Part shown: in pieces, positions 1 through 64,000 of the stretch
Position numbering within the stretch: position 1 is the first letter of the stretch
How the letters are laid out: every line of letters begins with the position of its first letter
Source: Halomonas denitrificans
Lineage (GTDB): Bacteria > Pseudomonadota > Gammaproteobacteria > Xanthomonadales > Wenzhouxiangellaceae
Reading direction: 5' to 3'
Length of the DNA: 64,000 nt
NCBI GenBank assembly: GCA_019800895.1
Contig: JAHVKF010000002.1
Span: 1-64,000 of the forward strand
Position numbers and translations under genes: made by a program
Notes under the pieces: model-generated
Databases searched by the model: none
The model's input: the letters and a program-made list of their open reading frames with translations, nothing else
Told to the model about the DNA's origin: nothing

Positions 1-62
1 GTCCACCCGTAGCCACCATTTCCCTTTCCGATTCGTCCGCCCCGCGCTCGCGGGGCCCGGGC

Positions 63-91
63 TTTTCGCTCGCAAGCTCACTCCCACAGGC
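63..91. repeat. Single family-A palindromic repeat
   Basis: One copy of the family-A element in reverse orientation (TTCGCTCGCAAGCTCACTCC core). It lies in the short non-coding left edge downstream of selO. I see no gene in positions 1-158. Confidence 0.7.
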
Positions 92-158
92 CCGGATCAG
101 CCAACACGGGTTCCGGTGGGGGGTCGGTTCCGCCGGGCTCTGCACCGGCCGTTCCACC

Positions 159-1610
159 TCAGGTCCCGCAGAAGGTCTGCAGCACGCGCTCGTGGTCTTC
201 GGGCGGGTCGCGCAGGTCGGCGAATTCGTCATCGGCCTCGAACGGCTTCGCCCAGGCCGCCTGGAGCCGCTCGAAGACGCCGAAGTCGCCCTCGTCCTCG
301 GCTGCGCGGATGGCGCGTTCGACGAGGTGGTTGCGGGGGATGCGATCGGGATTGACCGCGTTCATCGCCTTTCGAACGGCCGCCGGCGAGCGACCCTCCT
401 CGGCCAGGCGCGTTCGCCAGCGCGGCAACCAGTCGTCCAGCGCGCCGGCGTCGTCGAAGCCGGCGCGCAGGTCCGCGCTGTCGTCCTCGATCGCGTCGGC
501 CAGGTGCCGGAACGCCAGCGTGAAGTCCGCCCGGCCGGCGTGCAGGGCGTCCAGCCATGCATGGATCAGCGCATCGTCGTCGGCGTTCGCTTCGACCAGC
601 CCGAGCTTGGCGCCGAAGCGGGCACGCCAGTGCCGCTCGAAGCGGCCGGGAAAGGCCTCCAGGCGTCGGTTCAGCTCGCTCAGGGCCGCCGCCTCGTCGT
701 CATCGACCTGCGGCAGCAGGCACTCGGCCAGGCGGGCCAGATTCCAGTTCGCGATCATCGGCTGGTTGCCGTAGGCGTAGCGACCATGGCGGTCGATCGA
801 GCTGAACACCTGCTGGGGATCGAACTCGTCCATGAATGCGCACGGTCCGTAGTCGATCGTCTCCCCGGACAACGCGCAGTTGTCGGTGTTCATGACCCCG
901 TGGATGAAGCCGACGCCCATCCACGCCGCGACCAGCGCGGCCTGGGATTCGACGGCGTGGTCGAACAGCGCCAGCGCCGGATTCGGCCCCGGTTCGAGGT
1001 CCAGCCGGTCGAGGACGAAGTCGATCAGTGCCTCGACGGTCTCGCGGTCGCCGCGCGCGGTGAAGTACTGGAAGGTGCCGACCCGGACGTGGCTGCGGGC
1101 GACCCGGGTGAGCACGGCACCGGGCCGCGGCTGCTCGCGCTGCACGAACTCGCCGGTGGTCACGGCGGCCAGCGCCCGCGTGGTCGGCACGCCCAGCGCG
1201 TGCATGGCTTCGCTGACCAGGTATTCGCGAAGCACCGGACCCAGCGCCGCGCGGCCGTCGCCGCCGCGGGAATAGCGGGTCGGACCGGAACCTTTCAGCT
1301 GAACCTCGTACCAGCGACCCAACCGATCGGCCAGTTCGCCGAGCAGCAAGGCCCGGCCATCGCCGAGCTGGGGAACGAAATGGCCGAACTGGTGCCCGGC
1401 ATAGGCCATCGCCAGCGGCCGCGCCGACGCCGGCACCCGGTTGCCGCCGAACAGCTCGGCCAGCGTGCCGCGGCGCTGCTCGTCGATGCCGAGGTCGGTG
1501 GCCAGCGGCCGATTGAAGGCGCGCAGCTCCGGCGCCTGGACCGGCACCGGGTCCTGGGCGACCCAAGCGTTCGCTGGCAGGCGGGCGTAGCGGCGGTCGA
1601 ACTCGATCAT
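159..1610 (-). CDS. selO: Protein adenylyltransferase SelO (YdiU/UPF0061 family)
   Basis: Predicted 483-residue SelO, a pseudokinase-fold enzyme that transfers AMP from ATP to Ser/Thr/Tyr of target proteins and is linked to redox stress in E. coli. Visible signatures are YAGHQFGHFVPQLGDGRA near residues 70-90, QLKGSGPTRYSRGGDGRAAL near residue 110, HGVMNTDN near 238 and DYGPCAFMD near 253; the last two hold the metal-binding residues. The C terminus is TFCGT, with the conserved Cys that bacterial SelO proteins carry. Length matches the family (E. coli 478). The frame stays open upstream for 144 codons, but the start at MIEFDRRYARLP fits the family N terminus. It lies 41 bp downstream of a response-regulator gene on the same strand, so co-transcription is possible. 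Confidence 0.95.
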   Translation of the reverse strand: MIEFDRRYARLPANAWVAQDPVPVQAPELRAFNRPLATDLGIDEQRRGTLAELFGGNRVPASARPLAMAYAGHQFGHFVPQLGDGRALLLGELADRLGRWYEVQLKGSGPTRYSRGGDGRAALGPVLREYLVSEAMHALGVPTTRALAAVTTGEFVQREQPRPGAVLTRVARSHVRVGTFQYFTARGDRETVEALIDFVLDRLDLEPGPNPALALFDHAVESQAALVAAWMGVGFIHGVMNTDNCALSGETIDYGPCAFMDEFDPQQVFSSIDRHGRYAYGNQPMIANWNLARLAECLLPQVDDDEAAALSELNRRLEAFPGRFERHWRARFGAKLGLVEANADDDALIHAWLDALHAGRADFTLAFRHLADAIEDDSADLRAGFDDAGALDDWLPRWRTRLAEEGRSPAAVRKAMNAVNPDRIPRNHLVERAIRAAEDEGDFGVFERLQAAWAKPFEADDEFADLRDPPEDHERVLQTFCGT

Positions 1611-1651
1611 CGAGGGCTCACGCGAGCATCCGTGGCCACGACCGGACGACG

Positions 1652-2572
1652 TCAGAAGGTGCCGGGCGAGCGCAGCGGGGTCACGTTGGCCGGCGCGTCG
1701 AGACGAGCCAGCCCGTCCTGCAACAGGGCCTCGGCCTCGTCGCCGAACTGCGGAATCTGGATGAAGAAACTCACCTCGAGGTCCAGCGAGCGGCCCGGAA
1801 AGCGCGCCGGCTGGCGGGCGATCGACCGACGCAGACGATTGCGCAGCAGGCGCGCGCCCTCTTCCGGCGTGGCCGGCAGCAGCAGGGAGTAGGTGTCGGT
1901 CGCGCTGCGCCCGACCGAGTCCTCGATCCGCACCTCGCGCAGCAGGGCGCGCTCGAGATGGCGCATCATTGACTCGCCCCAGCGCGCGCCGATCCGCTCG
2001 GCGACTTCCTTGCGGTTCTCGAGGCGAACGTGGAGCATGCACCAGGGCAGGCCCAGTCGCTCGTGCAGGCTGGTCGCCTGGCGCATGCGCGACAGCAGGC
2101 CCAGGCGGTTGCGCTCGATGTTCGGCGGCGCGTAGGCGCCGGTCTCGTCCTGCTCGGCGTCGCGCAGGAAAATCTGCAGCGGGTCGATCAGGTCCTCGGC
2201 GGTGAAGGGCTTCGGCACCAGGCGATTCGCCCCGGCGTCCATGGCCTGGTCGCGGCCGGCGCGCTCCTCCATGCTGGTCACGACGAGCACCGGGAGCTCG
2301 CGGACCCGGGTCATCGGCGCGCTGCGGATTCGCCGGATCAGCTCGACGCCGTCGATGCCCGGCATCATCAGGTCGGTGATCACGGCGCGGATCTGGGTGT
2401 CGTTGCAGAGCCGTTCCCAGCCGTCCTCGCCGTCTTCGGCCAGGACCACGTCGAAGCGTTGCTCGAGCCAGCGCTTGGCGGCGAATCGCATCAGCCGCGA
2501 GTCGTCGACGAACAGCACGCGCGAGCGGCTCCGGGTCCGGGTGTCGTCTCGACGCTCCTGCATATCCAGCAT
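1652..2572 (-). CDS. Response regulator A: receiver plus degenerate GGDEF domain
   Basis: 306 residues. Receiver domain at about 17-135 with FVDDSRLMRF (acidic pair D23/D24), phosphoacceptor D67 in ITDLMMPG and K121 in PKPF, all intact. Residues 150-300 follow the length and pattern of a GGDEF domain, but the signature reads A-T-D-T-Y at 224-228 and the upstream metal Asp is gone (HVRLEN where active cyclases have D-x-D-x-FK). Diguanylate cyclase activity is therefore unlikely. Its best match in the window is regulator D (5381-6415); both have VTS-x-EE and LVPKPFT. A 536-bp gap full of A/B repeats separates it from the paralogue upstream, so it may have its own promoter. The start is the first Met of MLDMQERR; the second Met is possible. 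Confidence 0.85.
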   Translation of the reverse strand: MLDMQERRDDTRTRSRSRVLFVDDSRLMRFAAKRWLEQRFDVVLAEDGEDGWERLCNDTQIRAVITDLMMPGIDGVELIRRIRSAPMTRVRELPVLVVTSMEERAGRDQAMDAGANRLVPKPFTAEDLIDPLQIFLRDAEQDETGAYAPPNIERNRLGLLSRMRQATSLHERLGLPWCMLHVRLENRKEVAERIGARWGESMMRHLERALLREVRIEDSVGRSATDTYSLLLPATPEEGARLLRNRLRRSIARQPARFPGRSLDLEVSFFIQIPQFGDEAEALLQDGLARLDAPANVTPLRSPGTF

Positions 2573-2699
2573 GATCCTCTCCAGCCCTCGGCCCGGAACG
2601 GCGGCCGAACGGTCCCTCGGAGCGAGGAACGGCAAGGAATGATCATAAACGATGGCCCCGCGGAACTGAACCGGCCCGCGTCGGGCAGAGGAAACGCGG

Positions 2700-3080
2700 C
2701 GGCCCGTCCGGCCGCCAGCCTGTGGAAGCGAGCTTGCGAGCGAGCGGCCGCTCCGCATCCGCCGACCGAAGCGCCTGTAGGAGGCCGCTTGCGGCCCAAC
2801 AGGCATCCACCGCCCTCGAACCCTGCGCCTGTGGGAGTGAGCTTGCGAGCGAACGGTCGCCCCGCCTCCATCGACCGAAGCGCCTGCAGGAGGCCGCGTG
2901 CGGGCGAAGAGGCATCCGCCGCCTTCGAACCCTGCGCCTGTGGGAGTGAGCTTGCGAGCGAACGGTCGCCCCGCCTCCATCGACCGAAGCGCCTGCAGGA
3001 GGCCGCTTGCGGGCGAAGAAGCATCCGCCGCCCTCGAACCCTGCGCCTGTGGGAGTGAGCTTGCGAGCGAAGAGCGCCCA
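2700..3080. repeat. Alternating A/B palindromic repeats, 109-bp period
   Basis: Family-A cores begin at 2828, 2937 and 3046, an exact 109-bp period. Each is followed by a family-B core (AGGAGGCCGCTTGCGGGCGA type), and a diverged A copy lies near 2720. This is a BIME-like mosaic filling the gap between response regulators B and A. No gene is evident in 2573-3108. Confidence 0.85.
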
Positions 3081-3108
3081 GCGGCATGCCGCAGGCGCGG
3101 TGCAGCGC

Positions 3109-4029
3109 CTACTCGTTGACCTGGCGCATCGCCTGCCCGAACACGCTGCCGTCGTCGTCGTCGGACGGCACGTAGGCGACCAGCTGTTCCGGATCGATGC
3201 TCTTGTCCGGCACGTGGAGATAGATATCGACCTTGACGTCGAGCCGGTGGCCCTGGAGTTCGAAGGCATGGCCCGCAACCGCCGCGTGGATGCGCTCGCG
3301 CAGGGCGCGGGCACCCTGGGCCGCCGTGCCCGGGAGCAGCAGCGTACGATGGTCGTTGCCGGTGCGGCCGACCGTGTCCTCGATGCGCACGGTGGTGATC
3401 AGGACCTTCTCGAGCTGCCGCATGATGGCCTTGAGCACCGAGCCTTCCAGCTTGACGCGGGACCCGTTCTCGACCCGAACGGAGTTGAGCCGGACCTGCA
3501 GCAGCGAGATCGGCAGGTCCTGGCGAAGATGCAGCGCCATGGCCTGGAGCAGACGACCCAGGAATCCGGCCCGGTCGCGTTCGACGTTGATCGCGCTCGG
3601 CACCTCGATCGTCGACGTGCGCGACTTCGGCGCCGGTTCCACGGCAAGCAGCTGGCTGACGCGGTCGAGCAGCGCCGGCGGCCGGAACGGCTTGGTCATC
3701 ATCTCGTTGGCGCCGAGATCGATCGCCCGGCGGCGGTCCTCGGCCGACTCCGAACCCGTCAGCGCCATCACCGGCAGTGCGCGAAGCCGCTCGTCGTCGG
3801 AACCGCGGATGTGCTGGATCACGCCGAAGCCGTCGACCCCCGGCATCATCAGGTCGGTCACGACGCAACGAATCTCCGGATCGTCATCCAGCGCACGGAT
3901 CGCCGACTCGCCGTCTTCGGCCAGCACCACGTCGAAGCGGTCGGCCAGGCACTTCTGCGCCGAGAACCGCATCAGGCGCGAGTCGTCGACGAACAGGATC
4001 TTGCCGCCCGGGTTGTTTGCATTCGCCAT
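3109..4029 (-). CDS. Response regulator B: receiver plus degenerate GGDEF domain
   Basis: 306 residues. Intact receiver: D15/D16 in FVDDSRLMRF, phosphoacceptor D59 in VTDLMMPG, K113 in TKPF. The output domain (about 145-300) has G-N-D-H-R in place of GGDEF, after TVGRT, and lacks the DxDxFK metal site. It is closest to regulator C: both share RALPxMAxTGS and MTKPFRPxAL. The start at MANANN is chosen because GGTGG lies about 5-9 nt upstream; a Met four codons earlier (4041) is the alternative. It is third in a same-strand series of four paralogues, with a 236-bp gap to the one before it. The output is probably protein-protein interaction or a changed nucleotide specificity; this is inference. 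Confidence 0.85.
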   Translation of the reverse strand: MANANNPGGKILFVDDSRLMRFSAQKCLADRFDVVLAEDGESAIRALDDDPEIRCVVTDLMMPGVDGFGVIQHIRGSDDERLRALPVMALTGSESAEDRRRAIDLGANEMMTKPFRPPALLDRVSQLLAVEPAPKSRTSTIEVPSAINVERDRAGFLGRLLQAMALHLRQDLPISLLQVRLNSVRVENGSRVKLEGSVLKAIMRQLEKVLITTVRIEDTVGRTGNDHRTLLLPGTAAQGARALRERIHAAVAGHAFELQGHRLDVKVDIYLHVPDKSIDPEQLVAYVPSDDDDGSVFGQAMRQVNE

Positions 4030-4265
4030 CGTGTCCACCATCCGTGCGATTGAGGTCGAAGCGGACGCGCGACGGGTCGGCGCCCTCACGCTAGTTATTC
4101 AATCTGCATGCCAACTGGATGGAAAACGTGCGTCATGCACGGTATCGGGGGGTGGATTCGAAACGCCGTCGCGGATTGACTCGACCGGACCGCCCCGCTG
4201 GACGCGCGCGCATCGGCGCAGTTCGTCCATTGCCGACCACGTCGTTGCGGCGGCTCGGTCCCCGA

Positions 4266-5375
4266 TCAGGCGCCGGCGTCCCCGTCCCGCACGGGGCGAA
4301 GATGCAGCCCCTCGTCGCGTCCGGCCGGCCGGCGGCCGCCCTGCGGCCCGGCGCACGGTCGAACCAGCAGCGCCGAGGCGTCGAGATCGCGCTTGGGCAC
4401 GTGGATCATCGCGACGATCTCCGGTCGCACGGAGCGCCCGCGCACCTGGCGGGGGCGATCGCCCAGGGCGTCCTTCACCCGCTGACGCAGGCGCCGCGCG
4501 CCGTCGAGCGGCGTGGCGGGCAGCAGCACCGTGTAGTGATCGCGGCCGGTGCGTCCGACCGTGTCCTCGGCGCGCACCGCCTCGACCAGCTCGGCCTCGA
4601 GGTGGCGCATCAGTGCATTGAGCATCGCGCCGCCCATCTCCGCCTCGATCGCGGCCGCGTTCCGCAGACGCAGGTGCAGCAGCGCGATGTCCAGGTCGTG
4701 GCGCACGTGCAGCGCCAGCGCCTGGCGCAGGCGCTCGACGAAACCGACGCGCGAGCGTTCGACGTTCGCCGCGGCCGGCACGTCGATGCGCCGCGGCCCG
4801 GAACCTTCCCCGGCCTCTCGACCCGCGGGACCGCCCGGCGACGCACCGCCGGTACCGGCGGACGGGAGCGCGAAACGCTCGTCGGGACCGTCGACCGGCT
4901 CGCCGCCGGCGTCTGCCGTCGAGCTTCCGGAAACCGGAGGAATCGGACCGACCACCGACGCAGCGGGAGCGTCGTCCTGCGCGCCGGCCAGCAGCCTCGC
5001 CACCCGGTCGCGCAGTGCCGAGGGACGGAACGGCTTGGTCATCAGGTCGTCGGCGCCGAGCTCCAGCGCGCGCAGCCGGTCGCCTTCGACCGTGGAGCCG
5101 GTGACCGCCATGATCGGCAGCGCCCGAATGCGATCGTCCTCGGAGGCGCGGACATGGCGGATCACGTCGAAGCCGTCGGTCTCCGGCATCATCAGGTCGG
5201 TCACCACCGCGGTGATCGCCGGGTTGTCGGCCAGCGCCCGGATCGCGTCATCGCCGCCTTCTGCCAGCACGACCTCGTAGTCGCCGGCCAGGCTCTTGCG
5301 CGCGGTGAAGCGCATCAGGCGCGAGTCGTCGATGAACAGGACGGTGTCGCGGGTTGTCTTCGTCGATCGGGTCAT
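4266..5375 (-). CDS. Response regulator C: receiver, Pro/Gly/Ala-rich linker, degenerate GGDEF
   Basis: 369 residues, the longest of the four by virtue of a linker of about 60 residues rich in Ala, Gly, Pro and Ser between the domains. Receiver: FIDDSRLMRF, phosphoacceptor D60, K114. The GGDEF position reads G-R-D-H-Y after TVGRT. The C terminus has an Arg/Gly/Asp-rich tail. I chose ATG 5375 because GAGG lies 8 nt upstream (GAGGTGACCGAC); a GTG three codons earlier is less well placed. It begins 5 bp after the stop of regulator D, so C and D form a tight two-gene operon. The 236 bp between its stop and regulator B shows no gene or repeat. Confidence 0.85.
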   Translation of the reverse strand: MTRSTKTTRDTVLFIDDSRLMRFTARKSLAGDYEVVLAEGGDDAIRALADNPAITAVVTDLMMPETDGFDVIRHVRASEDDRIRALPIMAVTGSTVEGDRLRALELGADDLMTKPFRPSALRDRVARLLAGAQDDAPAASVVGPIPPVSGSSTADAGGEPVDGPDERFALPSAGTGGASPGGPAGREAGEGSGPRRIDVPAAANVERSRVGFVERLRQALALHVRHDLDIALLHLRLRNAAAIEAEMGGAMLNALMRHLEAELVEAVRAEDTVGRTGRDHYTVLLPATPLDGARRLRQRVKDALGDRPRQVRGRSVRPEIVAMIHVPKRDLDASALLVRPCAGPQGGRRPAGRDEGLHLRPVRDGDAGA

Positions 5376-5380
5376 GTCGG

Positions 5381-6415
5381 TCACCTCGATGGGGTGCTCG
5401 CGATGGTCGCCGGTCCCGTCCTGCGCTCAGACAGCTGCGCGACCTTCGGTGCGTCGAGCCGGACCATGCCGATCGCGAGCAGGCGTTCGGCGTCGCGGAC
5501 CTCGCCCGGCAGCTGCACCTGGGTGCGAAGCTCCAGCCCGACCGATCCCGACGGAAAGCGCGCCGGCGATTGCCGCAACGCGCGGTCCAGGCGCTTGCGC
5601 AGCTGCTCGGCGCCCGACTCGGGCGTGGCCGGCAGGATAAGCGTGAACGTATCCGGCGCACTGCGGCCCACCGTGTCCTCGACCCGAACGCGGTCGGCCA
5701 GCAGGCGCTCGACGTGGCGCATGGTCGCCTCCGCCCACGCGTTGCCCCAGCGACCGGCAATGCGCGCATGGTTCAACAGGCGGACGTGGACGAGCGACAG
5801 CGGGAGGCCGTGCCGCGCATGCAGCATCAGCGCCTGCTCGGCGCGCAGCAGCAGGCCGGGACGGCGACGCTCGACGTTGCCGTGGTCGGTCGCTCCCCGG
5901 GCGAGTTCGGTGGCGGGTCGATCCGCGGCCAGGTAGCGCCCGATGGGATCGGCGAGGTCGCGGTCGGTAAAGGGTTTCGGCACCAGGTCGTTGGCGCCCG
6001 CCTCCAGCGCACGCTGGCGGTCGACGGCTTCTTCGACGCTGGTCACCACCAGGATCGGCAGGTCGCGGATCGCGTCCACGCTGGAGGCCCGGATGCGCTC
6101 GATCAGGCCGACGCCGTCGAGGCGCGGCATGTTGATGTCGGTGATCACCGCCTTGATGCCCGGCGTCGCGTGCAGGGCCTGCCAGGCGACCACGCCGTCG
6201 TCGGCCAGCTCCACCTCGAAGCGCGGGCTCAGGCCGCGGCTCGCGGCGAAGCGGACCAGGCGCGAATCGTCGACGAACAGCACCCGCTCACGATGCGCTG
6301 CGCGGCCCTCTCGCAGGTCGAAGACGTTGCCGTGTCCAGCGCCCGGATGCGGCCGCTGGACGCACTCGGCGCCGTGATCTGCGGCGGTGACCGAATCTGG
6401 ATCGATGTCGCTCAT
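5381..6415 (-). CDS. Response regulator D: receiver plus degenerate GGDEF domain
   Basis: 344 residues and the first gene of the four-regulator series. There is a 43-residue N-terminal extension before the receiver, then FVDDSRLVRF (D49/D50), phosphoacceptor D93 in ITDINMPR and PKPF. The GGDEF site reads A-P-D-T-F after TVGRS. The start MSDIDP is supported by GAGGT 7 nt upstream. The upstream region (6420-6600) is locally AT-rich and separates it from a divergently oriented SDR gene, so the operon promoter is likely there. The pairings D-A and C-B suggest the cluster grew by duplication. Confidence 0.85.
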   Translation of the reverse strand: MSDIDPDSVTAADHGAECVQRPHPGAGHGNVFDLREGRAAHRERVLFVDDSRLVRFAASRGLSPRFEVELADDGVVAWQALHATPGIKAVITDINMPRLDGVGLIERIRASSVDAIRDLPILVVTSVEEAVDRQRALEAGANDLVPKPFTDRDLADPIGRYLAADRPATELARGATDHGNVERRRPGLLLRAEQALMLHARHGLPLSLVHVRLLNHARIAGRWGNAWAEATMRHVERLLADRVRVEDTVGRSAPDTFTLILPATPESGAEQLRKRLDRALRQSPARFPSGSVGLELRTQVQLPGEVRDAERLLAIGMVRLDAPKVAQLSERRTGPATIASTPSR

Positions 6416-6721
6416 GACCGTGACCTCGCTCGGATCAGGGGTCGGACGGGTCGCCGTTCGCGCCGGGACACCCGGCCGATCCGCAACGCGACCGACGTTG
6501 CAGGGCTCCAGATGCAACAACTGCGCCAAGTTTTTCGAACTAAAACCTAAGGCACTGTTTCCAATAGAATTATCCGGGCACCTTCGCGACCGACCATTGC
6601 CGCGAGAGTGGCCCGAAGGCGTCACTTCCGGCCCTGGTTCCGGGATTCGACGCCCGGGCTTACGGAATCCTCATCGTCGCCCGGTAGGCTCGTCCCCGAC
6701 TTCCAGACCGGACCCATCGAA

Positions 6722-7453
6722 ATGACTGCACCCGTAGTGATCCTGGGCGCCAACGGCGGCATCGGCGAGGCGCTGGCCCGCCGCATGGCCGAGCGCGGCG
6801 CCGACCTGTTCCTGACCGCGCGCGACGCCGACTCGCTGGCCGACCTGGCCGAAGCCACCGGCGCGCGCACCGCCTCGCTGGATGTTACCGACCCGGATGC
6901 GGTCGCCGAGGTGCTCGGCCAGGCCGACTCCGGCGACGGCATCGCCGGACTGGCCTACTGCGTCGGTTCGATCGTGCTCAAGCCGGTCAAGTCGGCCACT
7001 CCGGAGGACTACCTCGACACCTTCCGCTTGAACACGCTGGGCGCCGTACTCTCGGTCAAGGCGCTGGAGGACGGACTGAAGAAGGCCGGCGGCAGCGTGG
7101 TGCTGTTCTCCACCGTCGCCGTCCAGCAGGGCTTCTCCAATCACACGGTGATCAGCACCGCCAAGGGCGGCGTCGAGGGCCTGACCCGGGCGCTGGCGGC
7201 CGAGCTCGCGCCCGAGGTCCGGGTCAATGCCATCGCGCCGAGCATCACCGAGACCGGCATCGCCGGCAAGCTGCTTTCCAGCGAGCAGATGGCCAAGGGC
7301 CTGGCCAACATGCACCCGCGCGGCCGCTACGGCCAGCCGGACGACGTTGCGGCAATGGCCGCGATGCTGCTCGGCGGCGACGCCGACTGGATCACCGGCC
7401 AGGTCGTTGCCGTCGACGGGGGCCGGGGGGCGCTTCGCACGCGTAATCAGTGA
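6722..7453 (+). CDS. Atypical short-chain dehydrogenase/reductase (no catalytic Tyr)
   Basis: 243 residues, a single Rossmann domain. The cofactor loop is GANGGIG at 9-15, N104 is present and the substrate Ser is S130 in FSTVA. The YxxxK motif reads I-S-T-A-K, so the Tyr is I144 while K148 is kept. The next segment, GGVEGLTRALAAELAPEVRVNAIAPS, is classic SDR. From memory, an SDR subgroup with this change occurs near photolyase genes in Proteobacteria, which would fit the photolyase-like gene 2.5 kb away; this is recollection, not checked. The protein may be a non-canonical reductase or a binding protein. ATG 6722 follows an A-rich leader without a strong ribosome-binding site. Confidence 0.9.
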   Translation: MTAPVVILGANGGIGEALARRMAERGADLFLTARDADSLADLAEATGARTASLDVTDPDAVAEVLGQADSGDGIAGLAYCVGSIVLKPVKSATPEDYLDTFRLNTLGAVLSVKALEDGLKKAGGSVVLFSTVAVQQGFSNHTVISTAKGGVEGLTRALAAELAPEVRVNAIAPSITETGIAGKLLSSEQMAKGLANMHPRGRYGQPDDVAAMAAMLLGGDADWITGQVVAVDGGRGALRTRNQ

Positions 7454-7735
7454 GAGGAAGGGACTAGGGGCGAGGGGCGAGGGGCTAGTACCGCCGGTGC
7501 ATTCCCGGGCCTGAGGCGCAACTACTGCCCCTACTAGCCCCTTTCCCCTAGTCCCTTTCACCTGAACGCAAGAAGGGGCGAGGGGCCACGGGCGAGGGGC
7601 TAGTAACACCGGTTCATTCCCGGGCCGCGGCCGGTTCCGATGCCCTCACCAGCCCCTTTCCCCTCGTCCCTTCCCCTAGCCGCTGGCCCCTTGGTTTCCC
7701 GCCGTGGGATACTCGAGTTCGTCCTGCCCGCGAAC
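7454..7735. repeat. Duplicated C-poor/G-rich repeat with inverted arms
   Basis: Two copies about 100 bp apart (near 7475-7515 and 7574-7625) of a G-rich block (GGGCGAGGGGCTAGTA followed by CCGGT and CATTCCCGGGCC). Each is followed by a complementary C-rich arm (CTAGCCCCTTTCCCCTAGTC type), so each copy can fold as a long hairpin. This family is unlike the A-E repeats elsewhere. No gene is seen. Confidence 0.7.
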
Positions 7736-7740
7736 GTCCC

Positions 7741-8913
7741 ATGGCCGTCGACCGAACGCTGCCGCTGCACCCCGAAGACCTTCGCGGCCTGAGCCAGCTG
7801 GTCATCGACGGCGTGATCGGGGTCACCGACCTGGCCGAGCACCTGCACGCGGCGATCGCCCTGCCGCTTCGCCCGGCATCCAGCACGCGGACCCTCGGCA
7901 TCGCCCGCGGCGTCTATTCGTCGGTCCGGGGCATCACGCGGCTGGTCGGCAGCGGACTGGATGTCGCCCTCCGCCCCCTGGCGAGCTTCACGCCGGCCGG
8001 AACCTCGCCGGTCCGCGACGACCTGCGCGCGGTGATCAACGGTGTGTTCGGCGACCACCTGGAGGCCGCTTCGAACCCGCTGGCGATCCGGCCCGGGCTG
8101 AGCCTCCATGGCCGACGGCTGACGCTCGACGCGCCCCTGCACCTCGAGAACGCGCCCACGTCGCTGGTCGTGTTCATCCATGGCCTGTGCCTGCATCCCG
8201 GTCACTGGGAGCGCACCGCGACGGCATCGGAGGATGCCGAGGGCGAAAACGGGCGGGAGCGTCCGTCGCTGCCGGTTCTCCTGGGCCGGCGGCCTAAACG
8301 AGCTGGGCTGCACTTCCACTACAACTCGGGCCGGACCATCCATGCCAACGGCCGCGATCTCGCCGATGCACTGGAGAATCTCGTGAAGTGCTGGCCCCAG
8401 GAGGTTCGCACGATCACGCTCGTCGGCCACAGCATGGGCGGCTTGCTGGCGCGAAGCGCGGCGCACCAGGGGCGGGTCTCCGACCATCGCTGGACGAAGT
8501 CGCTGCGCCGGATCATCGCGCTGGGCTCACCGCACCAGGGAGCACCGCTGGAGCGGGCCGGGCATCTTCTCGATCGCCTCCTCGGCGCCTCGCGCTACAG
8601 CCTCCCGTTCGTCCGACTCGGCGGCGCGCGCAGCGCGGGCATTGTCGACCTGCGTCACGGCCGGCTCCTGGCGACCGGCGAGCGCCCGACGCTTCCCTCG
8701 GGCACCCGCCTGCACCTCGTGGCCGCGAGCCGCTCCAGCCCGGAGGTCCGGAACCCCGTCGGTGATGGCCTCGTGCCGGTCGACAGCGCGCTGTTTGCCG
8801 ATGCCGGCGAAGTTCCCTGGATCACCCGTCGTCGCATTGCGGCGTGCAGCCACCTCGGCCTGATGACCCATCCCGACGTGCTCGACCACGTGCGGGACCT
8901 GCTGGGCGACTGA
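7741..8913 (+). CDS. Alpha/beta hydrolase, PGAP1/lipase-like
   Basis: 390 residues. The catalytic core starts with VVFIHGL (oxyanion-hole HG at 147-148). The nucleophile elbow GHSMGG is at 229-234 (S231), followed by ALGSPHQGAP as in PGAP1/GPI-deacylase-like lipases. A late Asp (GDGLVPVDSA) and His (CSHLGLM) can complete the triad. The N-terminal 130 residues are helical and not recognised. There is no signal peptide, so it is probably cytosolic or membrane-associated. The substrate is probably an acyl ester, not determinable here. It lies alone between repeat blocks, with a gap of 287 bp upstream. Confidence 0.85.
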   Translation: MAVDRTLPLHPEDLRGLSQLVIDGVIGVTDLAEHLHAAIALPLRPASSTRTLGIARGVYSSVRGITRLVGSGLDVALRPLASFTPAGTSPVRDDLRAVINGVFGDHLEAASNPLAIRPGLSLHGRRLTLDAPLHLENAPTSLVVFIHGLCLHPGHWERTATASEDAEGENGRERPSLPVLLGRRPKRAGLHFHYNSGRTIHANGRDLADALENLVKCWPQEVRTITLVGHSMGGLLARSAAHQGRVSDHRWTKSLRRIIALGSPHQGAPLERAGHLLDRLLGASRYSLPFVRLGGARSAGIVDLRHGRLLATGERPTLPSGTRLHLVAASRSSPEVRNPVGDGLVPVDSALFADAGEVPWITRRRIAACSHLGLMTHPDVLDHVRDLLGD

Positions 8914-8969
8914 GGTCTCCGCTCGGTTCCGTTCGCCCAAGAGCAGCCTCGATTCGGAGGTGGCTACGA

Positions 8970-9109
8970 GCAGGAGGATTCCTGTTGGCGGCCCTTGCGG
9001 GCGAATCGCCGATTCGGAACTGCCTTCGCTCGCAAGCTCACTCCCACAGGCTCCGGGTTCCTTGATGACGCCCCGATGGACGCCGCTTGCGGGCGAAGGA
9101 TCCGGGCGA
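8970..9109. repeat. A and B palindromic repeats
   Basis: Scattered family-B (near 8985 and 9085) and family-A (near 9025-9050) copies leading into the 44-bp tandem array. No gene in 8914-9612. Confidence 0.75.
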
Positions 9110-9585
9110 CCTGTGGGAGTGAGCCTGCGAGCGAGCCGGGTCGAAGCCTCGAGCCTGTGGCAATGAGCTTGCGAGCGAACCGGGTCGCAGCCTCGAGCCT
9201 GTGGGAGTGAGCTTGCGAGCGAACCGTGTCGAAGCCTCGAGCCTGGGGCAGTGAGCTTGCGAGCGAACCGGGTCGCAGCCTCGAGCCTGTGGAAGTGAGC
9301 TTGCGAGCGAACCGGGTCGCAGCCTCGAGCCTGCGGCAGAGAGCTTGCGAACGAACCGGGTCGAAGCCTCGAGCCTGTGGCAGTGAGCTTGCGAGCGAAC
9401 CGGGTCGCAGCCTCGAGCCTGTGGAAGTGAGCTTGCGAGCGAACCGGGTCGCAGCCTCGAGCCTGCGGCAGAGAGCTTGCGAGCGAACCGGGTCGAAGCC
9501 TCGAGCCTGCGGCAGAGAGCTTGCGAGCGAACCGGGTCGAAGCCTCGAGCCTGTGGGAGTGAGCTTGCGAGCGAACCGAATCGGC
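9110..9585. repeat. 44-bp tandem array built on the family-A palindrome
   Basis: Units start at 9110, 9154, 9198, 9242, 9286, 9330, 9374, 9418, 9462, 9506 and 9550 (the last partial), an exact 44-bp period. Each begins CCTGTGGGAGTGAGCTTGCG or a close variant and ends GAAGCCTCGAG or GCAGCCTCGAG. Units differ by a few substitutions. There are no unique spacers, so it is not a CRISPR array. It lies just downstream of the DCC/photolyase pair. Confidence 0.95.
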
Positions 9586-9612
9586 CTGCGACGTCGGGTC
9601 TCCGAAGCGACC

Positions 9613-10020
9613 CTACTTCGGCGCCGGCACCGCCGGGTCGCGCTTGCCGAGCAGCAGCGCCGCCACCCACTGGATGGCCGGGCGGAAGAGCAGAAACAGA
9701 CGGTAGAGCCGCTCGAGAATCCACAGCACCACGCGGTTCCGGGCCAGCAGGCCCAGCGGGCGGAACGAGGGCACGGCGCGCCACATCGCGGCGAAGGCCG
9801 CCGCGCCGTCGAGCAGCGGACCGTCCTCGCCTTCGCGGGCATGGAAGCGCTGCAGGAGCAGGTCGCGCTGGATCGGACAGGTCGCGCCGTCCTTGTCGAC
9901 ATCGACGATCCGGATGTTGTCGTCCCGGTCCAGCTTCTTCATCAAGGCGATCTCGCGCACGCACAGCGGACACCCGCCGTCGTACCAGACCGTCACGCTC
10001 GTCGAGTCGAGTGCGCTCAC
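9613..10020 (-). CDS. DCC-family thiol-disulfide oxidoreductase (DUF393)
   Basis: 135 residues from a GTG start. The hallmark is VWYDGGCPLCVREI, with the CxxC pair at C17/C20, in a thioredoxin-like fold. The C-terminal half has LLARNRVVLWILERLYRLFLLFRP, typical of DCC proteins. The GTG at 10020 overlaps the TGA of the photolyase-like gene (GTGA), so translation is coupled. Co-occurrence with photolyase/cryptochrome genes suggests a shared redox or light-linked role; this is inference. Confidence 0.9.
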   Translation of the reverse strand: MSALDSTSVTVWYDGGCPLCVREIALMKKLDRDDNIRIVDVDKDGATCPIQRDLLLQRFHAREGEDGPLLDGAAAFAAMWRAVPSFRPLGLLARNRVVLWILERLYRLFLLFRPAIQWVAALLLGKRDPAVPAPK

Positions 10021-11273
10021 GTCAGGCCCGCCTGCTCCAGCAGTTCCGGAATCGTCTTCTTGAACGGGAAGAACCCCTTGGTCGCGTGCGGCCAGGCGTT
10101 CGTGTCCCACTCCCGCCGGACGCGCTTCAAATCCACACCGCTGCCGCGCAGGGCCTCGTCCAGGGCGCGCAGGCCGTCGTCGATCGGGCCAACCGGGGCA
10201 TCGGGGGTCACGATCACGGCGGCCCCGGCCGCGTTCGCGCGTTCGGCCAATTCCTCGGCGTCCAGCGCGTCGATGGTCGTCGCGTCCACGCCCAGCTCGT
10301 CGCGTGCTACCTCGGCGGCATTATCGGCGGCGCGGGCCACGAAGGCCCGTGCCTTGTCCCCGAACGGCCACGGCGCGTCCGCGTGGCCGGCCCTGGCGAC
10401 CGTCACGCCGCCGATGTCCAGCCCGTGCGGTAGCGCCTCGTGGCCGCGCAGGTCATCGCCATGCAGCAACAGGAGGCAGCGCGTGCCGGCCTCGACCGTA
10501 TCCGGCGATGCGATCGGCTGCCGCTCCGGGCGCTGCGGGTCGTCCTCGACCGGCTCGGCGTCGCTGGCCAGTTGCTGACCGAGCCGGTCGGCGTCGTAGC
10601 GGCCGTCCGTGTACCTGGCGATGTTGCTGGCCCGGGCCTTGTAGGTCTTGCCCGGTGTCTGGATGCCGGCGACCCAGCGCCAGCCCAGCGTGTTCGATGC
10701 CGGGTCCGCGTCGACGAGGTGACGGAGAAAGAAATCCGCGCCCAGCGCCCACGGCAGCTTCAGGGTGAAGATCCAGATCGACGCGAACCACATCCGCGCG
10801 TGGTTGTGCAGGTAGCCGGTGGCCTTGAGCTCGGCGACCCAGTCGTCGAAGCAGGCGATTCCCGTGCGGCCGGCCTCGGCCTCCTGCCACGCCTTCGTCC
10901 AGCCGTTGTTCAGCTCCCCGGGCTCGCGCAAGCGATCGCGCTCGTCGAGAAAGTCGTGCCAGACCTGCGGGCGCATCTGGAGCCAGCCCTTCCAGTAGGT
11001 GCGCCAGAGCACCTCCTGGATGAACTTCTCGGCCGTCGACGGCGCGAACTCGTCGAGCACCGCCTCGACCACCTCGCGTTCGGTGACCAGGCGGTGGCGG
11101 ATGTAGGGCGAGAGCTGGGACACGTTGTCCTTGCGTCCGGGGCCGGGGTCGGTGTTGCGGCTGGACGCGTACTTGCGGCCCGCGCGCGGCGCGAAATCGG
11201 CCATGCGCTGGAGGCCGGCCTCGCGCGACGGCGGAAACAGGTCGAGGGGGTCGGGGTGGTCGGCATTCGTCAT
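10017..11273 (-). CDS. Photolyase/cryptochrome-like protein with rearranged domain order
   Basis: 418 residues. The FAD-binding helical domain of photolyases comes first: SQLSPYIRHR at 52-61, EVLWRTYWKGWL at 87-98, TGYLHNHARMWFAS at 152-165 and DADPASNTLGWRWVAG at 188-203. The usual N-terminal alpha/beta antenna domain is absent at the start. Instead, residues about 260-418 form an alternating alpha/beta region starting RCLLLLHGDDL and ending WDTNAWPHATKGFFPFKKTIP. This reads like a photolyase antenna domain moved to the C terminus. It could repair UV dimers or sense light; activity cannot be judged. It is coupled to the downstream DCC gene. Confidence 0.85.
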   Translation of the reverse strand: MTNADHPDPLDLFPPSREAGLQRMADFAPRAGRKYASSRNTDPGPGRKDNVSQLSPYIRHRLVTEREVVEAVLDEFAPSTAEKFIQEVLWRTYWKGWLQMRPQVWHDFLDERDRLREPGELNNGWTKAWQEAEAGRTGIACFDDWVAELKATGYLHNHARMWFASIWIFTLKLPWALGADFFLRHLVDADPASNTLGWRWVAGIQTPGKTYKARASNIARYTDGRYDADRLGQQLASDAEPVEDDPQRPERQPIASPDTVEAGTRCLLLLHGDDLRGHEALPHGLDIGGVTVARAGHADAPWPFGDKARAFVARAADNAAEVARDELGVDATTIDALDAEELAERANAAGAAVIVTPDAPVGPIDDGLRALDEALRGSGVDLKRVRREWDTNAWPHATKGFFPFKKTIPELLEQAGLT

Positions 11274-11339
11274 GGCGCTACCGTAGTCGGCCGCGGCGAA
11301 GGCCGCGTGACTACCGGACCGGCCAGCAGCTTCGATTCT

Positions 11340-11500
11340 TGAGACCCCTTTGGAGCCCGCTTGCGGGCGAAGGGAAAAACCGCCTGTGGGAGTGAGCTTG
11401 CGAGCGAACCGGATCGAAGCCTCGAGCCTGTGGGAGTGAACTTGCGAGCGAACCGGATCGAAGCCTCGAGCCTGTGGGAGTGAGCTTGCGAGCGAAGGAA
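11340..11500. repeat. Second, shorter 44-bp family-A array
   Basis: Three units at 11383, 11427 and 11471 have the same 44-bp period and the same GGATCGAAGCCTCGAG linker type as the 9110-9585 array. A family-B copy precedes them. Together the two arrays flank the photolyase/DCC gene pair. No gene in 11274-11583. Confidence 0.9.
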
Positions 11501-11583
11501 GAACCGATCCGAGCGCGAACCCGCAGTGGGAGGGAGCGCTGCTCGCGACCGGGCCCTGTCCGGCCCGCCCGCAGCCGGCACCC

Positions 11584-12183
11584 TCAATCGAACAGCTGCA
11601 TGATCCTGCGCGTGGCCTGTTCGACGTCGTGGCCGTAGGCGATCAGGCCGTCGTCGTGACCGGCCATCACGGCGATGCCGTCGGAGCGGAAATCGGTCTC
11701 GCGGTACAGGCGCTGGAACTCGCGTGCCATCTCCGGCGTGCCGTAGGGCACGTCTTCGCCGGTGGTCGGAAGTTCGCCCTTCAGCGATTCCCACAGCGGC
11801 TCGGAATGGACGTGCACGACCGCGCCGATGCCCGGGTGCAGCTCGTAGATCGCGGCGTGGGTCAGCGCCTCGCTCGAGGCCTGCACCGGGCCCCGGCAGG
11901 TCACCCGGTTGTCCTCGATCGAGTAGTCGGTCACCAGGCTGTAGTGACGCGGCCCGGTGGCCTGGATGTCGCCGGTCTGGGTGCCGCTGATCACGAAGCC
12001 GCCGAGGTCCACGTCGCGCACGCTCACGTTGCCGTAGCCGACGTCGTGCACCTCGTCGTGGCCGACCAGGCCGGCCCGCCACAGCCTTCGACGACAGCGG
12101 TCCAGCGCCTCGACGCGCGCGGCCGGCAGGGGGGCGGCGCGCTGCCAGTTCACGGAGTACTTGGTATAGCCCTCGTCGATCAT
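11584..12183 (-). CDS. Class II aldolase/adducin family protein
   Basis: 199 residues, typical of zinc-dependent aldolases such as fuculose-1-phosphate or ribulose-5-phosphate enzymes. Visible: phosphate loop GNVSVR at 51-56, SSEALTHAAIYE at 103-114, zinc ligands in VHVHSEP (H124, H126) and a later His in AGHDDGLIAYG (H176). There is no signal peptide. The specific sugar cannot be inferred, and the gene stands alone between repeat clusters. The start is MIDEGYTKYS; open frame continues upstream through repeats but shows no protein-like composition. Confidence 0.88.
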   Translation of the reverse strand: MIDEGYTKYSVNWQRAAPLPAARVEALDRCRRRLWRAGLVGHDEVHDVGYGNVSVRDVDLGGFVISGTQTGDIQATGPRHYSLVTDYSIEDNRVTCRGPVQASSEALTHAAIYELHPGIGAVVHVHSEPLWESLKGELPTTGEDVPYGTPEMAREFQRLYRETDFRSDGIAVMAGHDDGLIAYGHDVEQATRRIMQLFD

Positions 12184-12259
12184 GGGCAGGCCACCTCGGC
12201 GTCGATCGAACCCGGAGTATCCCCGTCCGGCGCGGTCGGAGCAAGCCGGGCAGCGGCGA

Positions 12260-12640
12260 GGCCAGGGAACCCCTTCGCGCGCAAGCGCCCTCCTACAGAC
12301 TCTGCGCTTCGATCCATGAGAACCTGTTGGAGGCCGCTTGCGGGCGAAGGAGCAGAGCCCTCTGAAAGGAGAAGAACCCCTGTGGGAGGGAGCCCCGCTC
12401 GCGACCCGACCTTCCCGCCCCCGTTGCCTCCAGGCAGGCTCCCACAGGAGCAGCTCGGGCCACCGAGTCTCCTGTTGGAGGTCGCCTGTGGGCGAATGGG
12501 AAACGCCGCCTGTGGGAGTGAGCTTGCGAGCTAAGACCGAACAGATCCGCTTCCTGTGGGAGCGGGCCTTGCCCGCGAAAAAACCAAGAAGACCGCCTGC
12601 AGGCCTCCCACAGTCGAGGCTCACCCGCAGGCGACCCGAC
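12260..12640. repeat. Mixed A/B palindromic repeats
   Basis: Several B-type (near 12285, 12320 and 12475) and A-type (near 12385 and 12510) copies plus variants with GGGAGCGGGCCTTGCCCGCG. They fill the 470-bp gap 12184-12653, where no gene is seen. Confidence 0.8.
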
Positions 12641-12653
12641 AGCAACCCAGGGC

Positions 12654-13157
12654 CTACTCGGAGCCGCCGCCATCGGCCTGCTCCCGCAGCAGCGCATCCC
12701 TCCTCGCCACGAGCGCGGCGTGGCGGCGGCGAGCATGGACCAGCAGCAGCACGGCGCCGAGCAGCAGCCCGCCGCCCATCGGCGCAGCGGTCCAGGCCAG
12801 GGCCGAGCCGGTGACCAGCCCGCCGCCCACTGCGGCCAGCGTGAACGCACCGCTGAACACGGTCGCCATCGTTCCGGCCACCACCCGGTGGCGCTGGAAC
12901 AGGGGCCGGCGGCGGCTGAGCACCCAGCTCGAGTACGCGATCCAGCAGGCCGCCACGACCAGCAGGCCGCCGAAGGCCAGCGTCGTTCGAAGCGGAAGAC
13001 CGGACTCGGTCAGCAGCAGCGCGGTCACCAGCACCGCCATGGCCGACGCGGCGAGCAGGACGCCGACGTGACCGTAGCGCGCGGCCGGGGACAGGGTGCG
13101 GTCGGTCAGTTCTCGCAGGCGGGCGTGCAGGTCGTTCGCGGGCGTGGTCGTCATCAT
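12654..13157 (-). CDS. Four-helix membrane protein in an ECF sigma operon
   Basis: 167 residues, not assigned to a named family. A short charged N terminus (LHARLRELTDRTLSP) is followed by four predicted membrane helices: VGVLLAASAMAVLVTALLL, LAFGGLLVVAACWIAYSSWV, VAGTMATVFSGAFTLAAVGG and a last one ending ALLLVH-like. The basic tail RRRHAALVARRD is probably cytosolic. The start at the first of two Met codons has AGGAG 5 nt upstream. It begins 43 bp after the sigma factor stop, so it is probably co-transcribed and may act in its regulation. It has no zinc motif of a ZAS anti-sigma factor. Confidence 0.75.
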   Translation of the reverse strand: MMTTTPANDLHARLRELTDRTLSPAARYGHVGVLLAASAMAVLVTALLLTESGLPLRTTLAFGGLLVVAACWIAYSSWVLSRRRPLFQRHRVVAGTMATVFSGAFTLAAVGGGLVTGSALAWTAAPMGGGLLLGAVLLLVHARRRHAALVARRDALLREQADGGGSE

Positions 13158-13200
13158 CGGTCTCCTGGGTCGGGGGTCGAAAGGGGTGGTGTGGATCAAC

Positions 13201-13755
13201 CTACGGGCCGGCGTCGTCGGCGTTCGTTTCCAGCACCCGACGCATCTGCTTGCGCGCCCGGTGCAGCCTGGACTTGACCGTGCCGACCGGCACGGAGGTC
13301 GCGCCTGCGATCTCGTCCAGGGTCAGCTGCTCGAAGTGGTACAGCCAGACCGCCTCGCGGTCCGGCGGCGTCAGGACCGAAAGGCCGCGCTCGACCTGGT
13401 CGCGGTCGACGTGCAGCTGCTCGAGGTCCGCGCCATCGGCCAGCGACGCATCGGCGTCATCGCTCGAGTCCTCCGGCGGGGCGGCGTAGCGCGACCGCAG
13501 GCGGTCGACCAGCACGCGGTGGGCGATGCCGAACAGCCAGCTACGGAACCGCGCCGGATCGCGCAGCCCCGGTAGTCCGCGCAGCACCCGCAGCCAGGTG
13601 TCCTGCACGAGGTCGTCGACTTCGGCGTCGTTCGCCGCGACGCGCCAAACGTAGCCGCGCAGCCGATCGGCGTAGCGCTCGATCAGTGCATCGAAGGCTT
13701 CGCGCTCGCCCAGCTGGCAGCGGATCGCGAGCAGTTCGTCGTTGGCGTCGGTCAT
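13201..13755 (-). CDS. ECF-type RNA polymerase sigma factor
   Basis: 184 residues. Region 2: AFDALIERYADRLRGYVWRV then DVDDLVQDTWLRVLRGL, the core-binding and -10 recognition helices. Region 4: LTPPDREAVWLYHFEQLTLDEIAGATSVPVGTVKSRLHRARKQMRR, a helix-turn-helix for the -35 element. The start MTDAND has GGGGAA upstream; a TTG nine codons earlier is the alternative. It is first in a two-gene operon with the membrane protein downstream. No classical anti-sigma gene is adjacent. Confidence 0.93.
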   Translation of the reverse strand: MTDANDELLAIRCQLGEREAFDALIERYADRLRGYVWRVAANDAEVDDLVQDTWLRVLRGLPGLRDPARFRSWLFGIAHRVLVDRLRSRYAAPPEDSSDDADASLADGADLEQLHVDRDQVERGLSVLTPPDREAVWLYHFEQLTLDEIAGATSVPVGTVKSRLHRARKQMRRVLETNADDAGP

Positions 13756-13849
13756 GGGCTGATTTCCCCGGGTCTCGATCAAGGTAGTCGGAAATCGGCC
13801 CCGAAAGGTTCATTCGATCCAATCGCAGGCAGTCGGCGCACGGGATCGT

Positions 13850-14130
13850 CCTTCGCGCGCAAGCGCCCTCCAACAGTCTCCAGCCTTCGATCCATGAGCA
13901 CCTGTTGGAGGCCGCTTGCGGGCGAACCGGAAAAGCGGTCTGTGGGAGTGAGCTTGCGGGCGATCCGGAAAAGCGGTCTGTGGGAGTGAGCTTGCGGGCG
14001 ATCCGGAAAAGCGGTCTGTGGGAGTGAGCTTGCGAGCGAACCGCCGGGTTCGGGAATACTTCGCGCGCAAGCGCCCTCCAACAGGCTCCAGCCTTCGATC
14101 CATGAGCACCTGTTGGAGGCCGCGTGCGGG
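13850..14130. repeat. A/B repeats with a 38-bp triplicate
   Basis: B-type copies lie at both ends (near 13855-13925 and 14060-14130). Between them, three tandem units of 38 bp start at 13927, 13965 and 14003 (CCGGAAAAGCGGTCTGTGGG). No gene is seen in the 440-bp gap 13756-14196. Confidence 0.85.
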
Positions 14131-14196
14131 CGAACGCCGCTTGCCGACCGCATCCGCCGGGCCTAAAGTGGTCGAACGCCTCCCGGGAGCTCCGCC

Positions 14197-14823
14197 ATGT
14201 CCGACCTGACCTTCTACACCCACCCCCGCTCGCGCGGTCGCATCGTGCGCTGGATGCTCCACGAAGTCGGCGCCGACTACGACGTCGAGTACGTGAAATA
14301 CGGCGAGACCATGAGTCAGGAGGCGTACCGGAAGATCAACCCGATGGGCAAGGTCCCGGCGATCCGCCACGGCGACGCCACCGTCACCGAGTGCGCGGCG
14401 ATCTGCGCCTACCTCGCCGACGCCTTCCCCGACGCCGGCCTCGCGCCGCCGCTGGACCAGCGCGCCGACTACTACCGCTGGCTGTTCTATGCCGCCGGCC
14501 CGGTCGAATCGGCCATCATCAATGCCGCGCTCGGCGTCGAACTGAAGCCCGAGCAGGAAGGCTTCGTCGGCTACGGCAACATGCGGCGCGTGCTCGACAC
14601 GCTCGAGGGTGCGCTGTCGAAGTCCGACTACATCTGCGGTTCCACCTTCACCGCCGCCGACGTCTACGTCGCCTCGCAGATCGGCTTCGGCCTGCAGTTC
14701 GGCACCCTCGAGAAGCGGAAAGCCTTCGAGACCTACGTCCAGCGCGCCACCGACCGAGATGCGCATCGCGAGGCCAATAAGCTGGACGACGCGGCCATGG
14801 CCGAGCACGGCCAGGCGGACTGA
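14197..14823 (+). CDS. Glutathione S-transferase family protein
   Basis: 208 residues. The thioredoxin-like N-terminal domain begins LTFYTHPRSRGRIVRWMLHEVGADYD, with the glutathione-site cis-Pro in GKVPAIRHGDATVTECAAICAYLADAFP. The helical C-terminal domain contains GSTFTAADVYVASQIGF, a conserved GST capping box. The active residue is likely Ser in HPRSRG, as in beta/theta-like GSTs. No partner gene is adjacent. It probably serves conjugation or peroxide detoxification. Confidence 0.92.
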   Translation: MSDLTFYTHPRSRGRIVRWMLHEVGADYDVEYVKYGETMSQEAYRKINPMGKVPAIRHGDATVTECAAICAYLADAFPDAGLAPPLDQRADYYRWLFYAAGPVESAIINAALGVELKPEQEGFVGYGNMRRVLDTLEGALSKSDYICGSTFTAADVYVASQIGFGLQFGTLEKRKAFETYVQRATDRDAHREANKLDDAAMAEHGQAD

Positions 14824-14859
14824 AGCCCGACTCGGGAACGGCTTCCGCGCACCGACTCG

Positions 14860-15545
14860 AGGCACCCGCCCACCCCGTCGCCCCCCGCTCCCCGTCGCCC
14901 CGCACCCTCTCCCCGTCGCCCCGCACTCGATGCGGGGCCCAGCGGCTTTCCAGGTTTTGTTCAATAGGCCAAAGTCGCTGGATCCCGGGTCAAGCCCGGG
15001 ACGACAGAAAGAAACCTCCCCGTAGCCCGGGTAAGCGAAGCGTACCGGGGCCCTTCAAGCCGCGAAAAGGGATCGACGCCGGAGCCGAGCACGACGCACG
15101 AAGAAACCCCGGGTGCGGCCCGCGGCCTTACCCGGGCTACGCAACCGTTAGAAAACCCGGGCGCTCTGTCGAGACGACCCGGCCTCCTTTCTACGTCGCC
15201 CCGCACCCCCTCCCCGTCGCCCCGCACTCGATGCGGGGTCCAGCGACTTTGAGGTTGTAGAACCAGAACCTAAAGTCGCTGGGACCCGGGTCAAGCCCGG
15301 GACGACAGAAAGAACCCCCCCGTAGCCCGGGTAAGCGAAGCGCACCCGGGGCCGTTCGAGCCGCGAAAAGGGATCGACGCCGGCGCCGAGCACGACGCAC
15401 GAAGAATCCCCGGGTGCGGCCCGCGGCCTTACCCGGGCTACGCAACCGAAAGAAAACCCGGGCGCTCTGTCGAGACGACCCGGGCTCTTTGTTCCGTCGC
15501 CCCGCACCGCTTGTCATGACCATTTGTCATGACCATCGCGGGGCC
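14860..15545. repeat. C and D palindromes in a duplicated block of about 245 bp
   Basis: Two near-identical blocks, 14971-15215 and 15272-15515 (offset 301 bp). Each has a D palindrome (CCCGGGTCAAGCCCGGGACG), a pair of inverted C elements, and the same 50-bp tail ending in CTCTGTCGAGACGACCCGG. Further D copies lie between. The gap 14824-15571 holds no gene. Confidence 0.9.
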
Positions 15546-15571
15546 CGGCGATTTCTCGCGTTCGCCCTCGG

Positions 15572-17653
15572 CTACGCGTCGGGCTGCAGGTACTCCGCCA
15601 GCCAGGCGTGCACTTCGTCCCAGAAGTACTTCGCCTCCGGCCCCTTCATGATCCAGTGGTTGGCATCGTGGAACACGAGCAGCCGCGACGGCACCTGCAT
15701 CCTCTGCAGGTACGACCAGGCAGCGATCGTCTGGTTGACCGGTACGCGATAATCGAGCTCGCCGATGGTCAGCATCGTCGGGGTCGAGAACTGGTCGGCG
15801 TAGGTCGACGGGCTCTGTTCGGTCCACACGTCGCTGTCGCCCCAAGGCGGGCCGCCGTTCATGCGCTCGCGGTGGTAGATGCCGTCGCTCGTCGAGTACT
15901 GGCCTTCCAGGTCCACCAGCCCCGCGTGGCCGACCAGCACGTCGAAGCGATCCGACGTCGCCAGCAGCCAGTTGACCAGGTGCCCGCCGTAGCTGGCGCC
16001 GGTCGCGGCCTGGCGGTCCGGGTCGATGAAGTCGAAGCGCTCGGTGGCGACGTCGGCCGCCTCGATCAGTTCCTCGCCGGGCGTCTTCAGCGGGTCGCCC
16101 TCGATGTTGCGCGAGAACTCCGCCCCGTAGCCGACCGAACCGGTGTAGTCGGTCAACAGCACCACGTAACCGGCGGAGGCCAGCAGGTGCGGGCTCCAGC
16201 GAACGTGGTCGGCGTCCAGGGACGAGCTGAACGGGCCACCGTGGATGAACAGCACCAGCGGGTACTGCTCGTTCTCGTCGAAGCCCGGCGGCAGGGCCAG
16301 CCAGTTGTGGATCTCGCGGCCCTTCGAGGAGGTGAACCAGAACTCGCGGAAGGCCGGTCGATCCAGGCCCGCCGCGCGCTCGGCGTTGAACTCCGTCAGG
16401 CGGGTGCGTTCGCCGGTCATGGGATCGACGGCCACTACCTCGGCCGGCACCGCCGAGCTCTCCCAGCCGACGACGAGCCGATCGCCCGCGGCCTCGGGCG
16501 TGCCGTAGACGCCGCGCGAGTCCGGGTCGATCGAGCGCACTTCGCCCCCGCCCGAGGGCATCGCGAACAGGCGCGTGCGGCCGTGCTCGTGGGCGTTGAA
16601 GTAGAGCGTCTGGCCGTCCAGCGAAAGTTCGAACCCGTTGACCGAGCGGTCGAAGTCGCCGGTCAGCACTTCGAGACGATCGAGGCGCTCTCCCGTCCAC
16701 TCGCCGCGCGCGATCTCGTCGTGGTTGTACAGGTGCTCGGTCTCCGGCTCGTAGCTGCAGTACAGGTGCTCGCCGTCGGGCGAGAAGACCGCGCCGGTGC
16801 AGCTGAATTCGCCTTCCGTCAGCTGGACCGGCTCGCCGCCGTCGACCGGAACGCGGTACAGCCGCTGGTGGACCACCGAATGCGCCGCGTCGTCGAAGTG
16901 CTCGGTCGCCGTGATGACCAGCGCCTCACCATCCGGCGTCCAGGCCGCGTTCAGTCCGCCGCGGTAGCCCGCACTCGAGACCAGTCTCGTGCCGAACAGC
17001 AGGTTCGTCGGCTCCGCATCGGCCTCCGGCGCCTGCACGAACAGGTGCGTCTGCTTCTCGTCCAGCCAGGCATCCCAGTAGCGGATCGGGAAGGTCTCGT
17101 AGCGCGACACGTTGATTCCGTCGTCCTCCTCGGCCTTCTTGCGCTCGGCATTCGCCTCGTCGCCCTCCGCATCGGGCCAGACCGAGCTCTCGAAGGCGAT
17201 CATCGATCCGTCCGGCGACCACACCGGGTTCGACGCGCCGGTCGAGAGGGCCGTGATGGCGATCGCCTCGCCCGGGCCGGTCATGTCCAGCACGTGGATC
17301 TGCGCCTGCGCGTCCTCCTCGGTGCTGCGCTTGGCCGAGAACGCGATCGCCGACCCGTCGGGCTTCCACGCGACCCCGCTCTCGCCGCCGGGCGTCGCCG
17401 TCAGCCGCCGCGGCTCGGCGCTGCCGTCGACCGCGACCAACCACAGGTCCGACACGTCGCCGTCCTCTTCGTACGACGGCTCCGTCACCGACACCACGGC
17501 CCGCGTCCCTTCCGGCGAGACGACCGGCGAACCGATCCGTTTCATCAGCCACACGCCTTCGTGGGTCACCGGGCGCAGCCCGTCTTCCTGCGCGAGCACC
17601 GGCGCGGCAGGGACGAGCAGGAAAAGGGAAAACAGCAGTCGAGTCAGTCGCAT
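15572..17653 (-). CDS. Secreted S9-family prolyl oligopeptidase (DPP5-like)
   Basis: 693 residues. Signal peptide MRLTRLLFSLFLLVPAAPVLA, so periplasmic or secreted. A seven-bladed propeller-like region covers about 25-440, with repeated WSPDGS/FSPDGE motifs. The alpha/beta hydrolase domain has oxyanion segment FIHGGP, nucleophile in GASYGG (about S552), Asp in GELDYRVP (about 632) and His in HDANHWI (about 665). It likely releases dipeptides or processes oligopeptides. Its size and domain order are normal for DPP5-like S9 enzymes. Monocistronic, flanked by repeats. Confidence 0.95.
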   Translation of the reverse strand: MRLTRLLFSLFLLVPAAPVLAQEDGLRPVTHEGVWLMKRIGSPVVSPEGTRAVVSVTEPSYEEDGDVSDLWLVAVDGSAEPRRLTATPGGESGVAWKPDGSAIAFSAKRSTEEDAQAQIHVLDMTGPGEAIAITALSTGASNPVWSPDGSMIAFESSVWPDAEGDEANAERKKAEEDDGINVSRYETFPIRYWDAWLDEKQTHLFVQAPEADAEPTNLLFGTRLVSSAGYRGGLNAAWTPDGEALVITATEHFDDAAHSVVHQRLYRVPVDGGEPVQLTEGEFSCTGAVFSPDGEHLYCSYEPETEHLYNHDEIARGEWTGERLDRLEVLTGDFDRSVNGFELSLDGQTLYFNAHEHGRTRLFAMPSGGGEVRSIDPDSRGVYGTPEAAGDRLVVGWESSAVPAEVVAVDPMTGERTRLTEFNAERAAGLDRPAFREFWFTSSKGREIHNWLALPPGFDENEQYPLVLFIHGGPFSSSLDADHVRWSPHLLASAGYVVLLTDYTGSVGYGAEFSRNIEGDPLKTPGEELIEAADVATERFDFIDPDRQAATGASYGGHLVNWLLATSDRFDVLVGHAGLVDLEGQYSTSDGIYHRERMNGGPPWGDSDVWTEQSPSTYADQFSTPTMLTIGELDYRVPVNQTIAAWSYLQRMQVPSRLLVFHDANHWIMKGPEAKYFWDEVHAWLAEYLQPDA

Positions 17654-17785
17654 GGGATCGTTCCGGGAAAATCAGCCGCCTATCCTACTCAGGGCGACGT
17701 GGAAACTGGGCGGCGTCGCAGAACACCCACAAAGTCGCTGGAACCGGGACGTGCAGAAGCAAGGTGCACGCCACCCACCCTTAGG

Positions 17786-18020
17786 CCGGGTAAGCGAAGC
17801 GCACCCGGGGCTTTCCCGACGCCGAAGACACCCCGGGTGCGCGAACCACGCTTATTCGGGCCACACCCAAAAATACAAGAGCTCGGCCCCCAGCCCGTCG
17901 TCCCAAACTTGATTTGGGACCCAGTGTCTTCGCCCCAACCCGTCGTCCCAAACTCGATTTGGGACCCAGTGTCTTCGCCCCAACCCGTCGTCCCAAACTC
18001 GATTTGGGACCCAGTGTCTT
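17786..18020. repeat. C inverted pair plus three E palindromes (module 1)
   Basis: An inverted pair of C elements (17786-17865) is followed by three tandem E units at 17897, 17942 and 17987 (45-bp period). Each unit holds GTCGTCCCAAACTCGATTTG then GGACCCAGTGTCTT. The array ends 14 bp from the stop of the first GIY-YIG gene. The same order recurs at 23277-23585. Confidence 0.93.
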
Positions 18021-18033
18021 TGCCTCCACGATT

Positions 18034-18324
18034 TCAAAGCCGATCCGAAAGATCCACCCAATACGGATTCCTCTGTTCGATCAGCTGCACCTTCCACCAA
18101 TGTTTCCAGGCCTTCAACTGCTTCTCCCGCGCAATCGCCTCGACGGCGGTCGAGAAGTACTCCACGTGAATTAGTCGATGAACGCGATGCGTCCGCGTGA
18201 ACCCCTTGACCGCACCGTTTCGATGAGCTTCGAGGCGTGCGACGAGATCCCGCGTCACGCCGATGTAGAGCGTGCCGTAACGTCGGCTGGCGAGGATGTA
18301 CACGACAAAGCGACCGAACTCCAT
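18034..18324 (-). CDS. GIY-YIG nuclease domain protein (module 1)
   Basis: 96 residues, a single GIY-YIG domain of the small UvrC-N/YhbQ-like type. Motif residues: YIL at 9-11, YIG at 20-22, the Arg/His stretch LVARLEAHR, and catalytic Glu E68 in AIAREKQLK. The C terminus, WWKVQLIEQRNPYWVDLSDRL, is typical of this family. The start MEFGRF aligns with the second copy; a Met 12 codons earlier is possible. It has 82 of 96 residues identical to the protein at 23602-23889, and both sit next to the same ordered repeat block. The likely role is cutting structured DNA such as the adjacent hairpins; this is inference. Confidence 0.9.
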   Translation of the reverse strand: MEFGRFVVYILASRRYGTLYIGVTRDLVARLEAHRNGAVKGFTRTHRVHRLIHVEYFSTAVEAIAREKQLKAWKHWWKVQLIEQRNPYWVDLSDRL

Positions 18325-18409
18325 GACCCGAGGATGGACGGGTCGGGCGTTCCAAAGCATCCGGAAAACGTCCCGGCGACTCGTAAGAATTCCGCTCGGT
18401 GTTCGAAAG

Positions 18410-18735
18410 ACACTGGGCCCTGAATCGAGTTCAGGGCGACTGGAGGGGAGGCAGCATACTCCTGGTCACCCTGAATCGAGTTCAGGGCGACCTGGGGGGG
18501 CAGCATACTCCTGGTCACCCTGGATCGAGTTCAGGGCGACAGCGGTCGGGCGGCGCGCGCCAACAGCCCGTCAGAGCGTCTCTACGGAACCCACGTGTTT
18601 TCGCCTTTTCCCGACGGCCCGACTCGGCTCGGGTCCGAGATGCCTTGCCCCCTCCTGTGCCCCGACTCGGACTGTGTCCCCACTGATGCCTCCCCCGTCG
18701 CCCTGAACTCGATTCAGGGCCCAGTGTCTTTTTTT
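18410..18735. repeat. D-type palindromes, 52-bp tandem
   Basis: Three copies of CCTGAATCGAGTTCAGGGCG near 18419, 18471 and 18522, separated by a repeated GGCAGCATACTCCTGGTCAC linker, plus another at about 18702. No gene in 18325-18906. Confidence 0.85.
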
Positions 18736-18906
18736 CGACGGAGTCCTAGGCCACCGACACGACCCCTCGGGAAAACCCGGGATTCGCGCCAAAGCATTCC
18801 CCGACAAGGGGCAAGGGTCGGCATGGATGAAAGCAGGCGAAAACACCGCCGGGCGGCTTCCTTCATTGGCGAAACCGCTCAGACGGTTTGTCGGCCAACC
18901 ACCCCC

Positions 18907-19449
18907 TCAGGGATCGGCATCCACCATGGCGGTGTAGTCGATGCGCCGGTCGCGCTCCGGGCCGCAGACGAGGGAGCCGCTCATGCGGGCCCGGAAGGTG
19001 CGGCGTTCGGCGTCCTCGATCTCGATCGACGAGGGTTCATCGCCGACCACGGCGGCGTCCTGGCACTTGGTGCCGTCGCCCAGCGTCAGGGTGAAGCGCA
19101 CGGCGGGCGTGTCGCCGTACCGGGAGATCTGGGCCCGGAAGCTGTGGTCGGCGGCACCGGTGATCTCGTCGTTGATGTCCGCGCCGGCCAGCACGGTGTT
19201 CGAGCCGATGCCGGTCACGCTGAGAATGGTTCCGCTGACCGTGCCTTCGAGATCTCCGCTGTACTCGACGCGCCACTCGGTACCGTCGCCCTCGCTGTTG
19301 TCGACGTTCGACGACGGCGTCGCCTGCGGGGCGTCAGTGGCTGCTGCGGACTCGGGCTTCCCGGCCGGGGCCGCATCGGCCGCCTCGTCCGAACCACAGC
19401 CGGCGATCAGCGCGGCCAGCGGGATCAAGAGTGTCGGAAGGGTTCTCAT
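18907..19449 (-). CDS. Small lipoprotein of unknown function
   Basis: 180 residues. Signal II peptide with lipobox LIAGC (Cys 18), then GSDEAADAAPAG. A low-complexity Ala/Ser/Pro/Asp linker covers 20-50. The C-terminal 120 residues look like a beta-rich domain with two Cys (TKCQDAA and LVCGPE) that could pair. I do not recognise the family. It lies 78 bp downstream of the acyltransferase gene on the same strand and may share its transcript. It is probably anchored to the inner or outer membrane facing the periplasm. Confidence 0.8.
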   Translation of the reverse strand: MRTLPTLLIPLAALIAGCGSDEAADAAPAGKPESAAATDAPQATPSSNVDNSEGDGTEWRVEYSGDLEGTVSGTILSVTGIGSNTVLAGADINDEITGAADHSFRAQISRYGDTPAVRFTLTLGDGTKCQDAAVVGDEPSSIEIEDAERRTFRARMSGSLVCGPERDRRIDYTAMVDADP

Positions 19450-19527
19450 AGCAACGCTCCTGGATCGATCTCGAACCAGCGATCACCCTAACCGAGCCGC
19501 GCCGTGCCCCGCAAACGGGCCGAGCGG

Positions 19528-20781
19528 TCACTCGCAGGTGCCCCGGGCGGCCGGACCCGGCACCGCCACCTCCCGCGCGATACCCGGCGCGCCGATCGGC
19601 TTGAGCCCGAACAGCGGCCGCAACCACCGCACGCGGCGGACAACGTATTCGTGCAGCACCAGGCAACCCAGCACCGTGCCGCCGACGACCAGCAGCGGCT
19701 CGACCACCGGGCCGAGCGCGTACGGCGTCAGCCCGGCACCGATCAGCACCGTCAGCGTCTGGTGCAGGATGTACCACGACACCACCGCCTCGGTGGCGTA
19801 GGCCAGCCCGCGGAACGGCCGGTTCAACGCGTACGCCCCCCAGCCCAGCACCGCGACCAGCCAGAACCACAGATTGAAGCTCTGGACGAAGCCGCTGGCG
19901 ATGTCCACCCAGCCGATCCGCTCCAGGCCCAGGAACCAGATCGCGAGCAGCGCCAGGTAGCTGGCCGCCGCCAGCGGCAGCGCCGCCCACCGGAGCCGGA
20001 CCAGTTCGCCCCAGGGCCCGTCGCTGCGGCCGAGCAGATAGCCGATGAAGAACGCGGTGCAGTAGGTCGCGTGGCCCTGCGGGTCGTTGAAGAACGCGTT
20101 GGTCTGCGGCGCGTCGCCCCAGACCGCCTTGATGGCCACGAACGGCACCACCGGCAGCACGAACAGCCACGCCCCACGCACCCCCCGCAGCCGCGCGATG
20201 GCGCGTTGCACGAAGCCCGACCGCAGCGCCGGTAGCAGCAGCGCCAGCAGCAGCGTGTAGGTCAGCAGGTAGGGCAGGAACCAGAGGTGGTTCCAGGTCA
20301 CGCCGATCTCCGAGCCGTCGAAGGCCCCGTCCGGCCAGGGCCGGAGGGTGAAGTAGGCGGCCAGGAAGTCCAGGTAGCCGCCACTCCACGCGCCGTTGGC
20401 CTGGGCCTGCAACCAGGCCTGCGGCGGCACGATCACCGCCATGCCGAACAGCAGCGGGACCAGCAGTCGCTTCGTCCGAAGCCAGGCGAAGCGCGGACCC
20501 GACACCTTGTCGAGCAGGAAATGGACGACCGTGCCCGAGATCAGGAACAGCAGTTCGAGGCGCCATTGGTTCACCAGCACCATCGGAAACTTCAGCCAGT
20601 CGGCCGTGTACTGCGACTTGACGTGCCAGCCCCAATCAGCGACATAGAACATGCCGCAGTGGTAGAGGATCAGCAGCGCGAAGGCCAGCACGCGCAGCGC
20701 GTCGATGTCGTGGCGACGGGCCGCCGTCGATGGCGGACCGGGGTTGGGTAGACTGCTGGCGGCGCTTCGAGTCGCGTTCAT
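19528..20781 (-). CDS. Membrane acyltransferase, family 3 (OpgC-like)
   Basis: 417 residues with about ten membrane helices. The family-3 hallmark is at the N terminus: RRHDIDALRVLAFALLILYHCGMF, with the catalytic-type His in RRHD. LWFLPYLL and HQTLTVLIG-type helices follow, as in OpgC/OafA proteins that transfer acyl groups to glycans. It could decorate periplasmic glucans or surface polysaccharide; the substrate is unknown. The start MNATRS gives a short Ala/Ser/Pro-rich leader. It is divergent from the LytTR operon across a 150-bp region, so the LytTR regulators are candidates to control it. Confidence 0.9.
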   Translation of the reverse strand: MNATRSAASSLPNPGPPSTAARRHDIDALRVLAFALLILYHCGMFYVADWGWHVKSQYTADWLKFPMVLVNQWRLELLFLISGTVVHFLLDKVSGPRFAWLRTKRLLVPLLFGMAVIVPPQAWLQAQANGAWSGGYLDFLAAYFTLRPWPDGAFDGSEIGVTWNHLWFLPYLLTYTLLLALLLPALRSGFVQRAIARLRGVRGAWLFVLPVVPFVAIKAVWGDAPQTNAFFNDPQGHATYCTAFFIGYLLGRSDGPWGELVRLRWAALPLAAASYLALLAIWFLGLERIGWVDIASGFVQSFNLWFWLVAVLGWGAYALNRPFRGLAYATEAVVSWYILHQTLTVLIGAGLTPYALGPVVEPLLVVGGTVLGCLVLHEYVVRRVRWLRPLFGLKPIGAPGIAREVAVPGPAARGTCE

Positions 20782-20931
20782 GGCGGCGGCCTCGCTGGAT
20801 GGAAACTGCAACCAGCTTGCGCGCGACGTGGACCCCGCGCCAGCACGAAGGGCTGCGGGGACGGGCCGCGGGGACGAACCGCGGCAGGGTGGGACGAGCC
20901 GTGGGCCGAGCCGCGGCGGACCGGAGAAGCG

Positions 20932-21792
20932 ATGACGCTCGACGATTGGCAGCGACACGAGACCCGCAACACGGCCCTGCTGTGGACCGGGTTCTTCGTC
21001 GTCCAGACCACCGCCAACATCGCCATCATCCGCGCCGACCTCGCGCGGATCGCGCTCGATTACCCGCTGTGGGCGGTACTGACCGCCGAGATCAGCTCGG
21101 CCGCCGTGCTGCTGGCGCTGATCCCCGTGCTGCTGGCCTTCGACCGGCGCTTTCCGATCCAGCCGCCGAACCTGCTCCAGCACGCCGCGGCCCACCTGCT
21201 GTTCACCGTGCCCTGGTCGGCCCTGCACGTGGCCGCCATGGTGGCGCTGCGCAAGCTGGTCTGGGCCGCGCGCGGCCAGACCTACGAGTTCGGCCCGCTG
21301 CTCGGCGAGTTCGGCTACGAGTACCTGAAGGACGTGCGGACCTACTCGGCGATCCTGGCCATCGTGTACCTCTATCGCTTCGTGATCCGGCGGCTGCGAG
21401 GCGAGGCGAAGTTCGTGCCCGAGGGGCACGCGCCCGACGGCGACCCGGACAACGACACGACGCGCGCGCCGGACCGCTTCCTGGTCAAGATGCTGGGCAA
21501 GGAGTTCCTGGTCCGCGTCGACGACATCGACTGGATCGAGGCCGCCGGCAACTACGTCACCCTGCATGTCGGAAGCAAGCCCTACATGCTGCGCGAGACC
21601 ATGGCCTCGATCGAGACCCGCCTGGCCGATCGCGGCTTCGCCCGCGTCCACCGCTCCGCCATCGTCCGCCTCGATCGCGTCGACCACATCGAACCCTTCG
21701 ACACCGGCGACGCCCGTGCCCACATGACCAGCGGCGCGCAGGTCCCGGTCAGCCGCAGCTACCGGCAGCAGCTGAAGGAGCGCCTGGCGTGA
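20932..21792 (+). CDS. Membrane-bound LytTR-domain transcription regulator (1)
   Basis: 286 residues. Four predicted membrane helices cover about 15-155. The C-terminal LytTR DNA-binding domain (about 180-284) has FLVKMLGKEFLVRVDDIDWIEAAGNYVTLHV and GFARVHRSAIVRLDRVDHIE, the usual beta-strand core. It has no receiver domain, so the membrane part probably senses the signal. Its TGA overlaps the GTG start of a second LytTR gene. It is divergent from the acyltransferase. Confidence 0.92.
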   Translation: MTLDDWQRHETRNTALLWTGFFVVQTTANIAIIRADLARIALDYPLWAVLTAEISSAAVLLALIPVLLAFDRRFPIQPPNLLQHAAAHLLFTVPWSALHVAAMVALRKLVWAARGQTYEFGPLLGEFGYEYLKDVRTYSAILAIVYLYRFVIRRLRGEAKFVPEGHAPDGDPDNDTTRAPDRFLVKMLGKEFLVRVDDIDWIEAAGNYVTLHVGSKPYMLRETMASIETRLADRGFARVHRSAIVRLDRVDHIEPFDTGDARAHMTSGAQVPVSRSYRQQLKERLA

Positions 21793-22589
21793 ACCTGCTC
21801 GGCGCGCTGGCGCCGTTTCGCGGCCTGGCTGCCGCACGACTGAGCCGCACGACCTCGGCCGAGCTCCTGACCCTGGCCGGCGCGACCGTCGTGGCCCTTC
21901 TGGTGTATTGCGTGGGCCACGCCACCCTGACCGCCGAGCCGCTGATGTTCGGCCGCTCCCTGGCCTGGTCGCTGGCGCACGGCGCCGGGCTGGCAGCGCT
22001 GCTGGCCGGTGCGCGATCCGCCGAGCGCGTCGATCGAGCCTGGATGCTGCCGATCTCGCTCGTCGTCGGGTTGGGCACGAGTACGGCCGTGCTGATGATG
22101 GGAGGCCGGCTGCTCGCCGGCGCGTGGCTGCTTCCCGACTACGTCACGTCCACGACCTACGCCGCTGGCGCAGTCGCGCTGACCTGGCTGGTCCGACCCG
22201 GCCCCGCGTCGGAGCGTGTGCTGCTGGTCGACTTCGGAACCGCGCGCGAGCGGATCGCGATGGGCTCGATCCTGGCCGCCCACGGGGCTCGCAACTACGC
22301 CGAACTGCACCTGGTCGACGATCCCCGCCCGGCCCTGGTCCGCAGCACCCTGTCCGGACTGGAGAACGAGTGCGGGGGCCAACTGGTCCGCGTCCAGCGA
22401 TCCTGGCTGGTCAACCCGGACCACCTGGAGCGGCTGCTCCAGGGGCCACGCGGCACGCTTCGGATCCAATTGAAGGGCGGGCTCGAAGTCCCCGTCAGCG
22501 CCCGCTACGCCGAGGCCGTCCGATCCGACCCGCGCTTCGTCCCGGCCCGTGCCGATTCGTCCCCGGAGGCTGGACGCGAAGCGGTCTGA
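21789..22589 (+). CDS. Membrane-bound LytTR-domain transcription regulator (2)
   Basis: 266 residues from a GTG that overlaps the preceding TGA (GTGA). About four membrane helices (25-145) precede a LytTR-like domain at about 155-255: ERVLLVDFGTARERIAMGSI, ARNYAELHLVDD and GGQLVRVQRSWLVNPDHLERL. The LytTR match is more diverged than in regulator 1; the motif residues N-x-A/V and R-x-H/QRS are kept. Tight coupling suggests the two act as a heterodimer or a sensor/regulator pair. The frame is also open far upstream, but the coupled GTG is the natural start. Confidence 0.85.
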   Translation: MNLLGALAPFRGLAAARLSRTTSAELLTLAGATVVALLVYCVGHATLTAEPLMFGRSLAWSLAHGAGLAALLAGARSAERVDRAWMLPISLVVGLGTSTAVLMMGGRLLAGAWLLPDYVTSTTYAAGAVALTWLVRPGPASERVLLVDFGTARERIAMGSILAAHGARNYAELHLVDDPRPALVRSTLSGLENECGGQLVRVQRSWLVNPDHLERLLQGPRGTLRIQLKGGLEVPVSARYAEAVRSDPRFVPARADSSPEAGREAV

Positions 22590-22639
22590 GCACGATTCTC
22601 GGGGCACACCCCGAAGCCATCGTCTCGAAGGAAGCGCCC

Positions 22640-23191
22640 ATGACCGCACCCTGCACCCGCGCCACGATCCTCGTCGCCGCACTTCTGCTGATCCTCCCCC
22701 CGGCCGCGCCGGCCGCCGGACTCGACGACCCCGGAGCCCAGGGCCCCGGTCCGGCAGAACGCCGCGACGCGCCCCATCGCCCATCCCCGGGCCCAGCGAC
22801 CGACGAAGACCTCCTCCGCACCCTGAAGACCGAAACCTGGCCGCGCGCCTACCGGACCCGGGATGTCGCGCTGCTGGAATCGATCCTGGCCGAGGAGTTC
22901 GTGCTGATCGACGCCAACGGCGGCATCACCGACCGCCGCACGGAGCTGTCGACCCTGCCCGACTATCGCTGGACCCACGATCACTTCGACTACCGCATCG
23001 ATCACCTGGAAATCATCGACCACCACACCGCCATCGTCGCCGGCACAGGAGAGGCCCATGGCACGCGCGACGGCACGCCCTATTGCCTGAGCTATCGCTC
23101 CAGCAACGTCCTGGTCCGGAGAGACGAAAGCTGGCGCGCCGTCCTGTCGCATGTCTCCGGCGTCGACACCGGGTGCGAGGACACCGACTGA
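22640..23191 (+). CDS. Exported SnoaL/DUF4440-like protein
   Basis: 183 residues. Signal peptide ATILVAALLLILPPAAPAAG, then a Pro/Gly linker to about 55. An NTF2-like cone domain follows: WPRAYRTRDVALLESILAEEFVLIDANGGITDRRTEL and YRSSNVLVRRDESWRAVLSHVSG, typical of DUF4440 proteins. These bind or turn over small molecules; no ligand can be named. It begins 50 bp after the LytTR operon on the same strand. Its last 100 bp overlap the read-through end of the opposite GIY-YIG gene. Confidence 0.85.
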   Translation: MTAPCTRATILVAALLLILPPAAPAAGLDDPGAQGPGPAERRDAPHRPSPGPATDEDLLRTLKTETWPRAYRTRDVALLESILAEEFVLIDANGGITDRRTELSTLPDYRWTHDHFDYRIDHLEIIDHHTAIVAGTGEAHGTRDGTPYCLSYRSSNVLVRRDESWRAVLSHVSGVDTGCEDTD

Positions 23192-23889
23192 GTCCGTGTG
23201 CTGATCAAACCCCGACCCGCTGTCCTCCAGTTGCCCCCACTGGATCGCTCGACTCGCGAAACCCACGATGCCCCCGTAGCCCGGGTAAGCGAAGCGCACC
23301 CGGGACCTGTCCTGAACCTGCGAAACCCTCGGGTGCGCGCAAGGCGCTTACCCGGGCTACTCTGGCCGAGTTCCCACCACTCGAATCGCACGCCCGGGCT
23401 CCCCTGTTCCGTCGTCCCAAACTTGATTTGGGACCCAGTGTCTTCGCCCTTGCCCGTCGTCCCAAACTCGATTTGGGACCCAGTGTCTTCCCCCCCCAGC
23501 CCGTCGTCCCAAACTCGATTTGGGACCCAGTGTCTTCCCCCCCCCCAACCCGTCGTCCCAAACTCGATTTGGGACCCAGTGTCTTTGCCTCCACGATTTC
23601 GAAGCCGATCCGAAAGATCCACCCAATACGGATTCCTCTGTTCGATCAGCTGCACCTTCCACCAACGCTTCCAGGCCTTCAACTGCTTCTCCCGCGCAAT
23701 CGCCTCCATCGCCGTAGCAAACCTCTCGACATGCACAAGGCGGTGCACGCTATGCGTCCGAGTGAACCCGGCGACCGCTCCGGACCGATGAGCCTCGAGC
23801 CGAGCAACAAGATCACGCGTCACGCCGATGTACAGCGTGCCGTTGCGTCGGTTGGTCAGGATGTAGACCGCAAAGCGCCCGGAGTCCAT
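23092..23889 (-). CDS. GIY-YIG nuclease domain protein with stop-codon loss (module 2)
   Basis: The first 96 codons (23602-23889) encode a GIY-YIG protein 85% identical to the one at 18034-18324: YIL 9-11, YIG 20-22, E68. In copy 1 the codon after DLSDRL is TGA. Here it is CGA (23599-23601), so translation would run on for about 169 codons through the E palindromes (KDTGSQIEFGTT repeated) and into antisense of the DUF4440 gene. The extension is clearly repeat DNA, not an evolved domain. The nuclease core looks intact, but the protein may be unstable. Confidence 0.85.
   Translation of the reverse strand: MDSGRFAVYILTNRRNGTLYIGVTRDLVARLEAHRSGAVAGFTRTHSVHRLVHVERFATAMEAIAREKQLKAWKRWWKVQLIEQRNPYWVDLSDRLRNRGGKDTGSQIEFGTTGWGGGRHWVPNRVWDDGLGGEDTGSQIEFGTTGKGEDTGSQIKFGTTEQGSPGVRFEWWELGQSSPGKRLARTRGFRRFRTGPGCASLTRATGASWVSRVERSSGGNWRTAGRGLISTRTQSVSSHPVSTPETCDRTARQLSSLRTRTLLER
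23277..23585. repeat. C inverted pair plus four E palindromes (module 2)
   Basis: An inverted pair of C elements (23277-23361; arms about 28 bp) is followed by E units at 23411, 23456, 23503 and 23552. The spacing is 45, 47 and 49 bp because a C-tract in the linker varies in length. The last unit lies against the second GIY-YIG gene, as in module 1. Confidence 0.93.
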
Positions 23890-23974
23890 GAGCGCAGGAT
23901 GGCGGCGATTGGAGCGCAAGTCGTCGGGGAAACGACTGCATCGAGTGTAGGAAATCAGCCAGAAAAGCAAAAGT

Positions 23975-24215
23975 CGCTGGGTCCCGGGTCAAGCCCGGGA
24001 CGACAGAAATTCAGACCGACCTTTCCTCTTTTCCAGTCGCCCCGCACTTGATGCGGGGCCCAGTGACTTCCCCATCCGTCGCCCCGGACCTGATCCGGGG
24101 CCCAGCGACTTCTTTTTTGCCGTTGCCCGCGCAAAAGAAAGCCCGAGTGCGCTGAGCGCACACCCGGGCTTCCTCATCCCGTCGCCCCGCACTGGATGCG
24201 GGGCCCAGCGACTTT
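23975..24215. repeat. D palindromes between convergent-free genes
   Basis: Four D units (near 23975-24005, 24037-24068, 24078-24110 and 24181-24215) with stem sequences such as CCCGGGTCAAGCCCGGGACG and CCCCGCACTTGATGCGGGGC. They lie downstream of the DUF305 gene and could act as transcription terminators or mRNA stabilisers. No gene in 23890-24221. Confidence 0.85.
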
Positions 24216-24221
24216 GGAGTA

Positions 24222-26678
24222 TTACCCCCGCAACTTCGCCGCCACCCCCCGCAGCACCCCACGCAGGCTCTCCACCCGCTGCTGGTTCCGCGCTCCACGG
24301 ACCTGCTCGCCTTCCAGCGCCACGGCCAGCGACTCCAGCTGCCCGGCAATCGCCGTATCCAGCCGCTTGCTCTCCATCGCCACCGAAGCCCTCGCCAGTG
24401 CGCGCTCGAGGTCCACGATCATCCGGTTCTCGATCGCGTCCTCGCGCTTCAGCTGGTCGACGTAGGCACCGGCCACGACCGGGTGGTCGGGCCACTCGAC
24501 CGGGAACTGCTGCTGCGGGTTGAACTCGGGGCCGGGGTCGGCGAGCGCCGCGGCGGCGATTTCGTTGGCGGTCAGGAACTCGCTGGGCTCGAGCGCGAAC
24601 ACGTCCAGCCCGCGGGCAATTTCCGAAGCGTAGACGCGGCCGTCGAAGAAGTAGGCCGACCAGTAGCCGCCCGAGACCAGGTGCTCGTCGCTGACCGGGC
24701 CGCGGTCGAAGTAGGCGATCTCGACCGCGTTCTCCGAATCGGTGAAGTCCATGATCGACAGCCCGCCCTGGTACCAGGCCTGCAGGAAGATGTCGCGGCC
24801 CGGCACCGGCACCACCGAGCCGTTGTGCGCCACGCAGTTCTCCGTGACGGTCTGCGGCGCCGGCATCTTGTAGTAGCCCCGGAACTCGAGCTGGCCGTCG
24901 ACGATGTCGTAGATCGCGTCCGCACCCCAGGTCAGCGGATCGGACACGCGGCAGCGCGGCCGGCTACCGCCGCCCCACTCGTCGGTGAACACCACCTTGG
25001 TGCCGTCGTTGTTGAAGGTCGCCGAGTGCCAGTAGGCGAAGCCCGGGTCGACCACCGCGTCGATCCGCTTCGGGTTCATCGGGTCGGTAATGTCGAACAG
25101 CACGCCGTTGCCAGAGCAGGCACCCGCGGCGATGTTCGTTTCCGGGAACACCGTGATGTCGTGGCAGTGATCGGTCTCGTTGGTTTCCTGCGTGGCCTCG
25201 CCGTGGTCGCCGCCGCGCCACAGACCGGCCAGCGCGCCGGTCTCGTCGTCGGCAAATACTGCGGGGCTATCGACGATGCGCGCCGAGGCGGGATCGGCCA
25301 CCGGAATCTCGATCACGTCGATCCGGAACAACGCCGTACGCTCGTCACCGGGCAGCTCGTCGACGCAGATCTCCAGCTCTTCCTGCTCGCGCACCGAGCT
25401 AGTGCCCGAGTTGTAGACCACGATGCGCTCGTCGTCGGCCGAGACCACCGAGTGCGTGTGCGAGCCGCGGCAGGTCTGCACCGCGCCGACCTGCACCGGG
25501 GCCGTCAGGTCGCTGATGTCGAAGATGCGGATGCCGCGGAAGCGCTCCGGCGAGACGTCGCCGACCACGCCCTGCAGCCCGCAGTCCAGCCGGCCGCGGT
25601 TCTCCTGGGCCGACATGATCAGCAGGTCGCCGACGATCGACACGTCGCCCTGCCCGCCCGGGCAGACCACCGAGCTGATCAACTCCGGCACCCCGTCGTC
25701 GCCCAGCCGGTAGCTGTTGAAGCCGTGGTAATTGCCGACCACCAGCACGTCGCCGGCTTCGTTCTGGGCGAAGGCCATGTCCGTGTTCGAGAAGCTGCGC
25801 GACGAACTGCGCGAGCTGCGGTCGCCCTCGCCCTTGAAACGGCGGAAGGCCCGGTCGCGGGAATCCTCTTCCTCGTCCGAGGTTTCTTCTTCGCCCTCGT
25901 CCTTGACCGGCTCCAGCGGCAGGTCGGCGGGGTTCTCCGGGTCGAAGAAGCCCGGCGGCTTCGGCAGCGCCGTGATCAGGCGCAGGTTGGCGATCGCCTC
26001 CTCGGCGTCACGGAAGCCGGCCGCCAGGCCAACGCGCGGGTCCGAGCTGATCTGGCTCAGCAGCAGGCTCATCCGCTCGATCTCGGCCGCCTGGTCGTTG
26101 GCCACGTCGCTGACGAACTCGAACAGGATCGGGTCGTAGGCCGAACCGCGCTCCTCGAGCAGCTCGTCGACCATCGTCAGCGCGCCGGCGTGGTGCGAGA
26201 TCATCAGCTGCAGGAAGGTCCGGTCGAAGTCCGACCCCTGCGCCGCGGCCAGCGCCGCCATCTCTTCCTCGGAGGCCATGCCCGCCATCTCGTGGCTCAT
26301 GTGCATGCCGTGGTGGGCCGCCGGATCCGGCACCGGCTCGCCCCGCTCGGCCAGCCAGCCCTGCATGAACTCGATCTCGTCGGCCTGCGCCGTATCGATC
26401 CGCTCCGCGATGTCGACCAGCTCCGGTGTGTTCGTCCGCTCCGCCACCAGCGCCGCCATCTGCGTGGCCTGGTGATGGTGCGGAATCATGTCCTGCATGA
26501 ACTGCACATCCGCCGCCGAATACCGCGACCCCGCAATCCGCGACGCCTCCTCGGCCGACAGCGTCTTGGGCGGCTGGCCGGGGGCACCAGGGTTGATGAT
26601 CGGGGCCTGAGCGAAGGCCGAAATGGACAGAAAAGCAAACGGAATCAACAGCGTGGGGCGCAGGAAACTGTAAGACAT
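24222..26678 (-). CDS. Exported DUF305 plus LVIVD-repeat fusion protein
   Basis: 818 residues. Signal peptide to about residue 24 (LLIPFAFLSISAFAQ). A DUF305 ferritin-like helical domain follows at about 50-215, with FMQDMIPHHHQATQMA (His 67-69), a second His-rich loop HHGMHMSHEMAGM and LMISHHAGAL. After an acidic/Ser linker (about 250-300) the rest resembles an LVIVD/beta-propeller region: GIRIFDISDLTAPVQVGAVQ, VLFDITDPMNPKRIDAV and GLSIMDFTDSENAVEIAYF. DUF305 proteins are often linked to metal (copper) handling; the propeller probably binds a partner. The C-terminal 80 residues are helical. The domain combination is uncommon. Start supported by the signal peptide. Confidence 0.88.
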   Translation of the reverse strand: MSYSFLRPTLLIPFAFLSISAFAQAPIINPGAPGQPPKTLSAEEASRIAGSRYSAADVQFMQDMIPHHHQATQMAALVAERTNTPELVDIAERIDTAQADEIEFMQGWLAERGEPVPDPAAHHGMHMSHEMAGMASEEEMAALAAAQGSDFDRTFLQLMISHHAGALTMVDELLEERGSAYDPILFEFVSDVANDQAAEIERMSLLLSQISSDPRVGLAAGFRDAEEAIANLRLITALPKPPGFFDPENPADLPLEPVKDEGEEETSDEEEDSRDRAFRRFKGEGDRSSRSSSRSFSNTDMAFAQNEAGDVLVVGNYHGFNSYRLGDDGVPELISSVVCPGGQGDVSIVGDLLIMSAQENRGRLDCGLQGVVGDVSPERFRGIRIFDISDLTAPVQVGAVQTCRGSHTHSVVSADDERIVVYNSGTSSVREQEELEICVDELPGDERTALFRIDVIEIPVADPASARIVDSPAVFADDETGALAGLWRGGDHGEATQETNETDHCHDITVFPETNIAAGACSGNGVLFDITDPMNPKRIDAVVDPGFAYWHSATFNNDGTKVVFTDEWGGGSRPRCRVSDPLTWGADAIYDIVDGQLEFRGYYKMPAPQTVTENCVAHNGSVVPVPGRDIFLQAWYQGGLSIMDFTDSENAVEIAYFDRGPVSDEHLVSGGYWSAYFFDGRVYASEIARGLDVFALEPSEFLTANEIAAAALADPGPEFNPQQQFPVEWPDHPVVAGAYVDQLKREDAIENRMIVDLERALARASVAMESKRLDTAIAGQLESLAVALEGEQVRGARNQQRVESLRGVLRGVAAKLRG

Positions 26679-26801
26679 GCTTGGTTCTCGTGGATTGGAC
26701 GGATGCCTGCCGGGCGGGCAAGACCCCGAAATGTAGCAAAGGGGGTGGAGCGGGGCGTATGCAAGAAGTCCTGCAGTGTGACGCTCATCAAGCTATTTCT
26801 G

Positions 26802-26836
26802 TCGCCCCGGACGCGATCCGGCGCCCAGCGACCTTG
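26802..26836. repeat. Single D palindrome at island edge
   Basis: A D-type unit (CCCCGGACGCGATCCGGCGC) is the last repeat before base composition drops. No further A-E repeat is seen until 39.4 kb, which marks 26.85-39.4 kb as a separate segment. Confidence 0.7.
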
Positions 26837-26974
26837 AGTCACTCATTCTCAAAATCGAATTCGGCGCCGCACAGAAAATCGCGATAAAGTCCTTCAGGAA
26901 GCTGTACAAGGGAAGAATTAATGGCGTTCTCACAGCGCTCGTCGCAGCAAACGAATTTCTTTATCACTCATCGC

Positions 26975-26996
26975 TGCATCAATTGCACCTGATGCA
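26975..26996. promoter_or_regulatory. Inverted repeat before the restriction endonuclease gene
   Basis: A perfect palindrome, TGCATCA-N8-TGATGCA, ends 13 bp before the ATG of the endonuclease gene and just before its AGGA. The position suits an operator or translational control element that delays nuclease expression. The binder is unknown; no controller gene is adjacent. Confidence 0.5.
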
Positions 26997-27009
26997 ATAA
27001 GGACTCTCA

Positions 27010-27900
27010 ATGACGAACAATTACGTAGAGGTCATGCGAAAAGCGACCATAGAGTCAATGTTTCGCTTGGATAGTCTCAAGAAAGTCTGGCCAGTCTGGC
27101 AGCCACTTATTCGCTCTCATCTGCAGGAGCCGGGTGAGACGTCAGCCAAAGACATAGCAAGTCTCGGAAAAAATCTGGCTTTAGTGTTTAAGAGCACCGG
27201 CAAGAAAGGGCGAAGCCAAGAAGACATCTCAGGAGGGGGAAACGCTTGGGAGTGCTTAGTTTGCTGGTACTTGAATCTCTGCCTAGTCGGAAGCCCAGCT
27301 GTTGTGATTCGGCCGACGAAAGCTTTTATTCCGTCATGCGTTAAGGACGCTTTGACAGTCTCGTATGGGTCAGTCGCCTCCAATTCAGAAAGTGACCTCA
27401 TTGCAATAACTGTACCCAGAGACGGGGATTACGCATTAGAAATGAATCCTAAAGAAGCAAAGAGGGCGTTTTTGCGCGAGCTTTGCTACAAGGTTCCAAA
27501 CTGCGAATTAAACGTAATTCAGTGCAAGACAAATTGGAAGGACAACGCACAAATCCCGATGCTTTGGGATCTAGTCTATACAGCCAAGAAACTGAGATCA
27601 GGGGCCTCGGTAGGGAACAACGGATACAAACCAAGCTCTTTCAAGGACTTCTCTTATTCGTTTGTGACGGTACCATCAAACAAGGCTGATGCATTGAAGC
27701 CGACATCGCTCTCTACCCTACGAGTTCGGCTCCTTTCCGGAGGAGTTTATTGGGGGCTTCCAAATAAGGAGGGCGTTGCTCGCAACATATTTGGGATGAT
27801 CTCTTCGCAATTTGATACTGCAGTGGGCGGATCTTGGAACTCAACCATCGCGAGCTCAATCGCACGGGAACTCGCATTGTCAAACTACTTCCGTTACTAG
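27010..27900 (+). CDS. Probable type II restriction endonuclease (PD-(D/E)XK-like)
   Basis: 296 residues, not assigned to a named specificity. A nuclease-like core is visible: E81 in GGGNAWECLVCWYLN, D129 in SNSESDLIAI and Q171-x-K173 in LNVIQCKTNWKDNAQIPMLWD, which fits E...D...(E/Q)xK of PD-(D/E)XK enzymes. ATG with AGGA 7 nt upstream. It is convergent with, and overlaps by 4 bp, a mismatch glycosylase gene that follows a C5-cytosine methyltransferase. This context is the strongest evidence for a restriction enzyme. GC content is clearly below that of the flanks, which suggests transfer. Confidence 0.75.
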   Translation: MTNNYVEVMRKATIESMFRLDSLKKVWPVWQPLIRSHLQEPGETSAKDIASLGKNLALVFKSTGKKGRSQEDISGGGNAWECLVCWYLNLCLVGSPAVVIRPTKAFIPSCVKDALTVSYGSVASNSESDLIAITVPRDGDYALEMNPKEAKRAFLRELCYKVPNCELNVIQCKTNWKDNAQIPMLWDLVYTAKKLRSGASVGNNGYKPSSFKDFSYSFVTVPSNKADALKPTSLSTLRVRLLSGGVYWGLPNKEGVARNIFGMISSQFDTAVGGSWNSTIASSIARELALSNYFRY

Positions 27901-28586
27901 TCGAGCACGATGCCGCCAACTCGGGCTGAATAGCGGCATCGGGAGGATGCAGGGCACATTCCACATTTTGGATCTTGCGCCCGACATATCCCGCTTGCGA
28001 AATCAAATACCGCCCAGTTTGTGGCTACTGCATCTCCGCCATTTATCAACAGGTTAGACGCTGTTTGGAGTCTTTCATCGTAACGGTAATCCGAATTACA
28101 CATATATCCCAAGTAGCGATCCAGCAATCTGACAAAATTTAAGTCAATCAGGGCTTCTGGAATTTGATGCTGAAACAATCGAATAGCACTTGCCAGATAT
28201 TGACCAATACCAGAGCATGCCTCCAGCTCTTTTCGCTCTACAGGAAACGTACCAGAACAACGGACAGCGAGCTTTGCCAATGCCTTCAGGCGTTCTATAC
28301 GCCGGTTTTGAAGGCCGAGTTTCGACACTTCGTCGGTCAATTTTTCGATCGGAGCCGAATCTATTGATTCCCAATTCGGATATTTCGTGAAAAACTTCCT
28401 GTAGATCGAAGCAACTCGCGCTGCGGATGTTTGCTGGAGTAATACTTCAACGCAGATCAATTCGAAATTGCTAGCGCCTACACTTCGCCAAGGGAGATGT
28501 CTACGGCCTTCCTTAAACCAATGCAGAAGATCACGTCGAAGCGCCTTTACCCGCTTCACTTCGATCAAATCGAGTTGGGCACTCAC
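27897..28586 (-). CDS. T/G mismatch-specific DNA glycosylase (Mig/MutY-like, HhH-GPD)
   Basis: 229 residues. HhH-GPD fold: HLPWR at 30-34, EVLLQQTSAARV at 47-58, hairpin CSGIGQY at 124-130 and catalytic Asp D148 in LIDLNFVRLLDRYLG. The 4Fe-4S loop is C201-x6-C208-x2-C211-x5-C217. The hairpin residue where E. coli MutY has Ser is Tyr (Y130), as in the thymine glycosylase Mig.MthI. This points to removal of T from T/G pairs made when 5-methylcytosine deaminates, a Vsr-like duty for the adjacent methyltransferase. It starts 22 bp downstream of that gene, so the two are co-transcribed. Confidence 0.88.
   Translation of the reverse strand: MSAQLDLIEVKRVKALRRDLLHWFKEGRRHLPWRSVGASNFELICVEVLLQQTSAARVASIYRKFFTKYPNWESIDSAPIEKLTDEVSKLGLQNRRIERLKALAKLAVRCSGTFPVERKELEACSGIGQYLASAIRLFQHQIPEALIDLNFVRLLDRYLGYMCNSDYRYDERLQTASNLLINGGDAVATNWAVFDFASGICRAQDPKCGMCPASSRCRYSARVGGIVLD
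27908..27941. terminator. Hairpin at the convergent gene ends
   Basis: CGATGCCGC (27908-27916) pairs with GCGGCATCG (27933-27941) across a 16-nt loop, within the last codons of the glycosylase gene and just after the endonuclease stop. No U-tract follows, so a role as a bidirectional terminator is only a possibility. Confidence 0.25.
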
Positions 28587-28608
28587 ACCAATTACCTAGG
28601 GAAATTCC

Positions 28609-30006
28609 TCAATCACTTGGTTCTAGAATCAGTCGGAATTGCTTGCCCACAGCTTCGGCCAGCCCCACAGGAACTGCATTTCCTATCTGGGTATACTTCG
28701 GAACTTCTCGATCAAATATTCCGAGCTGCGGGTTCCCCGCTCTTCTTATCCCACCGGTAGTTCGCTTTCCACAGAACTGATACCAATCCGGAAACAGCTG
28801 TAGGCGCGCCCATTCGCGAACCGTAAGGACTCGTGGCTGCTCATAGTGAACGTAATCGTCCGCGAGTGAAGTCGCCGTAATGTTGGGCCCCTGATCGTCC
28901 CACCGCCTTTTAAGAACCCTTTGAGCAAACTTCTTCGTCTTGAACTCTGCAGGAATCGCGCCATCGTTCGCAAGCATGTGATCAAATTTCTCAACCACTT
29001 CTCTTCGATGCTTGCTGTATTGATGCTCAGACAAGTTCACCTTCTGGGTTGGCTCCCAAGGCGGCCCGGACCGAAGCAACTCTTGAATGGTGCCCTTCTT
29101 AGGCTTCTTGGGGTAATCCACGGTTTCAAATGGGCCTTTTGGAAAGGTCTGATCTCGAAGAACTTTGGCGACGGCAGGATCCAGCAAGTCTCCCAACAGA
29201 TCTTCTAGGTTGGGATACTCCTGCGGCCTCCCCTCCGGCAAGAATCCGCAGGAGACCGCATCTTCAGGATCCCGTTTCGGGTCCACCAGACCAGACTGCT
29301 CAGCGACATCGCAAATGTCTTTCCGAATCCCTACAAGCAATACTCGCGGCCTGTTCTGCGGCACTCCATAGTCCTTGGCAAAAACCAGCGACCACCGGAC
29401 CTCGTACCCTGAAATCGACTGAAATGCCTTGACGACATCGGGCCAGATTTTCTTTGACCCTCCCTTGGTCCATTTGGCATTTAGCAATCCGCGAACATTC
29501 TCAAAAAGAAAGATCTTGGGTCGTATTTTTTGAATAATCAGGGCCATGCGACCGTACAAGTGATTTGACGGAATATCCTCGCGGTCGACTTCATACGAAC
29601 GCCTGATGCCTATCCCTGAATAGCCCTGACATGGGGGGCCGCCTGCAATCACGTCTAGCGAACTTCCTCCTCCTGATGCCGAAAGTGTGTTCTCTATTTG
29701 GAAATCGAGTTCGGGAATGTTCTTAAGGTCCGAAATCAATTGCTCAAGCCGTTTTCCCTTTAGCTGTTGGGCATCATTAAGGCGCAAGGCGGGATTCTCC
29801 GCAAAAGCGAGCCCCCCAAGCTCGTGGTGGCGGTTCGCCAAATAAGTTTCGAGGGCATCCTGATGGAGCTCATTGACGAACACGGGCGTAAATCCTGCGT
29901 TTTCGAACCCCAGAGACAGGCCTCCGCAACCCGCAAAGAGGTCAATCATCGTCAACTTTACTTTCTGACCTGAAATAGGCATTTTGGTTGGTCGTTTCTT
30001 GATCAC
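28609..30006 (-). CDS. C5-cytosine DNA methyltransferase
   Basis: 465 residues from a GTG start, or 457 from ATG 29982; neither has a strong ribosome-binding site. Motif I DLFAGCGGLSLGF (22-34), motif IV GGPPCQGYSG with catalytic C126, motif VI ENVRGL (E169), motif VIII QNRPRVLLVG, motif IX RVLTVREWARLQLFPDWYQF and motif X YTQIGNAVPVGLAEAVG are all present in the standard order. The target-recognition region lies between VIII and IX. It modifies the site cut by the endonuclease at 27010-27900, making cytosines prone to C-to-T change that the next gene would repair. The specificity is not deducible here. Confidence 0.95.
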   Translation of the reverse strand: MIKKRPTKMPISGQKVKLTMIDLFAGCGGLSLGFENAGFTPVFVNELHQDALETYLANRHHELGGLAFAENPALRLNDAQQLKGKRLEQLISDLKNIPELDFQIENTLSASGGGSSLDVIAGGPPCQGYSGIGIRRSYEVDREDIPSNHLYGRMALIIQKIRPKIFLFENVRGLLNAKWTKGGSKKIWPDVVKAFQSISGYEVRWSLVFAKDYGVPQNRPRVLLVGIRKDICDVAEQSGLVDPKRDPEDAVSCGFLPEGRPQEYPNLEDLLGDLLDPAVAKVLRDQTFPKGPFETVDYPKKPKKGTIQELLRSGPPWEPTQKVNLSEHQYSKHRREVVEKFDHMLANDGAIPAEFKTKKFAQRVLKRRWDDQGPNITATSLADDYVHYEQPRVLTVREWARLQLFPDWYQFCGKRTTGGIRRAGNPQLGIFDREVPKYTQIGNAVPVGLAEAVGKQFRLILEPSD

Positions 30007-30310
30007 TTTTTGGTCAACTTCTGGCCAATTAGCCAGTCAATCAGACTGAATCGCCAGACTGGCAGAACTAACTCTCAATTTTTGAGAATACGCACAACGT
30101 TGTTTTGCTTGGATTTAATGCAAATACTGTTCCGGCACGCCCAAACTGGGGTCGCTACTGGACTGTATAGAATTTCCGGCGAATTGTCCAGGCCCAGTAG
30201 ATCTTTGGCCTTCAGCCGAGCAAGCCTGCGAGGATGGCCAGAGACGACAAACGCCGTAGGAGTGTCGACTCGGAAAATACAGTGTCTGTGCAAGCAGATC
30301 CGCCTTAGGA
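30007..30310. other. AT-rich intergenic region with a short palindrome
   Basis: About 300 bp between the divergent methyltransferase and DUF6361-like genes. It contains TCTCAA-N3-TTGAGA at 30073-30087, a possible operator, and no A-E repeats or recognisable gene. Promoters for both directions are likely here. Confidence 0.5.
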
Positions 30311-31615
30311 ATGAACGACCGGGCCATCAATCTTCATTCCGCGGCAGTGTCCCCGTCGGCCGCTTTAACCGCTAGGCTATCCCCAACTTCTCTGGCTCGT
30401 CTCGCATTGTCTAACGCAACGCTACAGTGGCTGGATCTAACTACCTCGGACCGCGACAAGATCCGACGCGTCCTCGACCTGTTCAACGAGCAGGGCACAG
30501 TAGACGAGCTCGGACTCGGCAGCCTGCGCGACACAATCTCCAACGCCCTGTTCCCCGGCACGTCGGTGCTGCATACCCGCCTGCGCTACGGACTGTTCAT
30601 CCCGTGGATCTACCAGGAATTCGAAACCTGGAAATCTGGCTGGGACTGGGCGCACAGCGCGCGTGAGGCGGAAATCGCGCTGATTGGCGCTCTGGCCAAC
30701 AGCGACGATACGGACGGGGTAATCGGCATCTCGGCCGGCGCGTCGCTGGCGCGGCTGGCGAGTAATGCGTATTGGGCCTTTCTTGTCCACCTTGGGCTGT
30801 TTGTGCCGGCACGGCCGCAGTCCTGGTACCACGCCAATCTGGATGCGTTGATCCGGCAGCGCTCGCACGCACCGAAGGCCGACGACCCCGGCGTGGTCTG
30901 GACACAGGAGCCGACGTGGCATCCGCGGCTGCCCGGGCCGCCGGACGATTTTCCGGACTCGGCGGATTTTGCGCTGACCTTCTACGAGGCCGATTTCCTG
31001 CAGGACCGCATCCTGGACCGGTGCAAGGGATCCTTGTTCGCCCACCTGGCCCAGGTGGGCTCGACGCAGCTGGCCGATGAGCTCTGGGAGGAGCCGGCTG
31101 CGCTGCAGGCGCCGGAGGCGGTTTCCGGCGTGGTCGAGCTCGCGCGGCGCTTTTCGCTACACGCCGAGGGCGCACCGCTGCTGTACAACCTGATGCTGGC
31201 CGAGGCGCGGCAAGCCCTGCAGCCCAGCGAGGGCGACGAAGAGCGGATCGAGACCTACCGGTCCGAGTTGGCCGAATGGGCCGAGCGCGAGGCCGAGGAG
31301 GTGCCGTTCAACACGGACGAACTCTGGGCGCTGCTGGCCAAGCACGGCGCGCGCCTGCGGGAGCCGCAGCGGCGGTTCATGGAAGGATGGGCCAATGCGG
31401 TCCGTGAGCACGGCGCGGCAGCGGTTGCGAATCGGGACGACCTGCGCCGACTGATCCGCCGTCGCGAGATCCAGCTCAAAGGCCCACGCGCCCGGCTGAC
31501 CAACCAGGGGCGGCTGCTGGACTGGAGCGGCCGCACCGGCACCGGGCGGATGCGGTTTCGCTGGCCGAACGTTCGCCAGCTGCTGATCGACCTGCACACC
31601 GGACTGGCGGCCTGA
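30311..31615 (+). CDS. DUF6361-like protein, first gene of a helicase/PLD operon
   Basis: 434 residues. Family-like sequence starts near residue 39: LQWLDLTTSDRDKIRRVLDLF, then GTVDELGLGSLRDTISNALFPGTS and RLRYGLFIPWIYQEFE. The first 38 residues look unrelated, and the AGGA touches the ATG, so the true start may be a later codon such as TTG near 30406. The rest is mostly helical with no enzyme motif I can name. Its TGA overlaps the ATG of the next gene by one base. I assign DUF6361 from memory of the N-terminal pattern. GC content is higher than in the restriction genes just upstream. Confidence 0.75.
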   Translation: MNDRAINLHSAAVSPSAALTARLSPTSLARLALSNATLQWLDLTTSDRDKIRRVLDLFNEQGTVDELGLGSLRDTISNALFPGTSVLHTRLRYGLFIPWIYQEFETWKSGWDWAHSAREAEIALIGALANSDDTDGVIGISAGASLARLASNAYWAFLVHLGLFVPARPQSWYHANLDALIRQRSHAPKADDPGVVWTQEPTWHPRLPGPPDDFPDSADFALTFYEADFLQDRILDRCKGSLFAHLAQVGSTQLADELWEEPAALQAPEAVSGVVELARRFSLHAEGAPLLYNLMLAEARQALQPSEGDEERIETYRSELAEWAEREAEEVPFNTDELWALLAKHGARLREPQRRFMEGWANAVREHGAAAVANRDDLRRLIRRREIQLKGPRARLTNQGRLLDWSGRTGTGRMRFRWPNVRQLLIDLHTGLAA

Positions 31616-33408
31616 TGCTCTCTCCCGAAGCCCGGACGATTGCGACCGACATCCTGCGCCCGCCGGCCGGCTATGCGCTGGACCACGCGGCGATCACAAC
31701 CTACTCGCTGGACCTGGACGTGATCCTGGCGCTGCCGCTGGCCGTGTTGGCGCAATCGGACCGCGGCATCGACGAGCTGCTCGAGGACCCGATGCTGATC
31801 CTGGAGTCGCTTCGCGAAGCCGGCAGCAGGCTGGACATCTTCGTTGATGCCGCGAGCATTGCCGTCCCCCACTCCAACCGCGCGCTGTACACGCTGCTGG
31901 AAGACTGCGTACACCCGGTCCGCGCGCCCAACGGCGGCGCCTTCCACCCGAAGCTGTGGGTGGTCCGGTTCACGCAGGACGAGGCTCCTGCCCTGCTCCG
32001 CGTGGCCGTACTGACGCGGAACCTGACCTACGACCGTTCCTGGGACGCCGCACTGGTCACCGAGGCGGAGCTGGCTGACGGGGGCACCCAGACGTCCTCG
32101 GCGGCGCTGAGCGACCTGCTGCGAACGCTGCCGGAGATTTGCCTGCAGTCGCTGGATGCCGAACGCGCTTTGGCAGTGATGAACCTGGCCGAAGACGTCG
32201 CGCGCGTCGCCTTCCCCGCGCCGGAGAAATTCAAGAACCCCGTCCAGTTCGAGGCGCTGGGGCTTCAGGACGGCGCAACCGCACCGTGGCAACCCGACCG
32301 CTACGGCGACGACGCGCTGGCGATCGCCCCGTTCGTCAACCGGACCGGACTGGACGCCCTGTCGGAGACGAGCAGCGGCCACCGAACGCTGATCAGCCGC
32401 CGAGAGGCGCTCGATGATCTCCCCGACGGCGCGCTCGTGCCATGGAACGAGGTGTTCGTGCTGTCCGAGGCCGCGCTGGACGAGGGCGAGGACGGCCAGA
32501 CGCAGAGCTCGGACCTGCACGCGAAGCTGTTCGCGCTGGAGCACGGTCGGCGGGTCACCTGGTACCTGGGCTCGGCGAACTTCACGGCGGCCGCGTTTAC
32601 GGGTCGGAATGTCGAGGTCATTGCTTCGATGACCGGTCCTCGCGACGAGCGCGCCCGGACGAAGGGCTTCGGCATCGCGCCTTTCAAGGAGGCAGGCTTT
32701 CTGAGGCTCTGCGAGCCCTACGAGCGCGTCGATGCGGTGCCCACGGACGAGACGGTCAAGAAGGCGCGCGAACGGCTGGAGCGCGCCCGCGCGGCGTTGG
32801 CAGCGGCCGAGCTCCAGGTGCGGTGCACAACCGACGGGGAACGTTGGTCGCTGACCCTGGCAGGCGAAGCGACGCTCCCTGAAGGCGTAGAAGTGCACGC
32901 GTGGCCGGTCTCGATGAAGGAGGACCAGGCCCAGGCGTTCTCAAGCGACCGCACCTGGTCGCTACCGATGAGCTGGCTGACCGCGTTCATGGCCTTCCGG
33001 CTGCGGGTGGATGCCGACTTGGACGACGTGCGCTTCGTGCTGAAACTACAGACGCGCGGCATGCCCGAGGGCCGGGTCGCGCAGGTGCTCCGCCACCTGA
33101 TCGACACCCCGGAACGGTTCCTCCAGTTCCTGCGCGCCCTGCTCGGCGGACTCGAAGGGCTGGTCGGCTGGGCCGAAGCCGAAGGCGGCGATCGATGGGA
33201 GGGCAACTGGGCCGGCGGCCTGGATGCCGAGCCGCTGCTCGAGGACCTGGTTCGCGCGGCGGCCCGAGACCCCGCACGCCTCGAGCCGATCCGCCGCCTG
33301 ATCCGCGACCTGCAGGACGCGCCTGACGGACAGAAGATCGTGCCCGACGACTTTCTGGCGATCTGGGACGTCGTGGATGGCGTGGTGAGTGGGGAGCAGA
33401 AGCCATGA
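31615..33408 (+). CDS. Phospholipase D-like nuclease domain protein
   Basis: 597 residues. Two PLD half-sites are visible: HPKLWVVRF near 111 with LTRNLTYDRSWD, and HAKLFALE near 301 with WYLGSANFTAAAF. Paired HxK sites form one active centre in PLD-fold phosphodiesterases and nucleases. The C-terminal half (about 350-597) is helical and unassigned. It overlaps the helicase gene by ATGA. PLD nucleases with helicases are a recurring theme in phage-defence systems (for example DrmC in DISARM, and Mokosh), so nucleic-acid cutting is more likely than lipid hydrolysis. Confidence 0.85.
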   Translation: MLSPEARTIATDILRPPAGYALDHAAITTYSLDLDVILALPLAVLAQSDRGIDELLEDPMLILESLREAGSRLDIFVDAASIAVPHSNRALYTLLEDCVHPVRAPNGGAFHPKLWVVRFTQDEAPALLRVAVLTRNLTYDRSWDAALVTEAELADGGTQTSSAALSDLLRTLPEICLQSLDAERALAVMNLAEDVARVAFPAPEKFKNPVQFEALGLQDGATAPWQPDRYGDDALAIAPFVNRTGLDALSETSSGHRTLISRREALDDLPDGALVPWNEVFVLSEAALDEGEDGQTQSSDLHAKLFALEHGRRVTWYLGSANFTAAAFTGRNVEVIASMTGPRDERARTKGFGIAPFKEAGFLRLCEPYERVDAVPTDETVKKARERLERARAALAAAELQVRCTTDGERWSLTLAGEATLPEGVEVHAWPVSMKEDQAQAFSSDRTWSLPMSWLTAFMAFRLRVDADLDDVRFVLKLQTRGMPEGRVAQVLRHLIDTPERFLQFLRALLGGLEGLVGWAEAEGGDRWEGNWAGGLDAEPLLEDLVRAAARDPARLEPIRRLIRDLQDAPDGQKIVPDDFLAIWDVVDGVVSGEQKP

Positions 33409-36400
33409 AGCGCCCCGACGTCGAAGCCGTTCTTGCACCGCTGAAGCCGTTCCAGCGACGGACCGTCGATCATGCCTTCGAGCAGCTGTTCGAAGCGCCG
33501 GACGCGTCGGCACGCTTCCTGGTCGCCGATGAGGTCGGCCTGGGCAAGACCCTCGTCGCCCGGGGCGTCATCGCCAAGGCAATCGACCACTACTGGGACG
33601 ACGTCGATCGGATCGATGTGATCTACATCTGCTCCAACCAGTCGATCGCGCATTCCAACCTGCCCAAGCTGCAGGTCTCGGAAGGCGACGAGAAGTCGTT
33701 TGCGCTGGCGACGCGGCTGACCATGCTGGCCACCGAGCTGGCGCGCGATTCGGGTGAGGCCACGCTGGTCGACAGCAAGGTCAACTTCGTCAGCTTCACG
33801 CCGGGCACCTCGTTCAACATGGGCCACTCCGGCGGAATGGCGAAGGAGCGGCGCGTGCTGTTTGCGCTGCTGGACGGGCTGGTCGAGCCTCGGCTGGGGC
33901 TGATGAACCTCCTCCAGGGAGCAGTCACCAACACGGATTGGTGGCGGGAACGGCTGGAGAATCGGCCGATGCCGCTCGACCCGGGCATCCGCGATCGCTT
34001 CCATGCCGGCTTTTTTGCAAACGAGACGCTGCGGGCCGAGATCGATGGAGTCATCGACCAGTGGTTCCAGCGGATGCGCAATCCCTATCCCTTGGAGGCC
34101 AGGAGGGCCCGGAACCGGATCCTGGGCCGCTTGCGCCGGATGCTCGCCGATATCTGCGTCCAGGCGCTGGAACCGGACCTGATCATTCTTGACGAGTTTC
34201 AGCGCTTCAAGGGGCTTCTCGAGAATCGAGAGGGCCACGGCGATCCGGCGGCCGAACTGGCCCAGGCGCTATTCAATGCGCCGACGCCGGAGGGTCACCG
34301 AACGCGGACGCTGCTGCTTTCCGCCACGCCGTACAAACTGTACACCGCCGACGCGGAAATCGAGCATGAAGACCACTACCAGGACTTCATCGACACCACC
34401 CGGTTCCTGTTCGGCGGCGACGAAGACCGAGTCCAGGGACTCCAGGGCGCGCTTCGGCGGTTCGGTAGCGAGCTCAAGCGCGCATCGCAGAACCTGGCCC
34501 ACGACGTTCCCGCGGCCAAGCGGGATGTCGAGCGTCGCTTGACGACCGTAATGGCCCGCACCGAGCGCGTCATGGCCAGCGACGAGCGCGACGCGATGGT
34601 GCGCGAGGTCGGAGAGGCCCTGCGCCTGGAAGCCCCCGATGTTCAGCAGTACCTCGCCGCCGATGCGCTGTTCCGGGCGGTCGGTGAACGCGACCCGCTG
34701 GTGTTCTGGAAGTCTGCGCCGTACCTGCCGCACTTCATGCACGGCTACAAATTCAACGAGCGCCTGAAGGACACGCTGGCCCAGTTCCCCGAAAAGGTCG
34801 CCGGCGTTCTCGAGACGCATTCAGGATCGATGCTGAGCGCGGAGCAGCTGGACAACTGGGAGCAGATCGACCCCGGCAACGCGAAGCTGCGCGAGATCGT
34901 TCACCAGCAGCTGGACTCCGGGCTTTGGAAACTGCTCTGGATTCCGCCGACGGTGCCCTACTGGCCTCTCAACGGTGCCTACCAGGGCCAGGGCCGACGC
35001 ACCAAGACGCTGATGTTCTCAGCCTGGAACGTCGTGCCCGACGTGGTCAGCGGGCTGCTCAGCTACGAGACCGAGCGTCGGATGCTCGGCGGGAGCATGA
35101 AGCAGTACAAGAACCTGTCCGACCAGCAAAGCCAGCTCCTCGACTTCGGCTCGGCCAACGAGAACCGGACCAGTCATCGCTTGTTGCTGCTGCTCACGCC
35201 CTGCCTGCGACTGGCGGATGCGACCCAACCACTTCTTGCGGACAACGGGGACGTCAGGGCCTGGGTTCGGGAACAGGTCGAGGAACTGCTTTCCGAACTG
35301 CCGAATCCGCAGGACGGCCCAGTGGACGACCGCTGGGAATCCGCGGTGCTTCGCATGCTGGATCCAGGCATCGACGAATTCCTCCAGGAGTGGCGAGACC
35401 AGGAGTACGACCCCGAAAACCCCACCCGCCCCGATGCGGCCAATTTTGCCGGCCACGTCGACGATCTGCTCAACCTCCAGCTCGACGAATTGGGCCGGCA
35501 GCCTGAAGGGCTCGTCGACCTGGTCACCGACCTCGCGCTCGGCGCACCGGGCATTCTTGCAGCACGCACGCTCGCGGCGGCCCAGCTCGATGGCCTGGAG
35601 CGCCGACGGCAAGCAGCTCAGCTGGCAAACGCCTTCTGGAAGCTGTTCAACCGGCCGGCCGTGATCAAGCTCCTGCGCCAGCTCGCGGAGCAGGACACCG
35701 ACGAAGACGAACGCGCGGCGCCCTACTGGCGGCTAGTTGTCCGCTACTGCATCGATGGCAACCTGCAGGCCGTACTCGACGAGTACTGGCATCTCGTGTG
35801 GGAACAGCATGCCTGGTCGCAGCGGCAGGACCGCGCGGAAACCAGCCATCGCTGCGTTCGTCAGATGGCCGACACGATCGAGCCCAGGCCCTCTCGGGTG
35901 CATGCGAGCCTGTTCAAGGTCATTGGAAAGCGCGTCAAGGAATCGACGGTTCGATTGCGGGCGGTGCTCGCGCTTCGCTTCGGCCGCACCAGCTCCGAGG
36001 AAGGAGCGATCAGTCAGGATGCAGTTCGATCCTCGTTCAACAGCCCGTTCCGCCCATTCTTGCTGGCCAGCACCTCCGTCGGCCAGGAGGGGCTGGATTT
36101 CCACCCCTGGTGCCACCGGCTAATCCACTGGGACCTGCCCGGCAACCCGGTCGACATGGAGCAACGCGAAGGCCGAGTGCACCGCTACAAGGGTCACGCG
36201 GTTCGCCGGAATGTCGCCGCCATGCACATTGGCACCGCCCGCAGCCTGTGGTCCGAGGGCCGGAACTTGTGGGACGTGATCTTCGACACCGCCAACCGGG
36301 ACGCACGCGACCGCGGACTGAGCGACCTGGTCCCGCACTGGCTGGCACCGGGCGAGTTCAAGGTCGAACGGCGCGTCCCGCTGCTGCCGTATACAAGAGA

Positions 36401-36578
36401 AGTCGAGGCGTTCAAACGCCTGAAGCGGCAGTTGGCCGCCTATCGCGTCGTATTCGGCCAGCCCCGGCAGGAGGAGCTGCTGAAATTGCTTGATCGGTCG
36501 GACATCGATGTCAGCGAGCTGAACGCGTGGTCGATCGACCTGTCTCCCTCCAGCCCAGGACGACTCACAGATGGATGA
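33405..36578 (+). CDS. SNF2/DEAD-like superfamily 2 helicase
   Basis: 1057 residues. Motif I VADEVGLGKTLVARG (near 45), motif II LIILDEFQRFK (near 262), motif III LLLSATPYKL (near 306), then a long insert. The C-terminal RecA-like domain has STSVGQEGLDFHPWCHRLIHWDLPGNPVDMEQREGRVHRYKGH (motifs V-VI, near 885-930). The wide gap between the two halves, about 500 residues, is unusual and holds helical regions of unknown role. It is the central gene of the operon and overlaps both neighbours (4 and 8 bp). It probably moves along foreign DNA and directs the PLD and PD-(D/E)XK partners. Confidence 0.92.
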   Translation: MKRPDVEAVLAPLKPFQRRTVDHAFEQLFEAPDASARFLVADEVGLGKTLVARGVIAKAIDHYWDDVDRIDVIYICSNQSIAHSNLPKLQVSEGDEKSFALATRLTMLATELARDSGEATLVDSKVNFVSFTPGTSFNMGHSGGMAKERRVLFALLDGLVEPRLGLMNLLQGAVTNTDWWRERLENRPMPLDPGIRDRFHAGFFANETLRAEIDGVIDQWFQRMRNPYPLEARRARNRILGRLRRMLADICVQALEPDLIILDEFQRFKGLLENREGHGDPAAELAQALFNAPTPEGHRTRTLLLSATPYKLYTADAEIEHEDHYQDFIDTTRFLFGGDEDRVQGLQGALRRFGSELKRASQNLAHDVPAAKRDVERRLTTVMARTERVMASDERDAMVREVGEALRLEAPDVQQYLAADALFRAVGERDPLVFWKSAPYLPHFMHGYKFNERLKDTLAQFPEKVAGVLETHSGSMLSAEQLDNWEQIDPGNAKLREIVHQQLDSGLWKLLWIPPTVPYWPLNGAYQGQGRRTKTLMFSAWNVVPDVVSGLLSYETERRMLGGSMKQYKNLSDQQSQLLDFGSANENRTSHRLLLLLTPCLRLADATQPLLADNGDVRAWVREQVEELLSELPNPQDGPVDDRWESAVLRMLDPGIDEFLQEWRDQEYDPENPTRPDAANFAGHVDDLLNLQLDELGRQPEGLVDLVTDLALGAPGILAARTLAAAQLDGLERRRQAAQLANAFWKLFNRPAVIKLLRQLAEQDTDEDERAAPYWRLVVRYCIDGNLQAVLDEYWHLVWEQHAWSQRQDRAETSHRCVRQMADTIEPRPSRVHASLFKVIGKRVKESTVRLRAVLALRFGRTSSEEGAISQDAVRSSFNSPFRPFLLASTSVGQEGLDFHPWCHRLIHWDLPGNPVDMEQREGRVHRYKGHAVRRNVAAMHIGTARSLWSEGRNLWDVIFDTANRDARDRGLSDLVPHWLAPGEFKVERRVPLLPYTREVEAFKRLKRQLAAYRVVFGQPRQEELLKLLDRSDIDVSELNAWSIDLSPSSPGRLTDG

Positions 36579-37038
36579 CGTCAATTGGGACGAGGTCGTG
36601 CGCTACCTCGACGACCTCTACGACGCGTCCGAGGGTCTGGAGCAGATGTTTCTAGGGAGAAAGTTCACTCTGGATGGCCACCTCGTCGGGAGCGTCGGCG
36701 AGGTCGTCGCGGCATACATCTTTGATCTCGACCTGTTCACCGCCTCGACGCTCGGACACGATGCCAAGAGCCGTGATGGGCGTAATGTCGAGGTCAAGCT
36801 TACCCAGAGGACCAGCGTTGGGATTCGGCATAAGCCCGAACACTTGATTGCCTTGCATCGAGCCAAGGGCGGGCCAGTGAGAGTGGTTTACAACGGGCCG
36901 GGCGCTTTCGCCTGGGAGAATGCGGGGCGCATGCAGAGCAATGGGCAGCGCTCGATTTCGCTTAGCCAACTGGAGAGTTTGGATCGCGAAGTACCCCACG
37001 AACTTAGACTCCAGACGGTCCGGAAGCCTCCAATTTAG
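36571..37038 (+). CDS. PD-(D/E)XK nuclease-like protein (DUF6998-like)
   Basis: 155 residues. GSVGEVVAAYIF followed by HDAKSRDGRNVEVKLTQR gives the E...D...E-x-K arrangement of PD-(D/E)XK nucleases, at about residues 37-73. It starts 8 bp inside the helicase gene, so it is translationally coupled and likely a functional part of the system. I recall this as DUF6998 but cannot verify. The later part has no recognisable domain. GC content falls here relative to the helicase. Confidence 0.75.
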   Translation: MDDVNWDEVVRYLDDLYDASEGLEQMFLGRKFTLDGHLVGSVGEVVAAYIFDLDLFTASTLGHDAKSRDGRNVEVKLTQRTSVGIRHKPEHLIALHRAKGGPVRVVYNGPGAFAWENAGRMQSNGQRSISLSQLESLDREVPHELRLQTVRKPPI

Positions 37039-37057
37039 CCAAACCAGCAATCCTGAG

Positions 37058-37828
37058 ATGCAGCAAACAGCGAAGAACTCAAAATTGCACGCCATATTCA
37101 AGAACGACGTCCTTCAGCCCGTTGCAGAAGGACATTCGAATCGTTCCGAGGAGCTTTGCGGATTCATGGCTCTGGAGGGATCGCGCTACAGAGCCGGGCG
37201 AAAGCTGATGGTCGTCGGCCGGGCGGTGAATAGCTGGGGCAAGGGATATACGCCTAAGCAACTGACCTCTTCAAATCGGCAAGACGAGCTCATCGAGCAG
37301 CTGTTCTACGATAATGGCAAGTGTCAGATGGCCTGGGTTAATGAAGAGGCAGGAACTGACGACCGTTACAACACGAATCGATCGGCGTTCTGGCAAGCAA
37401 TCCGAGACATTTCTAAGAAACTTGGAGTCTGGCCAGAAGATGAAGAGGATCGCTGGGCCTCTCGACTGGTCTGGAGTAATCTCTACAAGATTGCGCTGTC
37501 CGCCGGAGGCAACCCTTCGAACAAACTGTGCAACCTACAGGAATCCGGATGCATCGGATTGTTGCGAGAGGAAGTCCGCGTCTACGAGCCTGACTTGGTC
37601 CTGTTTCTTACCGGGATGACCTGGGCTTGGCCATTCATGCAGGGGCTGGGCTGCCGGTTGCGGGCAATACCTGGTCTTGCGGAGGCTTTCGGAGAAATCC
37701 ACCTTGGAAAATCGGCCTCTCCGGTCCCCTTCGTGGTGGCGCATCACCCGCAGGGCAAGACGAGGGAAACGTTGGTAGCTGACGTAACCAAGGCTCTTGG
37801 CGATCTCCAGCTCAGGAGCAGCACCTGA
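37058..37828 (+). CDS. Uracil-DNA-glycosylase-fold-like protein
   Basis: 256 residues, not clearly assigned. The pattern is UDG-superfamily-like: LMVVGRAVNSWGKG (motif A position), LVWSNLYKIALS, PDLVLFLTGMTW and VVAHHPQGKT (motif B position, with His). The catalytic Asp or Asn cannot be fixed by eye. It lies 20 bp after the nuclease gene on the same strand. Start taken at ATG 37058 (MQQTAKN), though MALEGS further on would also leave the core intact. Low GC. A DNA-base sensor or nuclease role in the island is possible. Confidence 0.5.
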   Translation: MQQTAKNSKLHAIFKNDVLQPVAEGHSNRSEELCGFMALEGSRYRAGRKLMVVGRAVNSWGKGYTPKQLTSSNRQDELIEQLFYDNGKCQMAWVNEEAGTDDRYNTNRSAFWQAIRDISKKLGVWPEDEEDRWASRLVWSNLYKIALSAGGNPSNKLCNLQESGCIGLLREEVRVYEPDLVLFLTGMTWAWPFMQGLGCRLRAIPGLAEAFGEIHLGKSASPVPFVVAHHPQGKTRETLVADVTKALGDLQLRSST

Positions 37829-37922
37829 GATTCAAGTTACACAGCCCTGTATCGACCCAAGCCCCCCAGCACGCACTCAATTCCAGAGTACGATTAGTAC
37901 CGGGCGTAGGCAGGTTTTTCCG

Positions 37923-38711
37923 ATGAAACCAAAAAAGAAGTCGCCAATAACCGGCGCTCCGTTGCGTTCGGCTGGGCAGTCGATTGTTGAGCAACAGATC
38001 AAGGTTCTGGAAGGCGTCGTGTTCTGGCCAATGATGACTTGGGCCGCCCTTGTTCCAATCACAGCGCTCGAGTGGATGCGATTTCTACGACCAGCTCAAC
38101 CGATACCGGTCCTCTTCAGTGTTCTTCTTGCAGCGGCGACCGCCTTTCTTGCCTTTCGAGTCATCAGGGCTCGAGACACCATGAAACGGCTGAAAATGGC
38201 ACGGGACGGGGAGCGCGCGGTCGGCGAGTATCTGGAGAAACTGCGATCACAGGGCTACCAGGTCTTTCATGACCTTGTCGGCGATGGGTTCAATCTGGAC
38301 CACGTGCTGATCGGTCCCGCTGGCGTGTTCTCGATCGAGACGAAGACCTATTCCAAGCCGGAGAAAGGCAAAGCGGAGCTGAGCTTTGATGGCGAGCGGA
38401 TCAAAGTCGGGCACTGGGAACCGGACCGGAATCCTGTGATCCAGGCGCGGGCGCAGGTTGGGTGGTTGCGGGCGCTGTTGAAGGAGACGACGGGCCGGGA
38501 GTTTCCGGTGCATCCGGTCATCGTATTTCCGGGCTGGTTTGTGCGGTCCGAAGGTCGGCCGAAGCGGCCGATCTGGGTGTTGAACCCGAAGGCTCTGCCC
38601 TCCTATCTTGCGAACAAAGAGCCAGTGCTGACGAAGGAGCAGATTCAGATGGCGAGCTACCACCTATCTCGGTTCATTCGGGTGGAGGAAGAGCGGCGGC
38701 GATTGAAGTAG
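37923..38711 (+). CDS. NERD-domain membrane protein
   Basis: 262 residues. Two membrane helices (about 30-50 and 60-80) are followed by a NERD nuclease-related domain: GERAVGEYLEKLRSQGYQVFHDL, FNLDHVLIGPAGVFSIETKTYS and an ExK-type core (E in FSIETK). NERD domains are found in DNA-processing and stress proteins, and many are PD-(D/E)XK relatives. The start MKPKKK is chosen as the first Met after an AGG-rich leader. It is last in the low-GC segment. A role in foreign-DNA handling at the membrane is inference. Confidence 0.8.
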   Translation: MKPKKKSPITGAPLRSAGQSIVEQQIKVLEGVVFWPMMTWAALVPITALEWMRFLRPAQPIPVLFSVLLAAATAFLAFRVIRARDTMKRLKMARDGERAVGEYLEKLRSQGYQVFHDLVGDGFNLDHVLIGPAGVFSIETKTYSKPEKGKAELSFDGERIKVGHWEPDRNPVIQARAQVGWLRALLKETTGREFPVHPVIVFPGWFVRSEGRPKRPIWVLNPKALPSYLANKEPVLTKEQIQMASYHLSRFIRVEEERRRLK

Positions 38712-38780
38712 ACCGTTCGCAAACCGACGATACTGGACTCACGACCCCTTGGGCCGGCAGGCCTCCCAGCCTGGACTGAA

Positions 38781-39404
38781 ATGAAACCGCAGCACTACGC
38801 CGTCATCGACTTCGAGACCACCGGGCTTTCGCCGGCGCACGGGGCGCGGCCGACGGAGATTGCGGTGGTGTTGGTACGCGGGGGCGAGATCGTGGATCGG
38901 TTCCAGAGCCTGATGAATCCGGGGGTGCGGATTCCGTGGGATATCCAGCAGTTCACCGGGATCACCGATGCGATGGTGCGGCGGGCGCCGCCGGTGCGCG
39001 AGGTGATGGCTGAGGCGGTGCGGGTTGCGGATGGGCAGCCGATCGTGGCGCACAACGCGGCGTTTGACAGGAAGTTCTGGGAGTACGAGGCCAGGGATCT
39101 GCCCGGTGGGCGGGAGAGCCGGTTCCTTTGCTCGCTGCTGCTGGCGCGGCGGTTGTTTCCGGGGGTGGCGAATCACAAGCTGGCGACGTTGGTGTCGGCG
39201 CTGGGGTTGCCTTCGAGCGGGCGGTATCACCGGGCGTTGGCGGATGCGGAGTGCACGGCGCATCTGTTCATCCGGCTGCAGGAGGAGGTGGCGCGGGTGT
39301 TCGGGGTGGAGGGGTGTGATTGCGGGTTGTTGGAGCGGATGCAGCGGGCGAACAAGCGGCAGTTGGGGAAGTGTGTGGAGGGGTGGTTGGGGGATTGCAA
39401 GTAG
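38781..39404 (+). CDS. DEDDh 3'-5' exonuclease (DnaQ/epsilon-like)
   Basis: 207 residues. Exo I: VIDFETTGLSP (D9 and E11). Exo II: VAHNAAFDRKF. Exo III: YHRALADAECTAHLF, with the His and last Asp of the DEDDh type. It is a stand-alone domain, similar in size to DnaQ-like proteins that trim RNA or DNA or proofread. No polymerase gene is adjacent. It is 69 bp after the NERD gene. Its GC content returns to the genome norm, so it may lie outside the island. Confidence 0.9.
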   Translation: MKPQHYAVIDFETTGLSPAHGARPTEIAVVLVRGGEIVDRFQSLMNPGVRIPWDIQQFTGITDAMVRRAPPVREVMAEAVRVADGQPIVAHNAAFDRKFWEYEARDLPGGRESRFLCSLLLARRLFPGVANHKLATLVSALGLPSSGRYHRALADAECTAHLFIRLQEEVARVFGVEGCDCGLLERMQRANKRQLGKCVEGWLGDCK

Positions 39405-39444
39405 GCAGGGGAAAGGGAAAGGAGTCAGGAAAAAATCTCCGGTG

Positions 39445-39765
39445 CGCTTTGCTTACCCGGGCTACGAGAAGCAAAGTCGCTGGATCCCGCATCGAGTGCG
39501 GGACGACGGAAAGGCGAAAGAGACTGGGTTCTGAGCCGAGCCCAGGGCGACAGACAACTGCAAAGACACTGGGTCCCGAACCGAGCGGCAGCGCCGCGAG
39601 CTCGCTGAGCTGCAAAGCAGCGATGCCATCGAGTCCGGGATGACAAACCCCTAAACGGCAACTTCAAAGTCGCTGGGTCCCGGGTCAAGCCCGGGATGAC
39701 AGTTTCAAAGCAAGCTCAAAGTCGCTGGGCCCCGGGTCAAGCCCGGGGCGACGGCGCGGTTTATT
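39445..39765. repeat. C and D palindromes, one with a nested insertion
   Basis: A half C element (39440-39465) is followed by four or five D units. The one at 39570-39645 carries about 50 bp of extra DNA in its loop (39580-39632; GAGCTCGCTGAGCTGCAAAG). No gene in 39405-39864. Confidence 0.8.
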
Positions 39766-39864
39766 CAGTGCTAGAGGGTGGGTTGAGGCGGTTCAGCCAG
39801 GTGAGCTGGGTGGCGGCGACGGGCGTCACCTGCGACAGGCAGAGCGGTGGGAGCCGCGAGTTCC

Positions 39865-40389
39865 TCAGCGGCGGACCCAGTCGGGGAGTTCGCGGGCGCC
39901 GGTGCGGTTGAGTTCGGCGACCAGCTCGCAGGCTTCGGGGTTGGGGCGCGCGCCGGTCAGCAGGTTCATGCCCGCGGGCATCACGCCGGCCTGGATGCGC
40001 CGGTCGGCCGCGTCGTCGACGAAGGCCAGCAGCCAGGTGTTTGTCGAGTTGTTCGGGTCCGGGAGGTAGGTGTAGGCGCGGCCGGGCAGGAGTTGCACGA
40101 GGTAGGTCTTCGGGTCCGGGGCCATGCCGAGATCGGGGTTGCCCTGGAGGGTGATCGCACGCCATCCGGGCGCCAGCTGGAAGGACTTCGGCGAGGTGAA
40201 GCCGGGCGATACGCAGTCGATGTGGGTGACGAAGATCTCCGGCAGCAGCCGGGGGAAGGACATGGTCAGCACCGCCAGTTCTTCTTCCGCGAGGTGCTCG
40301 GCTGCGTCCATGCGGTAGGTGGCGCAGGCGGTGAGGAAGGTGGCGAGCGCGAGCGCGGTGAGTAGCGGGCGGGCAGTGCGGGCGGTCAC
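39865..40389 (-). CDS. Small lipoprotein of unknown function
   Basis: 174 residues from a GTG start (GAGG 10 nt upstream). Signal II peptide LLTALALATFLTAC, then ATYRMDAAEHLAEEELAVLTM. No named domain; two later Cys (HIDCVSP and PEACELV) may pair. Predicted to be anchored in a membrane facing the periplasm. It stands alone between repeat blocks. The frame extends further upstream, but the signal peptide sets the start. Confidence 0.78.
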   Translation of the reverse strand: MTARTARPLLTALALATFLTACATYRMDAAEHLAEEELAVLTMSFPRLLPEIFVTHIDCVSPGFTSPKSFQLAPGWRAITLQGNPDLGMAPDPKTYLVQLLPGRAYTYLPDPNNSTNTWLLAFVDDAADRRIQAGVMPAGMNLLTGARPNPEACELVAELNRTGARELPDWVRR

Positions 40390-40439
40390 GTTCGGGGCCT
40401 CGGGCAGGGGCGGTTGTGGTTCAGTATACGGAGGGGGAC

Positions 40440-40905
40440 GTCGCTGGCCCCGGGTGCCTGCGCTTTCCGGGGCTACGAAAAGCGGAGTCGCTGGACCCCG
40501 CATCAGGTGCGGGGCGAAGGTAAAAGGCGAAAGACACTGGGCTCTGAGTCAAGCTCAAGGCGACGGCAAAGACCAAGTCGCAGGACCCCGCATCAGGTGC
40601 GGGGCGACGGAGTGGGGGGCGGGGCGACGGAAGCAGGCTGCTGCTCGCTTCTGCTTTTCCTCGGCGTCTTGGCGCCTCTGCGAGAGAGCGCTTTTCGCCT
40701 TTCCGGTTGGAGGGCCCCGGCTCAGGGCGACGGCAACCACCAAGGCCCCGGGTGCGCTGCGCTTACCCGGGCTACGAAAAGCGGAGTCGCTGGACCCCGC
40801 ATCAGGTGCGGGGCGACGGTAAAAGGCGAAAGACACTGGGCCCTGAGTCAAGCTCAGGGCGACGGCGACAACAAAGGCCCCGGGTGCGCTGCGCTTACCC
40901 GGGCT
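40440..40905. repeat. C and D palindromic repeat block
   Basis: Alternating C elements (near 40735-40780 and 40870-40905) and D units with CCCCGCATCAGGTGCGGGGC. The remaining part of the gap (40906-41239) has a terminator-like hairpin and no gene. Confidence 0.85.
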
Positions 40906-41111
40906 ACGTGCTGGATGATCGGGTGTGTTCGCGCGGCGGAGCCGGCCGCCCATGGGTGAACCGGAATCGCTCGCGAGCGGACGCCGGAAGGCCTTCGATC
41001 CGAGATGGGAGGCCGATTTCCGCACCGGTCGTGCCGATCGGGGCGGATGACATCAGTAACGCAATGCGGAGGACTCGGGCTGAGGGGGCTTACGGGTGGC
41101 TGGAAAGAACC

Positions 41112-41132
41112 GCGCCGGCACGGGGCCGGCGC
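41112..41132. terminator. Probable rho-independent terminator of the three-gene export operon
   Basis: A perfect 8-bp stem GCGCCGGC / GCCGGCGC with a 5-nt loop lies about 110 bp past the stop of the Calx-beta gene. Read on the minus strand it is followed by GGTTCTTTCC, a weak U-rich run. Confidence 0.5.
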
Positions 41133-41239
41133 GACGTTACTCGGGCGTGGAGAGGGCCCAACCCCTCACTCGCGAGCAGCGTTGGGTCGCCCGGAGCGCA
41201 GGACGGATGGCCTGGCGGCTCCGGGCGTGATCATCGACC

Positions 41240-44200
41240 TCATTCGAAGCCATTGCTGAAGATGACGCCCAGCGGCACCTCCAGTTCGTCGGAGCGGACC
41301 ACCCGCAGCAGGTTGAAGCTGATCGTCGCGTCGTCGACGGCCAGGCCGACGGTGCCGGAGCCGATCACGGGCGTGCCTGCTGGGCTGGCCGGCGAGCAGG
41401 TGACCGCGCCCGGCCCCGGCAGCGCGCACATCGGTGCGCCGTCGATACCGACGGTGATCAGGGTCTGGCCGAGGATCTCGACCACATCGATCACGACATC
41501 GTATTCGGGTCCGACCAGCACGTCACGGTCGAACTCGCGCAGCACGTAGTCGGTGCCACCGACCCGCTGGGTCAGGGTCCAGCTGTCGAAGAACTCGTCG
41601 ACGGTCAGGGCCAGGTAGTCCTGCCCGCTGCGCCACCACAGGTAGATCGTGCCACGTCCCTTGCCGAAGGCGTCGAAGCGCACCGTGCTCTCGACGCGGC
41701 AGATCGAACAGCCGGCAAAGGCGCGAGCGGCGATCGCTTCAGCCGTGCTCATCGTGGAAGCGGTCAGCCAGGTGCCGGCCTCGGACCAGGCATCGACCTC
41801 GGTGTAGTCCCAGCCGGCCGGATCCGGCGGCACGCCGTCGTCGAAGTGGTCGAAGAACGGATCTTCCTGCGTCACCTGCAGGTCGGTGCCGCCGGCACGC
41901 ACCGTGCCGAGTCGGAACCCCGGCGAACCCGGCATCGGCTGCAGGTTGGGTTCGACGTCGATCTGGAAGCTGCCTGCGCCGTCCAGTTCGATCTCGCCGG
42001 CCGCGTTCGCGCCGACCAGGCTCAGCCAGGCCCGGCTGTCCTGGGCGATCGACACGGTCCAGCCGAAACTCTCGCATGCGCTCTGGTCGTTGAAATCGGC
42101 CTCGATGGTCCGCCGCCCGCCGATCGGGAAGAAGTCGGCGAACGCGGGCACGAGGTTCGGTCGGCAGTCACCACCTTCCTGCACCACTTCGAACCAATCA
42201 GGCACTGTTGCGCCGTTGAGCAGCTGCACGACCAGGTCGCGCTGCTGCGCCTGGCTGCCCCCTGGGGGAGGCAGGTTCTCCAGCGCGACGTAGCGAATCG
42301 CTCCGCCGGTGGATTGCACGGCCGGGTCACCGGCGTACGCGGCGCAGGCCGCCTGGGCGGCAGAAACCAGGTCCGGATCGGCGGAGGGGTCGGCGAAATC
42401 GACGCCGTCCAGGGTCAACCAGGGGGCCTGTCCCGGCCCGAGGTCGAGCCGCGTCTCCCACGGGCAGACGCCGAAGCCTTCCGGGTTGCGGATGCAGAAG
42501 AAGCCGGTGCGATCCGCGTCGGGGCCGCTGGCCGCCAGCACCGCGGGGCGCCCATCCGGATCCGCCGGATCGGGCAGCAGCAGCTCGGGCGGTGTCGCGC
42601 ACAGGTCGTTGTCGATCACGTTGACAATGAACCGACGATCCTCCAGTTCCTCCGGAAGTCGCAGCTCCTGCGGCCCCGAAAGCACCACGAAGAACTGTTC
42701 GTCGAGCTCGCGGAGACCGTCGTCGACCAGGTCGATCGAGAGCAGGACCTCGGTCACGCCGGGAAGGAAGCCCAGCTCACCGTTGGTGGCAATGAAGTCG
42801 CCGCCGGGGGTCGAAGCCGCGCTGCCGTCCTCGGTCTGGAAGCGAACGCTGCCCTCGACGGCCTGCGCGCGATCGTTTTCCAGGTTCACGACGAGGTCCA
42901 CCCGCGCCGGGCCGGGATCGGTCGAGCAGCGAGATGTGCCCGGCGGCGGATCGACCAACGGGAGTTCACCGTTTTCGCAGATCTCGACGACCGGGGTGCG
43001 GATCTCGACCAAGGACGGAAGGTCGTTCTCCAGGATCACGCCGATGCCGGTCCGTCGACGGACGATGGCCGAGGTCTCGCCGAACAGCTCGACCGTGAAC
43101 GTTTCGTTGCCCTCGTAGAGATCGTCGTCGGTGATCGGCACGGAAAAGGAGCGGGTCAGCACCTGGTTCTGGCAGGGGTTGCCGAAGTTCAGCAGAAGCT
43201 CGGTGCGCGCATAGTCGCCGTCGATCGACCGAGCGGAGCCATCGAAGGTCAGCCCCTCGACGCTCGGCCCGAGGATGCAGTCGCTGCCCGGATAGACCTT
43301 ATCGGCGGTCACCGTGAAGCTGGCGGTGGCGCGACCGGCCGGCCCCTCCAGAATGGCCACATCGTTGATCCGGAACTCCACCGGGCCGGTCAGGTTCTGG
43401 GTCACCAGGCTTTCGGGTCGAGTGCCCTGTGTCGTGACCACGTTATCGGCCATCCAGGCCGCCAGGATCTCGCCCTCGCGCAGCAGACCGATGGCTGCCG
43501 ACTCGGCGCGCACTCCCTGGCCCTCGGCGCTGATGCGAGTCGGGTTCAGGGCAGTGGATTCGGGCGACTGGTAGTCGCGCGGAAGCCAGCGGAGATGGAC
43601 GGTCGGCGCAGTGGCGCCGCGGACCGGGGCAGACGGCGCGTTCGCGGCCGGCAAGGGCATCGTGTCCTCCGGCATCGACAGCCCGCGTGCGGCCAGCTGT
43701 TCTTCACAGGTCTCGCAGCTTCCCGCTGTCGAACATTCCTGCTCGAGGGTCAACCGAAGCGGCTGTTCCTGTCCCTGGGATTCGACGAACACGCAGCGGT
43801 TGAGCGTGGTCTCGGTCGTCCGGTCGACATCGACCGTGATCGAGTTCGCGCTGAAGACGGTCGGCCATTCGCGCGGCTGGTCCGCCCGGAACGAAACCCA
43901 GTCTGTGGTGCCGGTGGCCGGATGGGGACGCAGCCGCAGGCCTCGCCAGCACATCCTGGGGACGTCCTCGGCGGTCGCGATTTCAACGTCGCAGCTCGAT
44001 GCAGTAAGCGGCAGCGTTCCACAGGAGGCTCGGATCTGCCATTCGAATTGTGCGTTGATCGTCGGGCATTCGCTCGGCTCCTGGGCCCACGCGATCGCGA
44101 AGTCCCCGTCGATGTCGTCGTCCGACACCGTGGGTGCTCGCTTCGGCAGCATCCGGGTCGGGTCGCTTGCAGCGTCGAGGCTGATGACCTGCCCTGCATC

Positions 44201-45391
44201 GAGCGCGTTGCCGTTGGAATCGAAACGCGACATCAGGATGTCGGAGCGGGCATCGGTGTCGTTCTGGGCGTCGCGGTAGCGGTGGCGAGACCAGACCACC
44301 CGGAACACGCCGTTGGCCTCCGCTCCGACGTCCGGCGCATGCAGGCTTTCCTGCGTGGAGATCGGCGCCGGTGCCACGACGATCCGCGGCCCGACCAGGT
44401 CGCCGTCGAGGTTCAGGAGCTGCGCCTCGATGGCGCCTCGATGCGTTCGCCAGGTGACCAGCGACGTGTCGCCGTTGAACCCGGAGGCGATGCGCGGCTC
44501 GACCCGGTAGGCGCCGTTGCCGGCCACTCGCGTGGCGATGGGCGACGCGATCAGGTAGGCCGCAGCCTCCGGCGAGCCCGGCTGGCCGTCCGGGCAGGCC
44601 GATTGCTGCGGATCGGCGAAGGTCTCGAGCAGGCCCCGGACGACGTAGATGCCCCACTGCGGCTCGGCGCGGTGATCGGGAAACACGATCCGTACGCGTC
44701 CGGACGCGTCGGCGACCGCATCGAGCCGGATGCCGGCGTCGTCGTGCAGGCTGAACAGGCCAGCATCCTCGTTGAGCTCGGGAATCAGCGCGGTGTCGAA
44801 CAGGACCCCCTCGTCGTCGAACGGGTCGGCGTTGGCGGTCGAGGGGTCGGGCAGCGGCAGTCCGTCGACCTGGCACAGCGCGGCCGACGGCGGCGTCTTG
44901 CGGAAGGTCCGCGAGATGATGCGTTGGCGACTAATTTCGTTGTCCGACTCGTCTTGCGTCAAACCGCCGGGCGTCGTGATGCTCCAGATCACCGAAAAGT
45001 AGTCGCTCTCGTCGGCCACGATCGTCGGGGTGCTGGGCGAATGCGTGAACTGGGACGAGTAACTCGCGACGACCTGCGGGGGCACGACGAGGTTGCGATC
45101 GCCATCGATGATCGCGACCAGGACGTTCGTGAAGCCTAAAAAGGGGTTCTGCGGGTCGGACCCGATGCGCTCCTCGAGCCACGCCACGGCGAAGGTTCGC
45201 GTCGAAGGTGTCGGCCCGGGCACCTTAAGGTCGGCGATGGCCGGCCGATTCCGTTGGACCGGCGACTGCGTCTCGCCGGCGAACAACAGGGTCGGGTGGG
45301 TCTGATTGTCGCCGACGCGCGGAAGCACCTCGGAATAGACCGATGCGGAAGCCGACAGGCAAAGGGTGAGTAAGAGAAGGCGTAGGTTCAT
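41240..45391 (-). CDS. Large exported Calx-beta domain protein with C-terminal FSNGFE
   Basis: 1383 residues. Signal peptide MNLRLLLLTLCLSASASVYS. Residues about 25-640 contain propeller-like or extended beta repeats with no named motif. Two Calx-beta-like domains follow (about 650-770 and 775-920), with ITDDDLYEGNETFTVELFG and VDDGLRELDEQFFVVLSG. About 930-1180 has SxDPD-type Asp-rich loops, and the C-terminal 200 residues look like a lectin/laminin-G-type jelly roll. The protein ends IFSNGFE, the short C-terminal tag common on exported proteins of this bacterial order. It is the third gene of an operon, its ATG overlapping the previous stop (ATGA). Probably secreted and calcium-binding. Confidence 0.88.
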   Translation of the reverse strand: MNLRLLLLTLCLSASASVYSEVLPRVGDNQTHPTLLFAGETQSPVQRNRPAIADLKVPGPTPSTRTFAVAWLEERIGSDPQNPFLGFTNVLVAIIDGDRNLVVPPQVVASYSSQFTHSPSTPTIVADESDYFSVIWSITTPGGLTQDESDNEISRQRIISRTFRKTPPSAALCQVDGLPLPDPSTANADPFDDEGVLFDTALIPELNEDAGLFSLHDDAGIRLDAVADASGRVRIVFPDHRAEPQWGIYVVRGLLETFADPQQSACPDGQPGSPEAAAYLIASPIATRVAGNGAYRVEPRIASGFNGDTSLVTWRTHRGAIEAQLLNLDGDLVGPRIVVAPAPISTQESLHAPDVGAEANGVFRVVWSRHRYRDAQNDTDARSDILMSRFDSNGNALDAGQVISLDAASDPTRMLPKRAPTVSDDDIDGDFAIAWAQEPSECPTINAQFEWQIRASCGTLPLTASSCDVEIATAEDVPRMCWRGLRLRPHPATGTTDWVSFRADQPREWPTVFSANSITVDVDRTTETTLNRCVFVESQGQEQPLRLTLEQECSTAGSCETCEEQLAARGLSMPEDTMPLPAANAPSAPVRGATAPTVHLRWLPRDYQSPESTALNPTRISAEGQGVRAESAAIGLLREGEILAAWMADNVVTTQGTRPESLVTQNLTGPVEFRINDVAILEGPAGRATASFTVTADKVYPGSDCILGPSVEGLTFDGSARSIDGDYARTELLLNFGNPCQNQVLTRSFSVPITDDDLYEGNETFTVELFGETSAIVRRRTGIGVILENDLPSLVEIRTPVVEICENGELPLVDPPPGTSRCSTDPGPARVDLVVNLENDRAQAVEGSVRFQTEDGSAASTPGGDFIATNGELGFLPGVTEVLLSIDLVDDGLRELDEQFFVVLSGPQELRLPEELEDRRFIVNVIDNDLCATPPELLLPDPADPDGRPAVLAASGPDADRTGFFCIRNPEGFGVCPWETRLDLGPGQAPWLTLDGVDFADPSADPDLVSAAQAACAAYAGDPAVQSTGGAIRYVALENLPPPGGSQAQQRDLVVQLLNGATVPDWFEVVQEGGDCRPNLVPAFADFFPIGGRRTIEADFNDQSACESFGWTVSIAQDSRAWLSLVGANAAGEIELDGAGSFQIDVEPNLQPMPGSPGFRLGTVRAGGTDLQVTQEDPFFDHFDDGVPPDPAGWDYTEVDAWSEAGTWLTASTMSTAEAIAARAFAGCSICRVESTVRFDAFGKGRGTIYLWWRSGQDYLALTVDEFFDSWTLTQRVGGTDYVLREFDRDVLVGPEYDVVIDVVEILGQTLITVGIDGAPMCALPGPGAVTCSPASPAGTPVIGSGTVGLAVDDATISFNLLRVVRSDELEVPLGVIFSNGFE

Positions 45392-46506
45392 TGGACCAAC
45401 TCCAGGTAGGCCATGCGGTAGTCGGCGAAGGCAGAAGCGAAATCCCCGTTGTTCAGAAACTGGTCACCGCTGCGTAGGAAGTCGAGAGCCTGGCCAACGT
45501 CGAGGGCGGCCTGCTGACTGGCGACGATCGCATCGGCAACCACCTCACGGACCTCCTCGAGCGCGCCGCCGAACGCGAGAGGAAGTTGGTACTGGAGCGG
45601 CACGCCTCCGGTCGGCGACGAAAGCGCGGCTTCGATGTCCAGCGTCCGGGTTTCGTGCTGAAAGTCGATCCGCAGCTGTGCATCCGCGCCAAGACGATCG
45701 TCCAGCCCATCGATCTGACCGAGCGTGGCTGCAACCCGTTCTTCGATGAGTTCACGTGTCTCGACCAGACTTTCCTGGCGCACGACGTTCTCGTTGATCG
45801 TTCGTAGCGTCGGTGTAATGCTCTGGGTCAGGGACGACTCGATGTCCAGCAAGGTGCCGGAGCCGACCCGTGATGCGCGGCATGCTCCGTTCACGTTCTG
45901 GCAGTAGTCCCGCATCTCGCTCTCGTGCAAATTCTCACAAGCCTCGATGTCGGACTGAAGCTGGTATTCCAGAGAAGGCATGATCAAGCCCGTACCGAGG
46001 GTCGACAGACACGAGCGGCATGCACCAGGCCAGCACGACAGCGAATCGCAGAGGCCCTGCAGGACAATGTCGACGGTGCGTACGACCGAAAGCGTGACGC
46101 GAAACCCGGTGAAACCGCTGAGATCCCCGCAGCTCGCACCGCCTTTCGAGTTCTTGCCCGGAGGGTCGGCGCTCCGGAACCAGGAGGCGGCCTCCGGTTG
46201 TGCTAGGCGCTGATTGGTCTCGCGAAGCAGCGGCTCGAGTGTGGGGAAATTGCCCAGGATGCGGCAGGCGCTGTCCCGGGCCACGGGATCGCCATCGGCC
46301 ACCCTGGCGCGGAGTCGAGCCGTCTCGACGCTGACCTGCGGCGAGTACCGACCGGTGAGCGCGTCGACCTGCTCGAGCAGGAGAGCCATTTCAGACAGGA
46401 TTCCGTCGAGGCGCTGCTCCGAGAAGCCCGCGCAGGACGAGGCACGTACCGATGCCGAAGCGAGCGCCACAGCACCGGCCAGAACCAGAAAAGCAAGATG
46501 TTTCAT
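45388..46506 (-). CDS. Exported protein of unknown function, paralogue 2
   Basis: 372 residues with signal peptide FLVLAGAVALASASVRA. It has a Cys-rich middle (CDSLSCWPGACRSCLSTLGTG, then CENLHESEMRDYCQNVNGAC) and a C-terminal TPR-like stretch (DQFLNNGDFASAFADYRMAYLELVQ). The same layout occurs in the gene upstream, so the two are paralogues. No named family. It is coupled to both neighbours by ATGA overlaps. It is probably a periplasmic or secreted partner of the Calx-beta protein; this is inference. Confidence 0.8.
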   Translation of the reverse strand: MKHLAFLVLAGAVALASASVRASSCAGFSEQRLDGILSEMALLLEQVDALTGRYSPQVSVETARLRARVADGDPVARDSACRILGNFPTLEPLLRETNQRLAQPEAASWFRSADPPGKNSKGGASCGDLSGFTGFRVTLSVVRTVDIVLQGLCDSLSCWPGACRSCLSTLGTGLIMPSLEYQLQSDIEACENLHESEMRDYCQNVNGACRASRVGSGTLLDIESSLTQSITPTLRTINENVVRQESLVETRELIEERVAATLGQIDGLDDRLGADAQLRIDFQHETRTLDIEAALSSPTGGVPLQYQLPLAFGGALEEVREVVADAIVASQQAALDVGQALDFLRSGDQFLNNGDFASAFADYRMAYLELVQ

Positions 46507-47681
46507 CCAGATTCTCCTCGAATCGTCTGACCCAGTGCCGTGTAGGCTGCTCGGTAGTGCGCGAGCGCCTCGCGATACAACCGAGCGTTGAATGCCGCGT
46601 CGCCAAGCCGGAAAGCCGACAAGGCGGACGCGATGGGACGCCCGGCCGCAGCCGCATCCCGGATCCGGGATGCAACCAGTTCGCGGACATCGTCAAGCCG
46701 ACCGTCATGCTCAGCCGGTCGCTGCATGCGGCTGTAGCTCACCCCGCTGGCCAGGGCGGACTCGAGCCTGGCGTTGAGGGCAGCAGCTTCGAACGCTCGC
46801 TGTTGCTGCGCTCCCAACTGGATCGAAGCCTCCAGAGACTCGAGTCCCGGACCGATCGCAGAGGCCTGGTTCCGATTGCCATTCGCTCCTTCGGTGCCAA
46901 AGAAGCTGTCGAGAAGAATCTGCTGGTTGACGACCCAGAATTCCTGGCGCCCGCCCTCGTTCTGGGTCTCTTGGGCATCCTGGGCGATCTGCTCGGTGGA
47001 CGTGTTGGCGCGCTGAATCGCCGTGATTCCTGCGAGGCGCATGTTGAACATTTCAGCCGTATGCTGCGCCAGAGAGCACCTGTCGCCGATATCGAGCACC
47101 GTGCTCATGATCTCGCTGGCCAGGTAGATCGCGCCGGTGCCACTGCAGAGCACAGCGCAGGCCGGCGTCTCGTTCAGCAGCGGACAGGATGATGAATCGC
47201 AGAACGCCTGCGTTACCTCGGCGATCGTGTCGATGGAGGTCCGGGCGATCAGCAGGTCCTGGAATGTCGAGTCGGAAATGCAGTCGGAGGAACCCCGCCC
47301 CCCCGCTCCGCCATCGCTCAGGCGCTCGAACACCAGCAGCTCGGACTCCACCTGCTCGAGCCCGTTGCAGACTGCCATTGCGTCGACTCCGCTTCGCGAC
47401 CTCAATTCCTCAGACACATCGACGACCAGCCCGACAAGCTCCAGCGGGAGAATTTCGATACCGGTCACTGCCTCCTCGAAGAGATCGCCGAACCGCTGCG
47501 CTCGTGCCGAGGCATAGCGGGGGTCGAGACAAGGACCGGACGCAAACGCGGCATCGAATTCGGAGTCCAGCTCGGTGTCGAGCCGCGATCCGGAGTGTTC
47601 ACCAGACGGTTCTTTCGCGAGCGTCGAGGTCGTACTTGCGACCAGCAGCAGCGCTGCGAGGAATGAGACGGTTCGGATCAT
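46503..47681 (-). CDS. Exported protein of unknown function, paralogue 1
   Basis: 392 residues, the first gene of the operon. Signal peptide FLAALLLVASTTSTLA. The Cys-rich segment FCDSSSCPLLNETPACAVLCSG matches the one in the next gene, as does the end: FRLGDAAFNARLYREALAHYRAAYTALGQ. The middle is helical and Gln/Ala-rich. Start MIRTVSF has GGAG 5 nt upstream. No homology to a named family is seen. The upstream region 47682-47800 lacks repeats and probably carries the promoter. Confidence 0.8.
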   Translation of the reverse strand: MIRTVSFLAALLLVASTTSTLAKEPSGEHSGSRLDTELDSEFDAAFASGPCLDPRYASARAQRFGDLFEEAVTGIEILPLELVGLVVDVSEELRSRSGVDAMAVCNGLEQVESELLVFERLSDGGAGGRGSSDCISDSTFQDLLIARTSIDTIAEVTQAFCDSSSCPLLNETPACAVLCSGTGAIYLASEIMSTVLDIGDRCSLAQHTAEMFNMRLAGITAIQRANTSTEQIAQDAQETQNEGGRQEFWVVNQQILLDSFFGTEGANGNRNQASAIGPGLESLEASIQLGAQQQRAFEAAALNARLESALASGVSYSRMQRPAEHDGRLDDVRELVASRIRDAAAAGRPIASALSAFRLGDAAFNARLYREALAHYRAAYTALGQTIRGESG

Positions 47682-47984
47682 GAGGGCTCCATGAGCAGGT
47701 CTTGCTGAATCAACTGCACCTAGCTTGGGCACGCTTGCCGATCGTGTCCTGTGCAAATCATGAACCGATGAAAGAGTAGTGCTTTCAGGGACATAAACAC
47801 CCCCTAAACGAGCGGCCGGGGTCGCGGGTGGAGGGGTCTCCGCTCGAGCTTCGGGTCGGGGCGACCGCGACTTCGCTTGCGGGGCCAGCTCCCATGGCAT
47901 GAATTCGCTCGCGCGCTCGCTCCCACGGGCCGCCCGGCGTCCGGCACTGGGTGGGTGGCCCGGAGACGGTGCTCGAAGGAATGA

Positions 47985-48240
47985 TCCCGGGTGCACGCGG
48001 TGCGCTTACCCGGGCTGCGGAAGGCCCGCTTCAAAGTCGCTGGGCCCCGCATCACTGAAGTGAGGTCAGCACAGGCTACGTGCGGGGCGACAGAGCGGGT
48101 TCGCATGTCCGCCTGCAGACAGCTGCGACAGGAAAGCCATGGATCGCGGCCTCGGGTCTGTTGGAGGGCGCTTGCGCGCGAAAGCCTTTACGAACCGATT
48201 CTTCGCCCGCAAGCGGCCTCCAACAGGAATTCTTCCGTCA
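47985..48240. repeat. C, D and B repeats, D carrying a nested insertion
   Basis: A C element at about 47990-48015, then a D unit whose loop holds about 29 extra bases (48052-48080, containing CAGCACAGGCTACG), then B-type palindromes near 48165 and 48205. No gene in 47682-48356 apart from these. Confidence 0.8.
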
Positions 48241-48356
48241 GTGCGCAGCGTGTCCGGTTCGAGGATGCGTTGGCCGGGTTTTCGAGGATTCGGCGTAGTC
48301 AGGGAGGAGAGGACCGGTGCGGTGTGTAGCCGCGGCCGGGTCGGCGGAGGATTGCG

Positions 48357-49826
48357 ATGGTGGTGTTCAGGGCGGGTTCGATTGTGGTTCTGGTGGCGGC
48401 GATGGTGGTCGCCGGGGCGGCGCAGGCGGCGTGGCCGCCTTCGCGCTGCGACCACGTGCGGGTGCTCACGGCGAACGATTCGGACGAGATCGTCGCGTAC
48501 GACGGGGCGACGCTCGAGGACGCGGACGACGAGCAGCTCGATGCGCTGGGCAACGCGCTGGAGCTGATGCCCGAGGTGCTGTGTAAGGCGGTGCGGCGGG
48601 TGGCGTTCATCGAGCGGCCGCCGGAAGACGACGACGACACGGTGGTCGATGCCTGGACCAACCGCAACGAGCACCAGGACCTGGTCTACCTCAACACCTG
48701 GAGCTACCTGCCGTGGAACCGTACCGTCGTCAACCAGTCGCGGGGGCAGCGCGGCAGGGCGATCCAGCGCTTCATCCACGAATCCACCCACGCTGCGATC
48801 CGGTTGCTGCAGTCGCAGCAGAAGGCCGAGCCCTATCGCTTCCGTCAGGAGCGCGCGAATCCGGCGTTGTGGCCGGCGGACGTCCGGCAGCTGGCCGACG
48901 AGGTCGTCGCCCGCAATCGGCTCGATACGGGGGTGATCCGCGAGTGGCAGCGCATCCACGAGGCTTTCGTCGCGGTCGGCATGGCCGAACCCTACCTGGA
49001 CGACGACTGGACCTCGAACGAAGGCGCCAACGCCGCGTACCTCGCCGGCGCCGGCTGGATGTCGGCCTACGGCGGCGAGCAGGCCATCGAGGACATTGCC
49101 GAGATGACCAGCTGGGCGATCATCCGCGACGCCCCCGACAATCCGGAAGACCATGCCTGCCAAGTGATGAACGAACGGAGCGGCGCATCGATCCGGTCGG
49201 CCGACGCGGCCGTGTTCACCAAGCTCGGCTTCGTGCGCACGCTCGGCTTCATCGACGAGTCGCACTACCGCGACTGCGTCGGCGCGCTGACGATCGACGC
49301 GCCGGACGACGGCTTCCACTCCTTCGTCGGCGGCGAGGCCAGCCGCCGCTACACCGAGAACCCGCGAGCGGGCGTCGGGCGCGGAGAGGGTGACGACGAA
49401 CAGTGGCTGATCGCCAACATCACCGCCGACGGGACCGCCGAGACCAGCGCGGGCGAGTTCGCGGCCACGATCCGCCTGCAGTTGAACGTCACGCCGCTGG
49501 TCGACGCGATCACCGACCCGGGCAAGCGCGCCGATCGCCTGGCGATCCCGCTGGAGGACGTGAGCTACCCGCGCGGCGTGTACCTCGTGGGCTTCCGGCA
49601 CGGGCCGATCAACCGGCTGCAGATCACCAATCGCGCCGACGACAAGCTGATCATGGACGTCGGCCAGGGCATCGCGCTGGTCGGCCTGGCCAGCACCGAC
49701 GGCATCGTGGGTTCGGTGGCGGTCCAGCGGATCTTCAACTTCTCCGGCGGCCTGCTGTCGTCGATCGCCGGCGACGAACCGGTCGCCGAGCCGACCCGGA
49801 TCACCTTCCGCTACGATCCGCGCTAG
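48357..49826 (+). CDS. Exported HExxH-type putative metalloprotease
   Basis: 489 residues with signal peptide VLVAAMVVAGAAQA. Residues 139-148 read FIHESTHAAI, an HExxH zinc site (H141, E142, H145). EDIAEMTSW at 245-253 supplies a plausible third ligand (E245 or E249) as in gluzincins. The C-terminal 170 residues are a beta-rich domain (LIANITADGTAETSAGEFAATIRLQLNVTP) of unknown role. There is no family I can name. GGAGG lies 7 nt before the ATG. Monocistronic, with Ada 94 bp downstream. Zinc proteolysis is inference from the motif only. Confidence 0.78.
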   Translation: MVVFRAGSIVVLVAAMVVAGAAQAAWPPSRCDHVRVLTANDSDEIVAYDGATLEDADDEQLDALGNALELMPEVLCKAVRRVAFIERPPEDDDDTVVDAWTNRNEHQDLVYLNTWSYLPWNRTVVNQSRGQRGRAIQRFIHESTHAAIRLLQSQQKAEPYRFRQERANPALWPADVRQLADEVVARNRLDTGVIREWQRIHEAFVAVGMAEPYLDDDWTSNEGANAAYLAGAGWMSAYGGEQAIEDIAEMTSWAIIRDAPDNPEDHACQVMNERSGASIRSADAAVFTKLGFVRTLGFIDESHYRDCVGALTIDAPDDGFHSFVGGEASRRYTENPRAGVGRGEGDDEQWLIANITADGTAETSAGEFAATIRLQLNVTPLVDAITDPGKRADRLAIPLEDVSYPRGVYLVGFRHGPINRLQITNRADDKLIMDVGQGIALVGLASTDGIVGSVAVQRIFNFSGGLLSSIAGDEPVAEPTRITFRYDPR

Positions 49827-49920
49827 GCGCTCCGGCGGCTCGGGAAATACCCGGTCAGTTTTCGGTTGCCGAGGTTCGCTCGGCGGCCCAGGCTGCATCA
49901 TCGACTCCGGAGATCCAACG

Positions 49921-51015
49921 ATGGCTGCTACGCTCGAATCCATGACCGCACCGCCCCGCCCCGCTCGCCCGGATGCGTCGCGCGACGACGAGTTCTACGA
50001 TGCGCTGCTGCGCCGCGATCCGGCGTACCTCGGCAGTTTCGTGGTCGGGGTGAAGACGACCGGCATCTGCTGCATCTCGACCTGTCGTGCGCGCAAGCCC
50101 AAGCGCGAGAACGTGGCCTTCTATCCGGGGCTGAAGGACGCACTGGCCGCCGGCTACCGGCCGTGCAAGGTGTGCCGTCCGGCCGAGCCGGCGAGCGAAC
50201 TGATCGAGGACGCGCGGATCGCGCTGGACGCGGTGCGCGCCGAGCCCAAGCGGCGCCTGACCGACGCCGACCTGCGCGCGCTGGGTGTGCGGCCGCAGGC
50301 CTTGCGAGCCTGGTTCAAGGCCCACTACGGCATGACCTTCCAGGCCTACCACCGGATGCTGCGCATCAACCTGGCCGCGCAGGAGCTGCAGTCCGGCAAG
50401 CCGGCGACCGAGACCGCGCTGGACAGCGGCTACGACTCGCTCAGCGGCTTCGGCTACGCGTACCTGAAGCTGCGCGGCGCGGCCCCCACGCGCGACGATG
50501 CGTCCTCGCCGATCGTGATGGAGCGCTTCGACACGCCGCTGGGGCCGATGTTCGCCGCGGCCACCGAGCGCGGGCTGTGCCTGCTGGAGTTCACGGACCG
50601 GCGGATGCTCGAAACCGAGCTGCGCGACCTGCAGAAGCGGTTGAAGACGACGATCGCCTACGGCAGCAACCGGCATACGGAGCAGGCGCAGCGCGAGCTC
50701 GGCGACTACTTCCGCGGCGAGCGGACCGCCTTCACGCTCGCGCTGGACGCGCCGGGCACCGAGTTCCAGCGCCGCGTATGGGACGCGCTGCAGACCATCC
50801 CCTACGGCTGCACGGCCAGCTATGCCGAGCAGGCGCAGCGCATCGGCAAGCCGAGTGCCGTGCGCGCGGTGGCGCGGGCCAACGGCATGAACCGGATCGC
50901 CATCGTCATCCCCTGCCACCGCGTGATCGGCAAGGACGGCGCCCTGACCGGCTACGGCGGCGGGCTGGAGCGCAAGCGCTGGTTGCTGCAGCACGAGGGC
51001 GCGATCACCGGGTAG
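49921..51015 (+). CDS. ada: Bifunctional DNA repair regulator/methyltransferase Ada
   Basis: 364 residues. The N-terminal zinc domain has TTGICCISTC and YRPCKVCRP, giving the four Cys that bind Zn and accept methyl groups from phosphotriesters. Note GICC where the family usually has GIYC. An AraC-like HTH segment follows at about 90-190, then the C-terminal O6-methylguanine transferase domain with IPCHRVIGKDGALTGYGGG, whose Cys takes the alkyl group. A full-length Ada (E. coli 354). Start ATG 49921 has GGAG 8 nt upstream. I do not see a clear Ada box in the 94 bp upstream. Confidence 0.95.
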   Translation: MAATLESMTAPPRPARPDASRDDEFYDALLRRDPAYLGSFVVGVKTTGICCISTCRARKPKRENVAFYPGLKDALAAGYRPCKVCRPAEPASELIEDARIALDAVRAEPKRRLTDADLRALGVRPQALRAWFKAHYGMTFQAYHRMLRINLAAQELQSGKPATETALDSGYDSLSGFGYAYLKLRGAAPTRDDASSPIVMERFDTPLGPMFAAATERGLCLLEFTDRRMLETELRDLQKRLKTTIAYGSNRHTEQAQRELGDYFRGERTAFTLALDAPGTEFQRRVWDALQTIPYGCTASYAEQAQRIGKPSAVRAVARANGMNRIAIVIPCHRVIGKDGALTGYGGGLERKRWLLQHEGAITG

Positions 51016-51029
51016 CCGGGGTTCGAGGG

Positions 51030-51725
51030 GCACGGCGGAAGTCGCGGGCCCCGCATCGGGTGCGGGGCGACGGGAGGAGGGCCGGGCGAGCGGTTAGTGC
51101 GGTCGGGTTCATTTCCAGGTTCGGAGACATCCCGGGTGCGCTTCGCTTACCCGGGCTACGAACTTCAAAGTCGCTGGGCCCCGGCTCCGGGGCCGGGGCG
51201 ACGGAGAAGCGTTGAAGACACGGGGCCCTGAGCAGGCTCAGGGGGACGGAAACAAGGGAAGACCCCGGGTGCGCTTCGCTTACCCGGACTAAGGTGCTGG
51301 GCGGCACCCTCTTCCCTTGTCGTCCCGCACTCGATGCGGGACCCGGTGACTTTGAAGTTGCTTGGGCCGGATCGAGTTTCGACGGCGGAAGTACAGGAAG
51401 ACACTGGGCCCTGAGTCAAGCTCAGGGCGACGGCAACAACAAAGACCCCGGGTGCGCTTCGCTTACCTGGGCTACGGTGCTGGGCGGCACCCTCTTCCCT
51501 TGTCGTCCCGCACGTAGCCTGTGCTGAACTCGATTCAGTAATGCGGGACCCGGTGACTTTGAAGTTGCCTGGGCCGGATCGAGATTCGACGACGGAAGTA
51601 CAGGAAGACACTGGGCCCTGAGTCCAGCTCAGGGCGACGGCAACCACAAAGGCCCCGGGTGCGCTGCGCTTGCCCGAGCTACGAACTTCAAAGGCGCTGG
51701 CCCCCGCATCCGGGGCGGGATGACG
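51030..51725. repeat. C and D palindromic block with a nested insertion
   Basis: About six D units and four C elements. The D at 51502-51550 has the sequence GTAGCCTGTGCTGAACTCGA and eight more bases in its loop (51514-51541) instead of the usual four. Two near-identical sub-blocks (51295-51480 and 51480-51660) show recent duplication. No gene in 51016-51884. Confidence 0.88.
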
Positions 51726-51884
51726 ATGCGGGGCGAAGAACGCTGCGACGCGCACCATGTTCGAACCGCACTCCGCCCCCGCAAGTCGCGCCGCCCGGCA
51801 GTCCGGCGGGCGTTTGACCGCTCCGGAGCCGCCCGGTACACTCGAGCCGGAAAACGTGATATCCGTCACAAAAGGGGGCTCGCG

Positions 51885-54044
51885 ATGCGATTCCTTGTCG
51901 GCTTTTCCCTTGGGGCCGCCGCTCTGTTCGGCGGGTCCGCTGCCGCGCAGCCTACTCCGGAACAGCTCGAGGAGGTGATCCGCTGGCAGGACCGCCGGGC
52001 GGCCCTCCCCACGCTCGATGCGCCGCCGGTCGACGGCCGGTCCGGTGGCATCGTGCCCCTGTTCGACAATCCCGAGCGCCTGCATCGCAAGGATCTGCAG
52101 AGCGGCGAAGTGGACGTCGTCCCGGGGTCGCGTCCGCCCCGGCTGCGCCGCCTGATCGCGCCTTCGGTGCCGGGGAGCATCGAACGCCGGACCATGGCGT
52201 CGGAGCCCGCCGTCCCGCTCGTCGAGACCGCGCCCGCTCCGTTCCTTTTCCCGTACACGTTTCCGTGGACGTCGCACGTCAAGCTGGTGATGGAGTTTCC
52301 CGGCGGCGCACGCTACGTGTGCAGCGCCGCCACCGTGGGGAGCTTCCACCTCATCACGGCCGGGCACTGCATCTACAACCACGGCGAGGGAGGCTGGGCC
52401 GACCAGGTCTACGCCTACGCTGCGGCGACGGACGTGCTGGACCCGACGTTCGAGTTCGACTACCCCTACGGAGAGGCCCGGACGCTGACCATGACCACCT
52501 ACAACGGGTGGATCAACAACCAGGATCTCGATCACGACTTCGCGATCCTCGAAGTGGACTGGCGACTCGGCTCCAGGACCGGCTGGATGGGGCGGGAAAC
52601 CAACGTCCAGGCCGCGTCCCTGAACTACAACGGCTATCCCACCGAAGCGGCGTACGTTCCGTTCCAGGATCGCTTCTTCCAGCACCCCGGGTTCAAGACC
52701 GTGTCCGGCTATTCCACCTACCGGATCGGGATGAACGCCTTCGTCTACGGCGGCCACAGCGGCGGGCCGGTGTGGCGTTACGACGGCACGGACCACTACA
52801 CCCAGGGCGTCAACTCGACCAGCGACCGCGTCGGGTCCGCGACGGCGACCCGGATCACCAACACCAAGTTCACCGACATCGACTCGATCATCGCCGACGA
52901 CGAAGCGACCTCCCCGCCGGACGATCGCGCGGAGCTCGTGGAATACAGTTTTTCCAGCGGGCTGAAGGGCGTCGTCCAAGACGAGGTCCGCCCCGGCGGG
53001 GTGCTCGACGTGACCTGGAACACCTTCAACGTCGGCTTCCTGCCGAGCGGCGAAATCGACGTGTTCTTCTACCTGAGCCCGACGCAGGACTGGGGCGCGT
53101 CGTCGATCTTCATCGACCAGACCTCGCTGCCCGGCGGGCTGGGCCCGAACGTGTACACCTGGCGAACAAACCAGGTGTCGGTCCCGCCGACCGTACCGAC
53201 GGGCTTCTATTACCTGCACTGGTACTTCCTCGCCGATTCGCCGGAATACAACTACGGCAACAACGTCGGTCTTGCGTCCACCGACCTGGTGCTGGTCGAC
53301 CCGAACGTCTGTCTGGCCGATTTCTGGGAGGCAAACGAGCCGACCGTCGCGCCCTTCCTCAACGGCACGGCACCGCTGCAGCGCAGCCTGTGCCCGGGCT
53401 TCGACACGGACTGGTTCGAGATCGGGCTGACCGAACCGCTCAGCGGAATCTCCCTATCCACCGGCGGCGACGCCGGCGGCGATACGGAGTTCGACCTGCT
53501 CGACTCCTCCTTCGGCTTCGTGGCCGCCTCGACCGATATCGCGGGGAACTACGCCGGCCTGACCATCGATTGCCAGTCGCCGCTGGCTCCGGATCAGCGA
53601 ATCGTTCGAGTGCGTTCGGGAAATGCCCAACGCATCGACAGCTACTGGCTCGACGCCGAGATCCAGCCCTGCCACCACGCCAGCGACGTTGCACTCGTAC
53701 CGGGCATCGACCACCCGGGCTCCGTCACCGGGAACGGTCCCTACGATGACTGGATGTTCTTCTACATCGAAACCGGCACCATGCCGGTCGACGTCACGGT
53801 CACGCTGCACGGGCTCGGCGCCGACGCGGATCTCTATCTCCGCGCGGGCAGCAAGCCGACCGCAAGAACGTGGGCCTGCAGGCCGTTCATCGGCGGATCC
53901 ACCAGCGAGACCTGCGAGATCTCGACCACGTCGCCCGAGCGCATCGATATCGGCGTCGTCAATTGGGACGCGGGGACGACCGATTTCCTCGTGACCGCGA
54001 CGATGACCGAGACCCCCTTGTTCGAGGACGACTTCGAGTCCTGA
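51885..54044 (+). CDS. Secreted trypsin-like serine protease with PPC domain
   Basis: 719 residues. Signal peptide FLVGFSLGAAALFGGSAAAQ, then a propeptide to about 120. The protease domain has H161 (ITAGHC), D218 (DHDFAILEVD) and S292 in GGHSGGP, which replaces the usual GDSGGP: the residue before Ser is His, so the oxyanion loop is altered. A long linker follows, with extended CARDB-like beta regions (360-600) and a PPC domain near 620-710 (DWMFFYIETGTMPVDVTVTLHG). The C terminus is LFEDDFES, similar to the F-x-x-G-F-E tag of the Calx-beta protein. Likely secreted. Confidence 0.9.
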   Translation: MRFLVGFSLGAAALFGGSAAAQPTPEQLEEVIRWQDRRAALPTLDAPPVDGRSGGIVPLFDNPERLHRKDLQSGEVDVVPGSRPPRLRRLIAPSVPGSIERRTMASEPAVPLVETAPAPFLFPYTFPWTSHVKLVMEFPGGARYVCSAATVGSFHLITAGHCIYNHGEGGWADQVYAYAAATDVLDPTFEFDYPYGEARTLTMTTYNGWINNQDLDHDFAILEVDWRLGSRTGWMGRETNVQAASLNYNGYPTEAAYVPFQDRFFQHPGFKTVSGYSTYRIGMNAFVYGGHSGGPVWRYDGTDHYTQGVNSTSDRVGSATATRITNTKFTDIDSIIADDEATSPPDDRAELVEYSFSSGLKGVVQDEVRPGGVLDVTWNTFNVGFLPSGEIDVFFYLSPTQDWGASSIFIDQTSLPGGLGPNVYTWRTNQVSVPPTVPTGFYYLHWYFLADSPEYNYGNNVGLASTDLVLVDPNVCLADFWEANEPTVAPFLNGTAPLQRSLCPGFDTDWFEIGLTEPLSGISLSTGGDAGGDTEFDLLDSSFGFVAASTDIAGNYAGLTIDCQSPLAPDQRIVRVRSGNAQRIDSYWLDAEIQPCHHASDVALVPGIDHPGSVTGNGPYDDWMFFYIETGTMPVDVTVTLHGLGADADLYLRAGSKPTARTWACRPFIGGSTSETCEISTTSPERIDIGVVNWDAGTTDFLVTATMTETPLFEDDFES

Positions 54045-54059
54045 GGCGGCCGAGGCGCA

Positions 54060-55015
54060 CAGCCATCCGCTCGCGAGCTCGCTCCCACAGGCGCGGTGGT
54101 CGAGGGCGACGGATGCTTCTGCTTCGCCCGCAAGCGGCCTCCTACAGGGCGCTTCGATCGGCGGATGCGGCGCGGCCGTTCGCTCGCAAGCTCACTCCCA
54201 CAGGCTGCCTGTTGTCTTGGCCGTTCGCTCGCGAGCTCGCTCCTATAGGCACCCTGCTGTCGTCCCGCACTCGATGCGGGATCCAGTGACTTTGAAGTTG
54301 CCTGGGCCGGGTCGAGAATCGACGACGGGCATACGGAAAGACACTGGGCCCTGAGTCAAGCTCAGGGCGACGGCAACAACAAAGGCCCCGGGTGCGCTGC
54401 GCTTTCCCGGGCTACGGTGTCGAGCGACGCTCCCTTCCCCCGTCGTCCCGCACTCGATGCGGGATCCAGTGACTATGAAGTGGCCTGGGCCGGGTCGAGA
54501 ATCGACGACGGGCATACGGAAAGACACTGGGCCCTGAGTCAAGCTCAGGGCGAAGGCAACAACAAAGGCCCCGGGTGCGCTGCGCTTACCCGGGCTACGG
54601 TGTCGAGCGACGCCTCCTTCCCCCGTCGTCCCGCACTCGATGCGGGATCCAGTGACTTTGAAGTTGTCTTGGCCGGGTCGAGATTCGACGACGGAAGTAC
54701 GGGAAGACACTGGGTCCTGAGTTATTGAACCGAGCAGCTTCAACGCGAGCTCGCTGAGCTGCGCAGCAGCGACGCCATCGAGTTCAGCACAGGCTACGCT
54801 CAGGGCGACGGCGACAACAACAAAGGCCCCGGGTGCGCTGCGCTTACCCGGGCTACGAACTTCAAAGTCGCTGGGCCCCGCATCGGGTGCGGGGCGACGC
54901 AATACAGCAAAGACTCTGGGACCTGAGTCAGGCCCAGGGCGACGGGGAAGCCGGCTCTTTCTCGCTGCTGCGTTTCCTCCGCGTCTTCGCGCCTCTGCGA
55001 GAGAACGCGTTTCGC
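54060..55015. repeat. Long A/B/C/D repeat block with a nested insertion
   Basis: A (54060-54100 and 54178-54250) and B (54118) repeats, then at least six D units with C pairs. One D (54700-54820) contains about 75 extra bases in its loop (54722-54797; GCGAGCTCGCTGAGCTGCGC, ending in CAGCACAGGCTACG). Sub-blocks 54255-54420 and 54430-54610 are near-identical. No gene in 54045-55082. Confidence 0.88.
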
Positions 55016-55082
55016 CGTTCCGGTTTCGGGACCTGGCATCGAGTGCGGCCGATGGGATGCTCGAAAAGCCCTTGACCGGTGC

Positions 55083-56846
55083 TCAGAGTTTGCCGGGTTC
55101 CAGCGGGCGTTCGCGGTGGATGAGGATCCATTCGGCGTGCTCGTCGAGGGCGGCTTCGCCGAGCGCGCGGAGCAGGCCGCGCTTCTCTTCGACGCTTTCG
55201 CAGCGGGCCAGGCGGAACTGCGCGGTGCGGTATGTGGTGAGCATGAACCGGTACTGCTTCAGCAGTTCCTTCTCGGCCACCTTGTGGGCGTACGCCTCGC
55301 GCACGGCGGCGGCGAGCGGCAGGATGCCCATGGCGGCGACCATGGCGGTGACCAGCGTGTCTTCCAGCCGCTGCTGGAACAGGGCGAGAACGACGGTGAT
55401 GCCGATGCCTGCCCACAGGGTGACGGTGACCAGGCGCTCGGTGCGCCGGACGTGCCGTCGGTGCGTGCGGCAGCGGTCCTCGAAGTAGCCGAGCTGGCCC
55501 CGCCCCCCGGGCTGGCCGATCCAGTGTTCGATCACGGCGTCGACTTCGCGCTCGCGATTCGACGCGGGTGCATCGGGCGCGCCGGCGTAGCGCATCACGT
55601 TGCGGATCCAGCCGATCTCCACGTCCTGCTTCTGCAGGAAGTTGTCGTAGGCGAAGTCGTTGCGCAGCTGGCCCGACACGCCGGCGAGGCGCCAGTAGAA
55701 CTGCACCCGCAGGCCCTCGGCGAGGGCGCGGTAGTCGAGGAACTTGCGGTGCCACTCGCGTCGGGCGGCGATGCGGTAGACGACCCATCCGACGAAGAAC
55801 AGGCCGAGGTAAGCGGCGATCATCTCCGCCCGATCGAGGTCGGCGTAGGCGATGAAGGCGACGCCCATCAACGCGGCCAGCAGGTAGAGCAGGCGCAGCG
55901 TGGTGCGGTAGCGGCGGCGAAAGCGAGCGGCCAGCCGATCGGCGCGCGAGAAGTAGGTCGCCGTGCGGGCCAGGTCCGCTTCGCCGCCCAGGTCGTCGCG
56001 CCAGCCAGGCAGCCGTTCGGCCAGCGCATCGTCCGGCGGCAGATCGAGCTGGTCGCGGTTGAAGGCGCCGGTGCGCTTGAGCATCAGGTCCTGGGCGATC
56101 GGGATGTCGGGGATTTCCTTGCGCTCCGGGTCCGTCACCAGCCAGCGGGCCGTGCCCGGCTCGAGGCCGTCGGCGGGCGCGCCGTCCGCTCGATCGCGGG
56201 AGCAGACGATGTGGAACACCAGGTCCGTGTCGTCCGGGGCGAGGCCGCGGCGACCCCTGGAACCATCGTCATGACCGTAGTTGTACCCATCGTCGTCGCC
56301 GAAGGGGCGCGGGGTCATCCGGCCGAACTGGTGATAATCGACGACGTCGGCGGTTCCGCCCCGGGAGTCCGCCGGCTTGCCGTCCCAGATGGCGATCAGG
56401 ATCTGGCAGTGGTCCGAGGTGTAGACGCCGACGCGTGCGTAGGCCTGTACGCGGTTGCCGTCGCGGTCGTGCTCGATTTCATCCGCACCGGCCAGTGCCG
56501 GCAGATCGACCACCCGCGCGGCCTCGAGCAGGTCGCGGAATTCCCGGCGCGATTCGGGGTCCTCGAAGTCCTGTTCGTACTCTTCCAGCGGCAAGGGCAG
56601 CGGCACGACCAGTTCGATGCCCCGGGCCCGTGCGACGCGCGCGGCGATCCGGTCACCGCCGTCGGCCAGCGGGCTGATCAGGCGCAGCGGGGTATCGGGA
56701 TAGCGCTCCTCGAGCGCCTCGAACAGGGCCTGGAGCTGGGCTTCGATCGCGGTGACTTCGTCGTCCGGCGGGTCGCGGTGAGCGGTCACACCCAGGGTCA
56801 GGGGAATCGGCCCGGCGGAGGTTGCGTGGTTGGCGTCTGCAGGCAT
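55083..56846 (-). CDS. SLOG-domain protein with C-terminal membrane domain (SLATT-like)
   Basis: 587 residues. The N terminus (about 12-290) is SLOG-like, a Rossmann-type nucleotide-sensing fold: LTLGVTAHRDPP, RLISPLADGGDRIAARVARARGIELVVPLPLP and QILIAIWDGKPADSRGGTADVV. Two hydrophobic helices near 325-365 and two near 485-520 flank HRKFLDYRALAEGLRVQFYWRLAGV, the signature of SLATT/DUF4231-type membrane domains. SLOG plus SLATT is a predicted nucleotide-activated pore-forming effector pair; here both are in one chain. Start has AGGAG 7 nt upstream. Stand-alone gene. Confidence 0.75.
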   Translation of the reverse strand: MPADANHATSAGPIPLTLGVTAHRDPPDDEVTAIEAQLQALFEALEERYPDTPLRLISPLADGGDRIAARVARARGIELVVPLPLPLEEYEQDFEDPESRREFRDLLEAARVVDLPALAGADEIEHDRDGNRVQAYARVGVYTSDHCQILIAIWDGKPADSRGGTADVVDYHQFGRMTPRPFGDDDGYNYGHDDGSRGRRGLAPDDTDLVFHIVCSRDRADGAPADGLEPGTARWLVTDPERKEIPDIPIAQDLMLKRTGAFNRDQLDLPPDDALAERLPGWRDDLGGEADLARTATYFSRADRLAARFRRRYRTTLRLLYLLAALMGVAFIAYADLDRAEMIAAYLGLFFVGWVVYRIAARREWHRKFLDYRALAEGLRVQFYWRLAGVSGQLRNDFAYDNFLQKQDVEIGWIRNVMRYAGAPDAPASNREREVDAVIEHWIGQPGGRGQLGYFEDRCRTHRRHVRRTERLVTVTLWAGIGITVVLALFQQRLEDTLVTAMVAAMGILPLAAAVREAYAHKVAEKELLKQYRFMLTTYRTAQFRLARCESVEEKRGLLRALGEAALDEHAEWILIHRERPLEPGKL

Positions 56847-56954
56847 CCGGCGCTCCTGGACCCGATTCGAACGTCGCGGTCACCGCCGACGCGTGTCGGG
56901 AATATAGCATCGGGACCCGGGCATCCGTTCCGGAGCGGCGCCCCGCTGGGCCTC

Positions 56955-57505
56955 GTGGGAGCGGGCCTTGTCCGTCGTTCTGCCTCGATTTCCCGTTCGC
57001 TCGCAAGCTCACTCCCAGAGGCGCAGGGTTCGAAGGCGGCGGATGCTTCTTCGCCCGCAAGCGGCCTCCAACAGCGCGCTTCGGTCGATGGAGGCGGGGC
57101 GACCGTTCGCTCGCAAGCTCGCTCCCACAGGCACCCTGCTGTCGTCCCGCACTCGATGCGGGATCCAGTGACTTTGATCGTTCGGCGCGTGAAGACGCTG
57201 GGCCCGGGGCGACGGTATATGGAGATTCCCCGGGTGCGCTTCGCTTACCCGGGCTACGGTGTCGAGCGACGCCCCCTTCCCCCGTCGTCCCGCACTCGAT
57301 GCGGGATCCAGCGACTTTGAAGTTGCCTGGGCCGGGTCGAGTTTCGATGGCGGAAGTACAGGAAGACACTGGGCCCTGAGTCCAGCTCAGGGCGACCGGA
57401 GAAGCAGGTTTGTTCTCGCTTCCGCTTTTCCTCCGCGTCTTCGCGTCTCTGCGAGAAAACGCTTTTCGCCTTTCCGGTTTCACAACATCGCCTCGAGTGC
57501 GGGGC
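56955..57505. repeat. A/B/C/D repeat block
   Basis: A at about 57000 and 57110, B at 57045-57075, and D units with C elements (57140-57400 and 57480). The D units have the stem CCCGCACTCGATGCGGGATC. No gene in 56847-57584. Confidence 0.85.
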
Positions 57506-57584
57506 GACGGAGTGAGGGGGGGGTCGGCCAGAAGAGAAGCCGACCGAGCCGGCGCAGGAAGGCCTGCGCCGGCGGTCGCGGAGA

Positions 57585-58574
57585 TTACTTGAAGATGGTC
57601 AGCGTGTAGTCGCCGCTGTCGTCGGACAGTGCGGTGACGTAGATTTTGTGCGTGCCCGACTCGTACAACCGCACGATCAGTTCGCTGTTGGTGCCGTCGT
57701 TGCCGTCGTCGTTGCGGCCGAGGTTGGTGCCGTCGGGGTTGGAGACGTAGACCACGGTGTCGAAGTCGTCGGACTCCAGGGTCACCGACAGCGTATCGCC
57801 GGCTTCGCCGTCGACTTCGTAGACGTCGAACAGCTTGCCGTCGTAGGCGCGCTCGTCGCCGGCGCCCAGGCTGCCGTCGTGCTGGGCGACCTGCTCGCTG
57901 TCCAGGCCCTCGACGCTGAACTCGTAGCGGCCTTCGGAGCCGCCGCCGAGGCTGCCGGCGGTGACGGTCACGGTGCCCGCTTCACGGAAGTGGTACTGCA
58001 GGCGGCTGTTGTACCCCTCGTCGCCGCCGTCGTCGTCGCTGATCTCGTTGCCGTCGGCGTCGACCAGGGTCAGGTAGGCGTCGAAGTCGTAGGACTTCAG
58101 GTCGATGATCACGCGCTGGTCGGCCTCGCCGGTGATCTGGTAGCGATCGCCGCCGCCTCCGGTCAGGCGCCCGGTGACGCTCTCGCCGATGGCCACGTCG
58201 GCCGCCGGCGGCAGTTCGCGCACGACCAGGGTGTAGCTGCCGGTCTCGCCCGACGACAGCGGGCGGGCTTCGACGACCACGGTGCCGGCGCTGCTGAAGG
58301 TGCGCACGAAGCCGGCGTCCAGGCCGTCGTAGTCGTCGTTGTAGTAGCTCTCGCCGTTCGGCAGCTGGGCGTTGAGCGCGGTATCGACCCCGTCGCCGCG
58401 GACGATGACCTCGATGGTCTGCCCGGCCTCGACATCGAAGGCATGCCGATTGGCTTCGTTCGGGGCGCCGGTTTCGAAGGTGCCGTCGACGCTCATGATT
58501 TCGGTCTGCGCAAAGGCACTCGCGGAAACCAGCAGGCCGATGGCGGCCAGCGAGGACTTGGAAATTCGGTTCAT
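57585..58574 (-). CDS. Exported protein with three PPC-like domains
   Basis: 329 residues. Signal peptide SSLAAIGLLVSASAFA. Three repeated modules of about 95 residues follow, each with a G-T-Y/F-x-L/F-x-V-x-x-L end and an Asp-rich loop (DFDAYLTLVDADGNEISDDDGGDEGYN and DFDTVVYVSNPDGTNLGRNDDGNDGTN). They match the bacterial pre-peptidase C-terminal (PPC) fold, here without a protease. It may bind Ca or carbohydrate outside the cell; this is inference. It ends YTLTIFK with no F-E tag. Confidence 0.8.
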   Translation of the reverse strand: MNRISKSSLAAIGLLVSASAFAQTEIMSVDGTFETGAPNEANRHAFDVEAGQTIEVIVRGDGVDTALNAQLPNGESYYNDDYDGLDAGFVRTFSSAGTVVVEARPLSSGETGSYTLVVRELPPAADVAIGESVTGRLTGGGGDRYQITGEADQRVIIDLKSYDFDAYLTLVDADGNEISDDDGGDEGYNSRLQYHFREAGTVTVTAGSLGGGSEGRYEFSVEGLDSEQVAQHDGSLGAGDERAYDGKLFDVYEVDGEAGDTLSVTLESDDFDTVVYVSNPDGTNLGRNDDGNDGTNSELIVRLYESGTHKIYVTALSDDSGDYTLTIFK

Positions 58575-58659
58575 GGTGTGCTCCCGGTGGTGGACTCCAG
58601 CGAAAAGTATACGCCGCCGCCGGTGCCGGCCGAGGCCCGGGTCGACGAGGTCGCCGGCT

Positions 58660-58945
58660 CCGCCTTTCCCTGTCGTCCAGCACGTGATGCGGGACCCCGG
58701 GCCTTTCTTGATCCACACCCGAAGTCACTGGACCCCGAATCGAGTGCGGGGCGACTAAGCAATTTCAACGTCGCCGGACACGCTTCGAGTGCGGGCGACG
58801 AAATCTGCAGTTCCGCTGCGTCCCGTCTCGGATGCCGGGACGACAGCAAGACCCTCTGCGCTCCTCACGTTCTCACCGCGTGCCCGCACCCCCCTCGTCG
58901 CCCCGCACTCGATGCGGGGTCCAGCGCCTTCCTTTCCAATCGATC
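58660..58945. repeat. D palindrome cluster
   Basis: About four D units with stem variants (CCCCGAATCGAGTGCGGGGC, CCGCACTCGATGCGGGGTCC). They lie upstream of the EF-hand gene in the 446-bp gap 58575-59020, where no gene is seen. Confidence 0.75.
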
Positions 58946-59020
58946 AGGGTTCCACCGGTCGCCTGCAGGGCCGCGCCTGTCTGGGTATCATCGATATCCT
59001 CACCGCGAGGGAGTGCAGCG

Positions 59021-59239
59021 ATGGATCGCCGGGAACTTGTTCAGGCCCTGTTCGAGGAATTCGACACCAACAACGACGGGGTGATCTCGCGCGCCGAGTT
59101 CGTCGACCTGATCGACTGCCTGCTCGGCAAGCACGGGGTGAAGACCCGCAACGAGATCTTCGACGAATTCGACGCGAACCACGACAACGTCATCTCGCGC
59201 GACGAACTCACCGACCTGATCATCGAATACGCGATCTGA
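59021..59239 (+). CDS. Small EF-hand calcium-binding protein
   Basis: 72 residues with two EF-hand loops: DTNNDGVISRAE at 15-26, a full canonical loop, and DANHDNVISRDE at 51-62, where Asn replaces the usual Gly at loop position 6. There is no signal peptide, so it is probably cytosolic, a calmodulin-like sensor. GGGAG lies 7 nt before ATG. The next gene is a diguanylate cyclase 143 bp downstream on the same strand, so calcium input to c-di-GMP signalling is a hypothesis. Confidence 0.88.
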   Translation: MDRRELVQALFEEFDTNNDGVISRAEFVDLIDCLLGKHGVKTRNEIFDEFDANHDNVISRDELTDLIIEYAI

Positions 59240-59382
59240 TCGGCCGCGTGACCCCAGGTCGTCCGTCGACGACCGCATACCCGCCTCGAAGCCCCGGAGC
59301 CGCCGCGCCGTAGCGAATTGCGGCATGTCCGATCGCTCTCTATACTGGGCTGCGGTTTCAAAGGCCACGAGCCGGAGTACGA

Positions 59383-60624
59383 TTGGACTTCCTGGCCAGC
59401 ATCGACACCCCTTCGGTCGCAGCCGCGATCTTCCTGATCTCCTTCACCCTGGCGGTCGGGATGACCTCCTTCTGGCAGGTCGGGCGAACGGAACCGGGGT
59501 TCGGCTACTGGGTCGCGGCGCAGTGGGCGCTGTCGCTGGGCCTGGTCATGCTGTTCGCGCGCGGCATCGTGGCGTTGCCCGTGTCCGTAGCCTGCGGCAA
59601 CGGGCTGTTCTTCCTGACCCTGATCCTGGTGCGCATGGGCATCGGGCGCTTCCGCGAGCGGACGATTCCGATCTGGCCCGACGCGTCGATCGCCGCGCTG
59701 ATCGTGGTCGCCATCACCATCAACGCCGCGAGCGGCGGCCAGATCGAAACCCGCACGGCCCTGATCGGCGCCACCCTGAGCCTGCTTGCACTTCGCTGCG
59801 CCAGCGCCCTGCATGGCCTGAGCGGACTGATGCGACCGATCGGCCGGTTCACGCAGCGCGGTCTGCTGCTGGTGAGTTTCCTGATGCTGCTTCGCGGCGT
59901 GATCGCGGTGTTCTCGACCCGGGGCGATTACCCGCTGTTCCAGCCGGGCCTGGTCAACACGTCGCTGTTCCTCACCATCGCGGTGGCCAGCGTTGCGCTG
60001 CCGTTCGTTCTCGTGGTGCTGAACAACGCGCGCACGATGCAGCAGCTGCACCAGGCCCGGGAAGCCGCCGAAAGCGCCTCCGAGACCGATGCACTGACCG
60101 GCCTGATGAACCGGCGTGGCCTGTTCCGGTCGATCCGCGACTTCGATCGGACCCAGCTGATCGGCGTGTGCTTGATCGATCTCGATCATTTCAAGCGGGT
60201 CAACGACAACCACGGCCACGACGTTGGCGACCGGGTGCTGATGGAACTGGCCCGCTTGCTGCAGGAAGAGGCGTCCGACTGCCTGATCGCCCGCATGGGC
60301 GGCGAAGAGTTCCTGATGGTGGTGCCGGATGCGGATCACAGGAAAACGCTGGAAACCGCCGAGCGGATCCGCGTGGCCATCGCGCAGCGTCTCGGCCCGA
60401 AATCCGGTCTGAACACGCTGATCACCACCAGCATCGGCACCTGTTCGGGACCGCGGCTTCGCTTCGACGAGCTGCTGACCAGCGCCGATCTCGCGCTGTA
60501 CCGGGCCAAGAACGCCGGCCGCGACCGGGCGCTGGGCTCCGCGCCGGGCGACGCCGCCCTCACCCCCAGCGGCCGCCAGGTCCGTTACCGGACCGTTCGT
60601 CATCCCGAGCGGTCGAGGAGCTGA
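59383..60624 (+). CDS. Membrane-bound diguanylate cyclase (GGDEF)
   Basis: 413 residues from a TTG start with GGAG 5 nt upstream. Six or seven predicted membrane helices cover about 12-215. A coiled linker (MQQLHQAREAAESASETD) joins the GGDEF domain: TDALTGLMNRRGLFRS, DLDHFKRVNDNHGHDVGDRVL and the active signature GGEEF at about 305-309. It is predicted to make c-di-GMP from two GTP. I see no clear RxxD inhibitory site before the signature. The C-terminal 30 residues are basic and unstructured. Confidence 0.93.
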   Translation: MDFLASIDTPSVAAAIFLISFTLAVGMTSFWQVGRTEPGFGYWVAAQWALSLGLVMLFARGIVALPVSVACGNGLFFLTLILVRMGIGRFRERTIPIWPDASIAALIVVAITINAASGGQIETRTALIGATLSLLALRCASALHGLSGLMRPIGRFTQRGLLLVSFLMLLRGVIAVFSTRGDYPLFQPGLVNTSLFLTIAVASVALPFVLVVLNNARTMQQLHQAREAAESASETDALTGLMNRRGLFRSIRDFDRTQLIGVCLIDLDHFKRVNDNHGHDVGDRVLMELARLLQEEASDCLIARMGGEEFLMVVPDADHRKTLETAERIRVAIAQRLGPKSGLNTLITTSIGTCSGPRLRFDELLTSADLALYRAKNAGRDRALGSAPGDAALTPSGRQVRYRTVRHPERSRS

Positions 60625-60654
60625 TCCGGGCTCGAGAGAGCGGATGGGTTCGGC

Positions 60655-60840
60655 GATCGTTCTTCGCCCGCAAGCGGCCTCCAACAGGTGCTTCGGTCGA
60701 TGTAGGCGAGGCGACCGTTCGCTCGCAAGCTGACTCCCACAGACTCCCTGTTGTCGTGGCCGTTCGCTCGCACGCTCGCTCCCACAGGCACCCTGCTGTC
60801 GTCCCGCACTTGATGCGGGATCCAGCGACGTTGATCGATG
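60655..60840. repeat. B, A and D repeats
   Basis: B (60660-60690), A (60715-60740), a second A-like unit near 60770 and a D unit (60800-60830). No gene in 60625-60859. Confidence 0.8.
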
Positions 60841-60859
60841 AGGGAGTGAAAGCGCCGTC

Positions 60860-61885
60860 CTAGGGCAGCGCCACCCAGACCAGTGCGCCGGTGGCGGCCA
60901 GGATCGCGCCGATGATCCACCACGCGGCGGGCCGCCCGAAGTTCAGGGTGTAGCCGACGCCGAAGCGCTTTTCCAGCCACAGCGCGGGATCGTCGGGGTT
61001 GTAGTAGATCAGCCCCAGCTTCCAGGCTGCATCGGGCGAGCGATCGCCGTCGTCGGGTCGACCGGGCCGGGCGAAGCTGCCGGCGCGCCACATCACCACC
61101 GGCACGAGCAGCACCGCCAGCGTACAACCCAGGTTGACGGCCACGCCGAGCGCGCCGCCGATCCAGGCCTCGCCGTACAGCACGGCCAGCGCGTTCCACC
61201 CGCCGAGCAGGCCCAGGAACAGCATCATCCACAGCACCATCCGGTTGATCGCCTCGACCCGGGAGCGATGTCCGGGAAGGCGGCGGATCAGGAGCCCGAG
61301 CGGCATGATCAGGTGCATGAGCGCCAGCGTCGCCAGCATCAGCAGCGGCAGGCCGTAGACCACGGCCGGGTCGATCGGCGCGGACGCGGATTCCGGGCCG
61401 ACCGGCGCCCCGATCCGGGCGGCCAGCCAGGCCATCGCCGCCACGACCGGAAGGTACGGCACGGCGTGGATCCACAGGGGACGGGGCACGATATCGCGCA
61501 ACCGATCCGGCGGCATCAGCTCGATCCTCCGCTCGGCGGAACGGTCCCGGCTGTAGGCCATCGCCCGCTGCCGGCAGACAACGAAGACCGCGATCGCACC
61601 GAAGCTCACGCCCAGCGAACCGATCGTGCAGGCCACCGCCAGCGCGGGCTCGGGGTCCAGCCACCGCCACAGCGGCGTGATGGCCGCCAGGCTGAGCAGC
61701 AGCGCGGCCAGGGTCCCGAAGCGGTAGGTGCGCCGGATCGCCCGTCCGGCCGGAGACTCCGCGAAGCCCGCCGGCACGGTGACGGCGAAGAACGTGCTGC
61801 CCCGGCCCAACCGGGGCATGGCCAGCATCAATCCGCCGAGGGCGGTGGGCAGCAGGTAGGCAAAGGCAAGCATCCAGGCGTTCAT
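60860..61885 (-). CDS. Multi-spanning DUF1648/DUF5808-like membrane protein
   Basis: 341 residues, about eight membrane helices. The C terminus has GLIYYNPDDPALWLEKRFGVGYTLNFGRPAAW, the DUF5808 signature. DUF1648-type proteins are commonly encoded with YtrA-like GntR repressors in bacteria and are thought to be membrane stress or transport components; the mechanism is unknown. ATG overlaps the repressor's TGA (ATGA), so expression is coupled to the repressor. Confidence 0.85.
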   Translation of the reverse strand: MNAWMLAFAYLLPTALGGLMLAMPRLGRGSTFFAVTVPAGFAESPAGRAIRRTYRFGTLAALLLSLAAITPLWRWLDPEPALAVACTIGSLGVSFGAIAVFVVCRQRAMAYSRDRSAERRIELMPPDRLRDIVPRPLWIHAVPYLPVVAAMAWLAARIGAPVGPESASAPIDPAVVYGLPLLMLATLALMHLIMPLGLLIRRLPGHRSRVEAINRMVLWMMLFLGLLGGWNALAVLYGEAWIGGALGVAVNLGCTLAVLLVPVVMWRAGSFARPGRPDDGDRSPDAAWKLGLIYYNPDDPALWLEKRFGVGYTLNFGRPAAWWIIGAILAATGALVWVALP

Positions 61886-62343
61886 TCTTCATCTCCTTTT
61901 CCGGCCGGCGTCCGTGCCGGCGCGCGTTCCGAAGTGCCGGATCGATCCAGCACCTCGTCGATCCGGTCCTCGAGGTCGGCGCGGTCCAGGCCGCGGGCCT
62001 CGTAGCGGGCCAGCAGGTCGTCCAGCGCAGCGCCGAAGCGGCGGGCGAGCCGCTCTCGCTCGCCGACGCCGGGCCGGGGCGCGCGACGCTCGACGACCAC
62101 CGTGCCGGCGCGGCGCCGGAGTTCGAGCCATCCCTCGGCCTCGAGCTCGCGATACGCCTGCACCACGGTGTTGAAGTGCACCCCGAGGTCGCGGGCCAGT
62201 GCGCGCGACGACGGCAGCGCATCGCCGGGGCGAAGGTCGCCGTCGAGCAGGCAGCGGCGCAGCCCGCCGGCGATCTGCTGGACCACGGGCACGGAGCTGT
62301 CGAGATCGACCACCAGGGTCGGCGAATTCTTTTGTACGGCCAT
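61882..62343 (-). CDS. GntR-family repressor, YtrA-like
   Basis: 153 residues. Winged helix at about 13-80: PVVQQIAGGLRRCLLDGDLRPGDALPSSRALARDLGVHFNTVVQAYRELEAEGW. The short helical C terminus (about 85-125) is typical of the YtrA subfamily, which lacks a large ligand domain. It is upstream of, and coupled to, the DUF5808 membrane gene. Two palindromes sit at its start codon and just upstream, so autoregulation is very likely. Confidence 0.93.
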   Translation of the reverse strand: MAVQKNSPTLVVDLDSSVPVVQQIAGGLRRCLLDGDLRPGDALPSSRALARDLGVHFNTVVQAYRELEAEGWLELRRRAGTVVVERRAPRPGVGERERLARRFGAALDDLLARYEARGLDRADLEDRIDEVLDRSGTSERAPARTPAGKGDEE

Positions 62344-62353
62344 CGTGTACAAA
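62331..62353. promoter_or_regulatory. Operator palindrome over the GntR start codon
   Basis: A perfect inverted repeat, TTTGTAC-N9-GTACAAA, spans 62331-62353; the start codon (62341-62343) lies inside the spacer. A YtrA-type repressor bound here would block its own transcript or its translation. Confidence 0.7.
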
Positions 62354-62381
62354 GAATACGCCGGGCCGACCCGGACGTCAA

Positions 62382-62400
62382 TGTATGCGGCCACCATACA
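62382..62400. promoter_or_regulatory. Second operator-like palindrome upstream of GntR
   Basis: TGTATG-N7-CATACA lies 29 bp upstream of the first palindrome and contains a related TGTA/TACA core. It suits cooperative binding by the repressor near the promoter. Confidence 0.55.
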
Positions 62401-62562
62401 AAGTTCGGCGCCGCGGGGACTGCGACACCGGTCACGGAAACCAGGGCGAATCCGCAGGCGCGCCACAATGCCGGCCGAACGGCGCTGGCATATGGCTCGG
62501 TTTCCGTGGCATGCTTCGTGGTTTGCGGCCTCGGCCGCTTCCCGGGGGTTCCCGTTCCGTTC

Positions 62563-64000
62563 ATGAATCTGCCGCGCCGTTCGTCCCTGGCCCTGACGCT
62601 GATCGCGCTCGTCGGCGTGACGGCCAGCACGTGGGCGGCCCTCTGGCTCCACGAGTCGGAGCACCGGCGCAATCGCGCCGAGCTCTCGGAGCAGATGGAG
62701 CAGATCGCCGGCACCGTCGCCAGCCAGTTCGCCAAGTACGAAACGCTGCTGCTCGCCGGGCGCGCGCTGTTCGCCGGGTCCGACTTCGTGACCCGTCCCG
62801 AATGGGCCCTGTTCACAGCGGAAGTCATCTCGGGCCAGGCCCTGCCCGGCCTGCTCGGCCTGGCCTGGGCCCCCTACGTCGACGATCCGATCGGCCTGGA
62901 CCTGCTCTCCGACCAGCGCGCGGAAGAGGGGCTGGCGCCGCTCGAGGTCCGACCGGAGGGCGAGCGACCGTTCTACTGCCCGATCTTCTACAACGAACCG
63001 CTGGAAGACAATTCCTCCTCGATCGGGCGCGACATCTGCGAAGTCGCACCGCTGCACGACGCGCTCCGCCTGACCCGGGAGACCGGTTCGGCCCTGCTGT
63101 CGGCGCCGCTGGACTTCCGCACCGAGGACGGCGAATCCACGCTCGCCGGCTACGTGCTGCTGATCTGGGTGTCCGAGAAGTCGGCCAGCCACACGGGCTG
63201 GATCGCCGCGTCGATCGCCAACGAAGACCTGTTCGGTGCACCGACGGCCGCGCTGTCCGGCCTGCACTTCGCGGCCACGGACGTCACGGACCGGCCCGAG
63301 GTCATCTACGGGGCGACGCCGCCGCCGAACGACGACTGGCTGCATCGCGAAACCCGCGTCGAACGCGAGATTCCGGTGGCCGGCCGGACCTGGCGGCTGG
63401 AACTGGTCGAACCCCCGGTCCCCCTCGGCGCGGCGGCGCTGGTGCTGGTCGGCGGGCTCACGCTGACCGGGCTGCTCATCGCCTACCTGCTGGCCCTGTT
63501 CCAGACCCGAGGCCGGGCCGAACACCTGGCCCACCGGATGACCGAGAAGCTCAGCGAGAGCGAGCAGCTGCTGGCTTCGATCACCGACAACATCTTCGAG
63601 GGCATCTATCGAGGGCGCGCCGAAGAAGGCCTGATCTATGCCAACGAGTCGTTGGCGAAGATGTTCAACTACGACACGCCCGCGGAGATGATCGAACATG
63701 CCGGACCGATCCTCTATGCGCGCAGCGAACAGCGCGACGAACTGCTCGAGCTGCTCAAGCGCGACGGCTACTACCGGGACATCGAGGTCGAGTTCGTCCG
63801 CTCCGACGGGACGCGGTTCATCGGGGTGAACAATGCCGTGGCCACGCGCGACGACGACGGCAACATCCAGTACTTCGACGGCGCCATCTACGACATCACG
63901 GCACGCAAACGGGCCGAGGAACAGGTCCACCGGCTGGCCCACTACGATGCGCTGACCGGCCTGCCCAACCGAGCCATGCTCGACCGGCGGCTACGCCAGG
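62563..64000 (+). CDS. CHASE-PAS-GGDEF signalling protein (5' part, runs off the window)
   Basis: 479 codons visible, open at the window end. An N-terminal membrane helix (8-28) and one near 288-310 enclose a periplasmic CHASE-like sensor (PGLLGLAWAPYVDDP, FYCPIFYNEP, GYVLLIWVSEKSA). A PAS domain follows at about 330-450 (LLASITDNIFEGIYRGRAEEGLIYANESLAKMFNYDTP, FDGAIYDITARKRAEEQ). Then comes the start of a GGDEF domain: AHYDALTGLPNRAMLDRRL. Whether an EAL domain follows is outside the window. It is an inner-membrane c-di-GMP enzyme with an external ligand sensor. Start ATG 62563 follows directly on the GntR upstream region. Confidence 0.9.
   Translation, partial: MNLPRRSSLALTLIALVGVTASTWAALWLHESEHRRNRAELSEQMEQIAGTVASQFAKYETLLLAGRALFAGSDFVTRPEWALFTAEVISGQALPGLLGLAWAPYVDDPIGLDLLSDQRAEEGLAPLEVRPEGERPFYCPIFYNEPLEDNSSSIGRDICEVAPLHDALRLTRETGSALLSAPLDFRTEDGESTLAGYVLLIWVSEKSASHTGWIAASIANEDLFGAPTAALSGLHFAATDVTDRPEVIYGATPPPNDDWLHRETRVEREIPVAGRTWRLELVEPPVPLGAAALVLVGGLTLTGLLIAYLLALFQTRGRAEHLAHRMTEKLSESEQLLASITDNIFEGIYRGRAEEGLIYANESLAKMFNYDTPAEMIEHAGPILYARSEQRDELLELLKRDGYYRDIEVEFVRSDGTRFIGVNNAVATRDDDGNIQYFDGAIYDITARKRAEEQVHRLAHYDALTGLPNRAMLDRRLRQ

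What the first reader, a model, noticed from the sequence alone, without database searches (positions are those of the whole stretch)
17786..23889. Two copies of a GIY-YIG nuclease module with ordered palindromic repeats
Seen: at 17786-18324 and 23277-23889 the same order occurs: inverted pair of C elements, 3 or 4 E palindromes, then a GIY-YIG gene facing the array with its stop 14-17 bp away. The two proteins are 85% identical (82/96). Known: RAYT transposases maintain REP palindromes in other bacteria; GIY-YIG enzymes cut structured DNA. Inference: this nuclease may recognise and spread or maintain the E/C hairpins as a RAYT-like, transposase-free selfish unit. The array unit count differs (3 versus 4), which suggests turnover. 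I consider this the best candidate for an undescribed system in the window.
Basis: partly seen in the sequence, partly recalled or inferred. Interest (0 to 1): 0.8.

Follow-up and report, generated by a model that had tools for sequence, protein, structure and literature searches.

The report
GIY-YIG nuclease paired with CGTC repeats
Two small DNA-cutting-enzyme genes in this window sit between the same kind of short hairpin repeats that surround many of their relatives in distant bacteria, which makes this enzyme family a strong candidate for the missing partner of a repeat family whose means of spreading has been unknown.

Summary
The 'E' palindromes are CGTC-tagged REPs, a superfamily said in 2013 to 'apparently lack a dedicated transposase'. 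The gene is a 96-aa GIY-YIG nuclease. CGTC hairpins lie within 300 bp of it in 36 of the 60 best and 5 of the 30 weaker matches in the order, and in 64 of the 80 best named loci. Density is 5-7/kb within 100 bp and about 0.1/kb or less beyond 1 kb. Controls: 0 of 30 Y1 transposase loci, 0 of 27 other GIY-YIG loci. The gene usually sits inside an inverted pair with tags outward (68 of 88). The two flanking repeats match each other and co-vary with the protein. Related units at different sites begin and end near the tags, without target duplications. The 'C' palindromes are GTAG REPs; copies flank the genome's own RAYT-like gene. Copy 2 has lost its stop codon. Best reading: a REP-partner unit that works like RAYT/REPIN but uses a GIY-YIG nuclease. 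Association and unit ends are shown; cutting and copying are inferred.

The parts
18034..18324 (-). GIY-YIG nuclease gene, copy 1 (96 aa, intact, stop TGA at 18036-18034)
   Evidence: Pfam PF01541; translation; model pLDDT 89.9
17896..17923 (+). CGTC REP (E), copy 1 array, outermost
   Evidence: CGTC.GTCCCAAA.CTTGA.TTTGGGAC.CCA
17941..17968 (+). CGTC REP (E), copy 1 array
17986..18013 (+). CGTC REP (E), copy 1 array, 20 bp from the stop codon; on the strand opposite the gene
18414..18441 (-). CGTC-type REP (tag AGTC) on the start side of gene 1; closes the inverted pair around the gene
   Evidence: AGTC.GCCCTGAA.CTCGA.TTCAGGGC.CCA
23602..23889 (-). GIY-YIG nuclease gene, copy 2; the stop codon of copy 1 is CGA here and the frame stays open to 23092
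23410..23437 (+). CGTC REP (E), copy 2 array, outermost
23455..23482 (+). CGTC REP (E), copy 2 array
23502..23529 (+). CGTC REP (E), copy 2 array
23551..23578 (+). CGTC REP (E), copy 2 array, nearest the gene
23978..24005 (-). CGTC-type REP (tag TGTC) on the start side of gene 2; closes the inverted pair around the gene
   Evidence: TGTC.GTCCCGGG.CTTGA.CCCGGGAC.CCA
17781..17864 (.). C pair beside copy 1: GTAG-type REP pair, judged a separate element (RAYT-type), not part of the unit
   Evidence: right edge read from the sequence
23276..23361 (.). C pair beside copy 2: GTAG-type REP pair, judged a separate element
   Evidence: right edge read from the sequence

Best explanation
A very small GIY-YIG nuclease gene (about 290 bp) flanked by inverted CGTC REPs forms a compact selfish unit whose outer ends are the CGTC tags. 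The nuclease recognises its cognate CGTC hairpin. In trans it helps copy or maintain gene-less inverted REP pairs around the genome, as RAYT transposases are thought to do for GTAG REPs/REPINs. Shown here: the association, its geometry, co-variation of repeat and protein, unit ends at or near the tags, no target-site duplication, and gene-less pairs of matching repeats in the genomes looked at. Inferred: that the protein nicks or cuts at the hairpin or branched junction of the pair, and that host repair (annealing, gene conversion or template switching) does the copying, since GIY-YIG enzymes hydrolyse DNA and have no known strand-transfer activity (recalled). That copying runs through repair at the REP is suggested, not shown, by identity between the two window copies rising towards the E array.
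For: Density of CGTC hairpins by distance from the match ends: 5.08/kb within 100 bp against 0.00-0.02/kb in the bins from 1 to 6 kb (60 loci); 7.17/kb against 0.03-0.10/kb (80 loci). Within 300 bp: 36 of 60 and 5 of the remaining 30 order loci, 64 of 80 named loci. Inverted repeats around the gene without any REP definition: 36 of 59, 12 of 29 and 41 of 68 loci, against 0 of 799 displaced windows of the same loci. Controls: 0 of 30 Y1_Tnp loci, 0 of 27 other GIY-YIG loci. Tags outward in 68 of 88 two-sided loci; left and right stems alike 0.869 against 0.487 +- 0.028 permuted; Mantel r 0.295, permuted maximum 0.164, N=108 (the 30 weaker order loci not included). Symmetry extends inward from the REP: 0.498 against 0.272 +- 0.020 in 62 units. 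Units at different sites end within 13 bp of a REP edge on both sides in 7 of 9 measurable non-syntenic pairs, which are not all independent; letters for three groups. No shared flank of 3 bp or more in 39 units. Genomes with the gene hold more CGTC-1 REPs: median 15.5 against 0, 62 against 138 genomes, p 9e-15. In G150, 10 gene-less dimers plus the gene's own pair make 22 of 26 copies. Catalytic-site columns conserved (roles recalled); fold nearest UPF0213, then Slx1 and UvrC, only the first at E below 0.001.
Against: No cleavage, binding or transposition data. Many members lack a strict CGTC hairpin within 300 bp: 24 of 60, 25 of 30 weaker ones and 16 of 80; some of the 24 carry hairpins with altered tag or tail, others none. 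13 of 138 genomes without the gene have at least 10 CGTC-1 REPs, and none of their 25 PF01541 loci has a CGTC hairpin nearby. Nine gene-positive genomes, the window's own among them, have no match to the CGTC-1 pattern. Neither the Mantel figure nor the genome correlation is corrected for kinship. Repeat types are not always uniform: G179's 62 copies are of mixed stems. Gene copy number is low (92 matches in 62 genomes), so amplification of the gene itself is rare; 3 of the 90 matches outside the own genome have internal stops. There is also a small excess of symmetry outside the REPs (0.351 against 0.286 +- 0.020, equal to the highest of 1000 permutations). In the window copies the two flanking stems differ and the 5' part of the unit is diverged. 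Empty sites in Shinella are too diverged to show a junction.
Confidence: 0.65

Rival explanations
1. Homing into REPs: CGTC REP pairs spread by some other agent, and the GIY-YIG gene is a free-standing homing gene that cuts gene-less REP pairs and is copied into them by repair. REPs are its target, not its product.
For: GIY-YIG homing endonucleases exist (recalled). Similarity ending at the REP edges is expected here too, because donor and recipient share REPs. In G150 the gene sits inside a pair of the dispersed type. Identity rises towards the array in the window copies, as after local gene conversion. 13 genomes keep 10 or more CGTC-1 REPs without the gene.
Against: Leaves unexplained what spreads the REPs and why gene presence tracks REP number. 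In G043 only 3 CGTC-1 matches exist and one lies beside its gene, though its second gene has a repeat type that pattern does not cover. The pair around a gene is matched and follows the protein.
Confidence: 0.2
2. Host or regulatory role: the hairpins act as terminators or autoregulatory sites of the nuclease gene, and the nuclease is a domesticated repair or REP-maintenance enzyme with no part in spreading.
For: Hairpins often lie within tens of bp of start and stop codons (21 loci shown). RAYTs too are often single-copy (recalled), and most positive genomes here have one gene.
Against: Patchy presence: 62 of 200 genomes of the order, and of five other same-genus genomes only one has it. Related units at unrelated sites. 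Inverted matched pairs with tags outward and dispersed gene-less pairs are not needed for termination.
Confidence: 0.1
3. Hitch-hiking: REP clusters are tolerant insertion regions and the gene is one of many small cargo genes found there.
For: The window itself is rich in E and C repeats, and the window's genes lie in one of several E-rich regions.
Against: Near-zero REP density 1-6 kb away; 0 of 799 displaced windows with such inverted repeats; 0 of 30 Y1_Tnp and 0 of 27 other GIY-YIG loci; matched pairs.
Confidence: 0.04

Closest known systems
CGTC REPs of Di Nocera et al. 2013 (PMC3733652), including Neisseria dRS3 (CGTC-1) and rickettsial RPE-4/RPE-6
   Same: Tag, 8-9 bp stem, 4-5 nt loop, CCA tail, dimers mostly with tags outside (HH). 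A Neisseria gonorrhoeae relative of the gene lies within an array of dRS3-like hairpins.
   Different: That paper found no dedicated enzyme ('association to TPAse genes -', Table 1). The window's stems begin GT or GC rather than the usual AT. The GIY-YIG partner is the new part.
REP-associated tyrosine transposases (RAYTs), REPtrons and REPINs
   Same: Single gene flanked by cognate REPs, low gene copy number, dispersed gene-less inverted pairs (RAYT side and recalled).
   Different: Enzyme is a GIY-YIG nuclease, not a Y1/HUH transposase; repeats are CGTC, not GTAG. The same genome also has a GTAG/Y1_Tnp pair.
Free-standing GIY-YIG homing endonucleases (recalled)
   Same: Same superfamily; gene carried by repair of its own cut; no target duplication expected.
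   Different: No intron and no conserved host-gene target seen; flanked by hairpin REPs that exist in gene-less copies.
UPF0213, Slx1 and UvrC GIY-YIG domains
   Same: Fold: best Foldseek hit 1zg2 (UPF0213, E 2.9e-4), then Slx1 and UvrC domains at E 0.01-0.1; best sequence hits 1zg2 and 1ywl.
   Different: None of the 27 loci of UvrC-like and other GIY-YIG genes examined has a CGTC hairpin within up to 1.5 kb.
Insertion sequences and MITEs
   Same: Inverted ends, non-autonomous short derivatives, related units at unrelated sites.
   Different: No transposase, no target-site duplication, ends are hairpins.

Membership tests
CGTC REP superfamily | CGTC (or TGTC/CCTC) tag at one end | tested here: met
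   All seven array E copies carry CGTC; the two start-side copies carry AGTC and TGTC; definition
CGTC REP superfamily | 8-9 bp stem, 4-5 nt loop, CCA tail | tested here: met
   8 bp, 5 nt, CCA in all nine E copies of the two units
CGTC REP superfamily | Stem 'almost invariably' begins AT | tested here: not met
   Stems of the nine copies begin GT or GC. A usual trait, not an absolute one; many relatives' flanking stems do begin AT
CGTC REP superfamily | Mostly inverted dimers with tags outside (HH) | tested here: met
   Gene-flanking pairs 68 of 88; 10 gene-less dimers in G150; definition
GIY-YIG superfamily | Pfam PF01541 above gathering score | tested here: met
   52.4 and 55.3 bits against 22.6
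GIY-YIG superfamily | Conserved catalytic residues and fold | tested here: met
   Y9, G22, R30, H34, E67 invariant and N86 nearly so in 22 sequences (roles recalled); model pLDDT 89.9, fold hits
GIY-YIG superfamily | Endonuclease activity | not testable with these tools
   No assay
RAYT/REPtron | Y1 (HUH) tyrosine transposase | tested here: not met
   Protein matches PF01541 only in Pfam
RAYT/REPtron | GTAG REPs flank the gene | tested here: not met
   GTAG hairpins within 300 bp in 1 of 60 and 2 of 80 relatives; in the window the C pairs lie beyond the E array and outside the shared unit
Homing endonuclease | Cuts the allele lacking the gene and is copied into it | not testable with these tools
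   Present/absent sites found in Shinella, but flanks too diverged to show a junction
Insertion sequence (DDE type) | Target-site duplication | tested here: not met
   0 of 39 single-pair units share 3 or more bp
Mobile unit (any mechanism) | Homologous copies at unrelated sites with defined ends | tested here: met
   7 of 9 measurable pairs within 13 bp of a REP edge on both sides, letters; does not separate unit movement from homing into REPs

The most novel reading that the evidence does not exclude
A class of minimal mobile elements of roughly 350-600 bp, found in many bacterial phyla, in which one GIY-YIG nuclease of about 96 aa acts alone, without transposase, recombinase or reverse transcriptase. 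It cuts the cloverleaf or hairpin formed by its inverted CGTC ends and lets host repair copy the unit. It also spawns the CGTC REP families, including dRS3 of Neisseria.
Probability: 0.4. Interest if true: 0.95.

Novelty: new variant of a known kind. Interest (0 to 1): 0.85.

Why it matters
CGTC REPs are reported from five phyla, mostly alpha-Proteobacteria, and the paper that defined them states that they apparently lack a dedicated transposase (PMC3733652). A dedicated, co-varying nuclease makes the origin and upkeep of these repeats directly testable. It would also be an independent counterpart of RAYT/REPIN, in which a simple hydrolytic nuclease replaces a transposase.

Tried and rejected
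C elements as part of the unit: rejected. Segmental duplication with shared flanks: rejected. Target-site duplication: none. Empty-site junction in Shinella: unit present in two fetched records (L224, L225) and absent in five (L229-L233) at the same intergenic place, but flanks are too diverged, so no junction is claimed. The Sinorhizobium hflX-mazG site turned out filled in both records (repeat-copy difference), so it is no empty site. Rhizobium plasmids: no near empty site seen in the listed rows (133 and 131 further records not listed). GTAG hairpins beside the 30 Y1_Tnp loci were not found by my perfect-stem finder (0 of 30 within 300 bp), so that finder is a weak positive control and may also miss GTAG repeats beside GIY-YIG genes; the own genome's locus L017 does score on both sides. 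The weaker relatives were fetched after the best 60 to avoid top-hit bias, and they lower the rate. Cloverleaf fold of dimers: 3 of 8 fold as a full three-arm cloverleaf closed by the tags, one more shows the three arms without the closing stem, three prefer one long hairpin, one is irregular. Literature: searches showed no paper linking GIY-YIG with CGTC REPs, dRS3 or RAYT-like roles in the rows listed; some searches listed 20 of 135, 61 and 30 papers. Subscription journals and preprints were not searchable. Papers: PMC3733652 abstract, sections 6, 7 and 14, part 1 of section 17, and passages; PMC6006769 and PMC12306157 passages only; all others search listings only.
Full report
WHAT IS THERE. 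Two GIY-YIG genes lie on the minus strand, 85% identical in protein. Behind each lie three or four copies of one hairpin, CGTC-GTCCCAAA-CTCGA-TTTGGGAC-CCA (one copy per array has loop CTTGA), and in front of each, about 90 bp from the start codon, lies one hairpin of the same build on the other strand. The gene is therefore enclosed by an inverted pair with the tags outward. Genome-wide, 88 places match the E pattern with up to 2 mismatches, against 1 for the reversed control pattern. Among these the stem TCCCAAA/TTTGGGA of the arrays is otherwise seen only at C2:257-272 kb.

WHAT E AND C ARE. E fits the CGTC-tagged REPs of Di Nocera et al. (PMC3733652): tag, stem of 8-9 bp, loop of 4-5, tail CCA, mostly inverted dimers with tags outside. 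The one misfit is that window stems start GT or GC, not AT. [quoted passage not shown] C is GTAG-CCCGGGTAAGCGNAGCGCACCCGGG, a GTAG REP. Copies lie on both sides of a weak Y1_Tnp match at C1:853586-853840, which is below Pfam's cut-off. The two repeat kinds in this genome thus seem to have two different partner genes.

ASSOCIATION. The copy-1 protein was searched in 200 genomes of the order: 62, the own genome among them, have a match at E<=1e-8; of five other same-genus genomes only one does. I fetched all 90 listed matches outside the own genome: the best 60 with up to 6 kb on each side, then the other 30 (two neighbouring genes of G028 share one locus). Distances run from the ends of the protein match. 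With a strict definition (CGTC/TGTC tag, 8-10 bp stem with at most one mismatch, loop 3-6, CCA/CTA tail) the best 60 show 5.08 hairpins per kb within 100 bp and 0.00-0.02 per kb in the bins from 1 to 6 kb; 36 of 60 have one within 300 bp and 26 of 60 on both sides. The remaining 30 give 5 of 30 strict and 9 of 30 relaxed, so the link weakens in more distant members; over the order it is 41 of 90 strict. If only a tenth of the distant flank were intergenic and held every distant hairpin, the contrast would still be about 37-fold and 12-fold in the two sets (my arithmetic). The positive named loci include titles from Zixiibacteriota, Nitrospirae, Planctomycetota, Dehalococcoidia, Omnitrophus, Saccharibacteria and Kerfeldbacteria; many are metagenome assemblies, so single names may be wrong. 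Of nine loci read from the plasmid collection: a Neisseria gonorrhoeae record (chromosome-size, filed as plasmid) has the gene inside a field of dRS3-like hairpins; two Shinella and one Rhizobium plasmid have it between matched pairs; Sinorhizobium meliloti and Rhizobium tumorigenes have CCTC-tagged hairpins recognised on one side; L221, L222 and L223 show none.

CONTROLS. Y1_Tnp loci: 0 of 30 with a CGTC hairpin within 300 bp. Other GIY-YIG loci (UvrC-like by length and others, two of them of the own genome, none matched by the copy-1 protein): 0 of 27 with any within up to 1.5 kb. Without any REP definition, inverted repeats scoring at least 20 between the two 300-bp flanks occur in 36 of 59, 12 of 29 and 41 of 68 loci and in 0 of 302, 0 of 158 and 0 of 339 displaced windows of the same loci (loci with short flanks left out).

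FORM OF THE UNIT. In 139 pooled loci (60 order, 77 named, 2 window; the 30 weaker order loci not included) with a relaxed definition, 108 have a hairpin near the gene and 88 on both sides; the nearest pair has tags outward in 68 of 88. Left and right stems of one locus resemble each other (0.869) far more than shuffled partners (0.487 +- 0.028, maximum 0.591 in 2000). Protein similarity and repeat similarity correlate (Mantel r 0.295, maximum of 999 permutations 0.164, N=108). Two paralogues in one genome can have repeats of different stem and loop length (G043, G093), while proteins 70-80% identical in different genomes (each named locus counted as its own genome) share at least 7 of 8 stem bases and the loop length in 61% of 160 pairs. 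Host kinship is not corrected for. In 62 of 67 canonical units usable for it, symmetry continues inward past the CCA tail (0.498 against 0.272 +- 0.020), with a much smaller excess outward (0.351 against 0.286 +- 0.020). Altered tags and tails occur in groups of loci (tail CGC in L078, L081, L093, L095, L097; tag CGCC in L058; another palindrome altogether in L084, on both sides).

MOVEMENT. Among 37 aligned segments across the gene at 76% or more between loci, 16 are not syntenic by my rule (neither flank aligned beyond 450 bp). Nine of these have repeats recognised on both sides, and in seven the segment ends within 13 bp of a REP edge on both sides; the nine are not independent (L050/L052/L054 give three, L072 three). 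Alignments of L050/L052/L054, L072/L076/L082 and L123/L128 (two contigs of one assembly) show similarity beginning at the tag and stopping at its complement to within a few bp. No target-site duplication is seen in 39 single-pair units. These ends do not by themselves separate a unit that carries its REPs from a gene that homes into existing REP pairs. In G150, 22 of 26 CGTC-1 copies form 11 inverted pairs; one contains the gene, ten have spacers of 23-60 nt, and 19 of 26 copies have the exact CCAGC/GCTGG core of the gene's own pair (counted by hand). G020's copies have loop GCAG in 11 of 17, as beside its gene, while G064's have it in 0 of 44 and its gene has GAAA (counted by hand). The fourth genome searched, G179, is less tidy: its 62 copies have mixed stems.

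GENOME-WIDE LINK AND ITS FAILURES. CGTC-1 copies in the same 200 genomes: median 15.5 in 62 with the gene, 0 in 138 without (p 9e-15), at least 10 copies in 37 of 62 against 13 of 138. Against the link: those 13 genomes have REPs, yet none of their 25 PF01541 loci has a CGTC hairpin nearby (four of the 13 are under 90% complete), and nine genomes with the gene, the own one included, have no CGTC-1 match.

PROTEIN. Residues Y9, G22, R30, H34 and E67 are invariant and N86 nearly so in 22 sequences, the positions expected for a GIY-YIG site (recalled). The model (pLDDT 89.9) matches UPF0213 1zg2 best (E 2.9e-4), then Slx1, a nuclease of branched DNA, and UvrC at weaker E-values.

HOW IT PROBABLY WORKS. 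The inverted pair can fold as one long hairpin or as a branched three-arm form. I propose that the nuclease cuts its cognate hairpin or that junction, and that repair from another copy spreads the pair, with or without the gene. The two window copies are near-identical only from mid-gene through the array, as gene conversion started at the array would leave. All of this last step is inference.

COMPARISON. It works like RAYT/REPIN but is not a member: no Y1 domain, and GTAG repeats are not what flanks the gene in its relatives. It holds CGTC REPs of a known superfamily and a nuclease of a known superfamily; the pairing is what I could not find in print within the searches named under Tried and rejected.

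Noticed in passing
window 15022-57255: C (GTAG) and E (CGTC) hairpins form composite arrays: 13 of 15 C matches in the window lie within 30 bp of an E hairpin, 11 of them 15-18 bp away (counted by hand).
   Followed up: partly
window 23599-23601: Copy 2 has CGA where copy 1 has its TGA stop; the frame runs through four E repeats to 23092, giving a repeat-coded C-terminal extension if translated.
   Followed up: partly
G000:C1:853283-853940 (L017): A weak Y1_Tnp match with C (GTAG) hairpins on both sides: the probable RAYT of the C family.
   Followed up: partly
own genome, C2:255-272 kb, C2:545 kb, C3:183-189 kb, C3:629-646 kb, C3:801 kb: E repeats are clustered in islands rather than spread evenly.
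   Followed up: no
L084 (G048), about 50 bp on either side of the gene: A relative flanked by a quite different palindrome (GCGGCCC-GCA-GGGCCGC), also as an inverted pair; it may show a switch of specificity.
   Followed up: no
L219 against L227: Sinorhizobium meliloti has more copies of the repeat pair beside the gene than Sinorhizobium sp. M103 at the same site: array expansion or loss.
   Followed up: partly
L218 (NZ_CP119140.1): A 2.17 Mb Neisseria gonorrhoeae record is filed as a plasmid in the collection; by size it looks like a chromosome.
   Followed up: no
window 14914-15006 and 15215-15307: Two gene-less inverted CGTC pairs with the same 37-nt spacing, folding into two hairpins and a central stem.
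   Followed up: partly
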